Part shown: positions 1-58,572 of the stretch, piece after piece
Numbering within the stretch: position 1 is the stretch's first letter
Layout of the letters: each line of letters begins with the position of its first letter
Source: Polyangiaceae bacterium
GTDB lineage: Bacteria > Myxococcota_A > Polyangia > Polyangiales > Polyangiaceae
Reading direction: 5' to 3'
Length of the DNA: 58,572 nucleotides
Assembly (NCBI GenBank): GCA_025937835.1
Contig: JAICQO010000034.1
Span: 1-58,572, forward strand
Position numbers and translations under genes: made by a program
Notes under the pieces: model-generated
Told to the model about the DNA's origin: nothing
What the model saw: the letters and a program-made list of their open reading frames with translations, nothing else
Databases searched by the model: none

Positions 1-113
1 AGCAGCCGCGGGTGACCGCGCCCGGCAGCGAGCGAGACCGCGAAGGTGTACGCGGCGCAAATCAGGATCGCGTACACGACACCTGTGCCGAACTCGGGCA
101 ACGATTCCCACAT
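1..113 (-). CDS. Partial protein, possible CcmF/CycK-type cytochrome c heme lyase N-terminus
   Basis: Only the first 37 codons are inside the window; the frame is open from an ATG at 113 to the window edge. The visible peptide starts MWESLPEFGTGVVYAIL and continues with a hydrophobic stretch of about 20 residues. This resembles the start of CcmF-family proteins, where a short polar leader containing a PE(F/L)G-type motif runs straight into the first membrane helix. CcmF would act in the inner membrane to attach heme to apocytochromes. With so little sequence, a different membrane protein cannot be excluded. It lies downstream of pyrH on the same strand, separated by 209 bp in which I see no gene. 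Confidence 0.45.
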   Translation of the reverse strand, partial: MWESLPEFGTGVVYAILICAAYTFAVSLAAGRGHPRL

Positions 114-322
114 GGCCCGCGCAGCTTAGCCCCAAGTTTGCTCACATGCCGCAGTCCCCACGGCAGAGGCGCGCGGTTGGGGTCGCTCCCGCAAAGGGTG
201 CCCTCCCAAACGCGAGCTCACAGTCAGGATCCTTACTGTGAAATGCCCTTCGAGACCCTCCCCGCCCTCGCGGTCTCGCGCCGGGGACCCTGCGCCCCTG
301 GGCCCGCCCCCTCGTACCCGGC

Positions 323-1057
323 TCAGCCCTCGAGCGAGACCGTGGTGCCGACGTTCTCGCCGAAGCACACGTTTTTGATGTTGCCGCGAGCCATCTTGAA
401 GACCCGGATCGGCATGCCGTTTTCGCGGCACAGGGTGACGGCCGTCGAGTCCATGACCCCGAGGTGGTCGGCGAGGAAGCGATCGTAGGTCACGCGCTCG
501 AGCATCTTCGCGTTGGGGTGGCGCGCCGGATCGCGGTCGTAAATGCCGTCGACCTTGGTGGCCTTGAACAGGCCGTCGGCGCGCATCTCCATGGCGCGCA
601 GCGCCGCCGCCGTGTCCGTCGAGAAGTAGGGGTTGCCGGTGCCCGCCGCGAAGATCACCGCGTGTCCGCGCTCCAGGTGCCGGATCGCGCGGCGGCGAAT
701 GTACGGCTCCGCGACCTGCTTGATCTCGAGCGCCGTCATCACGCGCGTGGCGACGCCTGCGCGCTCGAGAGCGTCTTGCAGAGCGAGCGCGTTAATCACC
801 GTCGCGAGCATGCCCATGTAGTCGCTTTGGGCGCGGTCCATGCCCTCGCTGGCGCCGCGCAGGCCGCGGAAGATGTTGCCGCCGCCCACTACCAGGGCGA
901 TCTGCACGCCCGAAGACGCGACCTCGGCGAGCTCGTCTGCGGTGGCCTTGAGCGTGACCGTGTCGATGCCGGAGCCGCCCTGTCCGCCGCTCAGCGCCTC
1001 GCCGCTCAGCTTGATAACCACGCGCTTGTACTTGAGCTTGGGTTCGGAGGTCTCCAC
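323..1057 (-). CDS. pyrH: UMP kinase PyrH
   Basis: Phosphorylates UMP to UDP with ATP in cytoplasmic pyrimidine nucleotide synthesis. The protein (244 aa from the GTG at 1057) shows the amino-acid-kinase fold signatures: [12 protein letters not shown] near the start, the glycine loop [10 protein letters not shown], the [17 protein letters not shown] helix, and [14 protein letters not shown] in the substrate and allosteric region. The length is normal for bacterial PyrH. An in-frame TTG at 1093 would add 12 residues without homology, so the GTG is preferred, but the start is uncertain. Usual neighbours such as tsf and frr are not adjacent inside the window. The 209-bp gap up to the divergent lipoprotein gene at 1267 must hold both promoters; I see no clear motif there. 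Confidence 0.96.
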
Positions 1058-1266
1058 GGATGGGTCAGTAGCCGGGAGGGCCGCGCCTGGCAACCGCCCG
1101 ACCCCGGATTGGCCGGCTGGGCGAAATGACGTCGTGATTCGGAGGCGGAGATGGTTGGGCGCGACGCTCGTCGTGGTGATGGCTGTTGCTCAGCGGGTGC
1201 GGAGCTGCGGGCGCGACCCTTGAGCCGGGCTCGACGGTGACCCGCCCGTGGTGTAACTGCCGGGCA

Positions 1267-2295
1267 ATGTCGCGGCTAGGAATCGGGCTGTGCCTCGCGC
1301 TGGTGGCCGCTCCGCTGCTCGGGGCAGGCTGCAAGAAGTCGAAGGCCCCGGCCCCCGTCGCGAGCACGAGCGCTGCGCCGCCGGCCAGCGCCGCGCCCTT
1401 CGAGCTGAGTGACGAGCAGGCGGCTCAGGTGCTGGCCAAGGTAGGCGAGCACACCATCACCCTCGGGGATTACGTGGCTGCGCTCGAGCGCATGGATACG
1501 TTCGAACGGCTGCGCTACCAGTCGGCGGACCGGCGCAAGCTGCTCTTGAAGGAGATGATCGACGTGCAGCTGCTCGCCGACGAGGCCAAGCGTCGCGGGC
1601 TCGACAAGCTGCCCGAGACCGAAGAGCGGCTGCGTCAGGTGCTGCGCGACGAGCTGATGAAAGAGGTGCGCCGCTCCGTGCCGAGCGCGAGCGATTTGCC
1701 CGAAGCCGACGTGCGCAAGTACTACGACGAGCACAAGGAAGAGTTCTCGGATCCCGAGCGCCGCCGGGTCTCGCACATTGCGGCCGGCAACCGCGCGGCG
1801 GCGGAAAAGCTGCTGGAAAAGGCCAAGGCCGCCAGCGCCGCGGAGTGGGGCGCGATGGTGCGCGAGAACTCGATCACCCCGGTCCCGAAGGAGCTCGGAG
1901 GCATGCCCGTGGAGCTCGCGGGCGACCTCGGCATCGTCGGCCCGCCCGGCCACCCGCGCGGCGCGAACCCGCGCGTCTCGGAGGCGATCCGCGCGGCCGC
2001 CTTCAAGATCGAAAAGACCGGCGAGGTGCTGCCCGAGATCGTCGAGGACAACGGCAAGTTCGAGATCGTACGGCTGACGGCGATCACCCCGGCGCGCGAT
2101 CGCACCTTCGCCGAATCCGAGCGCAGCATCCGCGTCACCCTGGTGCAGCAGCTCGTGAAGCAGAAAGAGGCGGAGCTCGACAAGGAGCTGCGCGCGCGCT
2201 TCCCGGTCACGATCGACGAGGCCGCGCTCGGCAAGATCCAGGCGAAACCGCCGGCCCCCGGAAAGCCCGCGCCGCCGCGCAAGACCGGTGGCTGA
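1267..2295 (+). CDS. PpiC/SurA-type peptidyl-prolyl isomerase lipoprotein
   Basis: 342 aa. The start at ATG 1267 gives a clean lipoprotein signal: a hydrophobic stretch ending in LLGAGC with Cys at about residue 19, then a Ser/Ala/Pro-rich linker. Residues about 45-160 match the SurA-like N-terminal chaperone region (VLAKVGEHTITLGDYV, then a helical segment with MIDVQLLADEAKRRG). A parvulin-type domain follows, opening with DPERRRVSHI. These features suggest a periplasmic, lipid-anchored foldase for outer-membrane or secreted proteins. The last 8 bp (GTGGCTGA) overlap the start of the KamA-like gene, implying translational coupling. An upstream in-frame ATG at 1186 would bury the signal peptide and is rejected. 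Confidence 0.88.
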   Translation: MSRLGIGLCLALVAAPLLGAGCKKSKAPAPVASTSAAPPASAAPFELSDEQAAQVLAKVGEHTITLGDYVAALERMDTFERLRYQSADRRKLLLKEMIDVQLLADEAKRRGLDKLPETEERLRQVLRDELMKEVRRSVPSASDLPEADVRKYYDEHKEEFSDPERRRVSHIAAGNRAAAEKLLEKAKAASAAEWGAMVRENSITPVPKELGGMPVELAGDLGIVGPPGHPRGANPRVSEAIRAAAFKIEKTGEVLPEIVEDNGKFEIVRLTAITPARDRTFAESERSIRVTLVQQLVKQKEAELDKELRARFPVTIDEAALGKIQAKPPAPGKPAPPRKTGG

Positions 2296-3403
2296 GGTGT
2301 CCCTCTCGCTGCTCGACGACGAGGCCGCGGCCTCCTCGGAAGACTGGAAATTCCAGCTCAGGCACTCCGTGCGTTCGACCGCCGAGCTCTCGCGAAAGCT
2401 CGTTCTCAGCGACGAAGAGCGGACCGGCTCGGAGCGCGCCGAGGCCGAGGGCTTTCCGATCGCGATCACGCCGTACTACCTGAGCCTCGCCGATCCGAAC
2501 GATCCGAGCTGTCCGATCCGGCGCCAGGTCGTGCCGCGCGCGCAGGAAGCCGTCGAGGTGCCGGGGGATCTGCGCGACCCGCTCGGTGAGGTCGCGCACG
2601 AGGTCGCACCGGAGCTCGTGCAGCGCTACCCCGACCGCGCGCTCTTGCTCGTGAGCGATCGCTGCGCGGTGTACTGCCGGTTCTGCACGCGGAGCCGCAT
2701 GGTCGGGCAAGGCGGCGGGCCGCGCTCGCTCGAGCGCCTCGACGGCGCCTTCCGCTACCTCGAGGCGCATCCGGAGCTCAAAGACGTGATCATCAGCGGC
2801 GGTGATCCGCTCGCGATGGGCACCGAGCGCCTGGTGGAGCTCGTGGCGCGGGTCCGCCGGATCCCCAGCGTCGAGACGATCCGGCTCGCGACGCGCGTGC
2901 CCGTGGTGCTGCCGCAGCGCTTGCAGCCCGAGCTGCTCGCGGCGCTCCGGCCGTTCCACCCGCTGTGGGTGATGACGCACTTCAATCACCCCAAAGAGTT
3001 GAGCGAGCGCGCGCGCCGCGGGCTCGAAGCGCTGGCGGACGCGGGCTTCCCGGTCATGAACCAGAGCGTGTTGCTCCGCTCCGTGAACGACGACAGCCGC
3101 GTGCTCGCCGAGCTGTTCCGCGGCCTCGTGCGCTCGCGCGCGCGCCCGTATTACCTGCTCCAGACCGATCCGGTGCGCGGCAGCGGCCACCTGCGCACGC
3201 CGCTGTCGACCGGGATCCGCATCATGGAAGAGCTCCAGGGGCGACTGTCCGGGATCGCGCTGCCGAAGTTCATCGTCGATACACCCGGCGGCATGGGCAA
3301 GGTTCCGGTCGGTCCGGAGTGGGTCGTCCACCGCGGCGACGGGGTGACGCGGTTCCGCACCCCGCGCGGCGTCGAAGTGGACTACGTCGATCCGCCGGCC
3401 TGA
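2288..3403 (+). CDS. KamA-family radical SAM protein (lysine 2,3-aminomutase-like)
   Basis: 371 aa, GTG start overlapping the preceding stop by 8 bp. The radical SAM CxxxCxxC cluster motif is at residues 126-133 (CAVYCRFC), followed by DVIISGGDPL, TRVPVVLPQR and PVMNQSVLLR, all characteristic of the KamA/EpmB family. The PLP-binding lysine is present in the C-terminal PGGMGK motif. Family members move the alpha-amino group of lysine to the beta carbon, either on free lysine or, in EpmB, on the lysine that EpmA attaches to elongation factor P. No epmA or efp gene is in the window, so the substrate cannot be assigned. Pairing with a periplasmic foldase gene is unusual. Confidence 0.9.
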   Translation: MAEVSLSLLDDEAAASSEDWKFQLRHSVRSTAELSRKLVLSDEERTGSERAEAEGFPIAITPYYLSLADPNDPSCPIRRQVVPRAQEAVEVPGDLRDPLGEVAHEVAPELVQRYPDRALLLVSDRCAVYCRFCTRSRMVGQGGGPRSLERLDGAFRYLEAHPELKDVIISGGDPLAMGTERLVELVARVRRIPSVETIRLATRVPVVLPQRLQPELLAALRPFHPLWVMTHFNHPKELSERARRGLEALADAGFPVMNQSVLLRSVNDDSRVLAELFRGLVRSRARPYYLLQTDPVRGSGHLRTPLSTGIRIMEELQGRLSGIALPKFIVDTPGGMGKVPVGPEWVVHRGDGVTRFRTPRGVEVDYVDPPA

Positions 3404-3409
3404 CGAGCG

Positions 3410-4132
3410 CTAACGCTTCAAACCGACGAACACGTCGGCGCGCCACGAGTCCGAGCAACGGCTCGGCTCGAGCCCGGCTTCGCCCAGCCACGAAACCCAC
3501 TGATCCCGCGAAAAGAGGCCCTCTTCGTGGCGATCGAGCTCGACACTGAGCGTCCCGTCGGGCTCGCGGAATAGGAACGAATAGGCCGTCACGAACGTGT
3601 CGTCGGAAGGCTCCGGATCCCAGCGCCACTCGAGCCAGCGCAGCCCGCGTCCGTCGGGCGCGTCGGCGCCGTCGTGCTCGGTACCCGCGGTGAAGTTTTC
3701 GCGCACGCAATCCGGGAAGATCACGACCGCACCGCCCGGGCTCAGGTGTCGCGCGGCGTTTGCGATCGCGGCGCGCACGGCGTCGGGGCTGGTCAAGTAC
3801 ATGATCGCGTCGTGGATCAGCACGCGCTGGAATTGCCGCCCGAGATCCAGCGTTCGCATGTCACCCTGGACGTGCTCCCACTCCGGGTTCAGCTCGCGGC
3901 TCACGGCGAGCATGTCGTTGGAGAGATCGGAGAGCGTCATTCGAAAATGCGGTTTGAAGTGCGACGACAAACTGCCGCCACCCGAGCCGAGCTCGAGCAC
4001 CTCGCGCGCTGGCAGGGGCGACGCCCGGAGGAGCAGCTCGAGCACCTCCGGGGCCTCCTCCTCGTACTCGGCAGGGCCGGAAAACAGCGGCCACCAGCGA
4101 GCGAGCTCGGTGTAGAGACGCGGCTGATTCAC
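3410..4132 (-). CDS. Class I SAM-dependent methyltransferase
   Basis: 240 aa from a GTG start at 4132. The Rossmann-like SAM-binding motif I is EVLELGSGGGSLSSH (residues about 44-58), followed by the acidic motif II region MTLSDLSNDML and a QGDMRTLDLG segment, the usual order of class I enzymes. The C-terminal half (WRWDPEPSDDTFVTAYSFL) resembles small-molecule or unassigned bacterial methyltransferases. No partner gene reveals the substrate. It ends only 6 bp from the convergent KamA-like stop, so any terminators must overlap coding DNA. Confidence 0.85.
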   Translation of the reverse strand: MNQPRLYTELARWWPLFSGPAEYEEEAPEVLELLLRASPLPAREVLELGSGGGSLSSHFKPHFRMTLSDLSNDMLAVSRELNPEWEHVQGDMRTLDLGRQFQRVLIHDAIMYLTSPDAVRAAIANAARHLSPGGAVVIFPDCVRENFTAGTEHDGADAPDGRGLRWLEWRWDPEPSDDTFVTAYSFLFREPDGTLSVELDRHEEGLFSRDQWVSWLGEAGLEPSRCSDSWRADVFVGLKR

Positions 4133-4224
4133 GGGGCTGGTTTACGCTGGGCGACCTCTTCAGGCCAGGCTGGTGGCACCTCTACGAAACGGAGTCATGG
4201 TTTCGCCGTGGACGTGAGGTCGCC

Positions 4225-5631
4225 ATGAAGCGCGTGGCACTGACGGTGCTGCTCGCGGTGCTGGTCGCCGGTGCGACGGGCACGAGCGTGCTCGCCAAGG
4301 GCGCGATGTGTACGGACGGGGTCACGCTCGAAGATCGCGTGCCGCCCGAGCCCGGGCTCTTGAGCGCCTGGGTCGCGGCGCGCCACGAGCAGCTGCTCGA
4401 GCGCCCGGCGTACCTCGAGCTCGATGGCCAGGCGCGCACCACGACCTGGGGCGAGCTCGGGATCGAGCTCGACATGACGCAGACGGAGGAAGCCCTGCGC
4501 GCCGCCCTGGCCGAGCGCGGTGAATGCACCGAGTTTTCTCGGCTGAAGCGCCGCTACGCGCCCGAGCCGCCCGCTTCCGTGGCCGTTGCCCCGCGCTTCT
4601 CGTTCGACCGCGCCCGCGCCGAGCAGGCGCTGTCGGCGCTCGCACCTTCGGTTGCCGTCGAGCCGGTCGATGCCCGGCTGGACCTCCGCGCGCACCAGCG
4701 CATCGAAGATCGCCCGGGTCGCGAGCTCGACATCCCCAAAACGCTCGCAGCGATAGCCAGCGGCCCGCGCGAGGAGGGCGCCTCGTTCCCGCTGATCACG
4801 AGCTCGATCGCGCCGCAGGTGACGGCTGCCTCGCTCGCCGACGTCGACGTCGCGCAGGTGCTCTCGAGCTTCGAGACGGATTTTGCGCGGTTTCCGCGGT
4901 CGCGCGTGCCGAACATCCGGCGCGCCGCCGAGCTCCTGAACGGCGCCGTGATCGGCCCCGGCACGGAGCTCAGCTTCAACCGTACCGTCGGGCCGCGGGT
5001 GCTCGAGCGCGGCTTCAAGAAGGCGCCGGTGATCGTCGCAGACGTGACGGAAGACGGCGTCGGCGGCGGCGTCTGTCAGGTGGCTTCGACGCTCCACGCC
5101 GCCGCGCGCTACGGCGGGCTCGAGGTCGTGAACCGCCGCAGCCACAGCCGTCCGAGCGGCTACGCCCCGCTCGGCCTCGACGCCACCGTGATCGACGGCG
5201 AGGTCGATCTGAAGCTGCGAAACCCCTACAAAACCCCGCTGATCGTCCACGCGTTCTTGCCGACCCGCACCACGCTCCGCGTCGAGCTACTCGGCCGCGT
5301 CCCGGTCAAGCACGTGAGCCACGGCTTCCACATCGAGCAGAAAGAAGTCTTCGAGCGCCTCGTGCTGGTGCGCAGCGACTTCGCTCCGAATCAGATCAAG
5401 AAGCACCAGAAGGGCACCACCGGCTACCAGGGCTACAGCGTCGTCCGTGTCCAAGACCAGGACGGCAGCGTCAGCACCAAGCGCTACGAGAGCCGCTACT
5501 ACCCCGCGCCCGAGGTGTTCTGGGTGGGCTCTGCGGTGCAGCCGAGCGACCTGCCGCCGTTGCCCGAAGGCGTGTCCAAGGTCACCTTTGCGGCCTTCGG
5601 GACGCCCCGCATTCCCACCCCCGAGCCCTGA
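4225..5631 (+). CDS. VanW family protein with peptidoglycan-binding-like N-terminus
   Basis: 468 aa, exported: an N-terminal signal peptide of about 24 residues ends near VLAKG. Residues about 65-220 have two repeats resembling the YoaR/PG_binding_4 region. Residues about 225-360 form the VanW domain, with the signature PGTELSFNRTVGPR and the GGGVCQVASTLHAAA segment containing the conserved Cys. The C-terminal 90 residues (GTTGYQGYSVVRVQDQDG) look like a small beta-rich G5-like module. VanW proteins are cell-wall associated and of unknown biochemical function; here they would be periplasmic. A GAGGT ribosome binding sequence lies 5 bp upstream of the ATG. Probably monocistronic. Confidence 0.9.
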   Translation: MKRVALTVLLAVLVAGATGTSVLAKGAMCTDGVTLEDRVPPEPGLLSAWVAARHEQLLERPAYLELDGQARTTTWGELGIELDMTQTEEALRAALAERGECTEFSRLKRRYAPEPPASVAVAPRFSFDRARAEQALSALAPSVAVEPVDARLDLRAHQRIEDRPGRELDIPKTLAAIASGPREEGASFPLITSSIAPQVTAASLADVDVAQVLSSFETDFARFPRSRVPNIRRAAELLNGAVIGPGTELSFNRTVGPRVLERGFKKAPVIVADVTEDGVGGGVCQVASTLHAAARYGGLEVVNRRSHSRPSGYAPLGLDATVIDGEVDLKLRNPYKTPLIVHAFLPTRTTLRVELLGRVPVKHVSHGFHIEQKEVFERLVLVRSDFAPNQIKKHQKGTTGYQGYSVVRVQDQDGSVSTKRYESRYYPAPEVFWVGSAVQPSDLPPLPEGVSKVTFAAFGTPRIPTPEP

Positions 5632-5678
5632 ACAAAACACTGTACAGGTGAGCAGTGGTGCAGTAAGGTCCTCCGACC

Positions 5679-6011
5679 ATGGACGAGGAACCCGCACCGA
5701 TCCGCTTGTTCACGACCGCACGGGGCCTACGTGTCGCGTGCTACGCGGTGCCGATCGACGAGGTACCCGCGGATTTCTTCGCCGATCCAGACGGCCAGTG
5801 GACATTCGAGGGCTTGGCCGAGGCCGCCGGTTTTTCGCCGCGAGACGGCGTGGCGATCGGCGCTTTGAAGGCGCCGTTCAACGGCCATCCCGACGGCGCG
5901 GCCGTCGTCACGTTGAACGCCGAAGCCCGTCCCTACGTCGCCATCATCGAGTGCCCGATCGCCTTCATGTGTGTGGAAGAAGACGTGGCGGTGCACGTCT
6001 CCGCCGCTTAG
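5679..6011 (+). CDS. Small conserved-looking hypothetical protein
   Basis: 110 aa, ATG start 47 bp after the VanW gene, possibly cotranscribed with it. Codon third positions are strongly G/C, as in real genes here. There is no signal peptide or membrane segment. The sequence is acidic, with the phrases ADPDGQWTFEGLAEAAGF and AVVTLNAEARPYVAIIECPIAF suggesting a small alpha/beta domain. I do not recognise the family. The next 146 bp to the convergent dehydrogenase gene contain no convincing gene. Confidence 0.6.
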   Translation: MDEEPAPIRLFTTARGLRVACYAVPIDEVPADFFADPDGQWTFEGLAEAAGFSPRDGVAIGALKAPFNGHPDGAAVVTLNAEARPYVAIIECPIAFMCVEEDVAVHVSAA

Positions 6012-6157
6012 CAGCGAGCCGACTGCACGCCGGGGCTTAGGCGTCCCCGGAGACCCGAGCTGCGTCGAGGCCTGGTTTTCAGCCATTTCCCAGGTCTCGG
6101 CGAGGCTCGGCGTCGCCGGGGGCGCCGGTCCGCTCCACGCCGGGACCGGGGGAGGGT

Positions 6158-7231
6158 TCAGGTCAGGCGTTGGATCACGGCGAGCGCGGCGGCTTCGGTG
6201 TCGAGAGCGCCGCCCACGTCGCGAGTGCACTCGCCGGCCGCGAGAGCGTCGGCGCATGCGCGTTCGATCTCGGTGTGCACAGTGGGGTGCCCGAGGAAGT
6301 CGAGCAGCATGCCCGCGCTCCGAAGCATTGCCAGGGGGTTGGCGATGCCGCGGCCGGCGAGTGCTGGCGCGCTGCCGTGGACCGGCTCGAACAAGCCGGG
6401 CACGCGCGCCCCGGGGTTCAGGCTCGCGCTCGGGCACAAGCCGAGCCCGCCCGCGAGCGCCGCGCACAGGTCGGAGACGATGTCGCCGAACAGGTTGGTC
6501 GTCACGATCACCGAGAAGCGAGCCGGGTCGCGAACGAGCTCGTGGCAGAGCGCGTCGATGTACAGGTGCTCTGCGCGTACATCCTCGTAATCACGACGGA
6601 TTTCGGCGAACGCGCGCTGCCACAGGTCGTGTCCGTGGCGGAGCGCATTCGACTTGTCCGCGAGGCACAGCGGGCGGCGCTCGCGGCGCGCGTAGTCGAA
6701 CGCCGCGCGCAGGATCCGCTCCACTCCGTGGCGCGTGTTCACGTCTTCTTCGATCGCGATCTCGAACGGCGTGTCCCGGCGGAGCTGGCCGCCGATCCCG
6801 GAGTACGCGCCCTCGGTGCCCTCGCGGAAGACCACGAAGTCGATGTCGCGGTGACCCCTGCCTGCGAGCGGCACGACGCGATCCACGAGCGCGCGAGCAG
6901 GTCGGATCTGCGCGTACAGATCGAAGCCCGTGCGAAAGCCGAACAAGATCCGGCGCGCGTGCTCGTGGTCGGGGATGCGCGGATCGCCCAGCGCGCCGAG
7001 CAGAATCGCCGAAGCCGTGTCGCGGATCTCGGCCTGTAGCTCGGCGGGGAGCGCCGTTTTGTCGCGCAGGTAGCGCTCGGCGCCGAGCTCGAGCGACCAC
7101 AAATCCAGCGGAACTCCTCGGCGATCGCGCGCCCATTCGAGCAGCCGCCGGCCCTCGCGCAGCACCTCGGGGCCGATGCCGTCGCCCCCGATCAGGGCAA
7201 TGCGATGAGGCGGAGTGCGCGCCTCGGTCAC
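6158..7231 (-). CDS. Isocitrate/isopropylmalate/tartrate dehydrogenase family protein
   Basis: 357 aa beta-decarboxylating NAD(P)-dependent dehydrogenase. Visible signatures are the N-terminal RIALIGGDGIGPEV, the substrate-binding arginines in LFGFRTGFDLYAQIRPAR, TEGAYSGIGGQ, the catalytic lysine in ADKSNALRH, the metal-binding Asp pair in NLFGDIVSD, and the cofactor loop FEPVHGSAP. The motif order fits 3-isopropylmalate dehydrogenase, but the substrate helix and PSASLNPG are closer to the tartrate/D-malate branch, so LeuB function is uncertain. The GTG start overlaps the stop of the upstream PATAN gene by 4 bp (GTGA), indicating translational coupling to a regulatory operon, an odd context for a leucine enzyme. 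Confidence 0.88.
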   Translation of the reverse strand: MTEARTPPHRIALIGGDGIGPEVLREGRRLLEWARDRRGVPLDLWSLELGAERYLRDKTALPAELQAEIRDTASAILLGALGDPRIPDHEHARRILFGFRTGFDLYAQIRPARALVDRVVPLAGRGHRDIDFVVFREGTEGAYSGIGGQLRRDTPFEIAIEEDVNTRHGVERILRAAFDYARRERRPLCLADKSNALRHGHDLWQRAFAEIRRDYEDVRAEHLYIDALCHELVRDPARFSVIVTTNLFGDIVSDLCAALAGGLGLCPSASLNPGARVPGLFEPVHGSAPALAGRGIANPLAMLRSAGMLLDFLGHPTVHTEIERACADALAAGECTRDVGGALDTEAAALAVIQRLT

Positions 7232-8595
7232 GGCACCTCGCCGACGGCGCGCTCGACCAGATCGCAGATCAGTGCCGCGACGCTCTCGCTCGATGGGTCG
7301 TCGCCGGCGGCCAGATCGGAGCGCTCGAGGGTGGGGATGCCGAGCAGCTCGAGATCTTGCGCCAGCGTCTTCGATTCACCGAGCCGCGCGACGGCGATGC
7401 AACCGGGTAAGGCCAGCGCGCTGAGCGGCGCGTAAGCTTCGACCAGCGGAAAGCCCATCACGTCGAGATCGACGCCGTCCGGCAGCCGCAGCGTGGCGAG
7501 CAGATGAGGGATGGGAGCGGCCGGCACGGCCTCCGGCGGCACCATGGCCTCGGCGAGGCGCCCGAGCGCCGCGAGCGCGCCGAGCAACAGCCGAGCAGGC
7601 GCCGCGATCCCGACCCGCGGCGGGCCGAAAAAGCCGGGCCGCGTGGCGCGCTTGATCAGCGCGGCCAGCACGCCGATCCGCTCGGAGTCGGCGAGCTCCA
7701 TGCGCAGCGCGCCGCCCGTGATCCGGCGCACTTTGCCGGTCTCGAGCAGCTCCGCGAGCAGGTTCATCACCTCGAGATCGAGCGCGTTCGTCTCGTCGAG
7801 GAGCTCGACGGTGGTGCGCGGGATGGCGAGCGCGTGCATCACGTACTGGACGAGCTCGGGCGCGTCGAGGCTCGGGGCCGCGACGGCGATCAGGGCGTCG
7901 TCGTTGAGCTCCAGCTGGTCGAGGCGCCGCTTTACCTCGTCGAGCTGGCGCATGCCCTCCATCAGCAGCGCGTTCGGCGGCGAATCGATGCGGCGCACCA
8001 GCGGCATGCCGTTGCCGGGCGCAAAGTTGAAGCTGCCTTCGCGTTCCCCGAGCAGCCGGTACAGCGCCTTCACGCCCTCGAGCCGGCGGTACAGCGCATC
8101 GACGATGTCGCCATCGACCAGCCGCACCTCTCCGGAGCCGAGCGACGTCTGCAGCGTCAGCGTGCCGCTCTGCCTATTCATCGTCAAAAGCTGGAGCAGA
8201 TCGACGATCGAGGCGTGGGCCAGATCTCCGCGGAATTCGCTGCCCTCGGCGGGCACGGCGGTTCGCTGCGGGGGCAGCGCGTAGACGCGCTGGGCGATCG
8301 CGCCGGGGTCTGTGCCGTCGAGCGCGTCCCGCTGCGCGCGCCCCGCGCCCCGGGCGAGGCTGAGCCGCGGCACATCCGGCAGACCCGCGACTTCGCCGAG
8401 CCGTGCCTCGAGGCGCTCGAGCTCGGTCAGCGCGGGTCCGAGCAGCACGCAGTCGGGCAGCGTGGCGCGCGCGCGTTCGAGCGCCGCGTCGAAGTCGTTG
8501 GCGATCCAGACCTCGAGCCCGCGCGACCTGAGACCCGACGCCAGCGTGCCGAGCAGATCGAGATCGGGCTCGATGAACAACACGGTGCGGCTCAT
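7228..8595 (-). CDS. Pseudo-receiver plus PATAN (DUF4388) regulatory protein
   Basis: 455 aa. Residues about 4-115 have the fold pattern of a response-regulator receiver (TVLFIEPDLDLL), but the phosphoacceptor position reads VLLG instead of VLLD, so it probably cannot be phosphorylated. Residues about 130-225 form a PATAN/DUF4388 domain (RGDLAHASIVDLLQLLTM, ending EGSFNFAPG), a module found in PatA of cyanobacteria and many myxobacterial regulators and thought to mediate protein contacts. The remainder is helical and unassigned. The ATG at 8595 overlaps the TGA of the upstream gene (ATGA), and its own stop overlaps the dehydrogenase start, so the three genes form one coupled operon. Confidence 0.82.
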   Translation of the reverse strand: MSRTVLFIEPDLDLLGTLASGLRSRGLEVWIANDFDAALERARATLPDCVLLGPALTELERLEARLGEVAGLPDVPRLSLARGAGRAQRDALDGTDPGAIAQRVYALPPQRTAVPAEGSEFRGDLAHASIVDLLQLLTMNRQSGTLTLQTSLGSGEVRLVDGDIVDALYRRLEGVKALYRLLGEREGSFNFAPGNGMPLVRRIDSPPNALLMEGMRQLDEVKRRLDQLELNDDALIAVAAPSLDAPELVQYVMHALAIPRTTVELLDETNALDLEVMNLLAELLETGKVRRITGGALRMELADSERIGVLAALIKRATRPGFFGPPRVGIAAPARLLLGALAALGRLAEAMVPPEAVPAAPIPHLLATLRLPDGVDLDVMGFPLVEAYAPLSALALPGCIAVARLGESKTLAQDLELLGIPTLERSDLAAGDDPSSESVAALICDLVERAVGEVP

Positions 8596-10274
8596 CGCTC
8601 CGGCCACCTCGCTCCGCCGTCCGCCAGGCGCTCGAACAGCAGATCGACCAGCACCGGATCGGTGGAGTGCACCGCACGGACCAGCCCGGATTGGGAGCGC
8701 CCGACGAGAGCGTAGAGCGCGTGCTGGCCGACGACCGCCAAAATGTCCACGTTTTCCGCGCCGGGCATGCTGCTCACGTCCACGACGTCGAGCCGCGCCC
8801 CCTCGATGTCCCGCACGATCTCGGCGCGGACGGCGCCGCCGATGCTGATGCCCGCGTGCCGGGTCGCCACGATCCGAGCCTCGCCCCCGCGCACTGCTTC
8901 GCGCAGCACGCCGATCGCCAGCGCGATCGCGTCCATCACCGGCAGCTCGATGTAGCGCGGCGTCTCCGGGCGATCGCCGAGGTTGAGCATCGAGACCTGC
9001 CCGAGCAGCGTGTCGACGAGCTCGGTGAACGGCAGCTCGCGCAGCCCGAATACTTCGGTCACCGAGCGCTCGCTCGCGTCGGCGCGGTGCTTGGCGACCC
9101 GGAGCAGCCGCGACAGGTCGGTGCCGTCGTGAGGAAACGTGGACAGCCCCATCGACAGCCCCAGCCGCTCGTCCGTGGGCCCGACGCGAAACGCCGAGAG
9201 CACGCGGCGCTGGCAGGCGAGCGCGCCGATCCGGCCGGTTTCCGGGAGCAACAGGTAAAACTCGCTCTCGTCTACGCGCGCCAGCACGTCGGTGTCGCGC
9301 ACCGCGGCCAGCACGCGCTCGGCGGCTTCGAGCGTGGGCTCGCGCCGCAGCGCGCCCGGCTTCTTCGGACCGCGGACGTTGATCGTGGCGAGCGCGAAGC
9401 GTCGACCGTGACGGCGCGCCATGTCGATCTCGCGCCCGGCCACGTCCACGAAGTAGGCGAAGGTGTAGGCGCTCGATGCCGGATCCTTGATCGCTGCGCG
9501 GTGCGAGCGCTCGCGCGCGCCGGCGAGGGCCAGGGCCAGCGTTCCGACGGCGCCGAGCAGCGACGTCTGGTCGTCCTCCAGCGCGCGCGCCGAGACGCCG
9601 CCGAGCAGCGCAAAGCCCACCGAGTCACGGCGGGTCGCGAAGCGCATCACGGTCAGCCCCTCGCGGTTCGCGTAGTCGAGGAGCTCGAGCTCGAGGCCGA
9701 AAGACGGCGCCGATTCGACCGCGCCGAGCACGGCCGTGCGCAGCAGCTGGCGCGCGTCCTCGCCGGCGCCCAGATAGATCACCACGCGGCTCGCCGAGAG
9801 GGCGCTCGCGAGGCGCGCTGCGAGTCGCTCGGAGGCCTCGCGCAGCGACGACGCCTCGCCGATCTCGAACAAATCCAGCACCAGGTTACCGCCGAGCCGC
9901 GGCGCGGGCTCATGGCGCAAGCCGAACAGCGCCGCGCGCAGGGTCTCGCTCCGCAACGGCAACGGCAAGATCCCGGCGCAGTCGATGGCGGCGATCTTCG
10001 AGACCAGATCCGGGCGCTGCTCCGGGGCGACGGCGAAGACGGCCGTGCGCGGCGAGAGAGCGCGCGCTTGCTCGACAATCGTCACGCCCTTGCCGTTCGC
10101 GTCGCCGAGGCTCACGTCCACGAGCGCCGCGTCGGGGGCCTCGCTCGAGATGCGCGCGAGCGCGTCGTCCAGATCGTGCGCGAGCGTCAGCCGGTCGCCG
10201 TGTTCGCCCAGCACGCGGCCGAGCAGGCTCAGCGCCTCCGAGTCCGACAATACCGCCAGTACGTCGAGGGCCAC
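8592..10274 (-). CDS. Receiver, GAF-like and degenerate GGDEF domain regulator
   Basis: 560 aa from the GTG at 10274, the first start after the upstream DUF167 stop. Residues 1-115 form a receiver (VLAVLSDSEALSLL) that retains an Asp in ALVDVSL. A middle section of about 150 residues is GAF-like. Residues about 260-410 match a GGDEF domain (FVDVAGREIDMARRHGRRFALATINV, LGLSMGLSTFPHDG), but the active-site signature reads RVDESEF where RYGGDEF is expected. The two glycines are lost, so diguanylate cyclase activity is unlikely. About 150 unassigned C-terminal residues follow. It probably works with the downstream PATAN protein, to which it is coupled. Confidence 0.82.
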   Translation of the reverse strand: MALDVLAVLSDSEALSLLGRVLGEHGDRLTLAHDLDDALARISSEAPDAALVDVSLGDANGKGVTIVEQARALSPRTAVFAVAPEQRPDLVSKIAAIDCAGILPLPLRSETLRAALFGLRHEPAPRLGGNLVLDLFEIGEASSLREASERLAARLASALSASRVVIYLGAGEDARQLLRTAVLGAVESAPSFGLELELLDYANREGLTVMRFATRRDSVGFALLGGVSARALEDDQTSLLGAVGTLALALAGARERSHRAAIKDPASSAYTFAYFVDVAGREIDMARRHGRRFALATINVRGPKKPGALRREPTLEAAERVLAAVRDTDVLARVDESEFYLLLPETGRIGALACQRRVLSAFRVGPTDERLGLSMGLSTFPHDGTDLSRLLRVAKHRADASERSVTEVFGLRELPFTELVDTLLGQVSMLNLGDRPETPRYIELPVMDAIALAIGVLREAVRGGEARIVATRHAGISIGGAVRAEIVRDIEGARLDVVDVSSMPGAENVDILAVVGQHALYALVGRSQSGLVRAVHSTDPVLVDLLFERLADGGARWPER

Positions 10275-10287
10275 GAGGCCGACGAGT

Positions 10288-10584
10288 CTATCCGATCCGC
10301 TCCAGTACAGCCTGGATGTCGGGGAGGCCGACCCCGTCGAGCGCGACGCGCTTGTGCCGGGAGCTCGCACCAGCCACCAGGCGAACGGCTCGGCGGCCGA
10401 GATCGAAGTGGGCGGCCAAGGTGCGGATCAGCTCTTCGTTCGCGGCGCCCTCGACGGGAGGCGCAGCGACTGCGACCTCGAGCACGCCCTCTCGAACCCC
10501 CAGAACCGCGCTCTTTCGGGCGCGCGGCTTGACCCGTACCTCGACCAGCACGCTGCCGTCTCGCGCCTTGAGCGGTGAAACCAC
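10288..10584 (-). CDS. DUF167 (YggU) family protein
   Basis: 98 aa, GTG start. It shows the DUF167 pattern: [14 protein letters not shown] near the N-terminus, then [19 protein letters not shown] and the final [16 protein letters not shown]. These small soluble proteins are widespread, with known structures but no firmly established function. It is the first gene of the minus-strand run ending at 6158, separated from the next start by 13 bp, so it is probably cotranscribed with the two regulators. It diverges from aroKB with a 93-bp shared upstream region. Confidence 0.9.
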
Positions 10585-10677
10585 GGCGGAAGCTTAGCCG
10601 TTCTTGGCATCCGGGCGTCGAAACCGCGCTCCGCGGTGCTGGCGGAGCGGGCATCGTTCGTTCAGGCTTCGCCCGCA

Positions 10678-12258
10678 ATGCGCCGACCCCTGCTCCTCAG
10701 CGGTTTCATGGCCACGGGCAAGTCGTCCGTGGGCAAGCGCGTGGCCGAGCTTTCGGGCCGCCGCTTCGTCGATCTCGACCTCGAAATCGAGCGGAAGAGC
10801 GGTGCCAGCGTCGCCGAGCTGTTCTCGAACTCGGGGGAAGCGGGCTTTCGCGCACTGGAACGGGCTGCCCTGTTCGATTTGCTGGACGCGGCCGCCTCGG
10901 GTCCTGCTCCGGTCGTCGCGCTGGGCGGCGGCGCGCTCGTGTCCCGCGAGGTGCGGCTGGCTGCGCTCGATCGCGCCGTGGTCGTGACGCTCACGGCGGA
11001 GCTTCCGGAGCTCCTGCGCCGCGCTCGCGCCGAGAGCGGCACCCGGCCGTTGCTCGCCGGGGATCCCGGGGCGCGCGCCGCGGCGTTGCTCGAGCTCCGC
11101 CAGACGGCCTACGCCGAAGCGCACGAGAGCCTCGCGAGCGACGCGCGTTCCGTCCACGAGCTCGCCCAGCAAGCCCTGGCCGTCTGGCGGCGCGATCCGC
11201 TCGCCGTCGCCGCTGGGGATCGCTCCTACGCGGTCGACATCGGTGAAGGGTTGGTCGCGGAGCGGCTGCCCCCCGCCGTCGGCAAGGCCTCGAAGCGCGT
11301 ACTGATCAGCGACGAGACCGTGTACGGCTTGCACGGCGCGCTCGCTCGCGATTGCCTCGCCGATCCCGTCGTGGTCGTGCTCTCGCCGGGTGAGCAGCAC
11401 AAACACATCGGCAGCGTGGAGAAGATCTGGCGTGCGGCGCAGGCCGGCGAGGTCGATCGCAAGGCGTGTTTCGTCGCGCTCGGCGGCGGCGTCGTCAGCG
11501 ACATCGCCGGCTTTGCGGCCGCGAGCTACCAGCGCGGCGTCCGCTGGGTCGGCATCCCGACCACCTTGCTCGCGATGGTCGACGCCTCCGTGGGCGGAAA
11601 AACCGGGGTGGATCTCGAGAGCGCGAAGAACGCGGTCGGCGCCTTCCACCAGCCTTCGGCCGTGTTGTGCGACGTTGCGCTGCTCGCGACCGAGAGCGAC
11701 CGCGGCTTCCGCAGCGCGCTCGCCGAGGTGGTAAAGACGGCGCTGATCGGCGATCCCGAGCTGTTCGAGCTGCTCGAGCGCGAGACCGAGCGTGTCCTCC
11801 AGCGCTCGAGCGAGGTGCTCGCGGAGCTCGTGCGCCGCTCGATCCGCGTGAAGGCTCGGATCGTCAGCGCCGACGAGCGGGAGAGCGGCCTGCGCGCGGT
11901 GCTGAACCTCGGGCACACCGTGGGGCACGCTCTCGAATCGCAGGGCGGCTACACCCGCCTCAGCCACGGCGAGGCCGTGAGCTTGGGGCTGGTCGCAGCG
12001 CTGCGTATCGGGGTCGCGCTCGGTGCCACACCGCGCGAGCTCGCCGAGCGCAGTGAACGGCTGCTCGAAAAGCTCGGCCTGCCCGCGGACATCGCGCGCG
12101 AGCCGCTCGCCGACGCCGTGGGCCTGCTCGGCCACGACAAGAAGCGCGCCGGCAAGAGCATCAAGTTCGTGGTGGCGCACGGCCTCGGCGACGTGATCAC
12201 CCGCGACCTCGAGCTCGGAGAGCTGTCCCGCCACGCGCTCGCGCTGTCCTCGCGCTAG
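10678..12258 (+). CDS. aroKB: Bifunctional shikimate kinase / 3-dehydroquinate synthase
   Basis: 526 aa fusion of two shikimate-pathway enzymes. Residues 1 to about 165 are shikimate kinase, with P-loop GFMATGKSS, the shikimate-binding DLDLEIE segment and LGGGALV. Residues about 180-526 are NAD-dependent 3-dehydroquinate synthase, with ALGGGVVSDIAGF, IPTTLLAMVDASVGGKTGVD and the metal-binding LNLGHTVGHALE. Together they perform steps 2 and 5 of chorismate synthesis; the fusion makes these non-consecutive steps stoichiometric. Such fusions are known in some bacteria. The ATG at 10678 starts directly at the P-loop strand; an upstream frame to 10636 adds nothing recognisable. All key motifs look intact. 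Confidence 0.95.
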   Translation: MRRPLLLSGFMATGKSSVGKRVAELSGRRFVDLDLEIERKSGASVAELFSNSGEAGFRALERAALFDLLDAAASGPAPVVALGGGALVSREVRLAALDRAVVVTLTAELPELLRRARAESGTRPLLAGDPGARAAALLELRQTAYAEAHESLASDARSVHELAQQALAVWRRDPLAVAAGDRSYAVDIGEGLVAERLPPAVGKASKRVLISDETVYGLHGALARDCLADPVVVVLSPGEQHKHIGSVEKIWRAAQAGEVDRKACFVALGGGVVSDIAGFAAASYQRGVRWVGIPTTLLAMVDASVGGKTGVDLESAKNAVGAFHQPSAVLCDVALLATESDRGFRSALAEVVKTALIGDPELFELLERETERVLQRSSEVLAELVRRSIRVKARIVSADERESGLRAVLNLGHTVGHALESQGGYTRLSHGEAVSLGLVAALRIGVALGATPRELAERSERLLEKLGLPADIAREPLADAVGLLGHDKKRAGKSIKFVVAHGLGDVITRDLELGELSRHALALSSR

Positions 12259-12365
12259 CCCCGAAAGCTCGAGAGACGCGCAGTTCAATAAGCGCGTGCG
12301 CCATGTGGGACGGCGGTCACCGATTGGCGACTGACCACAATTTTGGCGTGGCCCCGAGCGCGTCG

Positions 12366-12382
12366 CTAGACTCCGAGTCTAG
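12366..12382. promoter_or_regulatory. 17-bp perfect palindrome upstream of an exported protein gene
   Basis: CTAGACT-CCG-AGTCTAG: two 7-bp arms with a 3-bp centre, 51 bp upstream of the start at 12433. It is short and lacks a T-run, so an operator is more likely than a terminator. The outermost CTAG tetranucleotides recur in the larger palindrome at 43673-43710. No binding protein can be named. Confidence 0.4.
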
Positions 12383-12432
12383 AGCGCATGTCCCATCCGC
12401 GGCGTCACCCCGTGCTCCAGTCGAGGCGATCG

Positions 12433-13221
12433 ATGAAATTCGGTCTCAGAGCGGCCGCGTTGTCCGCGGTTTTGTGCGGCGGCGCGCTTTCGGTCAGCGC
12501 CTGCTCCGACAACGAGAGCATGCTCTTCATCGTCGGCGTGCTCGCCATCGAGGAGACCGACTGCATTCTCAGCCCTCAGGCGTCCGCGGTCCTGCGGACC
12601 GGGGGCGCGCTCGATATGTCGCTGCGCTCGAGCTACACCGCGGGCCTTCTGGTCGGCAGCCAGCTCACGCAGCGCGGCAGCCGCGACCAGCTTCGAACCG
12701 AGACCGCGCGGCTCGCGATGCGCGGCGCCGAGGTTCGGCTCGAGACCGCCGACGGCAACCCGATCGCCGAGTTCACCACGATCTCGAGCGGCTTCGTCCA
12801 CCCCGCGTCGGGCACCGATCCCGGCTACGGCGCCATCTCCGCGGAGCTGATCCCTGCCGGTGCGCCGCTCACGCCCGGCGTCGTCGTGGCGCGTATCAGC
12901 GTCTTCGGCGATACCCTCGGCGGGGAAGAGGTGCAGTCGAACGAGTTCTTCTTCCCGATCACGATCTGCAGCGGCTGCCTCGTCGATTATCCGGCGGAAG
13001 CCAGCCAACCCGACCAGGGTCCCAACGTCTATCTCTGCGACTTGCAGGGGGACATGGAGGCGCCCTCCGGTGAGCAGGCATGTCGTCCCGGGCAGGACGT
13101 GCGCGTGCCGTGCACGGCCTGCGCGGCGCAAAACCCGATATGCAGGGACCCGTGCCTCAATTGCTCCACGTTGCTAGGCGGGCTCGATTGCACCGGCAGC
13201 CAGCCTGCGAACTGCCCCTAA
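12433..13221 (+). CDS. Exported Cys-rich lipoprotein of unknown function
   Basis: 262 aa. From ATG 12433 the N-terminus is a basic n-region, a hydrophobic core and VSACS, a plausible lipobox with Cys at about residue 24. The middle is beta-rich (ISVFGDTLGGEEVQSNEFFF). The last 85 residues contain about a dozen cysteines (CSGCLVDY, CTACAAQNPICRDPCLNC), typical of disulphide-rich extracytoplasmic myxobacterial proteins. I do not recognise the family. Its final 34 bp overlap the most likely start of the next gene, suggesting the two exported proteins are made together. Confidence 0.75.
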   Translation: MKFGLRAAALSAVLCGGALSVSACSDNESMLFIVGVLAIEETDCILSPQASAVLRTGGALDMSLRSSYTAGLLVGSQLTQRGSRDQLRTETARLAMRGAEVRLETADGNPIAEFTTISSGFVHPASGTDPGYGAISAELIPAGAPLTPGVVVARISVFGDTLGGEEVQSNEFFFPITICSGCLVDYPAEASQPDQGPNVYLCDLQGDMEAPSGEQACRPGQDVRVPCTACAAQNPICRDPCLNCSTLLGGLDCTGSQPANCP

Positions 13222-13757
13222 GCCCCGCCCGGTGGGCCGCAGTTGGGCTCACCACCGCGCTGTTGCTCGCGGTTCGTTCGGCGAGCGCCGAGCCGCAGTG
13301 GAGCATCGGCGTCGATCCAGCGCTGTGCCACGAGCGCTCCGAGGCCCGCTCTCGCTGGGCATTCTGCGGTGACCTGCACAGCGACTTGATCTTCGGGCGC
13401 GCTCGCGAGCGCGACCTCGGCATCGGCCCGTACACGTCGGTGGGCACGGTCGCCTTCGACGAGCTCCGCGCCGCCGCAGGCCTGACGCTGCTGATCCCGA
13501 CGCTGGAAGACTTCGGTCTCGGCATCTCAGCGGGCGGTCTGCTCGACGACGCTGGCCGCGCCGGCCTCGACACCGAGCTATTTTTCGGCATCCGCAGCTA
13601 CAACTTCCACGGCGCCTACAACTTCGCCGCGGGTCTCGTACTGGGCGCCGAGCAAACCTTCGGCGACGACCGCTCGACCCTGGTCACCCTCGGCCTCCGC
13701 ATCGACGGCTTCTTCGTCGCCGCGCCCTTCCTCCTCGCCTGGGGCGCCCTGCAGTAA
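13188..13757 (+). CDS. Exported hypothetical, possible outer-membrane beta-barrel protein
   Basis: About 189 aa if translation begins at the TTG at 13188; ATG 13140 and TTG 13161 are alternatives, and all lie inside the previous gene. Each start leads into a hydrophobic signal (AAVGLTTALLLAVRSASA) with likely cleavage before EPQW. The mature part alternates aromatic and small residues (LFFGIRSYNFHGAYNFAAGLVLG) and ends in a short hydrophobic strand, as in small outer-membrane barrels. It has no recognised motif. It is coupled by overlap to the Cys-rich lipoprotein, so the pair may form a surface or periplasmic unit. Confidence 0.65.
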   Translation: MHRQPACELPLSPARWAAVGLTTALLLAVRSASAEPQWSIGVDPALCHERSEARSRWAFCGDLHSDLIFGRARERDLGIGPYTSVGTVAFDELRAAAGLTLLIPTLEDFGLGISAGGLLDDAGRAGLDTELFFGIRSYNFHGAYNFAAGLVLGAEQTFGDDRSTLVTLGLRIDGFFVAAPFLLAWGALQ

Positions 13758-13790
13758 CTGCGCTACCGAGCGCCACCCCAAGGGGGCCGG

Positions 13791-14126
13791 TCAGGGTTCG
13801 GGGGAGGCTTCGAACTCTTGGGGGTCGGGTTCGGAGCCGGCCGAGTCGGCTTCGAGAGCGGCGTCGACGCGCTCGAGCAGGGAGCTCAGCATTTCTTTGG
13901 AACGCTGCTCGAGGCGGCGGCGGGCGGAGCGCTCTTCCTCGAGCTCGTGCGCGAGCGTCATCGCGACCAGCACCATCGCCTGGGGCGAGGGGTTGCGCGA
14001 CGAACCGCTGAGCGCGCGCAGCCGTTGATCGACGAGAGAGGCCAGGCGCTGCAGCTCGACCTCACTGGCGGAGCCGGTAACGCGGTAGCTGTTGCCACCG
14101 ATCTTCACTTCCACCGGCGAGTCCAT
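13791..14126 (-). CDS. zapA: Cell division protein ZapA-like
   Basis: 111 aa. The N-terminal 45 residues have the ZapA pattern: VEVKIGGNSYRVTGSASEVELQRLASLVDQRL. Next come an MVLVAMTLAHELEEE helix and a coiled-coil, then an acidic, Pro-rich tail. ZapA binds and bundles FtsZ filaments at the division septum. In many proteobacteria the 6S RNA gene follows zapA, but here the downstream gap is only 33 bp, so it is absent at that position. It is convergent with the preceding exported-protein gene. Confidence 0.88.
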   Translation of the reverse strand: MDSPVEVKIGGNSYRVTGSASEVELQRLASLVDQRLRALSGSSRNPSPQAMVLVAMTLAHELEEERSARRRLEQRSKEMLSSLLERVDAALEADSAGSEPDPQEFEASPEP

Positions 14127-14382
14127 TCGCGATCGGTGCCCACGCTAGCACTGAGGCCGTTCCATGGAAATGCCGAATCTTCAGCTCGAATCACCCTGCC
14201 GGAGGTGGGTGTGGCGCACCCCGCGGCTCTCCGACCTCGCGCGCTCCGATCGATCAGCTGAAGGATTCTGACGACTTCAGCCGTGCTCCACCAGGTTCCC
14301 CACATGCCGGACCACAGGTTGTCCAGAGCGCGACCGGGCGCTCGGCAAACCGGCCGCCGAAACTCCGGAACACACTTGCCGG

Positions 14383-14994
14383 CTAGCGCAGGACTCGTAG
14401 CAGGGCGTCGGCCAGCTGCTTTCCGGCATCGACGACCTCGGGCGCTCGCGCCGCGGCGCGCAGGGCGACCCGCCGCGCGAACGCCTCCGCGGCTCCGGTC
14501 GCGAGCAGCAAGCGCTCTGAATCACCCTGAGGGGTGATGAGCCCTGCGCTCTGGCTCGACGCGGACCAGCGGCGTAGCGCGCGCTCGAAGCAACGCCCGA
14601 GCGGGCTCGTCTCTTCACCGTCGCTTGCGAGTGCCACCAGCGCAGCCTCGGGCCAGCGCTGCAGTGATTCCAGAAACGCCTGAGTCAGCGAGCGCAGCGC
14701 CGCTACGGGCGCGCGTTCGCGGATCAGAGCGGCATCCAGCGCGCGGTCGAGCGCGTCGATCGAAAGCGAGCGCACGATCGCGAGAGCATGCTCGAAATCG
14801 TCGAAGAACTCGTAGAACGAGGCGCGTCCCACGCGCGCGAGCGCCGCCACGCGGCTCACGCTCGGCTCCCGCTCGACGAATGCAAGCGCCACGGCGTGCA
14901 TCAACCGCCACCGCTGAGCGCGCAAGCGCTCTTCCGGCGTGCTCCGACGATCGTACCGCCCCCGCGCGGGCGCCAGCAGTGAGGACGCATCCAT
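14383..14994 (-). CDS. TetR/AcrR-type transcriptional regulator
   Basis: 203 aa, ATG start at 14994. Residues about 30-75 form the TetR helix-turn-helix (HAVALAFVEREPSVSRVAALARVGRASFYEFF), with the family-typical FYEFFDDFEHAL after the recognition helix. The rest is an all-helical ligand or dimer domain without a recognised effector class. No drug pump or enzyme sits directly beside it. The closest upstream element on the other side is the AT-rich/parS region, so a target there is possible but only a guess. The 256 bp between this gene and zapA hold no gene that I can see. Confidence 0.85.
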   Translation of the reverse strand: MDASSLLAPARGRYDRRSTPEERLRAQRWRLMHAVALAFVEREPSVSRVAALARVGRASFYEFFDDFEHALAIVRSLSIDALDRALDAALIRERAPVAALRSLTQAFLESLQRWPEAALVALASDGEETSPLGRCFERALRRWSASSQSAGLITPQGDSERLLLATGAAEAFARRVALRAAARAPEVVDAGKQLADALLRVLR

Positions 14995-15060
14995 TAAAAC
15001 GCGCTCATTCTACTGCTGTCACGGCCGCGAGCGACCATCCTCGATTCAGCGTGCCGGGAC

Positions 15061-15130
15061 AACCAATAAAGTCAGTGAGGTTTTAATATCGTGGAAAGAC
15101 ATTGAATTGATTGATGAATTTGCTTTTCGT
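15061..15130. other. AT-rich island (31 % GC)
   Basis: Counting bases gives 22 G or C of 70 in a neighbourhood near 70 % GC. It includes runs such as TTTTAATATC and ATTGAATTGATTGATGAATT and ends exactly where the first parS begins. It could hold a promoter for tetR or bioF, be a protein-bound low-GC spacer, or be easily unwound DNA. Confidence 0.6.
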
Positions 15131-15143
15131 TTCACGTGAAACA
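15128..15143. other. parS centromere-like site 1 (intergenic)
   Basis: CGTTTCACGTGAAACA matches 15 of 16 bases of the classical parS consensus TGTTTCACGTGAAACA, including the entire 14-bp palindrome core GTTTCACGTGAAAC. ParB binds such sites, spreads on the flanking DNA and loads SMC, placing the locus in the origin-proximal chromosome domain. No parA, parB, dnaA or gyrB gene is in the window. Confidence 0.85.
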
Positions 15144-15162
15144 AGGTCGTGGACGATTTCGC

Positions 15163-15325
15163 CGCAAAGGCGCAAAGGAGCGCAAAGACTCGCAAGTCTT
15201 TTGGGGGTCGAGCTGGCGGGCAGCGCGCGTCGTGGGGATGCATTTCGGAGCCACTTCAATGCAACGGCTCGTCCCTCCCAGTCGTCTGCAGGCGCCACCC
15301 GAGAAAGCCCCTTGCGGTCTTTGCG
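15163..15325. repeat. GCAAAG-type direct and inverted repeat element
   Basis: Left side: CGCAAAGG at 15163-15170 and 15171-15178, CGCAAAG at 15181-15187 and CGCAAG at 15191-15196, so units recur every 8-10 bp. Right side: CTTGCGGTCTTTGCG at 15311-15325, the reverse complement of the left CGCAAAGACTCGCAAG with one base missing. The two arms could pair as a 15-16-bp stem with about 114 bp between them. Related GCAAAGGCGCAAAG motifs occur between genes in many unrelated bacteria, from memory and not checked. No coding function is visible. Confidence 0.6.
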
Positions 15326-15435
15326 TCCCAGGCTCAGTGCCTTCGCTCGACCGACCCCGGTCCACGAATCGTCGTGCCCGGCCGGGAAGTTTCTTGCCGC
15401 GGTCGGTCCTTCGTTCCAAACCCGTCCACCAGCCG

Positions 15436-16578
15436 ATGCTCGACGCCTACCTCCAGTGGCAACTCGACGCCCTCAAGTCGCGGAGCCTCTACCGGGACCC
15501 GGACGACGCCTTCGCTCGTAGAGAGGTGGCGGCTGCGGCTGACGCCCAGGGCGACCGGTTCATCGATGCTTCGTCGAACGACTACCTGGGCCTCGCGGGC
15601 GCGTCCGTTTCACGTGAAACAGGGGCCGCGGGCGCTGGGGCGTCGCGACTAGTCCAGGGGACGCGGGCCGAGCACGTGGCCCTCGAAGCCGAGCTCGCGA
15701 GCTGGGTGGGGCTCTCCTCGGCGCTGCTCTTTACCAGCGCCTACGCCGCGAACGTTGGAACCATGAGCGCGCTCGGCGGCGACGACGCCGTGATGATCTC
15801 CGACGAGCTCAACCACGCCTCCATCATCGATGGCTGTCGCCTGGCGCGTGCCCAGGTGCTGGTGACGCCGCACCTCGACCTGGCTGCGATCGACAGCGCG
15901 CTGAGCGCGGCCCGCTCCACGCCCTTGCGCTGGGTGATCACCGAGTCGTACTTCAGCATGGACGGGGACGGCCCGAACCTCACGGCACTTCGCGCCCTGT
16001 GCGATCGCCACCGCGCCTTCCTGGTCGTGGACGAGGCGCACGGCCTGGGCGTGTTCGGGGCAGGCGGCGCCGGACGTTGCGCAGAGCTCGGCGTTCGCCC
16101 CGACGTACTGATCGGCGGGCTCGGCAAGGCCGTCGGATCGCAAGGTGGGTTCGTGGCGGGCTCCGCAGCGCTCCGGGCGTTCCTCTGGAACCGCGCCCGC
16201 ACCTTCGTGTTCTCGACCGCGCCCTCACCCTCGCTCTGCCGAGAGGCGCGCGCGCAGGTCGCCGCGGCCCGCGCCGCCGACCCCGCCCGCGAGCGACTGC
16301 ACGCGAACGTCGCCGCCTTCCGCGGGGCATTGAGCGAGCTCGGGGTTACGGTTGGCGAAGGCTCGTTCGGTCCGATCGTGCCGGTCTGGATCGGCGATGG
16401 CCAGCGGGCGCTCGAGGCCGCGCAGCGGCTCCGAGCGCGCGGGGTGCTCGCGCAGCCGATCCGCCCGCCCTCGGTGCCGCCGGGGACGGCGCGCTTGCGG
16501 CTGACCGTCACGGCCGAGCTCGAGCTCGACGACGTGAAGCGGCTCGCCGAGCGGGTCGCCGAAGCCACGCTCACGTGA
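15436..16578 (+). CDS. bioF: 8-amino-7-oxononanoate synthase BioF
   Basis: 380 aa, PLP-dependent alpha-oxoamine synthase that condenses pimeloyl thioester with alanine in biotin synthesis. Motifs: SNDYLGLAG near residue 45, GASRLVQGT, the substrate His in DELNHASIIDG, VVDEAHGLGVFG, and the PLP lysine in GGLGKAVGSQGG. The ATG at 15436 begins the conserved region; the frame upstream has no homology. The region between SNDYLGLA and GAGASRLV is about nine residues shorter than I expect for the family. Precisely there the DNA carries a parS site translated as VSRET. bioD follows 28 bp downstream, so the two form a biotin operon; bioA and bioB are not here. Confidence 0.94.
   Translation: MLDAYLQWQLDALKSRSLYRDPDDAFARREVAAAADAQGDRFIDASSNDYLGLAGASVSRETGAAGAGASRLVQGTRAEHVALEAELASWVGLSSALLFTSAYAANVGTMSALGGDDAVMISDELNHASIIDGCRLARAQVLVTPHLDLAAIDSALSAARSTPLRWVITESYFSMDGDGPNLTALRALCDRHRAFLVVDEAHGLGVFGAGGAGRCAELGVRPDVLIGGLGKAVGSQGGFVAGSAALRAFLWNRARTFVFSTAPSPSLCREARAQVAAARAADPARERLHANVAAFRGALSELGVTVGEGSFGPIVPVWIGDGQRALEAAQRLRARGVLAQPIRPPSVPPGTARLRLTVTAELELDDVKRLAERVAEATLT
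15606..15621. other. parS centromere-like site 2 (inside bioF)
   Basis: The same 16 bases as site 1, CGTTTCACGTGAAACA, 478 bp further on and in the same register. It lies inside bioF and is translated as Val-Ser-Arg-Glu-Thr. A chance match of a 14-bp perfect palindrome twice within 500 bp is very unlikely. Finding two identical copies strongly supports real ParB binding sites. Confidence 0.85.
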
Positions 16579-16606
16579 CACAGCTCGGGAAGGAGCAGCA
16601 CCCTCG

Positions 16607-17290
16607 ATGCGCCGGATCGTGATCCTCGGAACCGGAACCGGGGTCGGCAAGACCCACGTGAGCGTTGCGCTCGGCCGCGCGCTTTCGGCTCGCTCGGCGG
16701 CGACGGGTTCGCCGCGCCGCTTTGCCTTGTTGAAGCCGATCGAAAGTGGGTTCAGCCCGGACGCGCCCAGCGACGCGTCCCGGCTGGCAGCAGAAAGTCA
16801 AGCAATTTCGCTACCTTCGCAGCATCCACGCTATGCGCTGGCAGAGCCAATCTCGCCGCACTTGGCGGCGCGCCGGGCGGGGATTTGCATCGACATTCCG
16901 AGCCTTCAGTCCTGGCTCGCTGAGTGGGAGCGGGAGCAGCAGGCCGATGCCGGAGACCTCGCGGTGATCGAGACCGCCGGCGGAGTCTTCACTCCTCTGA
17001 GTGAGACGAGCACGAACTTCGACCTGGCTCGCGCGCTCGAACCGGCGCGTTGGGTGCTGGTGGCGCCCGATGCGCTCGGCGTGCTGCACGAGCTCACCGC
17101 GACGCTGACGGCGCTCGCGGCGCGCGGGCGCTCCCCCGACTTCGTCGCGCTGTCGGCTGCGCGCGAACCGGACGCGAGCACGGGCAGCAACGCCGCCGAG
17201 CTGCGCCGCCTCGGGATCGCGGATCCCGCCGCGGTGCTCGGCCGCGACGCAAACGACCTCGCTCGGTTACTCGAGCGACTGCTCGCGTGA
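16607..17290 (+). CDS. bioD: Dethiobiotin synthetase BioD
   Basis: 227 aa. The P-loop GTGTGVGKTHVS begins at residue 8 and is the BioD form of Walker A. The catalytic lysine region is FALLKPIESG, and the gamma-phosphate/carbamate region is VIETAGGVFTPLSE. The enzyme closes the ureido ring of dethiobiotin from 7,8-diaminopelargonate, CO2 and ATP. It directly follows bioF on the same strand. A loop (KQ-type insertions around residues 70-80) is slightly unusual, but nothing essential is missing. Confidence 0.93.
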   Translation: MRRIVILGTGTGVGKTHVSVALGRALSARSAATGSPRRFALLKPIESGFSPDAPSDASRLAAESQAISLPSQHPRYALAEPISPHLAARRAGICIDIPSLQSWLAEWEREQQADAGDLAVIETAGGVFTPLSETSTNFDLARALEPARWVLVAPDALGVLHELTATLTALAARGRSPDFVALSAAREPDASTGSNAAELRRLGIADPAAVLGRDANDLARLLERLLA

Positions 17291-17299
17291 AAGCGCTCC

Positions 17300-17959
17300 T
17301 CAGGTCGCGATGCGTCCGCCGTCGATGCGCACGCGCCGCGCGCCGAGCCGCTCCGCGACGCCCTCACCGTGGCTGACCACGATGATCAAGCTCCCGCGAT
17401 CGCGCTCGTCCCGGAGCACCTGCTCCAATAGGCCCGCGCTCTTCTGATCGAGCCCGGTCCAGGGCTCGTCGAGCAGCAGGACGCTCGGCGAGTGCACGAG
17501 CGCGCGAGCCAGCGCCACGCGCTGCTTCTGCCCGCGCGACAGAGTGCCGACGGGCCGCTCCGCGAGGTGAGCGATGTCCACGCGCGCCGCGACGTCGCCC
17601 CACAGGCTGCGCTGGCCGAGGCCGTGCAGGCGAGCCGCCAGCAGTACGTTCTCCCTCGCGCCGAGCTCCCGGTAGCAGTGCGAGTCGTGCGCGACCCAGC
17701 CGAGGTGCCGCCGCACTTCCTCCGGCTCGTCGCCGACCGGGTCGTACCAGACGCTCCCCGAGTTCGGGCGGATCACGGTGCCGACCACCGCGAGCAGGGT
17801 GCTCTTGCCGGCGCCGTTCGGCCCCTCGAGTAGGGAGATCGTCCCAGCGTCGAAGCCGACGTTCACTCCGCGGAGCGCCAGGGTCGCGCCGAACGCGCGA
17901 GTCACACCGCGCACCTCGATTCGCTGGATGCGCTGGGCCGGCCGCGGGCTGCCGCTCAT
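17300..17959 (-). CDS. ABC transporter ATP-binding protein, CcmA-like
   Basis: 219 aa single nucleotide-binding domain. Walker A is GPNGAGKST, the signature motif LSRGQKQR, and Walker B VLLLDEPWTGLD, with the switch His in VVSHGEG. Size, the variant LSRGQ signature and the N-terminal VTRAFGATLALRGVNV match CcmA, the ATPase of the CcmABCD heme/holo-CcmE release complex in cytochrome c maturation. No CcmB or CcmC permease is adjacent in the window, so assignment to CcmA rather than another short ABC ATPase is provisional. It is convergent with bioD, leaving a 9-bp gap. The roughly 300 bp to the divergent moxR start show no gene. Confidence 0.85.
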   Translation of the reverse strand: MSGSPRPAQRIQRIEVRGVTRAFGATLALRGVNVGFDAGTISLLEGPNGAGKSTLLAVVGTVIRPNSGSVWYDPVGDEPEEVRRHLGWVAHDSHCYRELGARENVLLAARLHGLGQRSLWGDVAARVDIAHLAERPVGTLSRGQKQRVALARALVHSPSVLLLDEPWTGLDQKSAGLLEQVLRDERDRGSLIIVVSHGEGVAERLGARRVRIDGGRIAT

Positions 17960-18257
17960 GCTCGGCCCCCGTGGAGTATTCGGGAAGAGAAAGTGTCCAA
18001 AATCGCCTCGGCTCGAGTTGGCCCACTCGAAGTGGCCCGCCGTTCAAGGCGCCTGAGCCTAGCTCAGCGCCCCCGAAAACGCTGGAGCTGCGGCGGGTTC
18101 TCGCGAGTGCGTTCAATCGGCCCGAGAGCCCCACGGCTTCGCGTTTGCCCATGGGCGACAGCGAGACCGCGTGTAGGAGAAATGGCGCCAGAAAAACCGC
18201 AAAACGCGGGGTTGATGTTGGTTCTTGAGAGAATCCCGCCCGGACTTCGATGCTACG

Positions 18258-19232
18258 ATGCCCGAGATGACCTCTTCGGCCCTGGCTCTCGAGCCGCAGA
18301 GCAGCGAGCAGCTGATTGCGTTGCGGCGTGCCGTCGAACTGGCGTTGGAGGGGAAGTCGGAAGTCGTGGAGCTCGCGCTGGTCGCGCTGCTCGCACGAGG
18401 TCACGTCCTGATCGAGGACGTGCCTGGCGTCGGTAAGACGACGCTCGCCCGAGCGCTCGCCCGCGCCGTCGGCGGTCAGCTTCGTCGCGTGCAGTTCACG
18501 AGCGATCTGTTGCCGAGCGACGTGCTCGGAGTGAGCGTCTTCGATCAGCGCCGCGCCGAGTTCGTGCTGCGTCACGGACCGATCTTCGCGAACGTGCTGC
18601 TCGCGGACGAGATCAACCGCGCGAGCCCGCGCACGCAGTCTGCGTTGCTCGAGGCCATGAGCGAAGGCCGCGTCTCGCTCGACGGTAAGACCGTCGATCT
18701 GCCGCAGCCGTTCCTGGTGATCGCCACCCAGAACCCGCAAGATTTCGCGGGCACGTTCCCCCTGCCGGAGTCGCAGCTCGACCGTTTCATGATGCGGCTC
18801 CGGATCGGCTATCCGCCGCCGCAGGTCGAGATGCGCCTGTTGCTCGAGCCCGAGACGGATCGCGTGGAGAATGTCCCGGTCGTGCTCGATCCGAACACGC
18901 TCGTGTCGCTCGAGCGCGAGGTCGAGCTCGTGACCTTCGACGGCGCGCTCGCGACCTACTTGCAGGCTCTCATCACCGCGACCCGGTCGAGCCCGGCGTT
19001 GTCGCTCGGTGCCTCCACGCGCGCAGGCATGAACCTGTCGCGCGCAGCCCGAGCCCGCGCGCTCTTGAACGGTCGCAGCTACTGCACCCCCGACGACATC
19101 CACGCGCTGGCCGTGCCGGTGCTCGCACACCGCGTCCGCCTCTCTTCCCACGCCGAGGGCTACACGCCGTCGCGTGACGAAGCCGAGACGGCGCTGCGCG
19201 AGATCGTCGCTCGCGTGCCCGTTCCGCTCTGA
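18258..19232 (+). CDS. MoxR-family AAA ATPase
   Basis: 324 aa. Walker A is GVGKTTLA, Walker B and its extension LLADEINRASPRTQSALLEAMSE, and sensor 1 ATQNP, the standard MoxR set. MoxR ATPases are chaperone-like and usually act with von Willebrand A domain proteins. It is the first gene of a three-gene unit with DUF58 and transglutaminase proteins (6-bp gap, then ATGA overlap). ATG 18258 and 18267 are both possible starts; 18258 is listed. No vWA protein gene is seen in this cluster. Confidence 0.93.
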   Translation: MPEMTSSALALEPQSSEQLIALRRAVELALEGKSEVVELALVALLARGHVLIEDVPGVGKTTLARALARAVGGQLRRVQFTSDLLPSDVLGVSVFDQRRAEFVLRHGPIFANVLLADEINRASPRTQSALLEAMSEGRVSLDGKTVDLPQPFLVIATQNPQDFAGTFPLPESQLDRFMMRLRIGYPPPQVEMRLLLEPETDRVENVPVVLDPNTLVSLEREVELVTFDGALATYLQALITATRSSPALSLGASTRAGMNLSRAARARALLNGRSYCTPDDIHALAVPVLAHRVRLSSHAEGYTPSRDEAETALREIVARVPVPL

Positions 19233-19238
19233 GGCGCG

Positions 19239-20300
19239 GTGTCGGGGCGGCTCGAGACGCAAACTCCCGAGGGCCGCGCGCGCTCCGAAAGAGCGCACGG
19301 GCGCGCCGGCTTTTTGGCGCGCGTCCTCGCACGCTGGAAGCCGCCGCGCCGGCTCAAGCTCACGCGCGAGGGCAAGTACTTCATCGGTGTGACGTTCGGC
19401 GTCGGCTTCGCGGCGATCAACACCGGCAACAACCTGCTCTACCTGTTGCTGGGCATGCTGCTGTCGCTGATCATCGTCTCGGGTGTGTTGAGCGAGCTCA
19501 GCTTGCGAAAGCTGACCGTGACGCGCCGCCTGCCCCCACGCGCGCAGGTGGGCCGGCCGCACCTGGTGGAGATCGAGGTCTTCAACCACAAGAAGAACGC
19601 GCCCTCGTACGCGATCGAGATCGAGGATCTGCGCGCGGGTCAGCCCGCGGACAAGCGCTGCTTCTTCCTCAAGATCAGTCCGCAGTCGGCGCAGGTCGCC
19701 GCCTACCGCCGGACGCCGGCGCGCCGCGGCCGCGACCGGCACGTGGGCTTCCGCCTCGCGACCCGCTTCCCCTTTGGTTTGTTCGAGAAATCTCGCGAAG
19801 TGACGGCAGAGGGGGACCTCATCATCTACCCCGCGGTCGATCCCGTGGTGCTGCCGGCCGAGCCGAGCGGTGATCGCACGGGCGGCACGGCCAGCATCGG
19901 CCGCGGCACGGGTGACGAGGTGCTCGGCGTGCGCCCGATGCGCGAGGGCGATGACCCGCGCGACATCTACTGGCGCAAGAGCACGCATCACATGGTGCTG
20001 CGCGAGCGTGGCCGCGAGACGCGCCGCGACGTCAGGTACCAGATCGAGTCGACGCACAGCGGCGAGGCGCCGACAGAAGAGTGGTGCGCGCGCTTCGAGC
20101 GGCGGATCCGCGAGACCGCTTCGCGCGCGGTCGCTCATTTGAAGCGCGGCGATGCCGTGACGCTCACCACCACCGCGGGCGAACGCGCCCGCTCGACGGG
20201 CGCGCTCGGCGCAGACCCCTTGCTGCGCTTCCTCGCGCTCCTGGAGTCGCGGCCGGAAGCCACGAAACCCGCAGAAAAGAAGCTGCCGCGCGCGTCATGA
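19239..20300 (+). CDS. DUF58 domain membrane-anchored protein
   Basis: 353 aa. After a basic N-terminus, two adjacent hydrophobic helices (about residues 45-90, including NNLLYLLLGMLLSLIIVSGVL) anchor the protein. A beta-rich region follows and then the DUF58 core with EVLGVRPMREGDDPRDIYWRKS. DUF58 proteins normally lie next to MoxR and transglutaminase-like genes, as here, and are thought to be part of an envelope-associated complex of unclear function. The stop overlaps the next start by 4 bp (ATGA). Confidence 0.92.
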   Translation: MSGRLETQTPEGRARSERAHGRAGFLARVLARWKPPRRLKLTREGKYFIGVTFGVGFAAINTGNNLLYLLLGMLLSLIIVSGVLSELSLRKLTVTRRLPPRAQVGRPHLVEIEVFNHKKNAPSYAIEIEDLRAGQPADKRCFFLKISPQSAQVAAYRRTPARRGRDRHVGFRLATRFPFGLFEKSREVTAEGDLIIYPAVDPVVLPAEPSGDRTGGTASIGRGTGDEVLGVRPMREGDDPRDIYWRKSTHHMVLRERGRETRRDVRYQIESTHSGEAPTEEWCARFERRIRETASRAVAHLKRGDAVTLTTTAGERARSTGALGADPLLRFLALLESRPEATKPAEKKLPRAS

Positions 20301-22450
20301 GGTTCGGGCTCGTTCATCGGATCATGACCGACGCGCTGGCGGCGCTCGGCTTGCTCGCGCTCGTCACGAGCGGAGAGCTCGACCGCTGGATCGCGGGCGG
20401 CGTGTTGCTCGGTCTGTGCCTGGCCCTGCTCGTACCCGAGAGCTGGCACGACCGGCCGTTCTTGCGCCGCGTCGGCGTGGTCGGCCCGCTGGGTCTGCTG
20501 GGTCTGCAGATCGGGCGGCTCGCGAGCGGCGCCGAGTTGTTGCCGGTCGCAGTCGAGTTTGCCGCAGGGCTGCAGGTGGTGCGCCTGGCCACGCGGCGCG
20601 GTGCCGCCCACGACCAGCAAGTGATCGTGCTGGCGCTGATGCACCTGATCGCCGGCACCGTGCTCGGCGGGGGCCTGGCCTACGGCCTGTGTTTCGTGGG
20701 GTTCCTGATCGTGGCGCCGGGCGCGCTCGTGCTGAGCCACCTGCGGCGCGAGGTCGAGGGCAACTACCGCCAGGGCGCGCGAGACCGCACCGGGCTGCCG
20801 GTGGACGTGCCGCGCATCTTGCGCTCGCGGCGCGTGATCGGGCGTTCGTTCCTGCTCTTCACGTGCTCGCTGTCGGTGCCGATCTTCGTCTTCACCGCAG
20901 CGCTGTTCGTGCTGTTCCCACGGGTCGGCTTGTCGTTCTTGCTGCTGAACCACGTGCGGCCCGAGCGCATGGTCGGCTTTTCGGATCGGGTCGATCTCGG
21001 CGGCGTCGGTAAGCTGCGCACCGATCCGACGGTGGTGCTGCGCGTCAGCATCCCCGATTTGCCGCCCGAGCCGCCGCCGCGCCTGGCGCTGTACCTGAAG
21101 GGCACGGCGTTCGACCGCTACGACGGCCGCACCTGGTCGCGGAGCCGCCCCTTCGACCGCGCGCGCGCCGAGCGACGCGGAAAATCCGTACGTTTGCAGC
21201 GATTTCCGGACCCGGTGCGCGACCGGAAGCTGATCGTCGACCTCGAGCCGATCGAGCCGCGCGTGGTGTTCCTACCCGCCGACGCGGTGGCCCTGACGCT
21301 GGTTGCGCCCACCAACGCGCTACTCGGCCAAGTGCCCGAGCTCGAGCTCGGCGCCGAAGGCAGCCTCTACTATCACACGCCCGACGAGCGCGGCCTGCGC
21401 TACGAGGTTTCGCTCGCCGGCCCGGACGACGCGCTGCGCGGCGAGCTCGAGCTCCCCGATCGCAACCGTTACCTCGGGCTGCCGCCGAATCTGCCCGCGC
21501 GCGTCCGGGAGCTCGGCAAGCTGTGGACCGCGGGCGTCCAGGACCCGCTGACACAAGCGCGCTTGGTCGAAACGCGCCTTCGCAAAGACTACCGCTACGA
21601 TCTGGAGTCGCCGTCGGGGGCTTCGGAAAACCCGCTCGATCACTTCTTGTTCGTCTCGAAGCGCGGTCACTGCGAGTTCTATTCGACGGCAATGGCGGTG
21701 ATCCTGCGCTCGATCAACGTGCCGACCCGCAACGTGACCGGCTTCATCGGCGGTACCTACAACCGTTTTGCGGGCACCTATGCCGTGCGGCAGGGCGACG
21801 CGCACTCCTGGGTCGAGGCCTACGTCGACGGGCTCGGGTGGACGCGCTTCGACCCGACTCCGCCGGCGAGCTCGGCGCCGCGCAGCGAGATTCACGGCTT
21901 GTTCGCGACCGTGCGCGACATCGTGGAGGCCATGAGCCAGCGCTGGGACCACCACGTCGTCGGCTACGACTTGAAGCAGCAGCTCGGTCTCGCACGCACG
22001 ATGCGCGAGCACTACCGCGCGCTGTTTCCCGAGGGCGGCGTGGTACGGCGCACGTTCGATCAGCCGCGGCACGTGCTCCTGGTCCTTGCGGTGGCCGGCG
22101 GGGTGATCGCCGCCGTCGTCGTGTTCCGGCGGCGCCGCCGCCCGCGGGGCCCCGAGCTGCAGCCCAGCGAGCGCGAGCTCGTGGCTCGCCGGATCACGGA
22201 GCTCTATCGCAGCCTCGACCAGGTCATGACCTTGCGCGGCGCTGCGCGCCCCACCGGCACACCGCCGTACACGCACGCGCGAGCGCTCGTGGCTCTGGGA
22301 CACCCGATAGCCGCCGAGGTGATGGCGCTGACGGAGCAGTACCAGAGCGTTCGCTTCGGCGGCGCGCCGCTCAGCGAGGAAGCTCGCAAGGAGTTTCAGG
22401 AGCGCGTGCGCGCGCTGCAGCGTGCTCCGGAGACGGCAAAAGCCGCTTAG
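20297..22450 (+). CDS. TgpA-like membrane transglutaminase (DUF3488-transglutaminase core)
   Basis: 717 aa. The N-terminal half has about six membrane helices, followed by a large periplasmic region. The transglutaminase/protease catalytic triad is visible: Cys459 in KRGHCEFYS, His503 in GDAHSWVEAY and Asp519 in FDPTPP. A single helix (about residues 590-612) precedes a basic cytoplasmic tail with a DUF4129-like end. TgpA-type proteins are periplasmic and linked to envelope integrity. It is translationally coupled to the DUF58 gene and converges on the next gene with a 3-bp gap. Confidence 0.92.
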   Translation: MRFGLVHRIMTDALAALGLLALVTSGELDRWIAGGVLLGLCLALLVPESWHDRPFLRRVGVVGPLGLLGLQIGRLASGAELLPVAVEFAAGLQVVRLATRRGAAHDQQVIVLALMHLIAGTVLGGGLAYGLCFVGFLIVAPGALVLSHLRREVEGNYRQGARDRTGLPVDVPRILRSRRVIGRSFLLFTCSLSVPIFVFTAALFVLFPRVGLSFLLLNHVRPERMVGFSDRVDLGGVGKLRTDPTVVLRVSIPDLPPEPPPRLALYLKGTAFDRYDGRTWSRSRPFDRARAERRGKSVRLQRFPDPVRDRKLIVDLEPIEPRVVFLPADAVALTLVAPTNALLGQVPELELGAEGSLYYHTPDERGLRYEVSLAGPDDALRGELELPDRNRYLGLPPNLPARVRELGKLWTAGVQDPLTQARLVETRLRKDYRYDLESPSGASENPLDHFLFVSKRGHCEFYSTAMAVILRSINVPTRNVTGFIGGTYNRFAGTYAVRQGDAHSWVEAYVDGLGWTRFDPTPPASSAPRSEIHGLFATVRDIVEAMSQRWDHHVVGYDLKQQLGLARTMREHYRALFPEGGVVRRTFDQPRHVLLVLAVAGGVIAAVVVFRRRRRPRGPELQPSERELVARRITELYRSLDQVMTLRGAARPTGTPPYTHARALVALGHPIAAEVMALTEQYQSVRFGGAPLSEEARKEFQERVRALQRAPETAKAA

Positions 22451-22453
22451 TTT

Positions 22454-22960
22454 TCAGCCGATCCGGCGGGACAGAACCACCTCGGCGCGGCCAGCGCCGG
22501 ACTCCGAGTGCGCTTCGGCCACGCCCAGATACGCGCCCGACTTCGGCCGCGCGCGCAGCGCGTCGTAGTCGAGGTTTGCGCTGCCGCGCTCGAGCCAGGC
22601 CACGATTACCTGCTCGTTCGCGGCGGAGTGCTCGAGATCGACCACGTCGATGCCGATGCCGCGCGCGAGCTCGGCCGCGGTGACGGCTCGCTGCGTGGAC
22701 GCGAGCGGCCGTGCCCGGGAAGTGGGCACGCCGTCGATCACGCTGCCAGGCGCGTAGGACTGCACGATCAGGCGGTACTCGCCGGGCGAGCTCTGTACCT
22801 TGGCAAGCTCGCGCGGATTGGCCGAGACCTGTGCGCGCACGAGCTGCGGAGCGGCGACGCCGAGGGCCGTCGCGGCCACGAGCGTGACCCACGACGCGGC
22901 GACGGAAGCCGCGACCAACGGGTTCTTGGAACCAGGCGTCTTTTTGGTCTTCGCGTTCAT
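22454..22960 (-). CDS. Secreted or membrane-anchored hypothetical protein
   Basis: 168 aa. A Lys-rich start is followed by one hydrophobic helix (residues about 14-40, AASWVTLVAATALGVAAP), giving a signal anchor or cleavable signal. The rest is a small periplasmic domain with NPRELAKVQSSPGEYRLIVQSY and VIVAWLERGSANLDYDALRARP. I do not recognise it. A GAGGCG ribosome binding sequence lies just upstream of the ATG. It probably stands alone: the 168-bp region to 23129 separates it from the metallopeptidase-like gene. Confidence 0.6.
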   Translation of the reverse strand: MNAKTKKTPGSKNPLVAASVAASWVTLVAATALGVAAPQLVRAQVSANPRELAKVQSSPGEYRLIVQSYAPGSVIDGVPTSRARPLASTQRAVTAAELARGIGIDVVDLEHSAANEQVIVAWLERGSANLDYDALRARPKSGAYLGVAEAHSESGAGRAEVVLSRRIG

Positions 22961-23128
22961 CGATCGCCTCGCTGAGTTCGTCGGGGGGCGGCCATCGGTT
23001 ACCTCGGGCCGCGCAGTTCAACTCAAAGCAAGGCACGTGCCATGCTTATTCCCGCGCACGCCGCGTCGGGGGCTCAGCTCAGAAGCGCCTCGCTCGCGCT
23101 TCCGAGGTGCGGGGTCAGGCGCCGGGAA

Positions 23129-24562
23129 TTATTGAGACTTAGTCGACTTGTCCGGACGACCGCTCTGCCTGGCGAGCGTGTCCGCCCACGCCAGCGCGTC
23201 CGGACACTTGTCCGCAGACGCGTCCGCGATCCGTCCACGCCGGTAGGGTCCGAGCGTCACACCCAGGTGCGTGCCGTGGCGCACGATGGCAAACGGGCCG
23301 CGCGCCGGGCGGGCCTTGCAGAAGCGTCCGCCCCCCACGGCCTTCTCCGCCGTGGCGCCGTCCACGGTCGGGCGCAGCTTCGGCGAACTCTTGCCGAGCT
23401 CGTCGCGCAGCGCGCCGCGAGCCATCGACACCTGCGCGCGGCGCGCGGCGTCCTCGTCGTCAAACTCGAGGTGCCAGAACACGGTGGTGCCCGCGGAGCT
23501 CTCGGCGATCGCGATCCGGTCGCCGCCCCAGCCCGTGGCGGCGTTCGCGGCCGCAGACGCCGGCCCCCACTCTTCGAACAACAGCTTCAGACCCTGCTCG
23601 CCCATCACGTCGCGAAAGCTCGGTGCGCCGAACCCGCTCGGGATCGAAAGCGGCGGGACCGGTCGCACGGGCTCGCGCGACAGATACTTCTCGGGGTGAA
23701 GGATCTGCTCCGTCGAGCTCGGCCGCTGCCGCCAGACCTCGTTCACGGCTCCCCAACCCCCGCGCTTGCGGATCTCGCTCACGAAGCGCAAACCGTCGGC
23801 GTAGGGCGAGACCATCGCGCGTACCAGAAAGCCCGGCACCTCGTCGAGCTTCGGGCTCGCCTGCATCAGGAGCGCGTCCATCTGCAGCAATTCAGGCGGA
23901 AAATCGCCAGGGCCGAGCCCGGCGGCCGCGCGCGCGACGTCGAGCATCGCGAGCGTCGCATCGCCTTCGGCGAGCGCCTGGAGAGCCGTCTGCCGATCGG
24001 ACTCTTCAGGCTTCCAATCGAGCTCGCCGGCCAGATCGTAGTGCTGGTCCTGAAGGGCGTGGACCAGCTCGTGATACAGAGTGAGCGCCTGCTCGTCCTT
24101 CGACAGATCGGACGCGAGCACCATGCGATCCTCGTCTGGATCGTAGAAGCCCGCGAGCTGCGCGCCGTACATCTGGGTGAGCGCGCTCCTCAGATCGAAG
24201 TCGGCGCTCACGATGTCGAAGGCATAGAGCAGCTCGGTGTTCCCGGCGATCAGCGCATCGGGCGCCTCGTCTTTCAGCGTGCGCTCGACTTCGAGGTGTA
24301 GCTGCTCGCGATTCAGCAAAAACCCAGGGACTTTCGCCTTCACGTCGAGCTTTCGCACGCGCGAGACGAGCTCGAGCGCGGCGGCGACTTCGGCGTCGGC
24401 GCGCCGGACGTGGGAAGCCGATCCGCCGGGGGCAGGCGGCGTCGCCGTCGCGCTCGGGTCAGTGCGGGGAGCGTTTGCCTCCTTCGAGCTCGGGCCGCAA
24501 CCCGCGAACACGGAGCAGCCGAGCAACGTTGCAGCGATGGCCGTGCCGCGCGCCCGGGTCAC
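23129..24562 (-). CDS. Lipoprotein with HExxH zinc-metallopeptidase motif
   Basis: 477 aa. The GTG at 24562 gives a lipoprotein signal ending FAGC, with Cys at residue 22, followed by a Pro/Ala/Thr linker. The metallopeptidase helix HELVH is at residues 164-168 (ALTLYHELVHALQDQHYD), and a plausible third ligand Glu is in ALAEGDATL (residue 199). The motif order resembles gluzincin-type proteins, although I cannot name the family and proteolytic activity is unproven. It would sit in the periplasm. Its start overlaps the rpe stop (GTGA), so it is expressed with a sugar-phosphate enzyme, an unexpected partner. Confidence 0.8.
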   Translation of the reverse strand: MTRARGTAIAATLLGCSVFAGCGPSSKEANAPRTDPSATATPPAPGGSASHVRRADAEVAAALELVSRVRKLDVKAKVPGFLLNREQLHLEVERTLKDEAPDALIAGNTELLYAFDIVSADFDLRSALTQMYGAQLAGFYDPDEDRMVLASDLSKDEQALTLYHELVHALQDQHYDLAGELDWKPEESDRQTALQALAEGDATLAMLDVARAAAGLGPGDFPPELLQMDALLMQASPKLDEVPGFLVRAMVSPYADGLRFVSEIRKRGGWGAVNEVWRQRPSSTEQILHPEKYLSREPVRPVPPLSIPSGFGAPSFRDVMGEQGLKLLFEEWGPASAAANAATGWGGDRIAIAESSAGTTVFWHLEFDDEDAARRAQVSMARGALRDELGKSSPKLRPTVDGATAEKAVGGGRFCKARPARGPFAIVRHGTHLGVTLGPYRRGRIADASADKCPDALAWADTLARQSGRPDKSTKSQ

Positions 24563-25218
24563 GGCTCCACCGCCGCGCGCAAGGCGGCGATCGCCTGGCG
24601 CCGGTCGGGCTCACCGAACACGGCGGTGCCCGCGACGAGCACGCTGGCACCGGCCTCGACCGCGCTCTTCACCGTGGCGGGCGCGATGCCGCCGTCGATC
24701 TCGAGCTCGATCGCGAGGCCCTCTCGCGTGATGCGCTCGCGGAGCGCGCGCAGTTTGGGCAACACCGCTGGTAGAAAGTGTTGCCCGCCGAAACCCGGAT
24801 TCACGCTCATCACCAAGATCAGATCGACGTCGCCCAGCACGTAGCGCACGGCCTCTTCCGGTGTGTGCGGATTGAGCACGAGCCCCGCCTTTTTTCCCAG
24901 TGCCCGGATCTGCGACAGCGTGCGCTGCACGTGGCGCGTGGCCTCGAGCTGCACGCTGATGATGTCCGCGCCTGCTTCCGCGAACGTCTCGAGATAGCGC
25001 TCGGGCTCGACGATCATCAAATGCACGTCGATCGGCAGACGAGTGGCACGGCGCACGGCCTTCAGGGTGGGCGGTCCGATCGTGATATTCGGCACGAAAA
25101 CGCCATCCATCACGTCCACGTGGATCCAATCGGCGCCGGCCGCTTCGACCTCGCGGACTTCGTCGGCCAGCCGTCCGAGGTCGGCGCTCAGGATCGACGG
25201 AGCGATGCGGATCGACAT
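24559..25218 (-). CDS. rpe: Ribulose-phosphate 3-epimerase
   Basis: 219 aa TIM-barrel enzyme interconverting ribulose-5-phosphate and xylulose-5-phosphate in the pentose phosphate pathway. Signatures include MSIRIAPSILSADLG, the catalytic and metal residues in IHVDVMDG and DVHLMI, MSVNPGFGGQ, and DGGIAPATV at the phosphate site. The ATG at 25218 is the conserved start; a longer open frame upstream lacks homology. It overlaps the metallopeptidase-like lipoprotein by 4 bp. A 114-bp divergent region separates it from the GNAT gene. Confidence 0.95.
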   Translation of the reverse strand: MSIRIAPSILSADLGRLADEVREVEAAGADWIHVDVMDGVFVPNITIGPPTLKAVRRATRLPIDVHLMIVEPERYLETFAEAGADIISVQLEATRHVQRTLSQIRALGKKAGLVLNPHTPEEAVRYVLGDVDLILVMSVNPGFGGQHFLPAVLPKLRALRERITREGLAIELEIDGGIAPATVKSAVEAGASVLVAGTAVFGEPDRRQAIAALRAAVEP

Positions 25219-25332
25219 CGCCTTCGAATACCCGACGCGGCCCCCCTGGTCGAGTTCCCCCGAAGTGTTGCGATCAGGATTTGGGAAGGAAGCCGGCTCG
25301 GGCGTGTTAGTCTCGGCACCGGCGCTCGTCTC

Positions 25333-25770
25333 ATGATTACCCGCCCCCTTGGTAAGCAAGACTACGATCACATCGTCCAGATCATCGACCGCTGGTGGGG
25401 AGGGCCGACCACGGCGCTCGCACACCCGATCTTCTTCTACGAGCTCGGCGCGATGGCGCGAGTCGTGGAAGACGAGGGCATCCTGGTCGGGTTCCTGCTC
25501 GGTTTCGTAGCGCCCGGTCCGCCGAAAACCGGCTACGTACACCTGGTCGGGATTCACCCCGACTACCGGCGCCGCGGCGTGGGCAAGGTCCTCTACCAGA
25601 CCTTCGAGGAGGACTCGCGAGCAGCCGGCTGCATGCGGCTCAAGGCCATCACCACGCTCGGCAACGAGGGCTCGATCGCGTTCCATCGCGCGCTCGGCTG
25701 GGACGTCACCTTTGTGGACGATTACGCCGGGCCCGCGCGCCCGCGCGTCGTGTTCAGCAAGAACCTGTAA
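25333..25770 (+). CDS. GNAT family N-acetyltransferase
   Basis: 145 aa. The acetyl-CoA-binding motif A is visible as VHLVGIHPDYRRRGVGKVLYQTF, and motif B as GSIAFHRALGWDVTF. The N-terminus TRPLGKQDYDHIVQIIDRWW is typical of small GNAT enzymes. The acceptor, protein or small molecule, is unknown. The ATG at 25333 directly precedes the conserved domain. A cyclic-nucleotide-binding protein gene follows 32 bp later and is probably cotranscribed, which recalls bacterial GNATs regulated by cAMP-binding domains, although here the domains are on separate proteins. Confidence 0.88.
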   Translation: MITRPLGKQDYDHIVQIIDRWWGGPTTALAHPIFFYELGAMARVVEDEGILVGFLLGFVAPGPPKTGYVHLVGIHPDYRRRGVGKVLYQTFEEDSRAAGCMRLKAITTLGNEGSIAFHRALGWDVTFVDDYAGPARPRVVFSKNL

Positions 25771-25802
25771 ACCCAACCGACGAGCGCAGCGACGAGCATG
25801 CC

Positions 25803-26315
25803 ATGAGCGTCCATGTCCCGAAGTTGACGGGAGCCGAGCTGCGCGAGGTCGGGTTGTTCGGCGCCCTGAGCGACGAGGTGCTCGCGCGCCTCGCCGGCAC
25901 ACTCACGGTCGTGACGCCCGAGGCCGGTCACACGCTGTTTCGCGAAGGCGACGAGGCCAGCGCCATGTACCTCGTGATCGGCGGGGAAGTGGAGGTGCTG
26001 AAGCGCAGCCGGTCGGGCGTCGATGCGCGCGTCGCGGTGCTCGGCCCCGGCGATTGGTTCGGCGAAATGAGCATCGTCGATATCCAGCCGCGGTCGGCGA
26101 CGGTGCGCATGCTCGCGCCGGGGCGCCTGGTGTGCATCACCTCGGCGGACTTCGACGCGCTCTACCGCTCGGACCTGAAGTCGTACGCGATCATCGTCCT
26201 CAACATGGCGCGCGAGCTGAGCCGCCGCCTGCGGGTCGCCGACGGCATCCTCGCCGATCTGATCGCGAACGTGCTCGACACGTACGTGTCGCGGCAGCGT
26301 CCCGGCGGCGGCTGA
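25803..26315 (+). CDS. Stand-alone cyclic nucleotide-binding domain protein
   Basis: 170 aa. One Crp-like beta-barrel fills residues about 12-130: GHTLFREGDEASAMYLVIGGEVEVL, then the phosphate-binding cassette FGEMSIVDIQPRSATV with the conserved Glu and Arg. A C-terminal helix follows but no helix-turn-helix, so it is not a DNA-binding Crp protein. It may bind cAMP or cGMP and act on a partner, most simply the adjacent acetyltransferase. It converges on the Gly-rich lipoprotein with a 10-bp gap. Confidence 0.88.
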   Translation: MSVHVPKLTGAELREVGLFGALSDEVLARLAGTLTVVTPEAGHTLFREGDEASAMYLVIGGEVEVLKRSRSGVDARVAVLGPGDWFGEMSIVDIQPRSATVRMLAPGRLVCITSADFDALYRSDLKSYAIIVLNMARELSRRLRVADGILADLIANVLDTYVSRQRPGGG

Positions 26316-26325
26316 GCCGCCGCGT

Positions 26326-27006
26326 TCATTCGTTCGGCTCGCCGCCTTCGCCCGCGGCCGCTTCGTTGCGCACGACTCCGCCCGAAGAGCCGGCGCTGCC
26401 GCCAGGCGGCGAGCCCGCACCACCAGTGGAGCTGGCTCCGCCGCAGCTCGCGTTGCCACCGCCGGCCCCGCCGATGCCGCCCGAGCCGCCGCAAGCCATC
26501 GATCCGCCGATGCCGGCTGCACCGCCAGGCGCCGAACCGCCCGAGCCGCCGTTCCCCGCGACACTGGGCCCGCCCGCTGCGCCGCCCGCTCCGGGGAAAG
26601 CGCCCGCGCTGGCGCCGCCCGAGTCGAGACCGCCAGCATTCGCACCGCCTGCGCTCGTAGCAGAACCGCCGCTCGCGGCTGGAGCCGAGCCGCCGGCACC
26701 TGTCAGGCCGCCCGTGGCTGCTGCTCCGCCGCTGGAAGCCGCAGAGCCGCCCATCGACACGGGCGGCGGAGTCGTGGTGGGCGTGCTCGGCGGATCGACG
26801 ACGACCGGCGGAGAAGCTCCACCGTTGCCGGGCGGCGCGGCGGTTCCGCCAGGCTGAGTCGGGCCCGTCGGAGCGCCGGTGGGAGGCGTTACCGGCTCGT
26901 CCGCCCCGCGAGCGCCCGGCAGCTCGGGCTGCGGGTCCAAGCTGAACCCACAAGACACACCCGCCCAGAGCAGCAACACCGTGCAGCAGGGCGAGCGCCA
27001 ACGCAT
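26326..27006 (-). CDS. Gly-rich low-complexity lipoprotein (first of tandem pair by coordinate)
   Basis: 226 aa from ATG 27006. A short signal (MRWRSPCCTVLLLWAGVSC) carries a possible lipobox Cys at about residue 19. It is followed by GFSLDPQPELPG and then almost entirely Gly, Ala, Ser and Pro (GGSAASSGG, GAGGGNASCGG). The protein has no catalytic motif. The composition suits a flexible surface spacer. It shares the layout Cys, then (D/N)PQP(E/D)(L/I)P(G/D), then Gly-rich tail with the neighbour ending at 27635, so the two look like paralogues. The low complexity leaves the other-strand frame open as well. Confidence 0.65.
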   Translation of the reverse strand: MRWRSPCCTVLLLWAGVSCGFSLDPQPELPGARGADEPVTPPTGAPTGPTQPGGTAAPPGNGGASPPVVVDPPSTPTTTPPPVSMGGSAASSGGAAATGGLTGAGGSAPAASGGSATSAGGANAGGLDSGGASAGAFPGAGGAAGGPSVAGNGGSGGSAPGGAAGIGGSMACGGSGGIGGAGGGNASCGGASSTGGAGSPPGGSAGSSGGVVRNEAAAGEGGEPNE

Positions 27007-27140
27007 CGTGGGCGGTAGTATTGCACGGCGCGAGCCAGCAGGTTGAAGTACGGTTTCAACTCGAAACCGAACCGTTGGCCCGCAGCCGGGTGGCACAAGT
27101 TGGCACAGCCCGGATCCGGGTGTCCGGACGAGCGCCTGCC

Positions 27141-27635
27141 CTAGCCCCCGAGCTGCCCTCCCGCGCCGGCACTATCGGGGTTGCCGAACCCGCCGTCGCC
27201 GCTTCCGCCGAAGCCGAGGTCGCCAGCTTCGCCGCCCTCTCCGATCCCGGGGTCGGCGCCCGCGCTGGACTCGCCGCCTTCGCCAATTTCGGAGTCGCCG
27301 CCACCGCCGAAGCCGAGGTCGCCGCCTTCGCCAGCGCCGCTATCCGAGCTGCCGCCGGCACCGCCCGCATTCTCGGCGCCGCCGGGGCCGGCGGATTCGC
27401 CGCCCATGCCGATGCTGACTCCGCCGGTGCTCGGGCTGCCCCCGCTCGAAGCGCCGCCGCGGGCAGTCGCACCGCCGTTTCCGGGCACCCCGGGACGACC
27501 GCCGGTTGCTGCCGCGCTTCCACCCGTCGCCGCCGGAGGGGTCTCGCCGCTCGCGTCCGGAATGTCCGGCTGAGGATTCAGAAAGCAACCGGGCGCGATC
27601 AACGCCAGGAGCCAGAGACGCTGCGCGAAGCGCAT
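27141..27635 (-). CDS. Gly-rich low-complexity lipoprotein (second of tandem pair)
   Basis: 164 aa from ATG 27635. The signal MRFAQRLWLLALIAPGC ends in a lipobox Cys, followed by FLNPQPDIPDASGETPP and a Gly/Ser/Glu-rich tail with imperfect repeats such as GEGGDLGFGGGGDSEIGEGGE and GEGGEAGDLGFGGSGDGGFG. It closely parallels the protein at 26326-27006 but is more acidic. Both lie on the same strand with a 134-bp gap. The function is unknown; a surface-exposed, possibly structural lipoprotein is likely. An ATG at 27665 is an alternative start only 3 bp before the tyrA stop. Confidence 0.65.
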   Translation of the reverse strand: MRFAQRLWLLALIAPGCFLNPQPDIPDASGETPPAATGGSAAATGGRPGVPGNGGATARGGASSGGSPSTGGVSIGMGGESAGPGGAENAGGAGGSSDSGAGEGGDLGFGGGGDSEIGEGGESSAGADPGIGEGGEAGDLGFGGSGDGGFGNPDSAGAGGQLGG

Positions 27636-27667
27636 GAGGGTTCGGTTCTGCAAGACGCCGGCCATCG

Positions 27668-28537
27668 TCAGTCGCCAGAATGCGTTGCCGACTCCGAGCC
27701 GGCCTTTTGCAGCTCGTACCGCGCGCGCCGCGCCGCCGCGAGCAAGGCTTCGGCTCGCGCGCTGCTCGAGCCTCGTGAGAGCTCGGCCTGCACCCCGGCG
27801 AGCGCGTCGATCAGCTCGCGGAGCGCCGTGGATATCTCGTCGGAATTGCTCGAGAAAATGTCACGCCACATGGCCTCGGGGCCGCCTGCCGTGCGCGTCA
27901 GGCGCTCGAAGGCGGGACCCCCGGCGGCTGCGGCGTCCCGGGTGCTCACGAGGCCGAGCAACGCGCTGGCGACCAGCTGCGGCACGTGACTGGTGCGCGC
28001 CACGGCCGCATCGTGAGCGGCGGCGCTCAAGTGCACCGGCTCGCCGCCGGCTCGCCGCACCCACTGCTCGACGCTGTGTAGCGCGTCCGCGTCGGCGCCC
28101 TCACCGCACAGGATCCACGGGCGCCCTTCGAACAGCTCGGCGCGGGCCTCGGCGATCCCGCCCTCCGGCAGCCCCGCCATCGGGTGACCCGGCACGAAGC
28201 GCCGCTGGTTGGGTAAACCGCTGGCCGCGCGCACGATCGCGCGCTTCGTCGAGCCGCAATCCGTGACCAGCCGCGACTCCGGCAATACGAACGCGAGGCG
28301 CTCGCACAGCACGCCCACGGGCACCGCCAGAAACACCAGGTCGGCGGCGCGCAGCGCGGCTCGCGCTCCCTGCTCGTCCGCCGCGCTCACGAGCTCGTCG
28401 GCGATCTGCCGGGCGCGCGGCTCCGCGAGCACGCCCGGAAAATCGATGGCGGTCACGTGGGCCGGCGCGGATCGCTTCTGCGCGAGCGCGAACGAGCCGC
28501 CCAGCAAGCCGAAACCGAGCACGCACAGGCGGTTCAT
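27668..28537 (-). CDS. tyrA: Prephenate dehydrogenase TyrA
   Basis: 289 aa. The NAD-binding motif is GFGLLGGSFALA at residues 8-19, followed by the TyrA signatures VTDCGSTKRAIV, FVPGHPMAGLPEGG and the late catalytic-region helix AAAHDAAVARTSHVPQL. It oxidatively decarboxylates prephenate to 4-hydroxyphenylpyruvate for tyrosine. The C-terminus lacks an added ACT domain. The ATG at 28537 overlaps by 4 bp (ATGA) the stop of the upstream DAHP-synthase-like gene, so the two are translationally coupled and likely act together. Confidence 0.94.
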   Translation of the reverse strand: MNRLCVLGFGLLGGSFALAQKRSAPAHVTAIDFPGVLAEPRARQIADELVSAADEQGARAALRAADLVFLAVPVGVLCERLAFVLPESRLVTDCGSTKRAIVRAASGLPNQRRFVPGHPMAGLPEGGIAEARAELFEGRPWILCGEGADADALHSVEQWVRRAGGEPVHLSAAAHDAAVARTSHVPQLVASALLGLVSTRDAAAAGGPAFERLTRTAGGPEAMWRDIFSSNSDEISTALRELIDALAGVQAELSRGSSSARAEALLAAARRARYELQKAGSESATHSGD

Positions 28538-29388
28538 GCGCGCAGCACGGCAGCCAGGGTCCGGATCCGCTCGGCCAGCGCCGCCGCGTCCGAGAGCGTC
28601 AGCGAGGCGGGTACACGCGGCTGATCGTCGTCGCGGCCGATACGAACGCGCAGGATCACGCCGTCGGCGCCCGCGCCGATCGCGGCACACGCCACGGCCG
28701 CGCTGCGCCGCCCCATCCCGGCGATCCGCGGAACATCGACCACGATCGGCAGGTGCGTCCGCTCGCGGGCGCGGGCCAGAGCCACGACGTCGAGCGAACG
28801 CGTGCCGTTCGGCTGCTCGTCGCCCGACTCGAGCAAGACCACGTCCGAGCGGCGCTCGAGCCAGGTTTCGGCGGACTGCATCCAGGCCTCAACGCGCGAG
28901 CCGGACACGCGCTCCACGAAATGCACCCCGGGGCCCGCGCCGGTCGCGGCCAGAGAGACGCGCTCGAGCCCGCCGACCGCCTCCGGGGCCTCCGCGCTGC
29001 GCGAGACCGCGGCGTCGAAGCCGCGATCCACCAGCGAGGGCCCGCGCAGAAATGTGGCGGTCGAGGTGCGGTCGTTGCCGCTCACCGGCTCGACCGCGAT
29101 CCAAGGCCGGGCCCCGCCGATGCTGCCGAACTTGCCGCTCACGACGCTGGTCGCGCCCACGGCGCTGCGCGCGGCCAGGCGATACGGCTCGCTCACCCGC
29201 ACCACCTCGGTGACGCCCTCGAGCTCGCTGATCACGCCCACGTCGTCGCCCGTGACGTTCCCGACCACGCCCAGGATCGTCCGCTCGTGCCCGCTCGAGC
29301 GATGCACGTCGAAGCCCGCGGAGACCAAGAACGAGATCACGGCCTCGATGGCGGCATCGGGCGCGTGCGGCTTCATCACGACGATCAT
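28534..29388 (-). CDS. DAHP synthase (AroF type Ibeta) homologue, probably catalytically inactive
   Basis: 284 aa. Residues 1 to about 70 form the ferredoxin-like/ACT-type N-terminal domain of Thermotoga/Bacillus-type DAHP synthases: MIVVMKPHA, GFDVHRSSGHERTILGVVGNV, VTEVVRVSEPYRLAAR. The rest keeps the length and order of the barrel, but the active-site motifs are eroded. The usual GPCSVE reads VEPVSGN, LRGGAYKPRTSP is reduced to LRGPSLVDRG, CERG reads LESG, and DPSHSGG reads DVPRIAGMG. By alignment to T. maritima, the metal ligands Cys, His and Glu (and apparently the Asp) are gone. It may serve as a regulatory subunit for TyrA. ATG 29388 begins the conserved domain. Confidence 0.75.
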   Translation of the reverse strand: MIVVMKPHAPDAAIEAVISFLVSAGFDVHRSSGHERTILGVVGNVTGDDVGVISELEGVTEVVRVSEPYRLAARSAVGATSVVSGKFGSIGGARPWIAVEPVSGNDRTSTATFLRGPSLVDRGFDAAVSRSAEAPEAVGGLERVSLAATGAGPGVHFVERVSGSRVEAWMQSAETWLERRSDVVLLESGDEQPNGTRSLDVVALARARERTHLPIVVDVPRIAGMGRRSAAVACAAIGAGADGVILRVRIGRDDDQPRVPASLTLSDAAALAERIRTLAAVLRA

Positions 29389-29508
29389 GAGCGACACCAG
29401 GCCCGGGACTCGGACCTCTGAGTGCCGCACCCTAGCACTGCTCGACGCGAGGGACAGCGCTCAGCGGGCGGGGCGGGCAAAGTTGTCCCTGTTCACGGGG
29501 GCGGCACG

Positions 29509-29580
29509 TCCCCACGCGCTCACTCTTTCAGTCCGAGTCCTCCGGCTACTTCGGCAGATTCCCAACCGCTTGTCGCTCTA
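29509..29580. repeat. Dispersed 72-bp repeat, copy A
   Basis: This stretch matches 43772-43843 at 62 of 72 positions without gaps. Both ends are almost unchanged (first 20 and last 17 bp identical). The right part (29549-29580) codes for the last 10 or so residues of the receiver protein at 29546, and its stop codon also lies in the repeat. A shared GGGGCGGCACG lies just to the left in both copies. Confidence 0.75.
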
Positions 29581-29920
29581 AGGCCTCGTACAGCGCGTCG
29601 AAGCGCAGCGGCTTTCTGAGGAAGCGGCTCGCGCCGAGCTTCTGCACGTGGGCGTCGAGCGCGGGATCCTGCTCCGAGCTCACCACCACCACCGGGATGT
29701 GGCTGGTTTTGGCCGAAAGCTTCAGCTTTTTCAGCACGTCGGAGCCGGTGCCGCCCGGCATGTTGATGTCCAGCATGATCACGTCCGGCAGGTTCTTCAT
29801 CGCGAACATGAAGGCCTGCATCGCGTCGACCGCGACCGTGACCGTGTGACCCTTCTCCCGCAGGCGAGTGGAGACGTGTTCCACGAACACGCGATCGTCG
29901 TCGGCCAGTAACACCTTCAT
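29546..29920 (-). CDS. Single-domain response regulator (CheY-like)
   Basis: 124 aa. A full receiver domain is present: acidic pocket LLADDDR, phosphoacceptor Asp in VIMLDINMPG, Ser in VVVSS and Lys in FLRKPL. There is no output domain, so it probably passes phosphoryl groups or signals by protein contact. The ATG overlaps the stop of the receiver-Hpt gene by 4 bp, so they are coupled. The final residues RQAVGNLPK are encoded within a dispersed 72-bp repeat, suggesting that the original end was replaced by repeat sequence. Confidence 0.92.
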   Translation of the reverse strand: MKVLLADDDRVFVEHVSTRLREKGHTVTVAVDAMQAFMFAMKNLPDVIMLDINMPGGTGSDVLKKLKLSAKTSHIPVVVVSSEQDPALDAHVQKLGASRFLRKPLRFDALYEALERQAVGNLPK

Positions 29921-30723
29921 AGTCGTTCCAGGCTACCTTCGAGCGCGTTCAGCTCGCGCCGCAGCGCGCCGATCTCGGTGATCAGTCGGTCGTATTCGGC
30001 GGGCACCACGGCTTGCCCGGATCGGGAGCTCTGCTCGAGGTGCGCCGCGCTGTGATAGGCACCGCCGAGCTTGAAGTTGCCGATCACGCCCTTGAGCGCG
30101 TGCGCTGCGGCGCCGATCCGCTGCGCATCCTTGGAGCGGATGCCGACGCCGAGCTCGACGACGAGCTTCGCCGTCTGTTCTCGGAACAGCTGGAGCATGC
30201 GGCACAAGAGCTCGCGGTCTCCGCCCACTTCCTGCAACAGCGCTTCGCCGTCCACGGGCGGGTCGAGGCTCGGTCGGAGCGAGGCAGGGTTCGCGGCCTC
30301 CGGGGACATCAACCGTGCGAGCATCACGCGCAGCGTCGCCGTCCGCAATGGCTTCTCGATGTAGCCGTCGATACCGTGCGCCGACATCGCCTCGATGCGC
30401 TCGGGGCTCACGAACGCCGACACCGCCAGGATGGGCGCGTATTTGCGCGACGGCACTGCGCGAATTCGCTGGGCGACCTCGAGGCCCGGCATGTCGGGGA
30501 GCTCGAGATCCAAGAGCACGATGTCGAAGGCTTCGCACTCGAAGGCGCGGACCGCGTCGTAGCCGCGGCTCACGTGCGTAACGTCGTGGCCGAGCTGCTC
30601 GAGCAGCGTGCTGCCGACCAGCGCGTTGAGCGCGCAGTCCTCTGCGAGCAACACGTCGAGCGGTCGCTCCGGACGTTGGGGGGCGCGGGAATCCTTACCC
30701 GCGGCGGCGCTGGGCACTGCCAT
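29917..30723 (-). CDS. Receiver-Hpt phosphotransfer protein
   Basis: 268 aa. Residues about 20-140 are a complete receiver (VLLAEDCALN, phosphoacceptor in VLLDLELPD, Lys in YIEKPL). Residues about 160-265 form a histidine phosphotransfer domain with the phosphorylatable His in AAHALKGVIGNF. Such proteins act as phosphorelay intermediates. It is divergent from the hybrid kinase at 30848, with a 124-bp shared promoter region, and coupled to the single receiver. This suggests a relay kinase to receiver-Hpt to receiver. Confidence 0.92.
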   Translation of the reverse strand: MAVPSAAAGKDSRAPQRPERPLDVLLAEDCALNALVGSTLLEQLGHDVTHVSRGYDAVRAFECEAFDIVLLDLELPDMPGLEVAQRIRAVPSRKYAPILAVSAFVSPERIEAMSAHGIDGYIEKPLRTATLRVMLARLMSPEAANPASLRPSLDPPVDGEALLQEVGGDRELLCRMLQLFREQTAKLVVELGVGIRSKDAQRIGAAAHALKGVIGNFKLGGAYHSAAHLEQSSRSGQAVVPAEYDRLITEIGALRRELNALEGSLERL

Positions 30724-30847
30724 CGACTGAGCCTCTCCTGCAGCTCGAAACGGCGAAGGCGTTCGAGCGCTTAAGGGGCCTCCCGCCTACACAGTGTCCT
30801 CGCGAAACGACTTAACTGCTGGACGAAATCAGCCGATCGGAGTCCGG

Positions 30848-33217
<2,370 letters not shown>

Positions 33218-33273
33218 TTCGCGTACCGAGATTTCTGGCCGTGGCGTAGGCGCGAGGCTATCGTGGCGGACGA

Positions 33274-34929
33274 TTGGCCGAGATACAGCCCGCACCGCCC
33301 CCAAGGGACTCACTCATAGATAGCGTCGTCGCCGAGCGCTATCGGGTGATCAAGCAGCTCGGTGAGGGCGGGATGGGTCAGGTCTACCTGGCCGAGCACA
33401 TCGCCATCGAGCGCCGCATCGCGCTCAAGGTGCTGCGCGCCGAGTACGCCCACCGCGGCGAGATGGTCTCGCGTTTCCAGCAAGAAGCCATCAGCGCCTC
33501 GCGCATCAAGCACCCGAACGTGCTCGACGTGTTCGACTTCGGCCGGCTCGAGAACGGCTGCTTCTTTTTGGCCATGGAGTTTCTCGACGGCAACGACCTC
33601 GCCGAAGAGATGGCCAAGCGCCGCGTGATCGAGCCGACCATGGGCGTCCGGATCGCGCTCGAGGTCTGCCGCGGCCTCCAGGCAGCGCACTCGAAGGGCG
33701 TGGTCCACCGCGATCTGAAGCCCGAAAACGTGTTCTTGCAGCGCACCCAGGAGGGGGAAGAAGCCGTCAAGATCGTGGACTTCGGGATCGCGCAGCTCCG
33801 CAGCAACGAGGACGCCGCGGGCTCGCAGCGCCGCCGCCTGACGCGCACGGGCATGATCTTCGGCACGCCGGAGTACATGGCGCCGGAGCAGGCTGCCGGG
33901 CGCCGCGCCGACCACCGCACCGACGTCTACGCGCTCGGCATCTTGATGTACGAGATGTTCACGGGCTCCGTCCCGTTCACCGACGAGACGTTCCTCGGGG
34001 TGCTCTCGAAGCACGCGAGCGAGATGCCGCCGGCCATGTCTTCGGTGCTGCCCGAGCTCGCGATTTCGCCGCAGCTCCAGGCCGTGGTGATGAAGGCGCT
34101 CGCGAAGAATCCGGACGAGCGCTACGCGTCGATGAACGAGTTCGCGCAGGCGATCCAGGCCACGCCCGAGGGCATGCTGTACAACCACAGGGCGCTCGGC
34201 CGCCCGCAGCCCACCGAGCGCTCACCGGAGTTCATGGCGCCTGCGCCGGGCAACCCGACGGCGCCCGAGTTCGGCGTCGTTCAGGGCCCGCCCCAGGTGG
34301 TGCCGCCGGACCCGAATCGCGGCGCGCTCACGGTGCCGCACGGAAGCGGCCGCAATTATCCGAGCCGCGCGCAGACGCTGCCGAGTGGCCCACCGATGTA
34401 CGAGGCCTCGGTGCCGCCGCCGGCCTCGGTCAGCGAGCACAAGCGGCTCGGGGTTTGGGTCGGTATCGGCGCGGTGCTGGTCGCGGGGACAGTCGGCGCG
34501 TTCGTGATCAGCAAGCGCCGCGAGCCGGCCGCGGAGGTACCGAGCAGCGCACCGGTCGTGAGCGCACCGCCCAAGCCGGCCGACGTGAAGCCGCTCGAAA
34601 CCGCAACGACGCCGTCCGTGACCACGGACGCTTCCGCAGAGCTCCCGTCGATCGCCGGCGTGAAGCTCGAGGTCACGACCGACCCCGCGGGCGCGACGCT
34701 CACCAAGAACGGCTTCCAGGTCTGCGACGCGACACCCTGTGAGGTGATTGCCGACCTGAACGAGACGTTCGAGCTCGAGGCCACGAAGGGCGCGCTCAAG
34801 GGCAAAACCCGGGTTTTGGCCCAGCGCGATCAGAAGGTCGCCATCAAGCTCGCCGGCCAGGCCAGGCCGCCAAAACGCCTGTGCGAGGTCGAGGTGGACG
34901 GCCTCAAGATCCTGCGTCCCTGCAACTAG
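33274..34929 (+). CDS. Ser/Thr protein kinase with transmembrane helix and PEGA domain
   Basis: 551 aa from a TTG start, the only in-frame start before the kinase domain. The Hanks-type kinase (about residues 22-290) is complete: LGEGGMGQVYLAEH, ALKVLR, HRDLKPEN, IVDFGIA, YMAPEQ. A Pro-rich juxtamembrane linker, one helix (VWVGIGAVLVAGTVGAFVI, about residues 392-412) and a periplasmic PEGA domain (VKLEVTTDPAGATLTKNG) follow. PEGA domains may bind surface or cell-wall components, so it may sense the envelope. It lies 56 bp after the hybrid kinase gene and 16 bp before the Liv binding protein, and may share their transcript. Confidence 0.94.
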   Translation: MAEIQPAPPPRDSLIDSVVAERYRVIKQLGEGGMGQVYLAEHIAIERRIALKVLRAEYAHRGEMVSRFQQEAISASRIKHPNVLDVFDFGRLENGCFFLAMEFLDGNDLAEEMAKRRVIEPTMGVRIALEVCRGLQAAHSKGVVHRDLKPENVFLQRTQEGEEAVKIVDFGIAQLRSNEDAAGSQRRRLTRTGMIFGTPEYMAPEQAAGRRADHRTDVYALGILMYEMFTGSVPFTDETFLGVLSKHASEMPPAMSSVLPELAISPQLQAVVMKALAKNPDERYASMNEFAQAIQATPEGMLYNHRALGRPQPTERSPEFMAPAPGNPTAPEFGVVQGPPQVVPPDPNRGALTVPHGSGRNYPSRAQTLPSGPPMYEASVPPPASVSEHKRLGVWVGIGAVLVAGTVGAFVISKRREPAAEVPSSAPVVSAPPKPADVKPLETATTPSVTTDASAELPSIAGVKLEVTTDPAGATLTKNGFQVCDATPCEVIADLNETFELEATKGALKGKTRVLAQRDQKVAIKLAGQARPPKRLCEVEVDGLKILRPCN

Positions 34930-34945
34930 AGGAGAGTAGAGTCAG

Positions 34946-36124
34946 ATGATGCTGTCGTCGCGTCGCCTGTTCGTGAGCGTGTTGCTCGCAGGTCTCGGAA
35001 CCGGTCTGGTCGGCTGCAAGAAGAAGGAGAGCGCGGGGGCCGGCCCGAGCGGCGCGGGCGAGGCGTCGAAGCCGATCGTGATCGGGCACTACGCCTCGAT
35101 GACCGGCAGCACGGCGCACTACGGCCAGGACACGGACAAGGCCGTGCGGCTCGCGATCGAGCAGGTCAACCAGCAGGGCGGCGTGAAGGGCCGCAAGCTG
35201 GAGGTCGTCACGCTCGACGATCGCGGCGACTCGGCCGAGGCTTCCAACGCCGTTGCCCGGCTGATCGACGTCGAAAAGGCATCGGCGATCATCGGAGAGG
35301 TCGCCTCCAGCTTGTCGCTGTCCGGCGGCCGCGTCGCGCAGCGCCGCAAGGTCCCGATGGTCTCGCCCTCTTCCACGAACCCGAAGGTGACGGAGGTCGG
35401 GGATTACATTTTCCGCGTCTGCTTCCTGGATCCATTCCAGGGCAAGGTAATGGCGAATTTCGCCAGAAACACGCTGAAACTCGAGTCGGTCGCGATCTTG
35501 AAGGACGTGAAGAACGACTATTCGATAGGCCTCGCCGACGCGTTCCGCGCGGCGTTCACCGGCGCCGGCGGCAAGATCGCCGTCGAGCAGAGCTATTCGC
35601 AGGGCGACACCGACTTCAGCGCGCAGATCACCGCGATCAAGGGCAGCGGGGCCCAGGCCATCTTCACCCCCGGGTATTATTCCGAGGTCGGCTCGATCGC
35701 GCGCACCGCGCAGCGCCTGGGCGTCAAGGTCCCGCTGCTCGGCGGTGACGGCTGGGACGCGCCCGATCTCGTGAAGATCGGCGGAGACGCGCTCGAAGGC
35801 TCGTACTTCTCGAACCATTTTGCCCCCGACGTCGCCACGCCCAAGGCGCAGAAGTTCGTGGCCGACTTCAAGGCCAAGTACAAGCAAGAGCCGACGGGCC
35901 TCGGCGCGCTCGGCTACGACGCCGCGGCGGTGATCATCGAGGCCATGCGGCACGCTCCGAACCTGAGCGGCGACGCGATCCGCTCCGCGCTCGGCAAAAT
36001 CAAAGATTTCGAGGGCGTCTCCGGCAAGATCACGATCAACGGCGAGCGCAACGCGGACAAGAGCGCCGTCGTGCTCAAGATCGTCGACGGCAAGTACAAG
36101 TACGAGACGACCGTCGAGCCGTAG
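34946..36124 (+). CDS. Branched-chain amino acid ABC transporter substrate-binding lipoprotein
   Basis: 392 aa, ATG with GAGGAG about 10 bp upstream. The lipoprotein signal ends LVGC at residue 24, followed by a Lys-rich start. The Leu/Ile/Val-binding fold is shown by IVIGHYASMTGSTAHYGQD, IEQVNQQGGVKGRKLEVV and GALGYDAAAVIIEAM. It would deliver amino acids or related carboxylates to LivHM at the inner membrane. The permease genes begin 650 bp downstream, interrupted by a minus-strand ATPase gene, so it may be separately transcribed from them. Confidence 0.93.
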   Translation: MMLSSRRLFVSVLLAGLGTGLVGCKKKESAGAGPSGAGEASKPIVIGHYASMTGSTAHYGQDTDKAVRLAIEQVNQQGGVKGRKLEVVTLDDRGDSAEASNAVARLIDVEKASAIIGEVASSLSLSGGRVAQRRKVPMVSPSSTNPKVTEVGDYIFRVCFLDPFQGKVMANFARNTLKLESVAILKDVKNDYSIGLADAFRAAFTGAGGKIAVEQSYSQGDTDFSAQITAIKGSGAQAIFTPGYYSEVGSIARTAQRLGVKVPLLGGDGWDAPDLVKIGGDALEGSYFSNHFAPDVATPKAQKFVADFKAKYKQEPTGLGALGYDAAAVIIEAMRHAPNLSGDAIRSALGKIKDFEGVSGKITINGERNADKSAVVLKIVDGKYKYETTVEP

Positions 36125-36131
36125 CCGGAGC

Positions 36132-36602
36132 TCAACCCAGGATCGCCCGCACCGCGCTGATCGTCAGCACCGGCTCTTCGTAGGTGCAGCTCAGAGTGAA
36201 GCCGCCCTCGTGCACGAGCCGGATCAGCCCCAGGCCGACGCCGTCGTTGGCCGTCGCCTGGAGTAAGTAATTGAGCCGCTCCAGGTAGAGCAGTTGCCGA
36301 TCCTCGGAGGCGTCGATCTTTCGGATCTGCTCGCTCACACGGCGGTAGCGCTCGGGCGACGCGCCGTTCTCGCTGAAGATGCGAAGCTCGCTTTCTCCAT
36401 ACCGCACGCGCAGCGCGGCTTCGGTTCCGCCGGGGAGCGGGCCGCCGAACTTGAGGGCGTTCTCGGCGAGCTCGACGGCTGCGAGGACGCCCGCGCTGCG
36501 GAGCTCCGAGGGGGCGGTGCGCAAGCCTTCGAGCGCCACGTCCCGAACTCGATCGAGCCAGTTTGCGGACAGCGGAAGCCGGATCAACTGCTCGATCGCC
36601 AT
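36132..36602 (-). CDS. GHKL/RsbW-like ATPase domain protein
   Basis: 156 aa. An N-box helix VELAENALKFGG and a late glycine-rich DGVGLGLIRL resemble the HATPase domain of anti-sigma kinases such as RsbW, but the middle DxGxG motif is not clear, so catalytic ability is uncertain. It lacks sensor and HisKA regions. Genes of this type often act in partner-switching regulation. It is placed antisense inside the Liv transport locus, facing the binding-protein gene with a 7-bp gap, and has no obvious anti-sigma partner nearby. Confidence 0.75.
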   Translation of the reverse strand: MAIEQLIRLPLSANWLDRVRDVALEGLRTAPSELRSAGVLAAVELAENALKFGGPLPGGTEAALRVRYGESELRIFSENGASPERYRRVSEQIRKIDASEDRQLLYLERLNYLLQATANDGVGLGLIRLVHEGGFTLSCTYEEPVLTISAVRAILG

Positions 36603-36604
36603 AG

Positions 36605-36643
36605 CGTAGGTCCTTCTCCGCCGAGGCAGGTGCGGAACCTACG
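36605..36643. promoter_or_regulatory. Inverted repeat upstream of the GHKL ATPase and livH
   Basis: CGTAGGTCC at 36605-36613 pairs with GGAACCTACG at 36634-36643 with one bulged base. The loop is 20 bp. It sits directly beside the ATPase start and in the shared divergent region before livH (36775). It might be an operator or attenuator; there is no T-run for a terminator. Confidence 0.35.
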
Positions 36644-36774
36644 GGAACGGACCGCCACGGCTTGGCTTTAGCCCCCGCGGCGTGATTTCGATGGATCGGA
36701 CGGCGACGACCGAGCGACCGGCCCGCCGTTTTGAGGGCTGCCTAGCCGGCGCTTGCCATCGAGGGTGAGCCCGT

Positions 36775-37710
36775 ATGAAGGTCGGCGCATCGGTGACTGA
36801 GCTCGTCCAGCAACTCCTGAACGGCCTGTCGTTGGGCTCGATCTACGCGCTGATCGCGCTCGGCTACACGATGGTCTACGGGATTTTGCGCCTGATCAAC
36901 TTCGCGCACGGCGAGGTGTTCATGGTCGGCGCCTACGTCGGCCTGTACGTCGCGCAGTGGTTCGGCATCGGCGGCTACGAGGCGCGCGGCGAGAGCTTTC
37001 CGCTGGTGTACGCCGTGCTCATCCTGTGCGCGGCCATGGCGGCGGCGGCGCTGCTCGGCGCTGCGATCGAGCTGTTCGCGTACCGCCCGGTCCGCTCCGC
37101 GCAACGCCTGACACCGCTGATCACCGCGATCGGCGTGAGCCTGTTCTTGCAAAACCTGGCGATGCTGGTGTTCGGACCGAACCCGCGCGCCTATCCGCCG
37201 ATCGTGCGCGAGCTCCGCTACGAGTTCGGCGGGATCATCCTCACCAACATCAAGCTCGCGATCTTCGGTGTCGCGCTCGCGCTCACGCTCGGCCTGCACC
37301 TCATGGTGCAAAAAACCTGGACGGGCCGGGCCATGCGCGCCGTGTCGATCAACCTCGACGCGGCCAAATTGATGGGGATCGACACGAATCGCACGATCCG
37401 TCAGACGTTCGCGATCGGCTCGGCCCTGGCCGCTGCGGGGGGCATTCTGTTCGGCCTCGATCAGATCACGATCACGCCGCAGATGGGCGTGCTCACGGGC
37501 TTGAAGGCGTTCGTGGCAGCCGTGCTCGGCGGCATCGGTAACATCCCTGGAGCCGTGCTCGGCGGCCTGTTGATCGGCCTGGCAGAGCAGCTCACCGCCG
37601 GTTATCTGTCGCCCGACTACCGCGACGCGATCACCTTCGTGATCCTGATCGGGATCTTGTTGCTCAAGCCCGAGGGTCTGCTCGGCGTCGTCAAGCAGGA
37701 GAAGGTCTGA
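36775..37710 (+). CDS. livH: Branched-chain amino acid ABC permease LivH
   Basis: 311 aa with about eight membrane helices. The opening LVQQLLNGLSLGSIYALIALGYTMVYGI and the LRLINFAHGEVFM motif are hallmarks of LivH, as is the final VLGGIGNIPGAVLGGLLIGL. The inner-membrane pore for branched-chain amino acids is formed with LivM. Its last base is shared with the livM start (TGATG), so the genes are coupled. Confidence 0.95.
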   Translation: MKVGASVTELVQQLLNGLSLGSIYALIALGYTMVYGILRLINFAHGEVFMVGAYVGLYVAQWFGIGGYEARGESFPLVYAVLILCAAMAAAALLGAAIELFAYRPVRSAQRLTPLITAIGVSLFLQNLAMLVFGPNPRAYPPIVRELRYEFGGIILTNIKLAIFGVALALTLGLHLMVQKTWTGRAMRAVSINLDAAKLMGIDTNRTIRQTFAIGSALAAAGGILFGLDQITITPQMGVLTGLKAFVAAVLGGIGNIPGAVLGGLLIGLAEQLTAGYLSPDYRDAITFVILIGILLLKPEGLLGVVKQEKV

Positions 37711-38696
37711 TGACGGTCTGGGGCCGCCGCGCAGCCATCGCCATCGGCGCGCTCGGTGTGATCTACGGCCTCGGCTTCGCCGCGGAAGCGACGCTGATCG
37801 AGTACGTGCAGCGGATCGTGTTGCTCGCGGGCATCAACGTGATCCTCGCCGTGGGCCTGAACCTGATCAACGGCACGACCGGACAGTTTTCGATCGGCCA
37901 CGCGGGGTTCATGGCCGTCGGGGCCTACGCCGCGGCGTTTTTTGGCGTGAAAATCGCGCCGTTGGTGCACTCCGTGCTCGGCGAAGGAGCGCTCGCGAAC
38001 GGCGTGATCTTCAACCTGGCCCTGGTGGTGGGCGGCGTGTTCGCGGCGCTCGCAGGCCTGCTCGTGGGTGCCCCGAGCCTGCGCCTCAAGGGCGATTATC
38101 TCGCCGTCGTCACGCTCGGCTTCGGCGAGATCATCCGCATCCTCTTCAACAATGCGACGTTCCTCGGCGCGGCCACCGGCTACTTCGGCGACGATCCGAC
38201 GGGGCTGCCCGCCTACACGACCTTTTTCTGGGTGTACGCCTGGGCCCTGGCGGTCGTCGTCGCGTTCGCGAACCTGACGTTCTCGCAGACCGGTCGCTCG
38301 CTCGGCGCGATCCGCGAGGACGAGGTCGCGGCCGAGGCCATGGCCACCCCCACCACGCGCCTCAAGGTGCTGGCCTTCACCTTGAGCGCGGCGGCGGCTG
38401 GTGTGGCTGGGGGGCTTTTCGCGCACATGCAGGCCGGCATCCGCCCGGAAGATTTTCGTTTCGAGAAGTCGATCGACATGATCGTCATGATCATCATCGG
38501 CGGCCTGGGCTCGATCTCGGGCGCGGTGCTGGGCGGCATTTTCGTGGCGGTCACGCTCGAGGTGATGCGGGATCTCCAAGAGTACCGACTCGTTCTCTAC
38601 GCCTTGCTGTTGATCTCGATCATGTTGCTTCGCCCCCAGGGGGTGTTCGGAACACGCGAGCTGCCGAGTCTGCTACGCAGAATGGTCAAGCGGTGA
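37710..38696 (+). CDS. livM: Branched-chain amino acid ABC permease LivM
   Basis: 328 aa, multi-helix inner-membrane permease. LivM signatures are INVILAVGLNLINGTTGQFSIGHAGFM, the cytoplasmic EAA-like loop SLGAIREDEVAAEAMA, and VMIIIGGLGSISGAVLGGI. It pairs with LivH. A NUDIX hydrolase gene starts 49 bp after its stop, before the ATPase genes livG and livF. Confidence 0.95.
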   Translation: MTVWGRRAAIAIGALGVIYGLGFAAEATLIEYVQRIVLLAGINVILAVGLNLINGTTGQFSIGHAGFMAVGAYAAAFFGVKIAPLVHSVLGEGALANGVIFNLALVVGGVFAALAGLLVGAPSLRLKGDYLAVVTLGFGEIIRILFNNATFLGAATGYFGDDPTGLPAYTTFFWVYAWALAVVVAFANLTFSQTGRSLGAIREDEVAAEAMATPTTRLKVLAFTLSAAAAGVAGGLFAHMQAGIRPEDFRFEKSIDMIVMIIIGGLGSISGAVLGGIFVAVTLEVMRDLQEYRLVLYALLLISIMLLRPQGVFGTRELPSLLRRMVKR

Positions 38697-38745
38697 GTAT
38701 GATGTGCCTCTCCCGCGCACGTGGGCGGTACCAGAACGGAGTGCC

Positions 38746-39231
38746 ATGCGTGAAACACCCTCGGTCCCCGACTATGCGTTCCAGGCCGCTTTCAAGGTCG
38801 CGCACCGGATGCTGCGCGCGTTCTGGCTGGTGCGGCGCCCGTACACGCGCGGCGCACTGGTCGCCGTCTGGCACCAGGGGGAGGTGTTGATCGTGAAGAA
38901 CTCGTACCGCCGGCACTACACGCTTCCCGGAGGCTACATCCGCAGCCACGAGAGCCCGGCCGAAGCGGGCGCGCGCGAGCTGGCAGAGGAGTGCGGCATC
39001 TACGTGCAGCCCGAGAACATCAAAGAGGTGTACCAGCGCATCCACTCCTTCGAGTTCCGCGAGGACGACGTGACGATCGGCGAGATCGAGATCGCCGAGC
39101 GCCCGCCGGTCCGCATCGACCACCGTGAGGTCGTGGACGCGCGCTTCTTCTCGATCGCGGCCGCGCAGAAACTGCCGCTCGTGCCGCACCTCGCGGAGTA
39201 CCTCGCCTCGCGCTCCGCCGGGGTTGCCTGA
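38746..39231 (+). CDS. NUDIX hydrolase
   Basis: 161 aa from ATG 38746, which has CGGAG 4 bp upstream. The NUDIX box is complete: GYIRSHE, seven residues, then RELAEECGI, giving the Gx5Ex7REUxEExGU pattern. It hydrolyses a nucleoside diphosphate linked to another group; the substrate is not evident. The N-terminus ([22 protein letters not shown]) suggests a family clustered with membrane genes. It is inserted between livM and livG (5 bp before livG), an unusual position within a transporter operon. Confidence 0.93.
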
Positions 39232-39236
39232 ACGAG

Positions 39237-40025
39237 ATGAGTCTGCTCTCGCTCGAGCGCGTGAAGAAGGTGTTCGGCGGCTTGAGCGCCGTCCGCAACC
39301 TCGACCTGACGATCCCGGCGGGCTCGATCTTCGGGCTGATCGGACCGAACGGCGCCGGCAAGACGACAATTTTCAATGTAATTACAGGGGTTTACAAGCC
39401 GGACGCCGGTCAGATCCGCTTCGACGGGCAAGAGATCGGCGGCTGGGCGCCGGCTGCGGTCGCAGCGCGCGGCATCGCCCGGACCTTCCAGAACATCCGG
39501 CTGTTCCGGACCATGACGGTCGAAGAAAACGTGATGGTCGCGGGGCACCACCTGCACCGGGCCGGCGTGCTGAGCGCGATCTTCCGGAACGCGCGCCACG
39601 CCGAAGACGAGCGCGCGCTCCGGCAGCGCAGCGCCGAGCTGCTCGAGCTCATGAACCTGCGTGAGCTGTCCGGGGAGCTCTCCGGCTCGCTACCTTACGG
39701 CTCGCAGCGTCGCCTCGAGATCGCGCGCGCGCTGATGTTGAAGCCGAAGCTGCTGTTGCTCGACGAGCCCGCCGCCGGCATGAACAGCCAGGAAGCAGCC
39801 GAGTTGAAGAAGCAAATCCGGAGGCTGCGCGACGAGCTCGGGGTCACGGTGGTGCTGGTGGAGCACAACATGTCGGTCGTGATGGGCGTGTGCGAGCGCA
39901 TCCACGTGGTGGATCACGGCGAAACCATCGCGGAAGGGCCGCCCGAAACGGTCCGCACGGACCCCAAGGTGCTGGCCGCGTATCTGGGCGAAGGCGCGTC
40001 GGCGTCGCTGGTGCCGCCGTCATGA
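39237..40025 (+). CDS. livG: Branched-chain amino acid ABC ATPase LivG
   Basis: 262 aa. Walker A is GPNGAGKTT, with the LivG features [17 protein letters not shown] and [21 protein letters not shown]. The signature motif is degenerate: where LSYGxQR is usual, this reads [15 protein letters not shown]. Walker B is [12 protein letters not shown] and the switch His is [10 protein letters not shown]. The final catalytic set looks functional. The ATGA overlap with livF couples the two ATPases. Confidence 0.95.
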
Positions 40026-40774
40026 GCAGCGCCGTCGCGGCGGCCTCGTCCACGGCGCCCGCGCTGGAGGTGCGCGATCTCGAGGTCACTTACGGCGGGA
40101 TCCGCGCCGTGAAGGGCCTGTCGCTCGAGGTCGGTCGCGGCGAGATCGTGACTTTGATCGGCGCCAACGGCGCCGGCAAGACCACGACGCTGAAGTCGAT
40201 CGTCGGTCTCGTGCCGCAGCGCAAGGGCACGATCCGCATCTTCGGCAAGGACGCCCGCGCGGATCCGACCCACGACCTCGTCGCGCGCGGCGTCGCCCTC
40301 GTGCCCGAAGGCCGCGCGATCTTCGGTGCCATGACCGTCCGCGAGAACCTCGAGCTCGGCAGCTTCCGGCGCCGCGACGAGGGCCGCGAGGCGCGCTTTG
40401 CCCGGGTGATCGAGCTGTTTCCTCGGCTCGGGGAGCGACTGGCTCAGGACGGCGGCACGCTCTCCGGCGGTGAGCAGCAAATGCTGGCGATCGCGCGGGC
40501 GCTGATGTCCGGCCCCGAGCTGCTCTTGCTCGACGAACCGAGCCTCGGTCTCGCGCCGAAGCTGGTCCGCCAGATCTTCGACTCGATCATCGAGATCGCA
40601 GCCACCGGGATCACGATTTTGCTCGTCGAACAGAACACGCGGCTCGCCCTCGAGACGGCGAACCGCGCGTACGTGCTGGTGACGGGTGAGGTCGTGCTGT
40701 CAGGGCTCGCCAGTGAGCTGCGCGACGATCCGAGGATCCGCGCGGCGTACCTCGGCGACGACGTCCGCGTCTGA
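40022..40774 (+). CDS. livF: Branched-chain amino acid ABC ATPase LivF
   Basis: 250 aa from the ATG in the ATGA overlap. Walker A is GANGAGKTT, followed by LKSIVGLVPQRKGTIRIFG. The signature is LSGGEQQMLAIARAL, Walker B LLLLDEPSLGLAP, and LLVEQNTRLAL is typical of LivF. It completes the transporter. The stop TGA and the stop of the convergent lipoprotein gene share a 10-bp palindrome, CTGAGCTCAG. Confidence 0.95.
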   Translation: MSSAVAAASSTAPALEVRDLEVTYGGIRAVKGLSLEVGRGEIVTLIGANGAGKTTTLKSIVGLVPQRKGTIRIFGKDARADPTHDLVARGVALVPEGRAIFGAMTVRENLELGSFRRRDEGREARFARVIELFPRLGERLAQDGGTLSGGEQQMLAIARALMSGPELLLLDEPSLGLAPKLVRQIFDSIIEIAATGITILLVEQNTRLALETANRAYVLVTGEVVLSGLASELRDDPRIRAAYLGDDVRV

Positions 40775-40776
40775 GC

Positions 40777-42198
40777 TCAGGGCAGCGGACAGGCCGTGGC
40801 TACCTCGGGCAAATCGCAGCTCAGGGGCCCGGATTTCACGGCTTCGAACTGGTTGTCGCACCACTCTGGGTCGCAGTCTCGGCCCTGGATCGCGAAGCCG
40901 TCGATCTCACGGAAGGTCGAGTCGCGGATGATCGCCGAGGACGGCACGTTCAGCGCCCCTTCGAAATTGCTGCCAGTGCAGCCCTGGCCGTTGCCTGCAT
41001 ACTCGAAAATGGTGTGGTCGAAGCGCGGAGTGCCGGTCGTGCTGCCGATGGTCACGCAACCCCAGTCCCCGGGGCCTGGCGAGGCAAACGCCGAGGTGAA
41101 CACCACGGGCGCCTCCGCGGTGCCCGCCGAGATCAGGTTGGCGTTGTAGACCTCGACGCTGTTACCGTCGAGCTCGATGCGGGTGCCGGCCTCGAGCGTG
41201 ATTTCGGCGTCACCGCCGATGTTCAGCTTGCCCACGATATGGAACGGCACGCTCTGCGCGCGCCAGGTTCCGGTCTGGTCGATCTGGTAGGTCGTATCGA
41301 CCAAGATCGGCTCGCTGCCCTCGAAGTCGAGCCCGGTGCCGAGCGCCAGGATCTGCGGAGCAGCGACGCGGAGCGGCGCGACCTGGTTCTGCTCGAAGCG
41401 GTTGTTCTCGAAGGTCCGCACGTTGCCTTCACGCAGCAGGCGCACGCCGTTGGTCAGGCTGTGGCGGAACACGCTGTTCGTGACGGCGCGCGCGGCCCCG
41501 TCGATGATCAGCAAGCCCTCGTCGCGGGCGCCGTTCGCGTCGCAGCCCTCGCCGCCGTATTCGAAGATGCCATGGCGGATCTCGACGTCGGTGCTCTGAC
41601 GGTCGAGGTACACGCATTGCCAGTCGCCTGCGAGTGGCGAGTCGGACTCCGACGTGAACACGATCGGCTCCTGCTCGGTGCCGAGCGCGCTGAGGGCGGC
41701 GCGCTCGAGATCGAGATAGCCCGCCGGAGCGAATTTCAGGGTCGTTCCCGGCGCGATCGTCAGCTTGGCCTGATCGATCACGATCGTACGGTCGACGCGG
41801 ACGCAGCCAGGGCCGATCCCCGTGTCTTCCTCGATCCGCTCGGGCAGGGTCTCGGCGTCCGTGCAATCCACGGGGCCGGGCGTGGGCTCGGAGCCGGCGC
41901 CAGCTTCACCGCCCGCGTTGTCGTCGGGAGTGCCGCCGGTGTTGTCGTTCGCTTCGCCACCTTCGTTGCCTTGCCCGCCGCGGTCTTCGCGGCCGCCCGT
42001 GCTTCCCCCGTCCGTTCCGCCCGCAGCCTCGCGGCCGCCCGTGGTCTCGTTCTCCATTCCACCGCTCGAGTCGCGACCGCCGGTGCTCGAGTCTCCCGCT
42101 TCGCCGCCGTCCTTGTCCGGGTCGTCGTCATCGACCACGACGCAGCCCGCCGCCAGAGACAAGACCGCACCCACGCCACACAAAAACCACGCACGCAT
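40777..42198 (-). CDS. Lipoprotein with right-handed beta-helix repeat region
   Basis: 473 aa from ATG 42198, preceded by AGAGGTG. The lipoprotein signal ends LAAGC, followed by an acidic stretch, then about 90 residues rich in Gly, Thr, Glu and Asp (a flexible spacer, GGREAAGGTDGG). The C-terminal 340 residues contain repeats such as LTIAPGTTLKFAPAGYLDLERAALSALGTEQEPIVFTS and the similar ITLEAGTRIELDGNSVEV, with regularly spaced hydrophobic residues, as in parallel beta-helix surface proteins. Cys pairs near DWQCVYLD and DWGCVTIG repeat between the two halves. It is a surface protein of unknown ligand. Confidence 0.8.
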   Translation of the reverse strand: MRAWFLCGVGAVLSLAAGCVVVDDDDPDKDGGEAGDSSTGGRDSSGGMENETTGGREAAGGTDGGSTGGREDRGGQGNEGGEANDNTGGTPDDNAGGEAGAGSEPTPGPVDCTDAETLPERIEEDTGIGPGCVRVDRTIVIDQAKLTIAPGTTLKFAPAGYLDLERAALSALGTEQEPIVFTSESDSPLAGDWQCVYLDRQSTDVEIRHGIFEYGGEGCDANGARDEGLLIIDGAARAVTNSVFRHSLTNGVRLLREGNVRTFENNRFEQNQVAPLRVAAPQILALGTGLDFEGSEPILVDTTYQIDQTGTWRAQSVPFHIVGKLNIGGDAEITLEAGTRIELDGNSVEVYNANLISAGTAEAPVVFTSAFASPGPGDWGCVTIGSTTGTPRFDHTIFEYAGNGQGCTGSNFEGALNVPSSAIIRDSTFREIDGFAIQGRDCDPEWCDNQFEAVKSGPLSCDLPEVATACPLP

Positions 42199-42306
42199 CG
42201 TTGCACCTCTAGGTTGGTCCCCATATGCCGGCTCCCCGGCACCGCACAACCTACGTGTATCAGCGAGCGACTCTTCCCTGCCGCGGCCGGGCGTTGTCGT
42301 CCAGCT

Positions 42307-42972
42307 TCAAGCACGCAAGATCATGGGCAAAATCGGCCGAAAGTCGAGCTCGGCGCCGCGCGCTCCGCGGTCGAGCTCCAGCTCCAAGAGCGGCGGGCCC
42401 GACGCGAAGTCGACCAGGCCGAGCTTGGCCAGCGCGCGCGCTGCGGGCGAAAGGCCCTGGCGCTCGATCGAGATCTTGACCCCGCTCAGCACCGAGACCC
42501 CCAGCACGTGCGCCATCGGCTCGCGTGCCGGTCCATCGCGCGTTTCCGGAGAGCGGCCCCAGCGCGCATAGAACATCTCGGGCTCCTCGAGCGGCGCAGC
42601 CGAGGCCATGTCGATGCTGAGCCCTGGCGGCAGGTATTGCGGGCGGTAAGCCCAGCTCTCGAAGGGCGGGGGCGTCGCCGGATCGCTCGCGGGTCGCAAT
42701 GCAACCCCGAAGGGTGATGCGTGCGCAGCCCGCCCGCGCCAGCGCTCGAGCAAGCGCGTCGGCTCGGTGGCTGCCGAGCTCGCGTCCAAGACGTCCGAGA
42801 TCCAGAGCAGCTCGAGGTAGGCGTTGCGAAAGAAGAAGCGCCGGCAGGTCGTGCCCTGCCCGGGGTGCACGTTGGGCGAGCCCTCGGTCAGCCCCGCCCG
42901 CTGCAATGCGTCGGCCTCGGCCGCTGCCCCGACCGAGCAACACAGGAACACGTGGTCGAGGGCGTAAGGCAT
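42307..42972 (-). CDS. VOC/glyoxalase-like superfamily protein
   Basis: 221 aa. The beginning MPYALDHVFLCC with a conserved His, and the motif GTTCRRFFFRNAYLELLWI, match VOC (glyoxalase-like) domain proteins. A central region (GLSIDMASAAPLEEPEMFYARW) and a C-terminal VLGVSVLSGVKISIERQG complete the fold. Metal-binding and function are not assured, since only some VOC ligands can be placed. It is on the same strand as the neighbours but has no evident partner. 22 bp separate it from the next upstream gene. Confidence 0.75.
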   Translation of the reverse strand: MPYALDHVFLCCSVGAAAEADALQRAGLTEGSPNVHPGQGTTCRRFFFRNAYLELLWISDVLDASSAATEPTRLLERWRGRAAHASPFGVALRPASDPATPPPFESWAYRPQYLPPGLSIDMASAAPLEEPEMFYARWGRSPETRDGPAREPMAHVLGVSVLSGVKISIERQGLSPAARALAKLGLVDFASGPPLLELELDRGARGAELDFRPILPMILRA

Positions 42973-42994
42973 CGCTTTCGCTCGGCCGGAGCGC

Positions 42995-43612
42995 TCAGGC
43001 GGCGTCCCGGAAGCCGAAGGCTGCCACGCCGCGCTCCCTCAGCTTCTGTCTGAGCTCGCGCGCCGCTCCCGAAGGACGTCCCAGCAGCTCGTTCAAGAGC
43101 TCGGCGCCCCACTCGTCGAGCATCAGCGCGCCGCACGCCGAGAGATCGCTCTTCGTGCCGCACAGCACGTCACGCCAGGCCGCGCCGACCTCGACCAGCT
43201 CGCGAGCGCGCGGCGCGATGTCCGTCGCTCCGCCCGCGAACAGGCCCGGCAAGATGGCGGCAACGCGCGTGGCGCCCAGGTGAAGAGCGACGTCCGAGAG
43301 CGCCTGCAGCAGGCGCGCGAATGGGTCTGCCGGCACGGGATCGGGCTCGGGCCGGACCGCGACCGGCCTGGGAGCTGCCTTCACGACACTCGGTCGCGCC
43401 CGCTCGGGCTCGGGCTTCGGGGCGGGCTCCGCGCTCTGCGGCAGCAGCGTCTCCGTCCCCGGAGGGCCGATCACCAGCGCGCCCGGCCTGGCCATTTCCG
43501 GCTCGCGCAGCGGCAGCGGCCGCGCGCAGGGGCTCGGGCAGGTCCAGACCACGCCCTCGGAGAGCGCGGGGTTATCGTGCGGAAACTCACTGGCGAGCGA
43601 TCGAAAGAACAC
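42995..43612 (-). CDS. Hypothetical protein
   Basis: 205 aa. The N-terminal half is Pro/Glu/Arg-rich and likely disordered. The C-terminal half (residues about 100-205) is helical: ADPFARLLQALSDVALHLGATRVAAILPGLFAGGATDIAPRARELVEVG. No signal peptide or known motif is visible. Coding potential is supported by GC third positions over the C-terminal part. The start is not certain; a later start near the helical domain is possible. It may be cotranscribed with the VOC gene. Confidence 0.55.
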   Translation of the reverse strand: MFFRSLASEFPHDNPALSEGVVWTCPSPCARPLPLREPEMARPGALVIGPPGTETLLPQSAEPAPKPEPERARPSVVKAAPRPVAVRPEPDPVPADPFARLLQALSDVALHLGATRVAAILPGLFAGGATDIAPRARELVEVGAAWRDVLCGTKSDLSACGALMLDEWGAELLNELLGRPSGAARELRQKLRERGVAAFGFRDAA

Positions 43613-43672
43613 GAATCGAACGCTATTGGCCGCCGCAAGAAGCGGACAACAAACTGAGGGACTCTCCCCGCC

Positions 43673-43710
43673 CTAGAACGCCGATCAGTTTTGACTGCTC
43701 GGCGTTCTAG
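43673..43710. terminator. 38-bp near-perfect palindrome (possible terminator or protein site)
   Basis: The arms CTAGAACGCCGA and TCGGCGTTCTAG are perfectly complementary (12 bp). Inside them CAGT and ACTG can pair around a TTTG loop, with one unpaired base on each side. It is the strongest hairpin noticed in the window. It lacks a clear T-run, so a factor-dependent terminator or a recognition palindrome are both possible. It lies in the 228-bp gap between the genes at 42995 and 43841. Confidence 0.55.
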
Positions 43711-43771
43711 CCTTGTTCTCAGGGGCGGCACGCGCCGCCCCTCCCCGCCGAAGTGAATTCGTCGGGGCCCC

Positions 43772-43843
43772 TCCCCACGCGCTCACTCTTTTCGTCCGAG
43801 TTTTCCGCCAATCTCGGCAAATTCCTAACCGCTTGTCGCTCTA
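43772..43843. repeat. Dispersed 72-bp repeat, copy B
   Basis: Same length as copy A at 29509-29580, with 62 of 72 identical bases. Here the repeat begins exactly at the cytochrome-like gene's TAG stop (43841-43843) and continues as the 3' flanking DNA of that minus-strand gene. Upstream on the plus strand a GGGGCGGCACG motif also matches the flank of copy A. Confidence 0.75.
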
Positions 43844-44332
43844 GCGGATCTCCACCGTACTCGCGTTCCCCGCGTTCACGCCGTTCGGCGGCACCGGACT
43901 GCCGTTCGCGATCAGGATGAAGTTGACGACCGCCCAATAATCCTCGTCCTCGAGGCTGCCGATCCGGTCCTTGGGCAGCGGCATCCACTCCTTCACGTAA
44001 GCGTGCAGATCTTCCGCCGTGCGGAAGGGTTGCCGCGCGGGGGCTCCTTCCTCCGGCTCGTCAGCTTGCTGCCCGCCCGTCGCGGCCGGGTCACCGAGCG
44101 CGTAGGTCGGCAGCGCCTCGGGGCCCATCAAGGGTGGCGTCGAGCCGAGCCCTTCGCCGCGCTTGCCGTGGCAGCCCGCGCATTGCCGTTCGAACACGCG
44201 CGCACCCTCGGGAGTACGCTTCTTCGCGTCGGCCACCGAGCGCGACTGTGCCCCCGTCGCGCCGCCGCCGCACGCGAGGGAGAGCGCTGCTGCCAGACCC
44301 AGCGCGATCGAAGTCGAGGCCGCTCGTTTCAT
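43841..44332 (-). CDS. Cytochrome c-type lipoprotein
   Basis: 163 aa from ATG 44332. The signal ends LSLAC, a possible lipobox. One heme-binding CxxCH is present in ERQCAGCHGKRGEGLGSTPPLMG, and the Met axial ligand is likely in KEWMPLP. The remainder ends NFILIANG, typical of class I monohaem cytochromes. An acidic insert (about residues 85-105) is not usual. It would carry electrons in the periplasm. The TAG stop lies at the end of a dispersed repeat. Confidence 0.88.
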   Translation of the reverse strand: MKRAASTSIALGLAAALSLACGGGATGAQSRSVADAKKRTPEGARVFERQCAGCHGKRGEGLGSTPPLMGPEALPTYALGDPAATGGQQADEPEEGAPARQPFRTAEDLHAYVKEWMPLPKDRIGSLEDEDYWAVVNFILIANGSPVPPNGVNAGNASTVEIR

Positions 44333-44414
44333 CGCCGGGCACCTTAGCCCAGCCCTGCGTCTCCGGGGTTTCGCGCAGTGGAGCGTTCCGGGCCCCGGAG
44401 CTAAGCTCCAGCCG

Positions 44415-44948
44415 ATGCGCGCTCTCGCGGTCGTCCTGGCGTTCGGCTGTGTGGTCGGCTGCACTCCCAAGGAGCCCCCGCACTGGCCCGAAGGCGGAGC
44501 ACCGCTGCTGATCGCGCCCGCGCGCTGGGAGCGCGGTGAGGACGACCCGATCGAGATCCTGCCGAACGGTCAGGTCGTCGAAGACGGCGACGTGCTGTTC
44601 GTGCTCGACCGCGTCGGCCGGATCGTGGACGAGAAGTACGACCCACTCGGGATCCTGCTGCCCGACGGCAACGTCGTCGGCACCGACAACCAGGCCCTCG
44701 GCTTCGTCGGCGTCAGCAACGCCGCACCGCCCTGGTCCCAGACCGCCTGGCTCGCGGTGATGCCGGACGGCGCGGTCACGCTGTTTGCGCGCGACGGGGA
44801 GCGGAGCTTCGGCGGCCGCTGGACGGGCTGCGCGGGGGCCGCACAGCGCACCTGCACGCTCGTGACGCACCTCGTGGCTCTGCGGGATTACCGGAGCGCC
44901 CCGGACAGCGGCGTGAGTATCGGCGTCGGCATCGGCATCGGGCTCTGA
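44415..44948 (+). CDS. Hypothetical lipoprotein
   Basis: 177 aa from ATG 44415. The signal MRALAVVLAFGCVVGC gives a clear lipobox Cys at residue 16. The mature part is beta-rich with three similar phrases: DPIEILPNGQVVEDGDVLF, DPLGILLPDGNVVG and LAVMPDGAVTLFARDGER, suggesting a small repeat fold. It has a Cys pair near the C-terminus (GCAGAAQRTC) and ends in a Gly/Ile repeat tail (SIGVGIGIGL). The family is not recognised. It is divergent from the cytochrome gene and 69 bp before serS. Confidence 0.7.
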   Translation: MRALAVVLAFGCVVGCTPKEPPHWPEGGAPLLIAPARWERGEDDPIEILPNGQVVEDGDVLFVLDRVGRIVDEKYDPLGILLPDGNVVGTDNQALGFVGVSNAAPPWSQTAWLAVMPDGAVTLFARDGERSFGGRWTGCAGAAQRTCTLVTHLVALRDYRSAPDSGVSIGVGIGIGL

Positions 44949-44968
44949 GTTCGGCCGCCCGCACACGG

Positions 44969-44991
44969 ACGGGGCTGGGGCTTCGCCCCGT
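44969..44991 (+). terminator. GC-rich hairpin before serS
   Basis: ACGGGGC pairs with GCCCCGT around TGGGGCTTC, and an alternative GGGGC-TTC-GCCCC is also possible. A short TTTT begins a few bases later. It lies between the lipoprotein stop (44948) and serS (45018), so it could end the lipoprotein transcript or be an attenuator for serS. Confidence 0.45.
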
Positions 44992-45017
44992 GCGATTTTC
45001 CTGGCAAAGTGCGCGCC

Positions 45018-46325
<1,308 letters not shown>

Positions 46326-46335
46326 AGAGTAGCCG

Positions 46336-47184
46336 CTACGGAATGATGATTGGCTTGCAGTTCGTGAACTTCAGCGTCGATTCGATGCGGAAGTTCGACG
46401 CCCAGGTGTGACGCTCGGCCTGGAAGAAGTCGAGGGGGTACTCGTTGCCGGGCGTGATCCCGAGGCGAGCGGCTTCTTTGTCCAGGTCGAGCGGGCCGTC
46501 GAGGGCCGCGTGCACACCGCCGAGATCGACAGCGAGCTTGTTGTTCACGAACACGTACAGGTCGTCGTCGCCGCGGAAGTTGAAGTGCTCGCCGCCTTCG
46601 TAGCGGAAGGTCATGTGCAGCTCGAAGGTGAAGCCGAAATTGTGGGGCAGACCTTCGTTGCCGAAGCCGCGCCCGTCGATCGGAAAGAAGTCGGAGTCGT
46701 CGTAAACGGCGCTGCCGTCCGGAGCCACCTCGAACGTGATCGTGTGCTCGAAGGCCTCGTTGACCCCCGGGGTGTCGTTGTACCACTGGTCGAAGTCCGT
46801 CTTGGTGTGGACGGTCTTCAGCATCGGGTTGCCGGAGAACACCGGCTTGCGCTCGGGCAGCTTCAGCTGATCGAGCACGATGCCCTTCTCGTGCGGCTGA
46901 TCGACGCCCTCGAAGTCCGGGTGCGACGCCTTGAAGTCGCGTACGCGCCCCGTGAAGGTCGGCTTGCAGCTCGTGCCGCTACCGCTGCCCCCGCCCGTGC
47001 CCGGTGGGGGGATGGCGATGCCGTTGCCGTTGCCGGGCCCACCGCTGCCCGGCGCGCCGGTCTGCACGGGCGCGCCCTGGCCCACCGAGCTGTCGTCCGC
47101 CGAATCCGAACCGCAGCCGACGAGGGCAAGAAAGCTAATTATCCCGAAGAGTAAGCCAGGCCGGCCGGAGCACGCGCGCATCAC
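46336..47184 (-). CDS. Fibro-slime domain lipoprotein
   Basis: 282 aa. The signal ends LALVGC, and a Gly/Pro-rich spacer follows (to about residue 72). The fibro-slime domain runs from KPTFTGRVRDFKASHPDFE to the end, with LKTVHTKTDFDQWYND, FTFELHMTFRYEGGEHFNFRGDDDLYVFVNNKLAVD and LDFFQAERHTWASNFRIES. The domain is named after slime-mould and fibro-proteins and resembles PA14-type carbohydrate-binding folds. It is likely a cell-surface adhesin-like protein. Its gene shares a convergent end with serS and is on the same strand as RNase R, whose stop is at 47217. Confidence 0.9.
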   Translation of the reverse strand: MMRACSGRPGLLFGIISFLALVGCGSDSADDSSVGQGAPVQTGAPGSGGPGNGNGIAIPPPGTGGGSGSGTSCKPTFTGRVRDFKASHPDFEGVDQPHEKGIVLDQLKLPERKPVFSGNPMLKTVHTKTDFDQWYNDTPGVNEAFEHTITFEVAPDGSAVYDDSDFFPIDGRGFGNEGLPHNFGFTFELHMTFRYEGGEHFNFRGDDDLYVFVNNKLAVDLGGVHAALDGPLDLDKEAARLGITPGNEYPLDFFQAERHTWASNFRIESTLKFTNCKPIIIP

Positions 47185-47216
47185 GCATGCCTAGCACGGT
47201 GGACTTTCAGGGTGAG

Positions 47217-49595
47217 CTACTTTCGCCGACCGCGGTTCTTGCGACGCTCGATGCGCCCGCCGCGCTCGCTGTGTGCGGGCGCGTTGGGACGCTTGCCGCC
47301 ACCGCCACCGCCACCGCCACCGCCACGGCCACCGCCACCGCCGCTCTTGGAGCCGGGACGTCGCTGTTCGCGAGGCGGCGCGGTGCGCCTGCCACGCGCT
47401 GCACTCTCGCCGCGTCGCTTCGAGTCTCGCGCGCTGGGCAGCTTCTCGAGCACGCCCTCCGGCACCACCCGCGCGGCGTACACCGTCCGGCGCAGCACGG
47501 CCACGTCGTCAATCGTCACCACCATCCGCTCGCCGAGCGAGATCGTGTCGCCGGAGCGGGCGCCCACGGCACTCAGCTCATTTTCGGCGATTTCGTAGCG
47601 ATCCGGCCCCATCGACTCGAAGCGCACCAAGACGTCCACGAACGGCTCGTCGAGCGTCACGAACGCGCCGCTGCCGACCAGCGCGGTGACCGTGCCCTCG
47701 GCGACCTCGCCGATGCGGTCGCGCATCATCAGCGCGCGGTACAGATCGACGACCTCGCGCTCGATCTCCATCGAGCTGCGCTCGCGCTCGCTCGAGTGCC
47801 GAGCGCTCTCGCGCAGCTCTTCGACCGCCGCCGGAGAATTCTTGGGCTTGTTGCCGCGCAGCAGGTGCTTCACCTGCCGGTGCACCAGCACGTCGGGGTA
47901 ACGCCGGATCGGCGACGTGAAGTGCACGTAGGCGGGCGAGGCGAGGCCGAAGTGCCCGACGTTGTTGATGTCGTACGTCGCCTGCTTCAGCGAGCGAAGC
48001 AGCAACATCTCCAGCACCGACTTGCGCGGGTGCTTCTGGATCTTCGCTAAAAACCGTGGAATCCCGCCATGTTGGCGGAGCTGCTCGATGTCGACCGAGA
48101 CCCCCAGGATCTCGGCGGCGTTGCCGAGCCGCTCGAGCTTCTCTTCGTCGGGCAGCTGGTGCACGCGGTACACGCCCGGGCTCTTGCGTTCACCGAGGAA
48201 GCGCGCGACGAGCTCGTTGGCGAGCAACATCAGCTCCTCGATCATGCTGTAGGCGCGCTTGATTCCGGGATCCTGGGTGCGGCGCTTCACGTCCGTCGGC
48301 GCGCCCGTCTCGGGATCGAGCACGAGCTTCGGCTCCGGCAGATCGAGATCGAGCGCGCCTCGCGCCATGCGCGCCTTGCGCAGCTTGCGCGACAGCTCGT
48401 CGAGCACCTTCAGATCGCGCTTCATGGCCTCGGCCTGCGCGCTCCGCGCCGGCTCTTCGGTGAAGCCGAGAGCGCGCGCCACGCCGCCGTAGGTGAGCAT
48501 GGCCGCGGAGCGCATCACGCCTTCGACGATCTCGTACGAGGTGACCGTGCCGGAGCTGTCGAGCTCGGCGATCACGCACAAACACAGCCGATCCCGCTCC
48601 GGGAGCAGCGAGCACAGGTCGGCCGCCAGCGCGCTCGGCAGCATCGGGATCGCGCGGTCCGGCAGGTAGATGGTGCAGCCGCGCGCGCGGGCTTCCCGGT
48701 CGAGCTCCGAGTGCTCTTCGACGTACTCGCTGACGTCGGCGATCGCGACGTAGGCCTTGTAGCCGTTGTCCGTGCGCTCGACCCAGACCGCGTCGTCGTG
48801 ATCGCGCGCATCCTCCGGGTCGATGGTCGGCAGCGGTACGCGCCGCAGGTCGCGCCGCGACTCGGGGATCGCGCGCAGCAGCTTGGCCGCCAGCGCCTCG
48901 GCCGCGCGCACGGCGCCCTCCGGGTGCTGCTCTTCCACGCCCTCGCGCACCAGGATCTTCGCGACCTCCACGTTCGGATCGCCCGGCGTGCCGAGCACGC
49001 TGACCAGCTCGGCTTCCGCGTTTTCGTCGGCCGCGTCGGGAAAGCGCGTGATGCTCGCGACCGCGGCTTCGCCGTCCTTTCCGAGCTTCGGACCCGAGGT
49101 GATCACGATCGGCCCGCGGATCCGCGAGTCGTCCGGCTCGAGCCAGGAGCTCTTGCCGCGACGCCGGAGCAGACCGGCGATGCGCGGCCGCCGCCGCGTC
49201 ACGATCTGCAAGATGCGACCCTCCGCTCCGCGGTTCGAGCGGTTCACGATCTCGACCTCGACGCGGTCGCCGTGCAGGGCACCGCCGATGGCTTCGGGAG
49301 CGAGGTAGGTGTCGTCCTTGCCGCGCTCGGTGACGAAGCCGAAGCCGCGCGGGTTCATGGCCAGCGTGCCGATGAAGGTCTCGCTGTTGTTGCCGCGCGC
49401 GCGTTGAACGACGGCGTAGCGGTGCTTGCCCAGCTTTCGCAAGCTGCCGGAGTCGGTGAGCTGGTCGAGGACGGCGGTCAGCGCCGGGGTGATCGGCACG
49501 TCGAGCGCGCCGGCAATTTCACGCACGGAAAGGGGGCGACCGGCCTGCTCGAGCGAGCGCCGGACGGCGTCCGGTCGGGGCGTCGAGGGAGCCAT
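47217..49595 (-). CDS. rnr: Ribonuclease R
   Basis: 792 aa from ATG 49595, a 3'-5' exoribonuclease. Domains in order: a winged helix-like N-terminus (residues 5-60), cold-shock domains (about 70-240), the catalytic RNB domain with TIDPEDARDHDDAV at about 257-270, and an S1 domain (about 640-720, AEGTVTALVGSGAFVTLDE). The C-terminal tail is basic and contains a long Gly tract (about 14 Gly interrupted by Arg), encoded by a repeated ACCGCC hexamer on the plus strand. The catalytic Asp residues are intact. It is divergent from the VKOR gene. Confidence 0.95.
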   Translation of the reverse strand: MAPSTPRPDAVRRSLEQAGRPLSVREIAGALDVPITPALTAVLDQLTDSGSLRKLGKHRYAVVQRARGNNSETFIGTLAMNPRGFGFVTERGKDDTYLAPEAIGGALHGDRVEVEIVNRSNRGAEGRILQIVTRRRPRIAGLLRRRGKSSWLEPDDSRIRGPIVITSGPKLGKDGEAAVASITRFPDAADENAEAELVSVLGTPGDPNVEVAKILVREGVEEQHPEGAVRAAEALAAKLLRAIPESRRDLRRVPLPTIDPEDARDHDDAVWVERTDNGYKAYVAIADVSEYVEEHSELDREARARGCTIYLPDRAIPMLPSALAADLCSLLPERDRLCLCVIAELDSSGTVTSYEIVEGVMRSAAMLTYGGVARALGFTEEPARSAQAEAMKRDLKVLDELSRKLRKARMARGALDLDLPEPKLVLDPETGAPTDVKRRTQDPGIKRAYSMIEELMLLANELVARFLGERKSPGVYRVHQLPDEEKLERLGNAAEILGVSVDIEQLRQHGGIPRFLAKIQKHPRKSVLEMLLLRSLKQATYDINNVGHFGLASPAYVHFTSPIRRYPDVLVHRQVKHLLRGNKPKNSPAAVEELRESARHSSERERSSMEIEREVVDLYRALMMRDRIGEVAEGTVTALVGSGAFVTLDEPFVDVLVRFESMGPDRYEIAENELSAVGARSGDTISLGERMVVTIDDVAVLRRTVYAARVVPEGVLEKLPSARDSKRRGESAARGRRTAPPREQRRPGSKSGGGGGRGGGGGGGGGGKRPNAPAHSERGGRIERRKNRGRRK
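47295..47345. repeat. ACCGCC hexanucleotide microsatellite in rnr
   Basis: Plus strand reads GCC followed by repeated ACCGCC units, broken once by ACGGCC. It encodes the poly-Gly section of the RNase R tail. A replication-slippage change of six bases would keep the frame and only alter the tract length. Confidence 0.7.
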
Positions 49596-49662
49596 TACGG
49601 GCCCCGCTATAGCACCGGTGGGGCTGGTCGGGGCGCGCCGATCGACGTATACGGGTTCAGAC

Positions 49663-50778
49663 GTGACGCGCGCTCGCGCCTTGCTCGCGCTCCGGGGAGC
49701 GCTCTGTGTCGGCCTCGCTGCCAGCACTGCGCTCGCCATCGACTATCGCAGCGCGGGCTCCGCGTTTTGCGGCCCGGAATCCGGTTGCGCGGCGCTGCGT
49801 CAGACCGACCTCGCATACCTCTGGGGCATCGGCATCACCCTGCCCGAGCTCGGGCTGTTCGGCCTGGCTGTGGCGTTTGCGCTCAGCTTGCTGCGCGACG
49901 CGACCTGGGGCGCGCGGCTTGCCGTGGTCGCTGGCGCGGCCGGTCTCGGCCTGCTCGCGGTGCAAGCAGTTGCGCTCGAGACCTACTGCTGGCTGTGCGT
50001 CACCACGGACGTCGCTTCGGTCGTTGCCGGCGCCTTCGGCATCGTTGCGCTGAAGCAGCCGCGTTCGGCGGACGACCGCGCGCCGCTGCGGCTTGCAGCG
50101 TGGGTCGCGCTACCGCTGCTTTCGATTGTGGCACCCGCGCTCTGGCCGAGCGTCAAACCCGCGCCCGCCGTGCCTGCGGAGCTCCGAGGCTTTTACCAGC
50201 CCGGCAAGATCAACGTCATCGAGTTCGCCGACTTCGAGTGTCCGTTCTGCCGCGCGCTGCACGGCGAGCTCAAGTCACTCTACGCGCCCTACGGGGATCG
50301 CATTCACGTCGTGCGCTTGAACGTGCCGCTCGACCGCCATCCGCAAGCGATGCCCGCTGCGCTGGCTGCGGTCTGCAGCGAGCCGAGCGGCAAGAGCGCC
50401 GAGCTCAGCGAGTTCCTGTTCAGCACGAACGACTTGTCCGAAGCGGCGATCGCCAAGCACGCGCAAAGTCTCGGCATCGACATGACGGCGTTTCGCAGCT
50501 GCCTCGCTTCGCCGGCTGCGCGCGCCCGTGTCGAACGCGAAAAGGCCTTATTGAAATCGATTGGCTTCGAAGGACTCCCCACCACCTACGTCGGCTCCAC
50601 GCGCATCGTCGGCGCGCAGGCCCGCGAGGTGTTTCGGGACGCGCTCGAAGCCGCCGCAGAAAACAGCGGCGAACGCGGCGTTCCGGCCTGGGCCTACGTG
50701 GTGATAGTGCTGATGCTCGTGGCCGTCACCGTGCGCTTGGGCTGGTCGGAAGAGCAGGGCGACGCAGCCGCGGCCTAG
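49663..50778 (+). CDS. VKOR-DsbA fusion (vitamin K epoxide reductase plus thioredoxin-like)
   Basis: 371 aa from GTG 49663, which opens the first membrane helix; a GTG at 49618 is an alternative. Residues about 5-140 form the VKOR domain of four to five helices with the loop Cys pair CGPESGC and the active-site CxxC Cys109-Trp-Leu-Cys112. A periplasmic DsbA/thioredoxin-like domain follows with Cys193-Pro-Phe-Cys196 in FADFECPFC. It ends with an extra helix (AYVVIVLMLVAVTVRLGW). The protein would form disulphide bonds and reoxidise itself through quinone, serving the many Cys-bearing exported proteins here. Confidence 0.92.
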   Translation: MTRARALLALRGALCVGLAASTALAIDYRSAGSAFCGPESGCAALRQTDLAYLWGIGITLPELGLFGLAVAFALSLLRDATWGARLAVVAGAAGLGLLAVQAVALETYCWLCVTTDVASVVAGAFGIVALKQPRSADDRAPLRLAAWVALPLLSIVAPALWPSVKPAPAVPAELRGFYQPGKINVIEFADFECPFCRALHGELKSLYAPYGDRIHVVRLNVPLDRHPQAMPAALAAVCSEPSGKSAELSEFLFSTNDLSEAAIAKHAQSLGIDMTAFRSCLASPAARARVEREKALLKSIGFEGLPTTYVGSTRIVGAQAREVFRDALEAAAENSGERGVPAWAYVVIVLMLVAVTVRLGWSEEQGDAAAA

Positions 50779-50834
50779 CGGCCTGCCCGAGTAGCTGGGT
50801 GGGCCCGCTCCAAATCTGCGTGGTACACTCCGCC

Positions 50835-51995
50835 ATGTCTCAAGAAGAAAAGCTGCGCGGCGCCGGGGTCATGGGGACCCGCGTCCCGTACGAGGTCTTC
50901 CGCGCGTTGCCGAAGACCGATCTGCACGTTCATCTCGACGGCTCGCTCCGCCTCGAGACCATCCTCGACATCGCCAAGAAGGACCGCGTCGAGCTGCCCG
51001 CCAAAGACGTGGACGGGCTCCGGCAAGCCATCGGCTGCGGGCACCAGTTCGGCTCGCTCACCGAATATCTCCGCGGTTTCGAGATCACTCTGCGCGTGAT
51101 GCAGACAGAACAGTCGCTCGAGCGCATCGCCTTCGAGCTGGCCGAAGACGCGCACCTCGAGAACGTCCGCTACATGGAAGTGCGCTACGCGCCCATGTTG
51201 CACACGCGCCTGGGGCTGAAGCTCACGCGCGTCGTGGAAGCGGTGCTCGAAGGCCTGCGCCGCGCGCGAGAGACCTACGGCATCAAGGCCAACGTGATCA
51301 TTTGCGGCATCCGCAACATCTCGCCCGAGTCGTCGTACGAGATGGCGGAGCTCGCCGTGGCGTACAAGGGCCGCGGCGTGGTCGGCTTCGACCTCGCGGG
51401 CGCCGAGGCCGATTTCCCGCCGAAACACCACCGGGCGGCGTTTCAGCTGGTGCGCGACAACAACATCAACACCACCATCCACGCGGGTGAAGCCTACGGC
51501 CCCGAATCGGTCGCCCAGGCCATCCACGTTTGCGGTGCGCACCGCATCGGCCACGGCTGCCGGTTGCGTGAAAACGGCGATCTGTTGCACTACGTGAACG
51601 ATCACCGCATCACGCTCGAGTGCTGCCCGTCCAGCAACGTCCAGACCGGGGCCGTCCGCGATCTCGCCAGCCACCCGCTCAAGCTGTACCTGGACCTCGG
51701 GCTGCGCGTGACCGTGAACACCGACAACCGCCTGATCACGGACACCTCGGTCTCGCGCGAGCTTTACCTGGCGCACACCGAAATGGGCATGTCTTTCAGC
51801 GACATCCGTCACATGATCGTGGCCGGTTTCAAGTCGAGCTTTCAGCCCTTCCACGAGCGCCAGGCTCAGCTCCGCAAGGTCGCGCAAGAGCTCGCCCGCT
51901 ACAACGAAGACGGCACGCTGCGCGAGGGCCCGCCCCCGTCGGATCCCGTCGAGCGCCTGCGCGCGAGCGCGGAAGTCGTCGCGAGCGCCGAGTAG
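50835..51995 (+). CDS. add: Adenosine deaminase
   Basis: 386 aa, TIM-barrel zinc hydrolase converting adenosine to inosine. The metal site begins with PKTDLHVHLDGSL; the catalytic Glu is in IHAGEAYGP, and HRIGHG and TVNTDN provide further ligands. The motif TVNTDNRLITDTS fits the actinobacterial-type adenosine deaminase branch rather than adenine deaminase. ATG 50835 starts near SQEEK; a very long frame upstream is antisense to rnr. It lies 56 bp after the VKOR-DsbA gene. Confidence 0.94.
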   Translation: MSQEEKLRGAGVMGTRVPYEVFRALPKTDLHVHLDGSLRLETILDIAKKDRVELPAKDVDGLRQAIGCGHQFGSLTEYLRGFEITLRVMQTEQSLERIAFELAEDAHLENVRYMEVRYAPMLHTRLGLKLTRVVEAVLEGLRRARETYGIKANVIICGIRNISPESSYEMAELAVAYKGRGVVGFDLAGAEADFPPKHHRAAFQLVRDNNINTTIHAGEAYGPESVAQAIHVCGAHRIGHGCRLRENGDLLHYVNDHRITLECCPSSNVQTGAVRDLASHPLKLYLDLGLRVTVNTDNRLITDTSVSRELYLAHTEMGMSFSDIRHMIVAGFKSSFQPFHERQAQLRKVAQELARYNEDGTLREGPPPSDPVERLRASAEVVASAE

Positions 51996-52003
51996 CAGGC
52001 GCT

Positions 52004-52921
52004 CTAGCAGAGCACTGCGAGCTCACGGCTCAGGTCCTCGAAGTACAGATCGAGGTACTCGGCGTGGATCGCGGAGGCGTGGGGCGTGAGGTACAGGTTC
52101 GGCACGTTCCACAGCGCCGAGCTCGCGGGCAGCGGCTCCTCGGGCACCACATCCAGGAACGCGCCCGCGATCTGGCCCGAATTCAGGGCCGAAATCAGCG
52201 CTGGCGCATCCACCGCGTTGCCGCGCCCGAGGTTGTACACGTACGCCGTCGGCTTCATGCGGGCGAAGGCGGCCGCGGCGAGCAGTGAGTCCGTCCCCGT
52301 GTCGCCCGGCAGCACGCACACGACGTGATCGGCGTCCTGAACCGCGTCGAGCAGCGCCTCCACACCGAACACTCGATCCGCGAAGGCTCCGCCCCGGCTC
52401 GGATCGCGGCGGACGCCGTGCACCCGCACGCCCAGCGCTTTCAAGAGCCGACCGCAATGCTCGCCGATCGCGCCGTAGCCGACGATCAGCGCGGTCTGCC
52501 CGGCGAGCCGATGCGTGTCGACGTAAACGCTGCGGTCCCAGCGCCGCTCGCGTTGCGCCGCCTGCGCCATCCCGAAGCGCCGGTTCATGAACAGCACCAT
52601 CCCGACCAGGCTCTCGGCCATCAAATGCCCGTGAAAGTGGCCGAAATGCAGCGAAACGCGGCCGCTCGGGTCGGGCTCGATTGCTTCTTTGCCGGCCGCG
52701 GGCGTGAACACGTGGGCGAGCTTGGGGGCGCGCGCATACCAGTCCCGCTGAAAGCGCCAGACCACGGCGGCGTCGGCTTCGGGCAAGCGCGCGGCGAAGT
52801 CCGCGTCGCCCGCGCAGCCGACCAGCGTCACCCCCGGGAGTGAGCGCGCCAGCTTCGCGAGTTGCCGCTCCGTCGCGACGAACTCCGGAACGCCGCTCTC
52901 GAGGTGGACGAGGACGCGCAC
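52004..52921 (-). CDS. D-isomer specific 2-hydroxyacid dehydrogenase family protein
   Basis: 305 aa NAD(P)-dependent oxidoreductase. The dinucleotide-binding motif is IVGYGAIGEHCGRLLK. The catalytic Arg is in NLGRGNAVD, the Glu in DVVPEEPLP and the His in LTPHASA, so the triad is intact. The substrate, likely a 2-hydroxy or 2-keto acid, is not specified. It is the last gene of a minus-strand run that includes DnaJ, and it converges on add with an 8-bp gap. Confidence 0.92.
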   Translation of the reverse strand: MRVLVHLESGVPEFVATERQLAKLARSLPGVTLVGCAGDADFAARLPEADAAVVWRFQRDWYARAPKLAHVFTPAAGKEAIEPDPSGRVSLHFGHFHGHLMAESLVGMVLFMNRRFGMAQAAQRERRWDRSVYVDTHRLAGQTALIVGYGAIGEHCGRLLKALGVRVHGVRRDPSRGGAFADRVFGVEALLDAVQDADHVVCVLPGDTGTDSLLAAAAFARMKPTAYVYNLGRGNAVDAPALISALNSGQIAGAFLDVVPEEPLPASSALWNVPNLYLTPHASAIHAEYLDLYFEDLSRELAVLC

Positions 52922-52932
52922 GCTCGCACCCG

Positions 52933-53868
52933 TCAGAGCACGAGCCCGGCGCGCACGTCGCCTTCGACCGCGCGCTCCAGCGTTTCGATCGCCTTCTCGA
53001 TGTCCGCGCCCGCCGCCTCGGGCACGCGGATCAAGAATCGCACGTAGAGATCGCCGGTCTGGCCTTGCCGCGAGACGCCCTTGCCCTTGAGCCGCGCGAC
53101 CTGTCCGCTCTGCGCGCGCTTCGGCACCGTGAGCGTGACCGGGCCGTCCAGGGTCGGAACCCGCACTTTTGCGCCGCGATAGGCCTCGCCGACCGTGATC
53201 GGCAGATCGAGATACAGGTCGAGCCCGGAGCGCTCGAAGAATGCGTGCGGCCGTACGCGCAGCGTGATCAGCAGGTCCCCCGCGGGGCCGCCCTGCGCAC
53301 CGGGCGCGCCGTGCCCGGCGACGCGCACTTTGTCGCCGTCGCCCGCTCCGGCGGGAACGCGCACGGTGACCTCGTCCCCGCCGTCCTGAAGCCGCAGCTT
53401 GAGCTCGGCGCCTTTCAGCGCCGACAAGAAGTCGACCGCGACCTCGCTCTGCAGGTCGGCGCCGCGGCTCGGACCCCGTCGGGTCGCGCGCGCGCCGAAC
53501 ATATCTCCGAACAGGTCGCCGATGCCGCCGCCGCCGCTGTCGCCGCCGCCGCCGAAGAAGTCCTCGAAGCGCACCTCGCTGCCGCCGCGCCGCCCGGCAC
53601 GCGCCGCCCGCCCGTAAGCGCGAGCTGCGTGCGGGTCGAAGCCTTCTCGCAGCCCCTCTTCGCCGAACTCGTCGTAGATGGCGCGCTTTTGGGGGTCGCT
53701 CAGCACCTGGTGGGCGCGGTTGACGGCCTTGAAGCGGGTCTCGGATTTTTTGTCGCCGGGGTTCTTGTCCGGGTGAAGTTGCGCCGCGAGCTTGCGATAC
53801 GCCTTCTTGATTTCGTCAGCGCTCGCGCCCTTCGACACTCCGAGATCTTTGTAGAAGTCGGCCGCCAT
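52933..53868 (-). CDS. DnaJ-family co-chaperone, CbpA type
   Basis: 311 aa. The J domain (residues 3-68) has the HPD motif in AAQLHPDKNPG, followed by a Gly/Arg-rich linker and an FFGGGGDSGGGGIGDLFGDMF segment. There is no CxxCxGxG zinc-finger region, so it is a type II DnaJ like CbpA. Two C-terminal substrate-binding beta domains end with a helix for dimerisation. It would stimulate DnaK on unfolded clients. It lies 11 bp upstream of the hydroxyacid dehydrogenase gene in the same direction. Confidence 0.94.
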   Translation of the reverse strand: MAADFYKDLGVSKGASADEIKKAYRKLAAQLHPDKNPGDKKSETRFKAVNRAHQVLSDPQKRAIYDEFGEEGLREGFDPHAARAYGRAARAGRRGGSEVRFEDFFGGGGDSGGGGIGDLFGDMFGARATRRGPSRGADLQSEVAVDFLSALKGAELKLRLQDGGDEVTVRVPAGAGDGDKVRVAGHGAPGAQGGPAGDLLITLRVRPHAFFERSGLDLYLDLPITVGEAYRGAKVRVPTLDGPVTLTVPKRAQSGQVARLKGKGVSRQGQTGDLYVRFLIRVPEAAGADIEKAIETLERAVEGDVRAGLVL

Positions 53869-53906
53869 TACTGGTCAGGGCAACGTAAGCAGCCCCCACC
53901 GCCCGA

Positions 53907-54842
53907 TCAAGCCCTATCCCCCGCAGATTTTGGGCGAGCCCGGACCACGATCGAGTCCACGTGCCGGTCGAGCGGGAGATCCGTGAAGTCGGCGGTGAAG
54001 AAGATCTGCTCGAACCCGTTGTAGTGGAGCAGCGCCTCCATTTCCCGCGGGAAGAATTGGCGGTGGGTGAGCGGCATGGTTCGAAGGCCGCTGCCGTCGG
54101 GCGCGGTCAGCTCGATGCGCACCAGCAGCAGCTGCCGGAGCGGGTCGTATTCGAAGCGCTCGGCGTAAGCCACCTCTTCCCCCGTCTCGGGATCGCGGAG
54201 CGGGTTCGACGGAAACCGCAGCTCGGGGTCGCGCACCAGATCTGCCGGAGACGGGATCGAAAAGTCGAAGAGCAGCGTTCCGGTCGGGAGCAAGTGCGCG
54301 CGAGCCCGGGCGAGGAATGCCTCGACGTCGCGCCGGGTATACAAGTGCAGGAACGCGTTGAACGGCACCGTCACGAGCGCGAAGCGTCGCTCGAGCTCGA
54401 GCTCGCGCATGTCGCCGTGGTGCAGCGTGACCCGGCGCCGCACGCTGGGCGGCTCGTTCGCGAGCTTGTGCTTGAAGTCGTCGAGCATCGGCCGTGACAG
54501 ATCCACGCCGGTGATCTCCACGCCGGCACGCGCCACGTGCAGCGCGATGCGCCCGTTGCCGACGCCGTACTCGAGCACCGGTCCGTTCGCGTCGCGGGCC
54601 GCGCGCACGTAGTAATCGATGTCGTGCCGGCGCTGGCGGTACGCTTGCCCGTAAAAATTCGGGTCTTCGTAGTGTGCCTGCGCCCCGAAATCCCCGGCCG
54701 AGCCGAAGTCGCTGATGCGCAAGCTCTCGAGCGTGACGCCGGCCTTCGGCGCCGGATCTGCGGCGTCGCGCCGCGGCCTGGGCGGTGTGCGCGGCGGCTT
54801 GTCCTTCGCGCCCGAAGCGCGTGGTGAGGGCCGCTTGCTCAT
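53907..54842 (-). CDS. Class I SAM-dependent methyltransferase
   Basis: 311 aa. A Lys/Pro/Arg-rich N-terminal 35 residues is probably disordered. Motif I is VLEYGVGNGRIALHVARAG, followed by ITGVDLSRPML, then LHHGDMREL and FALVTVPFNAFLHL, typical of small-molecule methyltransferases. The C-terminal part holds RTMPLTHRQFFPREMEALLHYNGFEQIFF, a region also seen in glycine-sarcosine type and polyketide-linked enzymes. The target is unknown. It is 29 bp downstream of rpoZ in the same direction and is probably cotranscribed with it. Confidence 0.88.
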   Translation of the reverse strand: MSKRPSPRASGAKDKPPRTPPRPRRDAADPAPKAGVTLESLRISDFGSAGDFGAQAHYEDPNFYGQAYRQRRHDIDYYVRAARDANGPVLEYGVGNGRIALHVARAGVEITGVDLSRPMLDDFKHKLANEPPSVRRRVTLHHGDMRELELERRFALVTVPFNAFLHLYTRRDVEAFLARARAHLLPTGTLLFDFSIPSPADLVRDPELRFPSNPLRDPETGEEVAYAERFEYDPLRQLLLVRIELTAPDGSGLRTMPLTHRQFFPREMEALLHYNGFEQIFFTADFTDLPLDRHVDSIVVRARPKSAGDRA

Positions 54843-54871
54843 CGAGCTACGGTCCCTCGCCGCTCAACGGC

Positions 54872-55111
54872 TCAATACGCGCCGCGACCGAGCTCGGCGA
54901 TGTACTCCGCCACCACCTCGGACGCGGGGCGGTGGAACCGCACCTTGCCTTCGGCGATCTCGCGCAGCGAGTTCACGGCGGGCTTGTTCTTGGTGTTCAC
55001 GAAGGAGGGAACGCCCTTCATCAGCTGGCGGCAGCGCGACGCTGCGAGCACCACGAGGGCGAACCGGTTTTCTTCCTTCTCGAGACAGTCTTCAACGGTG
55101 ACGCGTGCCAT
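54872..55111 (-). CDS. rpoZ: RNA polymerase omega subunit
   Basis: 79 aa. The N-terminus [33 protein letters not shown] is the RpoZ signature for omega, which binds the beta-prime subunit and helps assemble RNA polymerase. Residues after about 40 ([18 protein letters not shown]) fit the family. No gmk or spoT gene, the frequent rpoZ neighbours, is adjacent. A 68-bp gap separates it from the small kinase gene upstream. Confidence 0.95.
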
Positions 55112-55179
55112 GAACGGACGCGAACCCTAGCTGCGGGGACCCTGCACCGCAAGCTCGCATCCGGACGCTGATCCGATGT

Positions 55180-55665
55180 TCAGCCTCTGACGACTTCGAA
55201 GACTTCGTCGGGCCCGGGTGGCTCGTAGCAAGTCGCGAAGAACTCGAACATTTCGCGAGTAATTTCATAGTCGAGCTCACCGAGCGCGGCGTTGCGCCGC
55301 TCGAGCCGGGCCCAGCGCTCCTCGTCCGAGAGCTCGAACACGCACAGCGTGTAGTCGACTCCGCGCTCGGAGAGCTTCGAGCGCGCGGCGTCGCGCAGCC
55401 TTCGGTGCCAGAAACCGCCGTCGACCACGACCGTCACCCCTGCGAGTGCGATCGCCGCGGCCTGGTCGATCAGCAGCGCGTAGCATGCGCCGAGCTTTGC
55501 CTGGTGCTCGGCTCGCGGAAGCTCGCGCCCGAACAGTCGGATCATCCACTCGTCGAGCGAGAGATGAACCGCGGCGCCACCTTCGACGACGGAGCGCGCG
55601 AAGCTGCTCTTGCCGGAGCCCACCGGCCCGCACAGCAAAAGCACGCGCCCCGCGCTCCGCGTCAT
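55180..55665 (-). CDS. Small P-loop kinase/ATPase (AAA_33-like)
   Basis: 161 aa from ATG 55665; a GTG at 55671 would create a GTGA overlap with the upstream stop. The Walker A motif is LLCGPVGSGKSSFA. It is followed by the strand VVVDGGFWHRRLRDAARSKL and a helical lid with ERWARLERRNAALG, as in kinases of the zeta/AAA_33 type. It could phosphorylate a small molecule or polynucleotide. The upstream gene ends 3 bp away or overlaps, so it is coupled to the discoidin-membrane protein. No antitoxin is nearby, so a zeta toxin is unlikely. Confidence 0.82.
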   Translation of the reverse strand: MTRSAGRVLLLCGPVGSGKSSFARSVVEGGAAVHLSLDEWMIRLFGRELPRAEHQAKLGACYALLIDQAAAIALAGVTVVVDGGFWHRRLRDAARSKLSERGVDYTLCVFELSDEERWARLERRNAALGELDYEITREMFEFFATCYEPPGPDEVFEVVRG

Positions 55666-55667
55666 GC

Positions 55668-58256
55668 TCACACGACCGGCGGCGGCGCGTCGCTGCCCGT
55701 CTCGAACACGCCGTCCGCCGACAGGACGCGCGTGTACAGCCAGGCCATGGTCGCGAAGTAGAACGCCGTCGCGAGCTGGAAGTGCCGCTCGATATCCGGA
55801 TCGAGCACCGACCAGTACTGCGCGACGCAGAGCGCGAGCAGCGGCCCCGACACCGCGAGGTGCGGCAACACCAGCGGCACCGTCTCGCGCCAGGCGGGCA
55901 CCTCTCCGCGGTCGCGCTTCTTCGAGCGCCGCTTCTCCTTGCGCGTCGGTTCCGGTGCCGGCTCGGCAGCGGGCTCGGCGGGCTCTGCCGGCTCTGTCGC
56001 CTCGGCTGGCTCCGTCACTGTGGCCGGCGCTTCTTCGCTGGGCGGCGGCGCTTCTTCGCTCGCGACCTCGGCGGCCTTCGCCTTCCTGAGCTTCTCCTTC
56101 CGGACCGCGGAGCGCACCGTGCTCCCGAGCAGCGGCAACAGGAAGATGAAATGCACGTAGTAATTCGCGGGGTTCGTCAAGACCGGGATCAGCGGCAGCG
56201 CCAGGATCGCGGCTTGATCGAGCGGCCGCGAGCGGCAAGACAGCGCGATCGCAGCGATGGCCGTGAAGAACGCTGCCCAGTACACGAGCGCGCGGTTGTT
56301 GAGCGTGCCCACGGTCGAGCCGTCGTTGCCGCCGACCAGTGACTTCAACGCCACGTCGTTCAGGCCGACGTCGCCGTTGAGCAGGATGATCTTCTTCCAC
56401 CACACCACCCAGGCGTCCAAGCCGAGCAGCGCCGTGCTCAGAATGAAAGCGACGGCCATGCAAGCGGCGGCGCCGATCAGCACCTTCACCGCGCTCTGGT
56501 TTCGTTCGAGGATCTCTTTGAACCCGGGCAGATCCTTGGCTTGCCAGCGCCCGTAGAACCACCACGCCGCCGGCAGCACCACGCCGATCAACGCAGCCCC
56601 GGGGAACGCGCGGATCATCGTGCTCAGGCCGAAGAACACGCCGGCCAGCACCCAGCGCTCTTTCTTGAGCAGGCAAACGCCCACGGCCAGGTACGCGAGC
56701 CAGTCATGGCGTAGCGTCGCGCCGCCCCAGTTCGTACCGAACATGTAGAAGTCGTTGGCGCCGAACACGACCATCGCCAGCAGCGCCGGCGCGAGCCCGT
56801 AGGCCCACCACATCGCCGCGAAAGCGCCTGCGAGCAGGAAGGCGTCGACCAGGCCGCCGAACACCAGCACGCCCTCCGACGCGGGCCGCCCGTCGAAGAT
56901 CAGCTTCGCGAACAGCACCCAGACCGGCGTCGCGTTGCTGCCGTGGTCGTGGTGCGTCGGCAAATACTGCGGGCCCATGACCTCGCGGAAGTAGGTCATG
57001 TCGCGCTTGAACTCTTCCCAGCGCTCTTTGCTGAACCGCTTGCTGACGTTGGCGATCTCGTCGGCGACGTCCGAGACGCGCTGCATGCGGTGCGTCTTCA
57101 GGTTGCGGATCTCGGTGTGCCCGATCGACTCGAGCGTCGTGCCCGGCACGCTCTCGACGTAAGCCTCGACGCTCGCCTGGTAGACGCCGTCGTAGCCGAT
57201 CTCTTCGAAATACTTGGTGAACGGGTAGTAAACCCGCATGTCCCAGGTGTGGACGAACTCCGGACGCGATTCCTTCGCGTTCCAGAACTGCGGGTGCCCG
57301 AGGTTGTAGAAGGACGCGAACGCCAGCGCCGCGCTCACCGACAACGCCGCGATCACGGGCACGCGATGCGCCGGGAAGCGCTTGCGGAACACCGTGGCAC
57401 GCAACAGCGCCAGGCCCGCGATGGCTGCGCTCACGGCGCGCGCCAGGCTCACCTCGCGGAGCCCCGCGGGCCAGCCCTCCCACAAGATGTCGTACAGCGA
57501 ATAAGCCGCGGCGAGCGGTGCGAGCGCCCCGATGATCAGCCACAGCTGACCCGAGCGCTTGTCGATCGCGAACAGGAATGCCGCCCAGGCGAGCGCGAAG
57601 ATCAAAAACGCCGTGCGCAACCGAGGCGCCATGTTCGTGCCGCCGCGCGCCTGGATCTTCGGGGGGAAGGTGGCCGGCCGCTGCTCGAAGATCTGCACCT
57701 CGCTGAGCGAATACGAGCCGTCGCCTTCGCGCGCAGAGATCCGGAGATAGCGGCCTTGTCCCCGCAGCGAGGCGGACGAACGCGGCTGGAGCCCGGGCTT
57801 GTCCACGGGCCCGGCGACCCACAGCTCCTTGAACTGCTTTCCGTCTTCCGACAGCGAGAGCACGTAGCGATCGTTGTTGTCGCCCTGGAGGTAAGCCGCG
57901 ACCACGGGCACGCTCCGCCCCAGATCGAACTCGGCATAAGCGCGCCCGGAGGTGAACACTGCCGTCAGCGTCGTGTTCCAATCGTCGCCGTCGTTGGCGC
58001 GCGAGCCGTCGGTCAGCACCTGCGCATTGCGCACGCCCTCGGTGTGCTTGACGCGCAACCCGGTGAGCAGATTGTCGTCACCTGCCGCAGACGCGGTGCG
58101 AGCCGCGAGCAGCGACGCGGTGACCAGCACGGCCGCGCACAGCCAGACGAGCGCTCGTCGAAGCCCGTGCAGGGCCCTCGGAGATTGCTCGCCCCGCTCG
58201 ATCTTCGACCTGTGAAATTCCAGTAAATTCACGCCAGACGCCGACGCCGCCGCCAT
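55668..58256 (-). CDS. Discoidin-like domain and multi-pass membrane protein
   Basis: 862 aa. A signal or membrane helix lies at about residues 30-55. The following 135 residues (to about 190) look like an F5/8-type C (discoidin) domain: YAEFDLGRSVPVVAAYLQGDN and GQGRYLRISAREGDGSYSLSEVQIFEQR. About ten membrane helices fill the remaining protein, with an acidic/Pro-rich cytoplasmic loop (APPPSEEAPATVTEPAE) near residue 730. The membrane part recalls GT87/PMT-like glycosyltransferases (LGHPQFWNAKESRPEFVHTWDMRVYYPFTKYFEEIG), but the DD or DE catalytic motif is not evident. It probably acts in envelope glycan assembly. Confidence 0.75.
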   Translation of the reverse strand: MAAASASGVNLLEFHRSKIERGEQSPRALHGLRRALVWLCAAVLVTASLLAARTASAAGDDNLLTGLRVKHTEGVRNAQVLTDGSRANDGDDWNTTLTAVFTSGRAYAEFDLGRSVPVVAAYLQGDNNDRYVLSLSEDGKQFKELWVAGPVDKPGLQPRSSASLRGQGRYLRISAREGDGSYSLSEVQIFEQRPATFPPKIQARGGTNMAPRLRTAFLIFALAWAAFLFAIDKRSGQLWLIIGALAPLAAAYSLYDILWEGWPAGLREVSLARAVSAAIAGLALLRATVFRKRFPAHRVPVIAALSVSAALAFASFYNLGHPQFWNAKESRPEFVHTWDMRVYYPFTKYFEEIGYDGVYQASVEAYVESVPGTTLESIGHTEIRNLKTHRMQRVSDVADEIANVSKRFSKERWEEFKRDMTYFREVMGPQYLPTHHDHGSNATPVWVLFAKLIFDGRPASEGVLVFGGLVDAFLLAGAFAAMWWAYGLAPALLAMVVFGANDFYMFGTNWGGATLRHDWLAYLAVGVCLLKKERWVLAGVFFGLSTMIRAFPGAALIGVVLPAAWWFYGRWQAKDLPGFKEILERNQSAVKVLIGAAACMAVAFILSTALLGLDAWVVWWKKIILLNGDVGLNDVALKSLVGGNDGSTVGTLNNRALVYWAAFFTAIAAIALSCRSRPLDQAAILALPLIPVLTNPANYYVHFIFLLPLLGSTVRSAVRKEKLRKAKAAEVASEEAPPPSEEAPATVTEPAEATEPAEPAEPAAEPAPEPTRKEKRRSKKRDRGEVPAWRETVPLVLPHLAVSGPLLALCVAQYWSVLDPDIERHFQLATAFYFATMAWLYTRVLSADGVFETGSDAPPPVV

Positions 58257-58343
58257 GTTGAGCCCGGCTTTGCCACGCCCCCAGCGCGATGTCTACGCCA
58301 CCGCGGTTTCGTTCAAGCCTGGCAGGCCGACGCAGCGCGTCTG

Positions 58344-58572
58344 CTACCCGTCTTGGAACGCCCAGCCATAGGAGACCAGGGCCAGCTTTTTACGCGGCTT
58401 TCGCACGCGCACGAACTGCGACGCCGGGTCACCGTCGGGGGTCGGCTCCGCCACGCGACACGCCGGAGCGTCGTTCCTGAACCGATTCGCGTAGCCGGCG
58501 AGCAGCCGCGCGGTCTCGTCGCCGCGGTACGCCGTGTACTTGTCGTAGTCGGGGTAGAGCCCGCCGCGCGCG
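58344..58572 (-). CDS. C-terminal fragment of an unidentified protein
   Basis: 75 residues are visible before a TAG at 58344-58346. The frame is open to the window edge. Visible sequence includes GLYPDYDKYTAYRGDETARLL and FVRVRKPRKKLALVSYGWAFQDG. It could be part of the same envelope-related gene set as the upstream-directed neighbour, with an 87-bp gap between. I do not recognise a family. Confidence 0.6.
   Translation of the reverse strand, partial: ARGGLYPDYDKYTAYRGDETARLLAGYANRFRNDAPACRVAEPTPDGDPASQFVRVRKPRKKLALVSYGWAFQDG

Follow-up and report, generated by a model that had tools for sequence, protein, structure and literature searches.

A putative parS centromere site within the bioF gene of a Polyangiaceae bacterium and the recurrence of parS at bioF across its order

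Introduction

ParB loads at parS as a clamp, slides along DNA and recruits ParA and SMC. Why, then, should a parS-like palindrome be found inside the coding sequence of a biotin-synthesis enzyme? The question is raised by a 58,572-nucleotide stretch of DNA from a Polyangiaceae bacterium (the window), in which one copy of the palindrome lies upstream of a bioF-like gene and a second is translated as part of the enzyme. We analysed this locus together with bioF loci from the same family, its order and more distant relatives, and asked whether the site is conserved as DNA, whether its arrival is tied to a shortened enzyme loop, and what its position may mean for the chromosome.

Materials and methods

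The order that contains the window's family (Polyangiaceae, f1), which we take to be Polyangiales, was represented by 183 genomes, each searched with the window BioF protein and with the parS core. A BioF-type match was found in 181, and 143 genomes were analysed, yielding 144 bioF loci (92 from Polyangiaceae). Partial matches (G159, G111 and G079) were skipped, and lower-scoring matches, likely paralogues or fragments, were left out. Seven extra loci were taken around parS alone, one of which (L231) held a BioF and was counted while six had none. Twenty class- and phylum-level outgroup loci were picked among the best matches listed from 377 genomes, at least 71 of which were already in the order set, giving 164 aligned loci in total (144 from the order and 20 outgroup). 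Flanks were 1.5 kb for L004-L033 and at most 3 kb for the rest, shortened where a contig ended; loci L034-L113 served for first looks at loops and for structure alignments, outside the counts. Loop length was the interval from SNDYL to GAGASRL in all 164 aligned loci, and loop sites were chosen at no more than one mismatch to the core. Eleven chromosomes of the order are complete or near-complete (1-2 contigs): G070, G130, G144, G145, G146, G148, G163, G164, G165, G180 and G181.

Results

Two parS-like sites at a bioF-like gene

The features of the window that bear on the question are as follows.

15128..15143, no strand assigned: upstream parS, CGTTTCACGTGAAACA, about 290 bases 5' of the bioF start codon
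15436..16578, plus strand: bioF-like gene, 8-amino-7-oxononanoate synthase (AONS) family, 380 aa (open frame, NCBIfam match and fold)
15589..15630, plus strand: shortened variable loop, 14 aa (GLAGASVSRETGAA), bounded by SNDYL and GAGASRL (164-locus alignment and model pLDDT)
15606..15621, no strand assigned: parS inside the bioF gene, CGTTTCACGTGAAACA, translated as VSRET
16607..17290, plus strand: bioD-like gene (dethiobiotin synthase), next gene 3' of bioF (TIGR00347, 79.3 bits, just below the cut-off of 83.3)

Both copies of CGTTTCACGTGAAACA match the 16-bp consensus parS TGTTTCACGTGAAACA at 15 of 16 positions (one mismatch each), and shuffles of the window gave an expectation of 0.02 matches at up to three mismatches. 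The exact 14-bp core is present in only two copies in the 6.92-Mb assembly, at 15128-15143 and 15606-15621, both at bioF. Codons 58-62 of bioF, GTT TCA CGT GAA ACA (15607-15621), encode VSRET; the first-pass annotation had placed this translated parS between SNDYL and GAGASRL, and this was confirmed. The genome has one parB above the family cut-off, on another contig (C171:9355-9879, 171 bits), adjoined by a ParA-like frame (L299 10056-10829; named by eye). The GTG within the upstream parS opens a stop-free frame of 480 aa into bioF (15136-16578), which may be coincidence, though related genera have a parS GTG at the start of bioF.

The best NCBIfam match of 15436-16578 was TIGR00858 BioF at 352 bits. 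Since this misses the curated cut-off of 426, which is a naming threshold, we term the protein BioF-like; the shortened loop may have cost part of the score. K231, which we take to be the PLP lysine, is invariant in 42 of 42 sequences in the alignment. Foldseek matched the predicted structure best to AONS entries (alpha-oxoamine synthase fold), and the nearest solved structures were AONS and related enzymes, with TM-scores normalised to the query of 0.82-0.86 for 1bs0, 1dje and 7s5m. The likeness to the BioF enzymes of E. coli (1BS0/1DJE) and M. smegmatis (7S5M/3WY7) lies in the fold, the conserved lysine and, here, the bioD-like neighbour. Unlike in those structures, the helix after NDYL is replaced in the window protein by a short VSRET loop that is disordered in the model, and the alignment to 7S5M leaves a seven-residue gap in the window protein at the loop.

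Modelled with AlphaFold2 (mean pLDDT 92.3), the window protein lacks any helix between residues 38 and 70, a span that includes the loop (52-65), and its sole run of pLDDT below 50 covers residues 57-66. A control model of a relative with a loop of usual length (L112) has a helix in that interval, at residues 25-38. The helix is thus probably gone in the modelled window enzyme, with the VSRET peptide a probable surface passenger. The earlier suggestion that part of this helix had been lost agrees with the two models; its linkage of the shortening to parS does not stand, as set out below.

A loop probably short before parS

Twenty-four of the 92 Polyangiaceae loci, from 23 genomes and 13 genus codes, carry parS in the loop (25 sites), and 68 do not. 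A median loop of 21 residues was measured for 49 loci from the remaining families of the order, f5 excluded (range 12-22), and likewise for the 20 loci from outside the order (range 16-22). The 14-residue window loop is shorter than this by seven, rather than by the nine or so first estimated. In Polyangiaceae, the median is 13.5 without loop parS (n = 68) and 18.5 with it (n = 24). This difference was significant by the Mann-Whitney test (p = 3e-8) and vanished once five residues were subtracted from the parS-bearing loops (p = 0.28), both tests ignoring kinship; a kinship-controlled pair test had three supported pairs and hence no power. The gap matches the length of VSRET itself, five residues, and parS therefore looks to have been added to a loop that was already short.

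Alternatively, centromere function drove the deletion of the BioF helix, so that shortening and parS arose together. The window loop is indeed the joint shortest (14 aa) of the 24 that bear parS, and all of these belong to a short-looped family. However, among the 68 Polyangiaceae loci without loop parS, the loop does not exceed 14 residues in 36. In 20 of the 92, the fetched locus holds no exact or one-mismatch parS at all, and their loops span 13-20 residues (six of them at most 14). The three f5 loops, 11-12 residues long (median 12), also lack parS, as do a few short loops (down to 12) in other families. Conversely, parS-bearing loops run longer, up to 39 and 86 aa, and parS-free loops hold no remnant of the core. 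Short loops thus exist without parS and parS-bearing ones are longer, which does not support a coupling of the two, and we consider such a coupled origin improbable. The first-pass annotation had held that the loop shortened with or because of parS, and had proposed to check whether the deletion is confined to lineages with the site; on the contrary, short loops without parS occur in close relatives (Polyangiaceae and f5), and the 68 Polyangiaceae loci without the site are shorter still. On comparing the lengths, it seems most likely that a loop already short and permissive existed first and that parS was gained afterwards.

In the 164-row tree, Polyangiaceae and f5, plus one f15 row, form one clade (support 98), and the loop state changes at least six times. 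A tree of Polyangiaceae and f5 places eleven loop-parS rows, including the window, in one clade (93/96), with a poorly supported Polyangiaceae backbone. One gain with losses and several gains are both possible; the shared offset of the site, with VSRET beginning at loop residue 7 in 18 of 25 sites, favours few gains.

Two of the loop-parS genomes have further peculiarities. In G161, locus L137 contains a tandem array at 6177-6914 (units of about 145 bp, 5.1 copies, 78% matches), about 2 kb upstream of bioF. Each of its five units carries a parS with 0-1 core mismatches, and the bioF loop, of 86 residues, contains two in-frame VSRET parS. Judged by its repeat structure, the array might be a satellite-like bacterial centromere. 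G137 has two bioF copies on separate contigs (L008 and L115), both with loop parS, which reflects either duplication or contamination.

parS stays at bioF across the order

The exact parS core was found in 123 of the 183 genomes of the order (271 sites). Of the 112 genomes that have an exact parS and whose bioF locus was fetched, 93 have an exact site at bioF, 78 of them having all of theirs there, and 19 have none at the fetched locus; 195 of the 257 exact sites in these genomes fall within the bioF locus. Of the 31 genomes without the exact core, 21 still show a site with one mismatch at bioF. Elsewhere in the order, outside Polyangiaceae, an exact or one-mismatch parS lies no more than 700 nt upstream of NDYL in 36 of 52 loci, and in the loop of none. 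Outside the order, a site is present in the locus for 6 of 14 loci from the same class (two exact) and for none of six elsewhere in the phylum.

Within Polyangiaceae, 25 loci besides those with loop sites have a parS 109-160 nt before NDYL, three of them with one mismatch. All but one of these upstream sites (24 of 25) are read in the frame TTT CAC GTG, which would let bioF start at the GTG of CACGTG. An ATG or GTG three codons earlier could serve instead in 12 of these loci; in L193 a stop codon immediately precedes TTT CAC GTG, and a Shine-Dalgarno-like motif precedes the GTG in 9 of the 25. We infer that the GTG within parS is the actual start of bioF. At the other end of the gene, the bioF stop codon of L141 and L201 is the TGA inside the parS palindrome, and eight more Polyangiaceae loci have parS 13-16 nt after the stop. 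Read from these sequences, the three frames of the palindrome serve as interior, stop and, putatively, start of bioF among Polyangiaceae loci.

In four genomes without an exact parS core (G157, G158, G159 and G082; loci L291, L292, L293 and L276), we observed 2-5 mutually close copies of GTTTCACGGGAAAC, flanked as TGTTTCACGGGAAACA in the contexts listed; this element is a candidate for a parS whose sequence has switched away from bioF. Single copies of GTTTCACGGGAAAC lie beside a leuS-like gene in L003, L275, L281, L282, L284, L287 and L288. The leuS-like gene, named by eye, is common to 13 of 24 GTTTCACGGGAAAC loci, and the copies overlap or adjoin another conserved frame. A DnaA-box-like sequence follows GTTTCACGGGAAAC within a few bases, TTATTCACA in L275 and CTATCCACA in L281, L282, L284, L287 and L288; no DnaA box was found in L003, and none in L003 or L255 even at one mismatch. 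The GTTTCACGGGAAAC element is also a candidate marker of a replication origin.

Sole sites and chromosomal position

Besides the window's genome, 22 genomes carry parS in the loop. The loop holds the only exact core of the assembly in nine of them (G071, G088, G092, G100, G116, G134, G135, G138 and G140), these being fragmented assemblies of 77-98% completeness. Five others (G077, G078, G084, G085 and G086) have no exact core; their loops carry GTTTCACGTGCAAC, and each assembly has a further 1-4 sites with one mismatch elsewhere. The remaining eight have additional exact sites, on the contig of the loop site or on others. Like these assemblies, that of the window is fragmented.

A loop parS is absent from all 11 complete chromosomes, in which every exact core lies within about 5 kb of bioF. 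From the parS at bioF, dnaA is 0.11-0.13 Mb away in family f12 and 0.72-1.48 Mb away in Polyangiaceae, and the ParB gene is about 4.4-7.4 Mb away in the 11 chromosomes, taken as circular. Usually, parS, parB and dnaA are grouped around the origin; these 11 chromosomes are unlike this. In the phylum outgroups G254 and G308, parS-like sites are found at about 0.07-0.23 Mb from dnaA, with bioF megabases off and parB also far. GC skew, computed for origin placement in G163 from 19 samples of 20 kb, was too flat to give a usable signal. For comparison, the parS competence zone of P. aeruginosa spans about 650 kb according to excerpts of PMC5098823. We also observed bioB about 6-10 kb from parB in three genomes (L299 on contig C171 of the window's genome, contig C5 of G140 and contig C1 of G084), versus at least 0.4 Mb in the complete chromosomes of other genera.

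The recurrent placement might point to a mainly regulatory role of parS at bioF, where bound ParB would repress or tune biotin synthesis. In many relatives parS overlaps the bioF start codon or lies immediately upstream of the gene, and in P. aeruginosa ParB represses promoters beside the intergenic parS3 and parS4, as stated in excerpts of PMC5521831. The same excerpts, however, report no such effect at native ParB level beside the intragenic parS1 and parS2. No single regulatory geometry fits sites that also fall in the loop, at the stop codon and downstream, and the 11 complete chromosomes have no exact parS other than those at or near bioF. We regard a mainly regulatory role as unlikely, and a regulatory side effect of parS on bioF, by analogy with P. 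aeruginosa, as possible.

The loop parS appears conserved as DNA

All 25 loop sites are read in one frame (VSRxT); 20 are exact, and five, from genera g12 and g16, share an identical A-to-C change (GTTTCACGTGCAAC, read VSRAT) and could be decaying. Across the 25 sites, 13 of the 14 core positions carry 2.0 bits of information and the remaining one 1.3, and the 18 bases on each side carry 0.0-1.2 bits. The invariant codons are uncommon in the rest of the same genes (as shares of all codons for the amino acid concerned, GTT 80/714, TCA 47/639, CGT 80/821 and GAA 129/452), giving a joint expectation of 2.3e-4 for GTT-TCA-CGT-GAA. Among the 140 loops without parS, the best match to the core had 6-9 mismatches in Polyangiaceae (n = 68) and 5-8 elsewhere (n = 72), about as in shuffled loops. 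Half-decayed sites were thus absent from the 164 loci, whose loops hold either the core with 0-1 mismatches or nothing nearer than chance. The one-mismatch cut-off used in choosing loop sites might itself have produced the conservation; this was rejected, the other 140 loops having five or more mismatches, much like shuffles. Together, the invariant uncommon codons, the variable flanks and the lack of intermediate matches make the loop site look conserved as DNA, and selection appears to act on the DNA of the loop parS.

Could VSRET instead be kept for the protein, for binding or stability, with the parS match a by-product? The rather constant position of the peptide, at residue 7 in most loops, would fit such a motif. 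Its codon choice, however, is invariant against the expectation given above, and the five variants change the peptide to VSRAT while the uncommon codons stay. The loop is predicted to be disordered, and at the gene ends of relatives the palindrome is read in two other frames. VSR occurs in none of the 140 parS-free loops, and VSRET encoded by other codons was absent from the loops of all 164 loci. A protein-level motif was rejected on codon use and on the absence of VSR from parS-free loops; we judge it very unlikely. A functionless palindrome arisen by chance in coding sequence deserves next to no credence and was rejected: although the parS assignment comes from sequence, the shuffles of the window, the two-only cores of its assembly and the 20 exact sites in the same loop of divergent BioFs speak against it.

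The idea that centromere function shaped a surface region of the enzyme therefore survives in part, in that a DNA-level constraint dictates five residues, and falls with respect to a coupled deletion of the loop.

Discussion

We conclude that the palindrome at 15606-15621 is probably a genuine chromosomal parS, kept by DNA-level selection inside bioF and gained in a loop that was already short. The site and its frame, its conservation, the pattern of loop lengths, the synteny and the parB gene were observed directly, whereas ParB binding, centromere function, BioF activity and the order of gain are inferred.

A plausible course of events would begin with parS sites that stay beside bioF throughout the order. 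In Polyangiaceae, BioF would first have lost the helix that follows NDYL and precedes the glycine-rich segment, so that a short disordered loop remained. parS would then have been gained in this loop, adding about five residues, in the single frame that gives a polar, stop-free peptide, VSRET. ParB would bind the loop parS, load there as a clamp, slide over the flanking genes and recruit ParA and SMC, and BioF would carry VSRET as a passenger, the site being tolerated because the loop is disordered. In other branches of Polyangiaceae, parS would have come to lie on either terminal codon of bioF, start or stop, or shortly beyond the gene.

There is precedent for a translated parS. In P. aeruginosa, nine of ten predicted parS most likely lie within coding sequences (excerpts of PMC4368675), and this is the likeness to the present case. 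Here, in contrast, one metabolic gene is used across many genera, the site falling in a hypervariable loop or on a start or stop codon, and nine of the 22 genomes searched have no exact parS in the assembly apart from the loop site. In M. xanthus, excerpts of PMC3899335 describe a ParABS system whose ParB binds 16-bp palindromes in vitro (consensus TGTTCCACGTGGAACG), and an origin-proximal cluster of 22 parS spanning about 3 kb, of which 12 had previously been mapped about 4.4 kb from parA. M. xanthus belongs to the same phylum and its parS is a 16-bp palindrome as here. Unlike that cluster, one or a few sites lie at bioF in the present order, megabases from parB in the 11 complete chromosomes. 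Limited literature searches, covering titles and the starts of abstracts, found no description of a tie between parS and bioF, of the use of three frames, or of a sole exact site within a gene.

For the larger picture we see an evenly balanced case. A multi-megabase chromosome may, in several myxobacterial genera, have its sole full-consensus centromere in a single parS within the coding sequence of bioF, and in related lineages the same palindrome may run through the gene in all three frames, as GTG start, VSRET loop and TGA stop. bioF would then be the long-term centromere home of the whole order, with parA and parB megabases away.

One stretch of DNA thus appears to serve chromosome segregation and protein coding at once, in a setting where many lineages can be compared. 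The enzyme loop may be viewed as a permissive dock for a DNA element, for which the order of events is testable. The finding also raises the question of why the centromere of this order stays tied to one metabolic gene, more than 1 Mb from dnaA in several chromosomes and far from parB.
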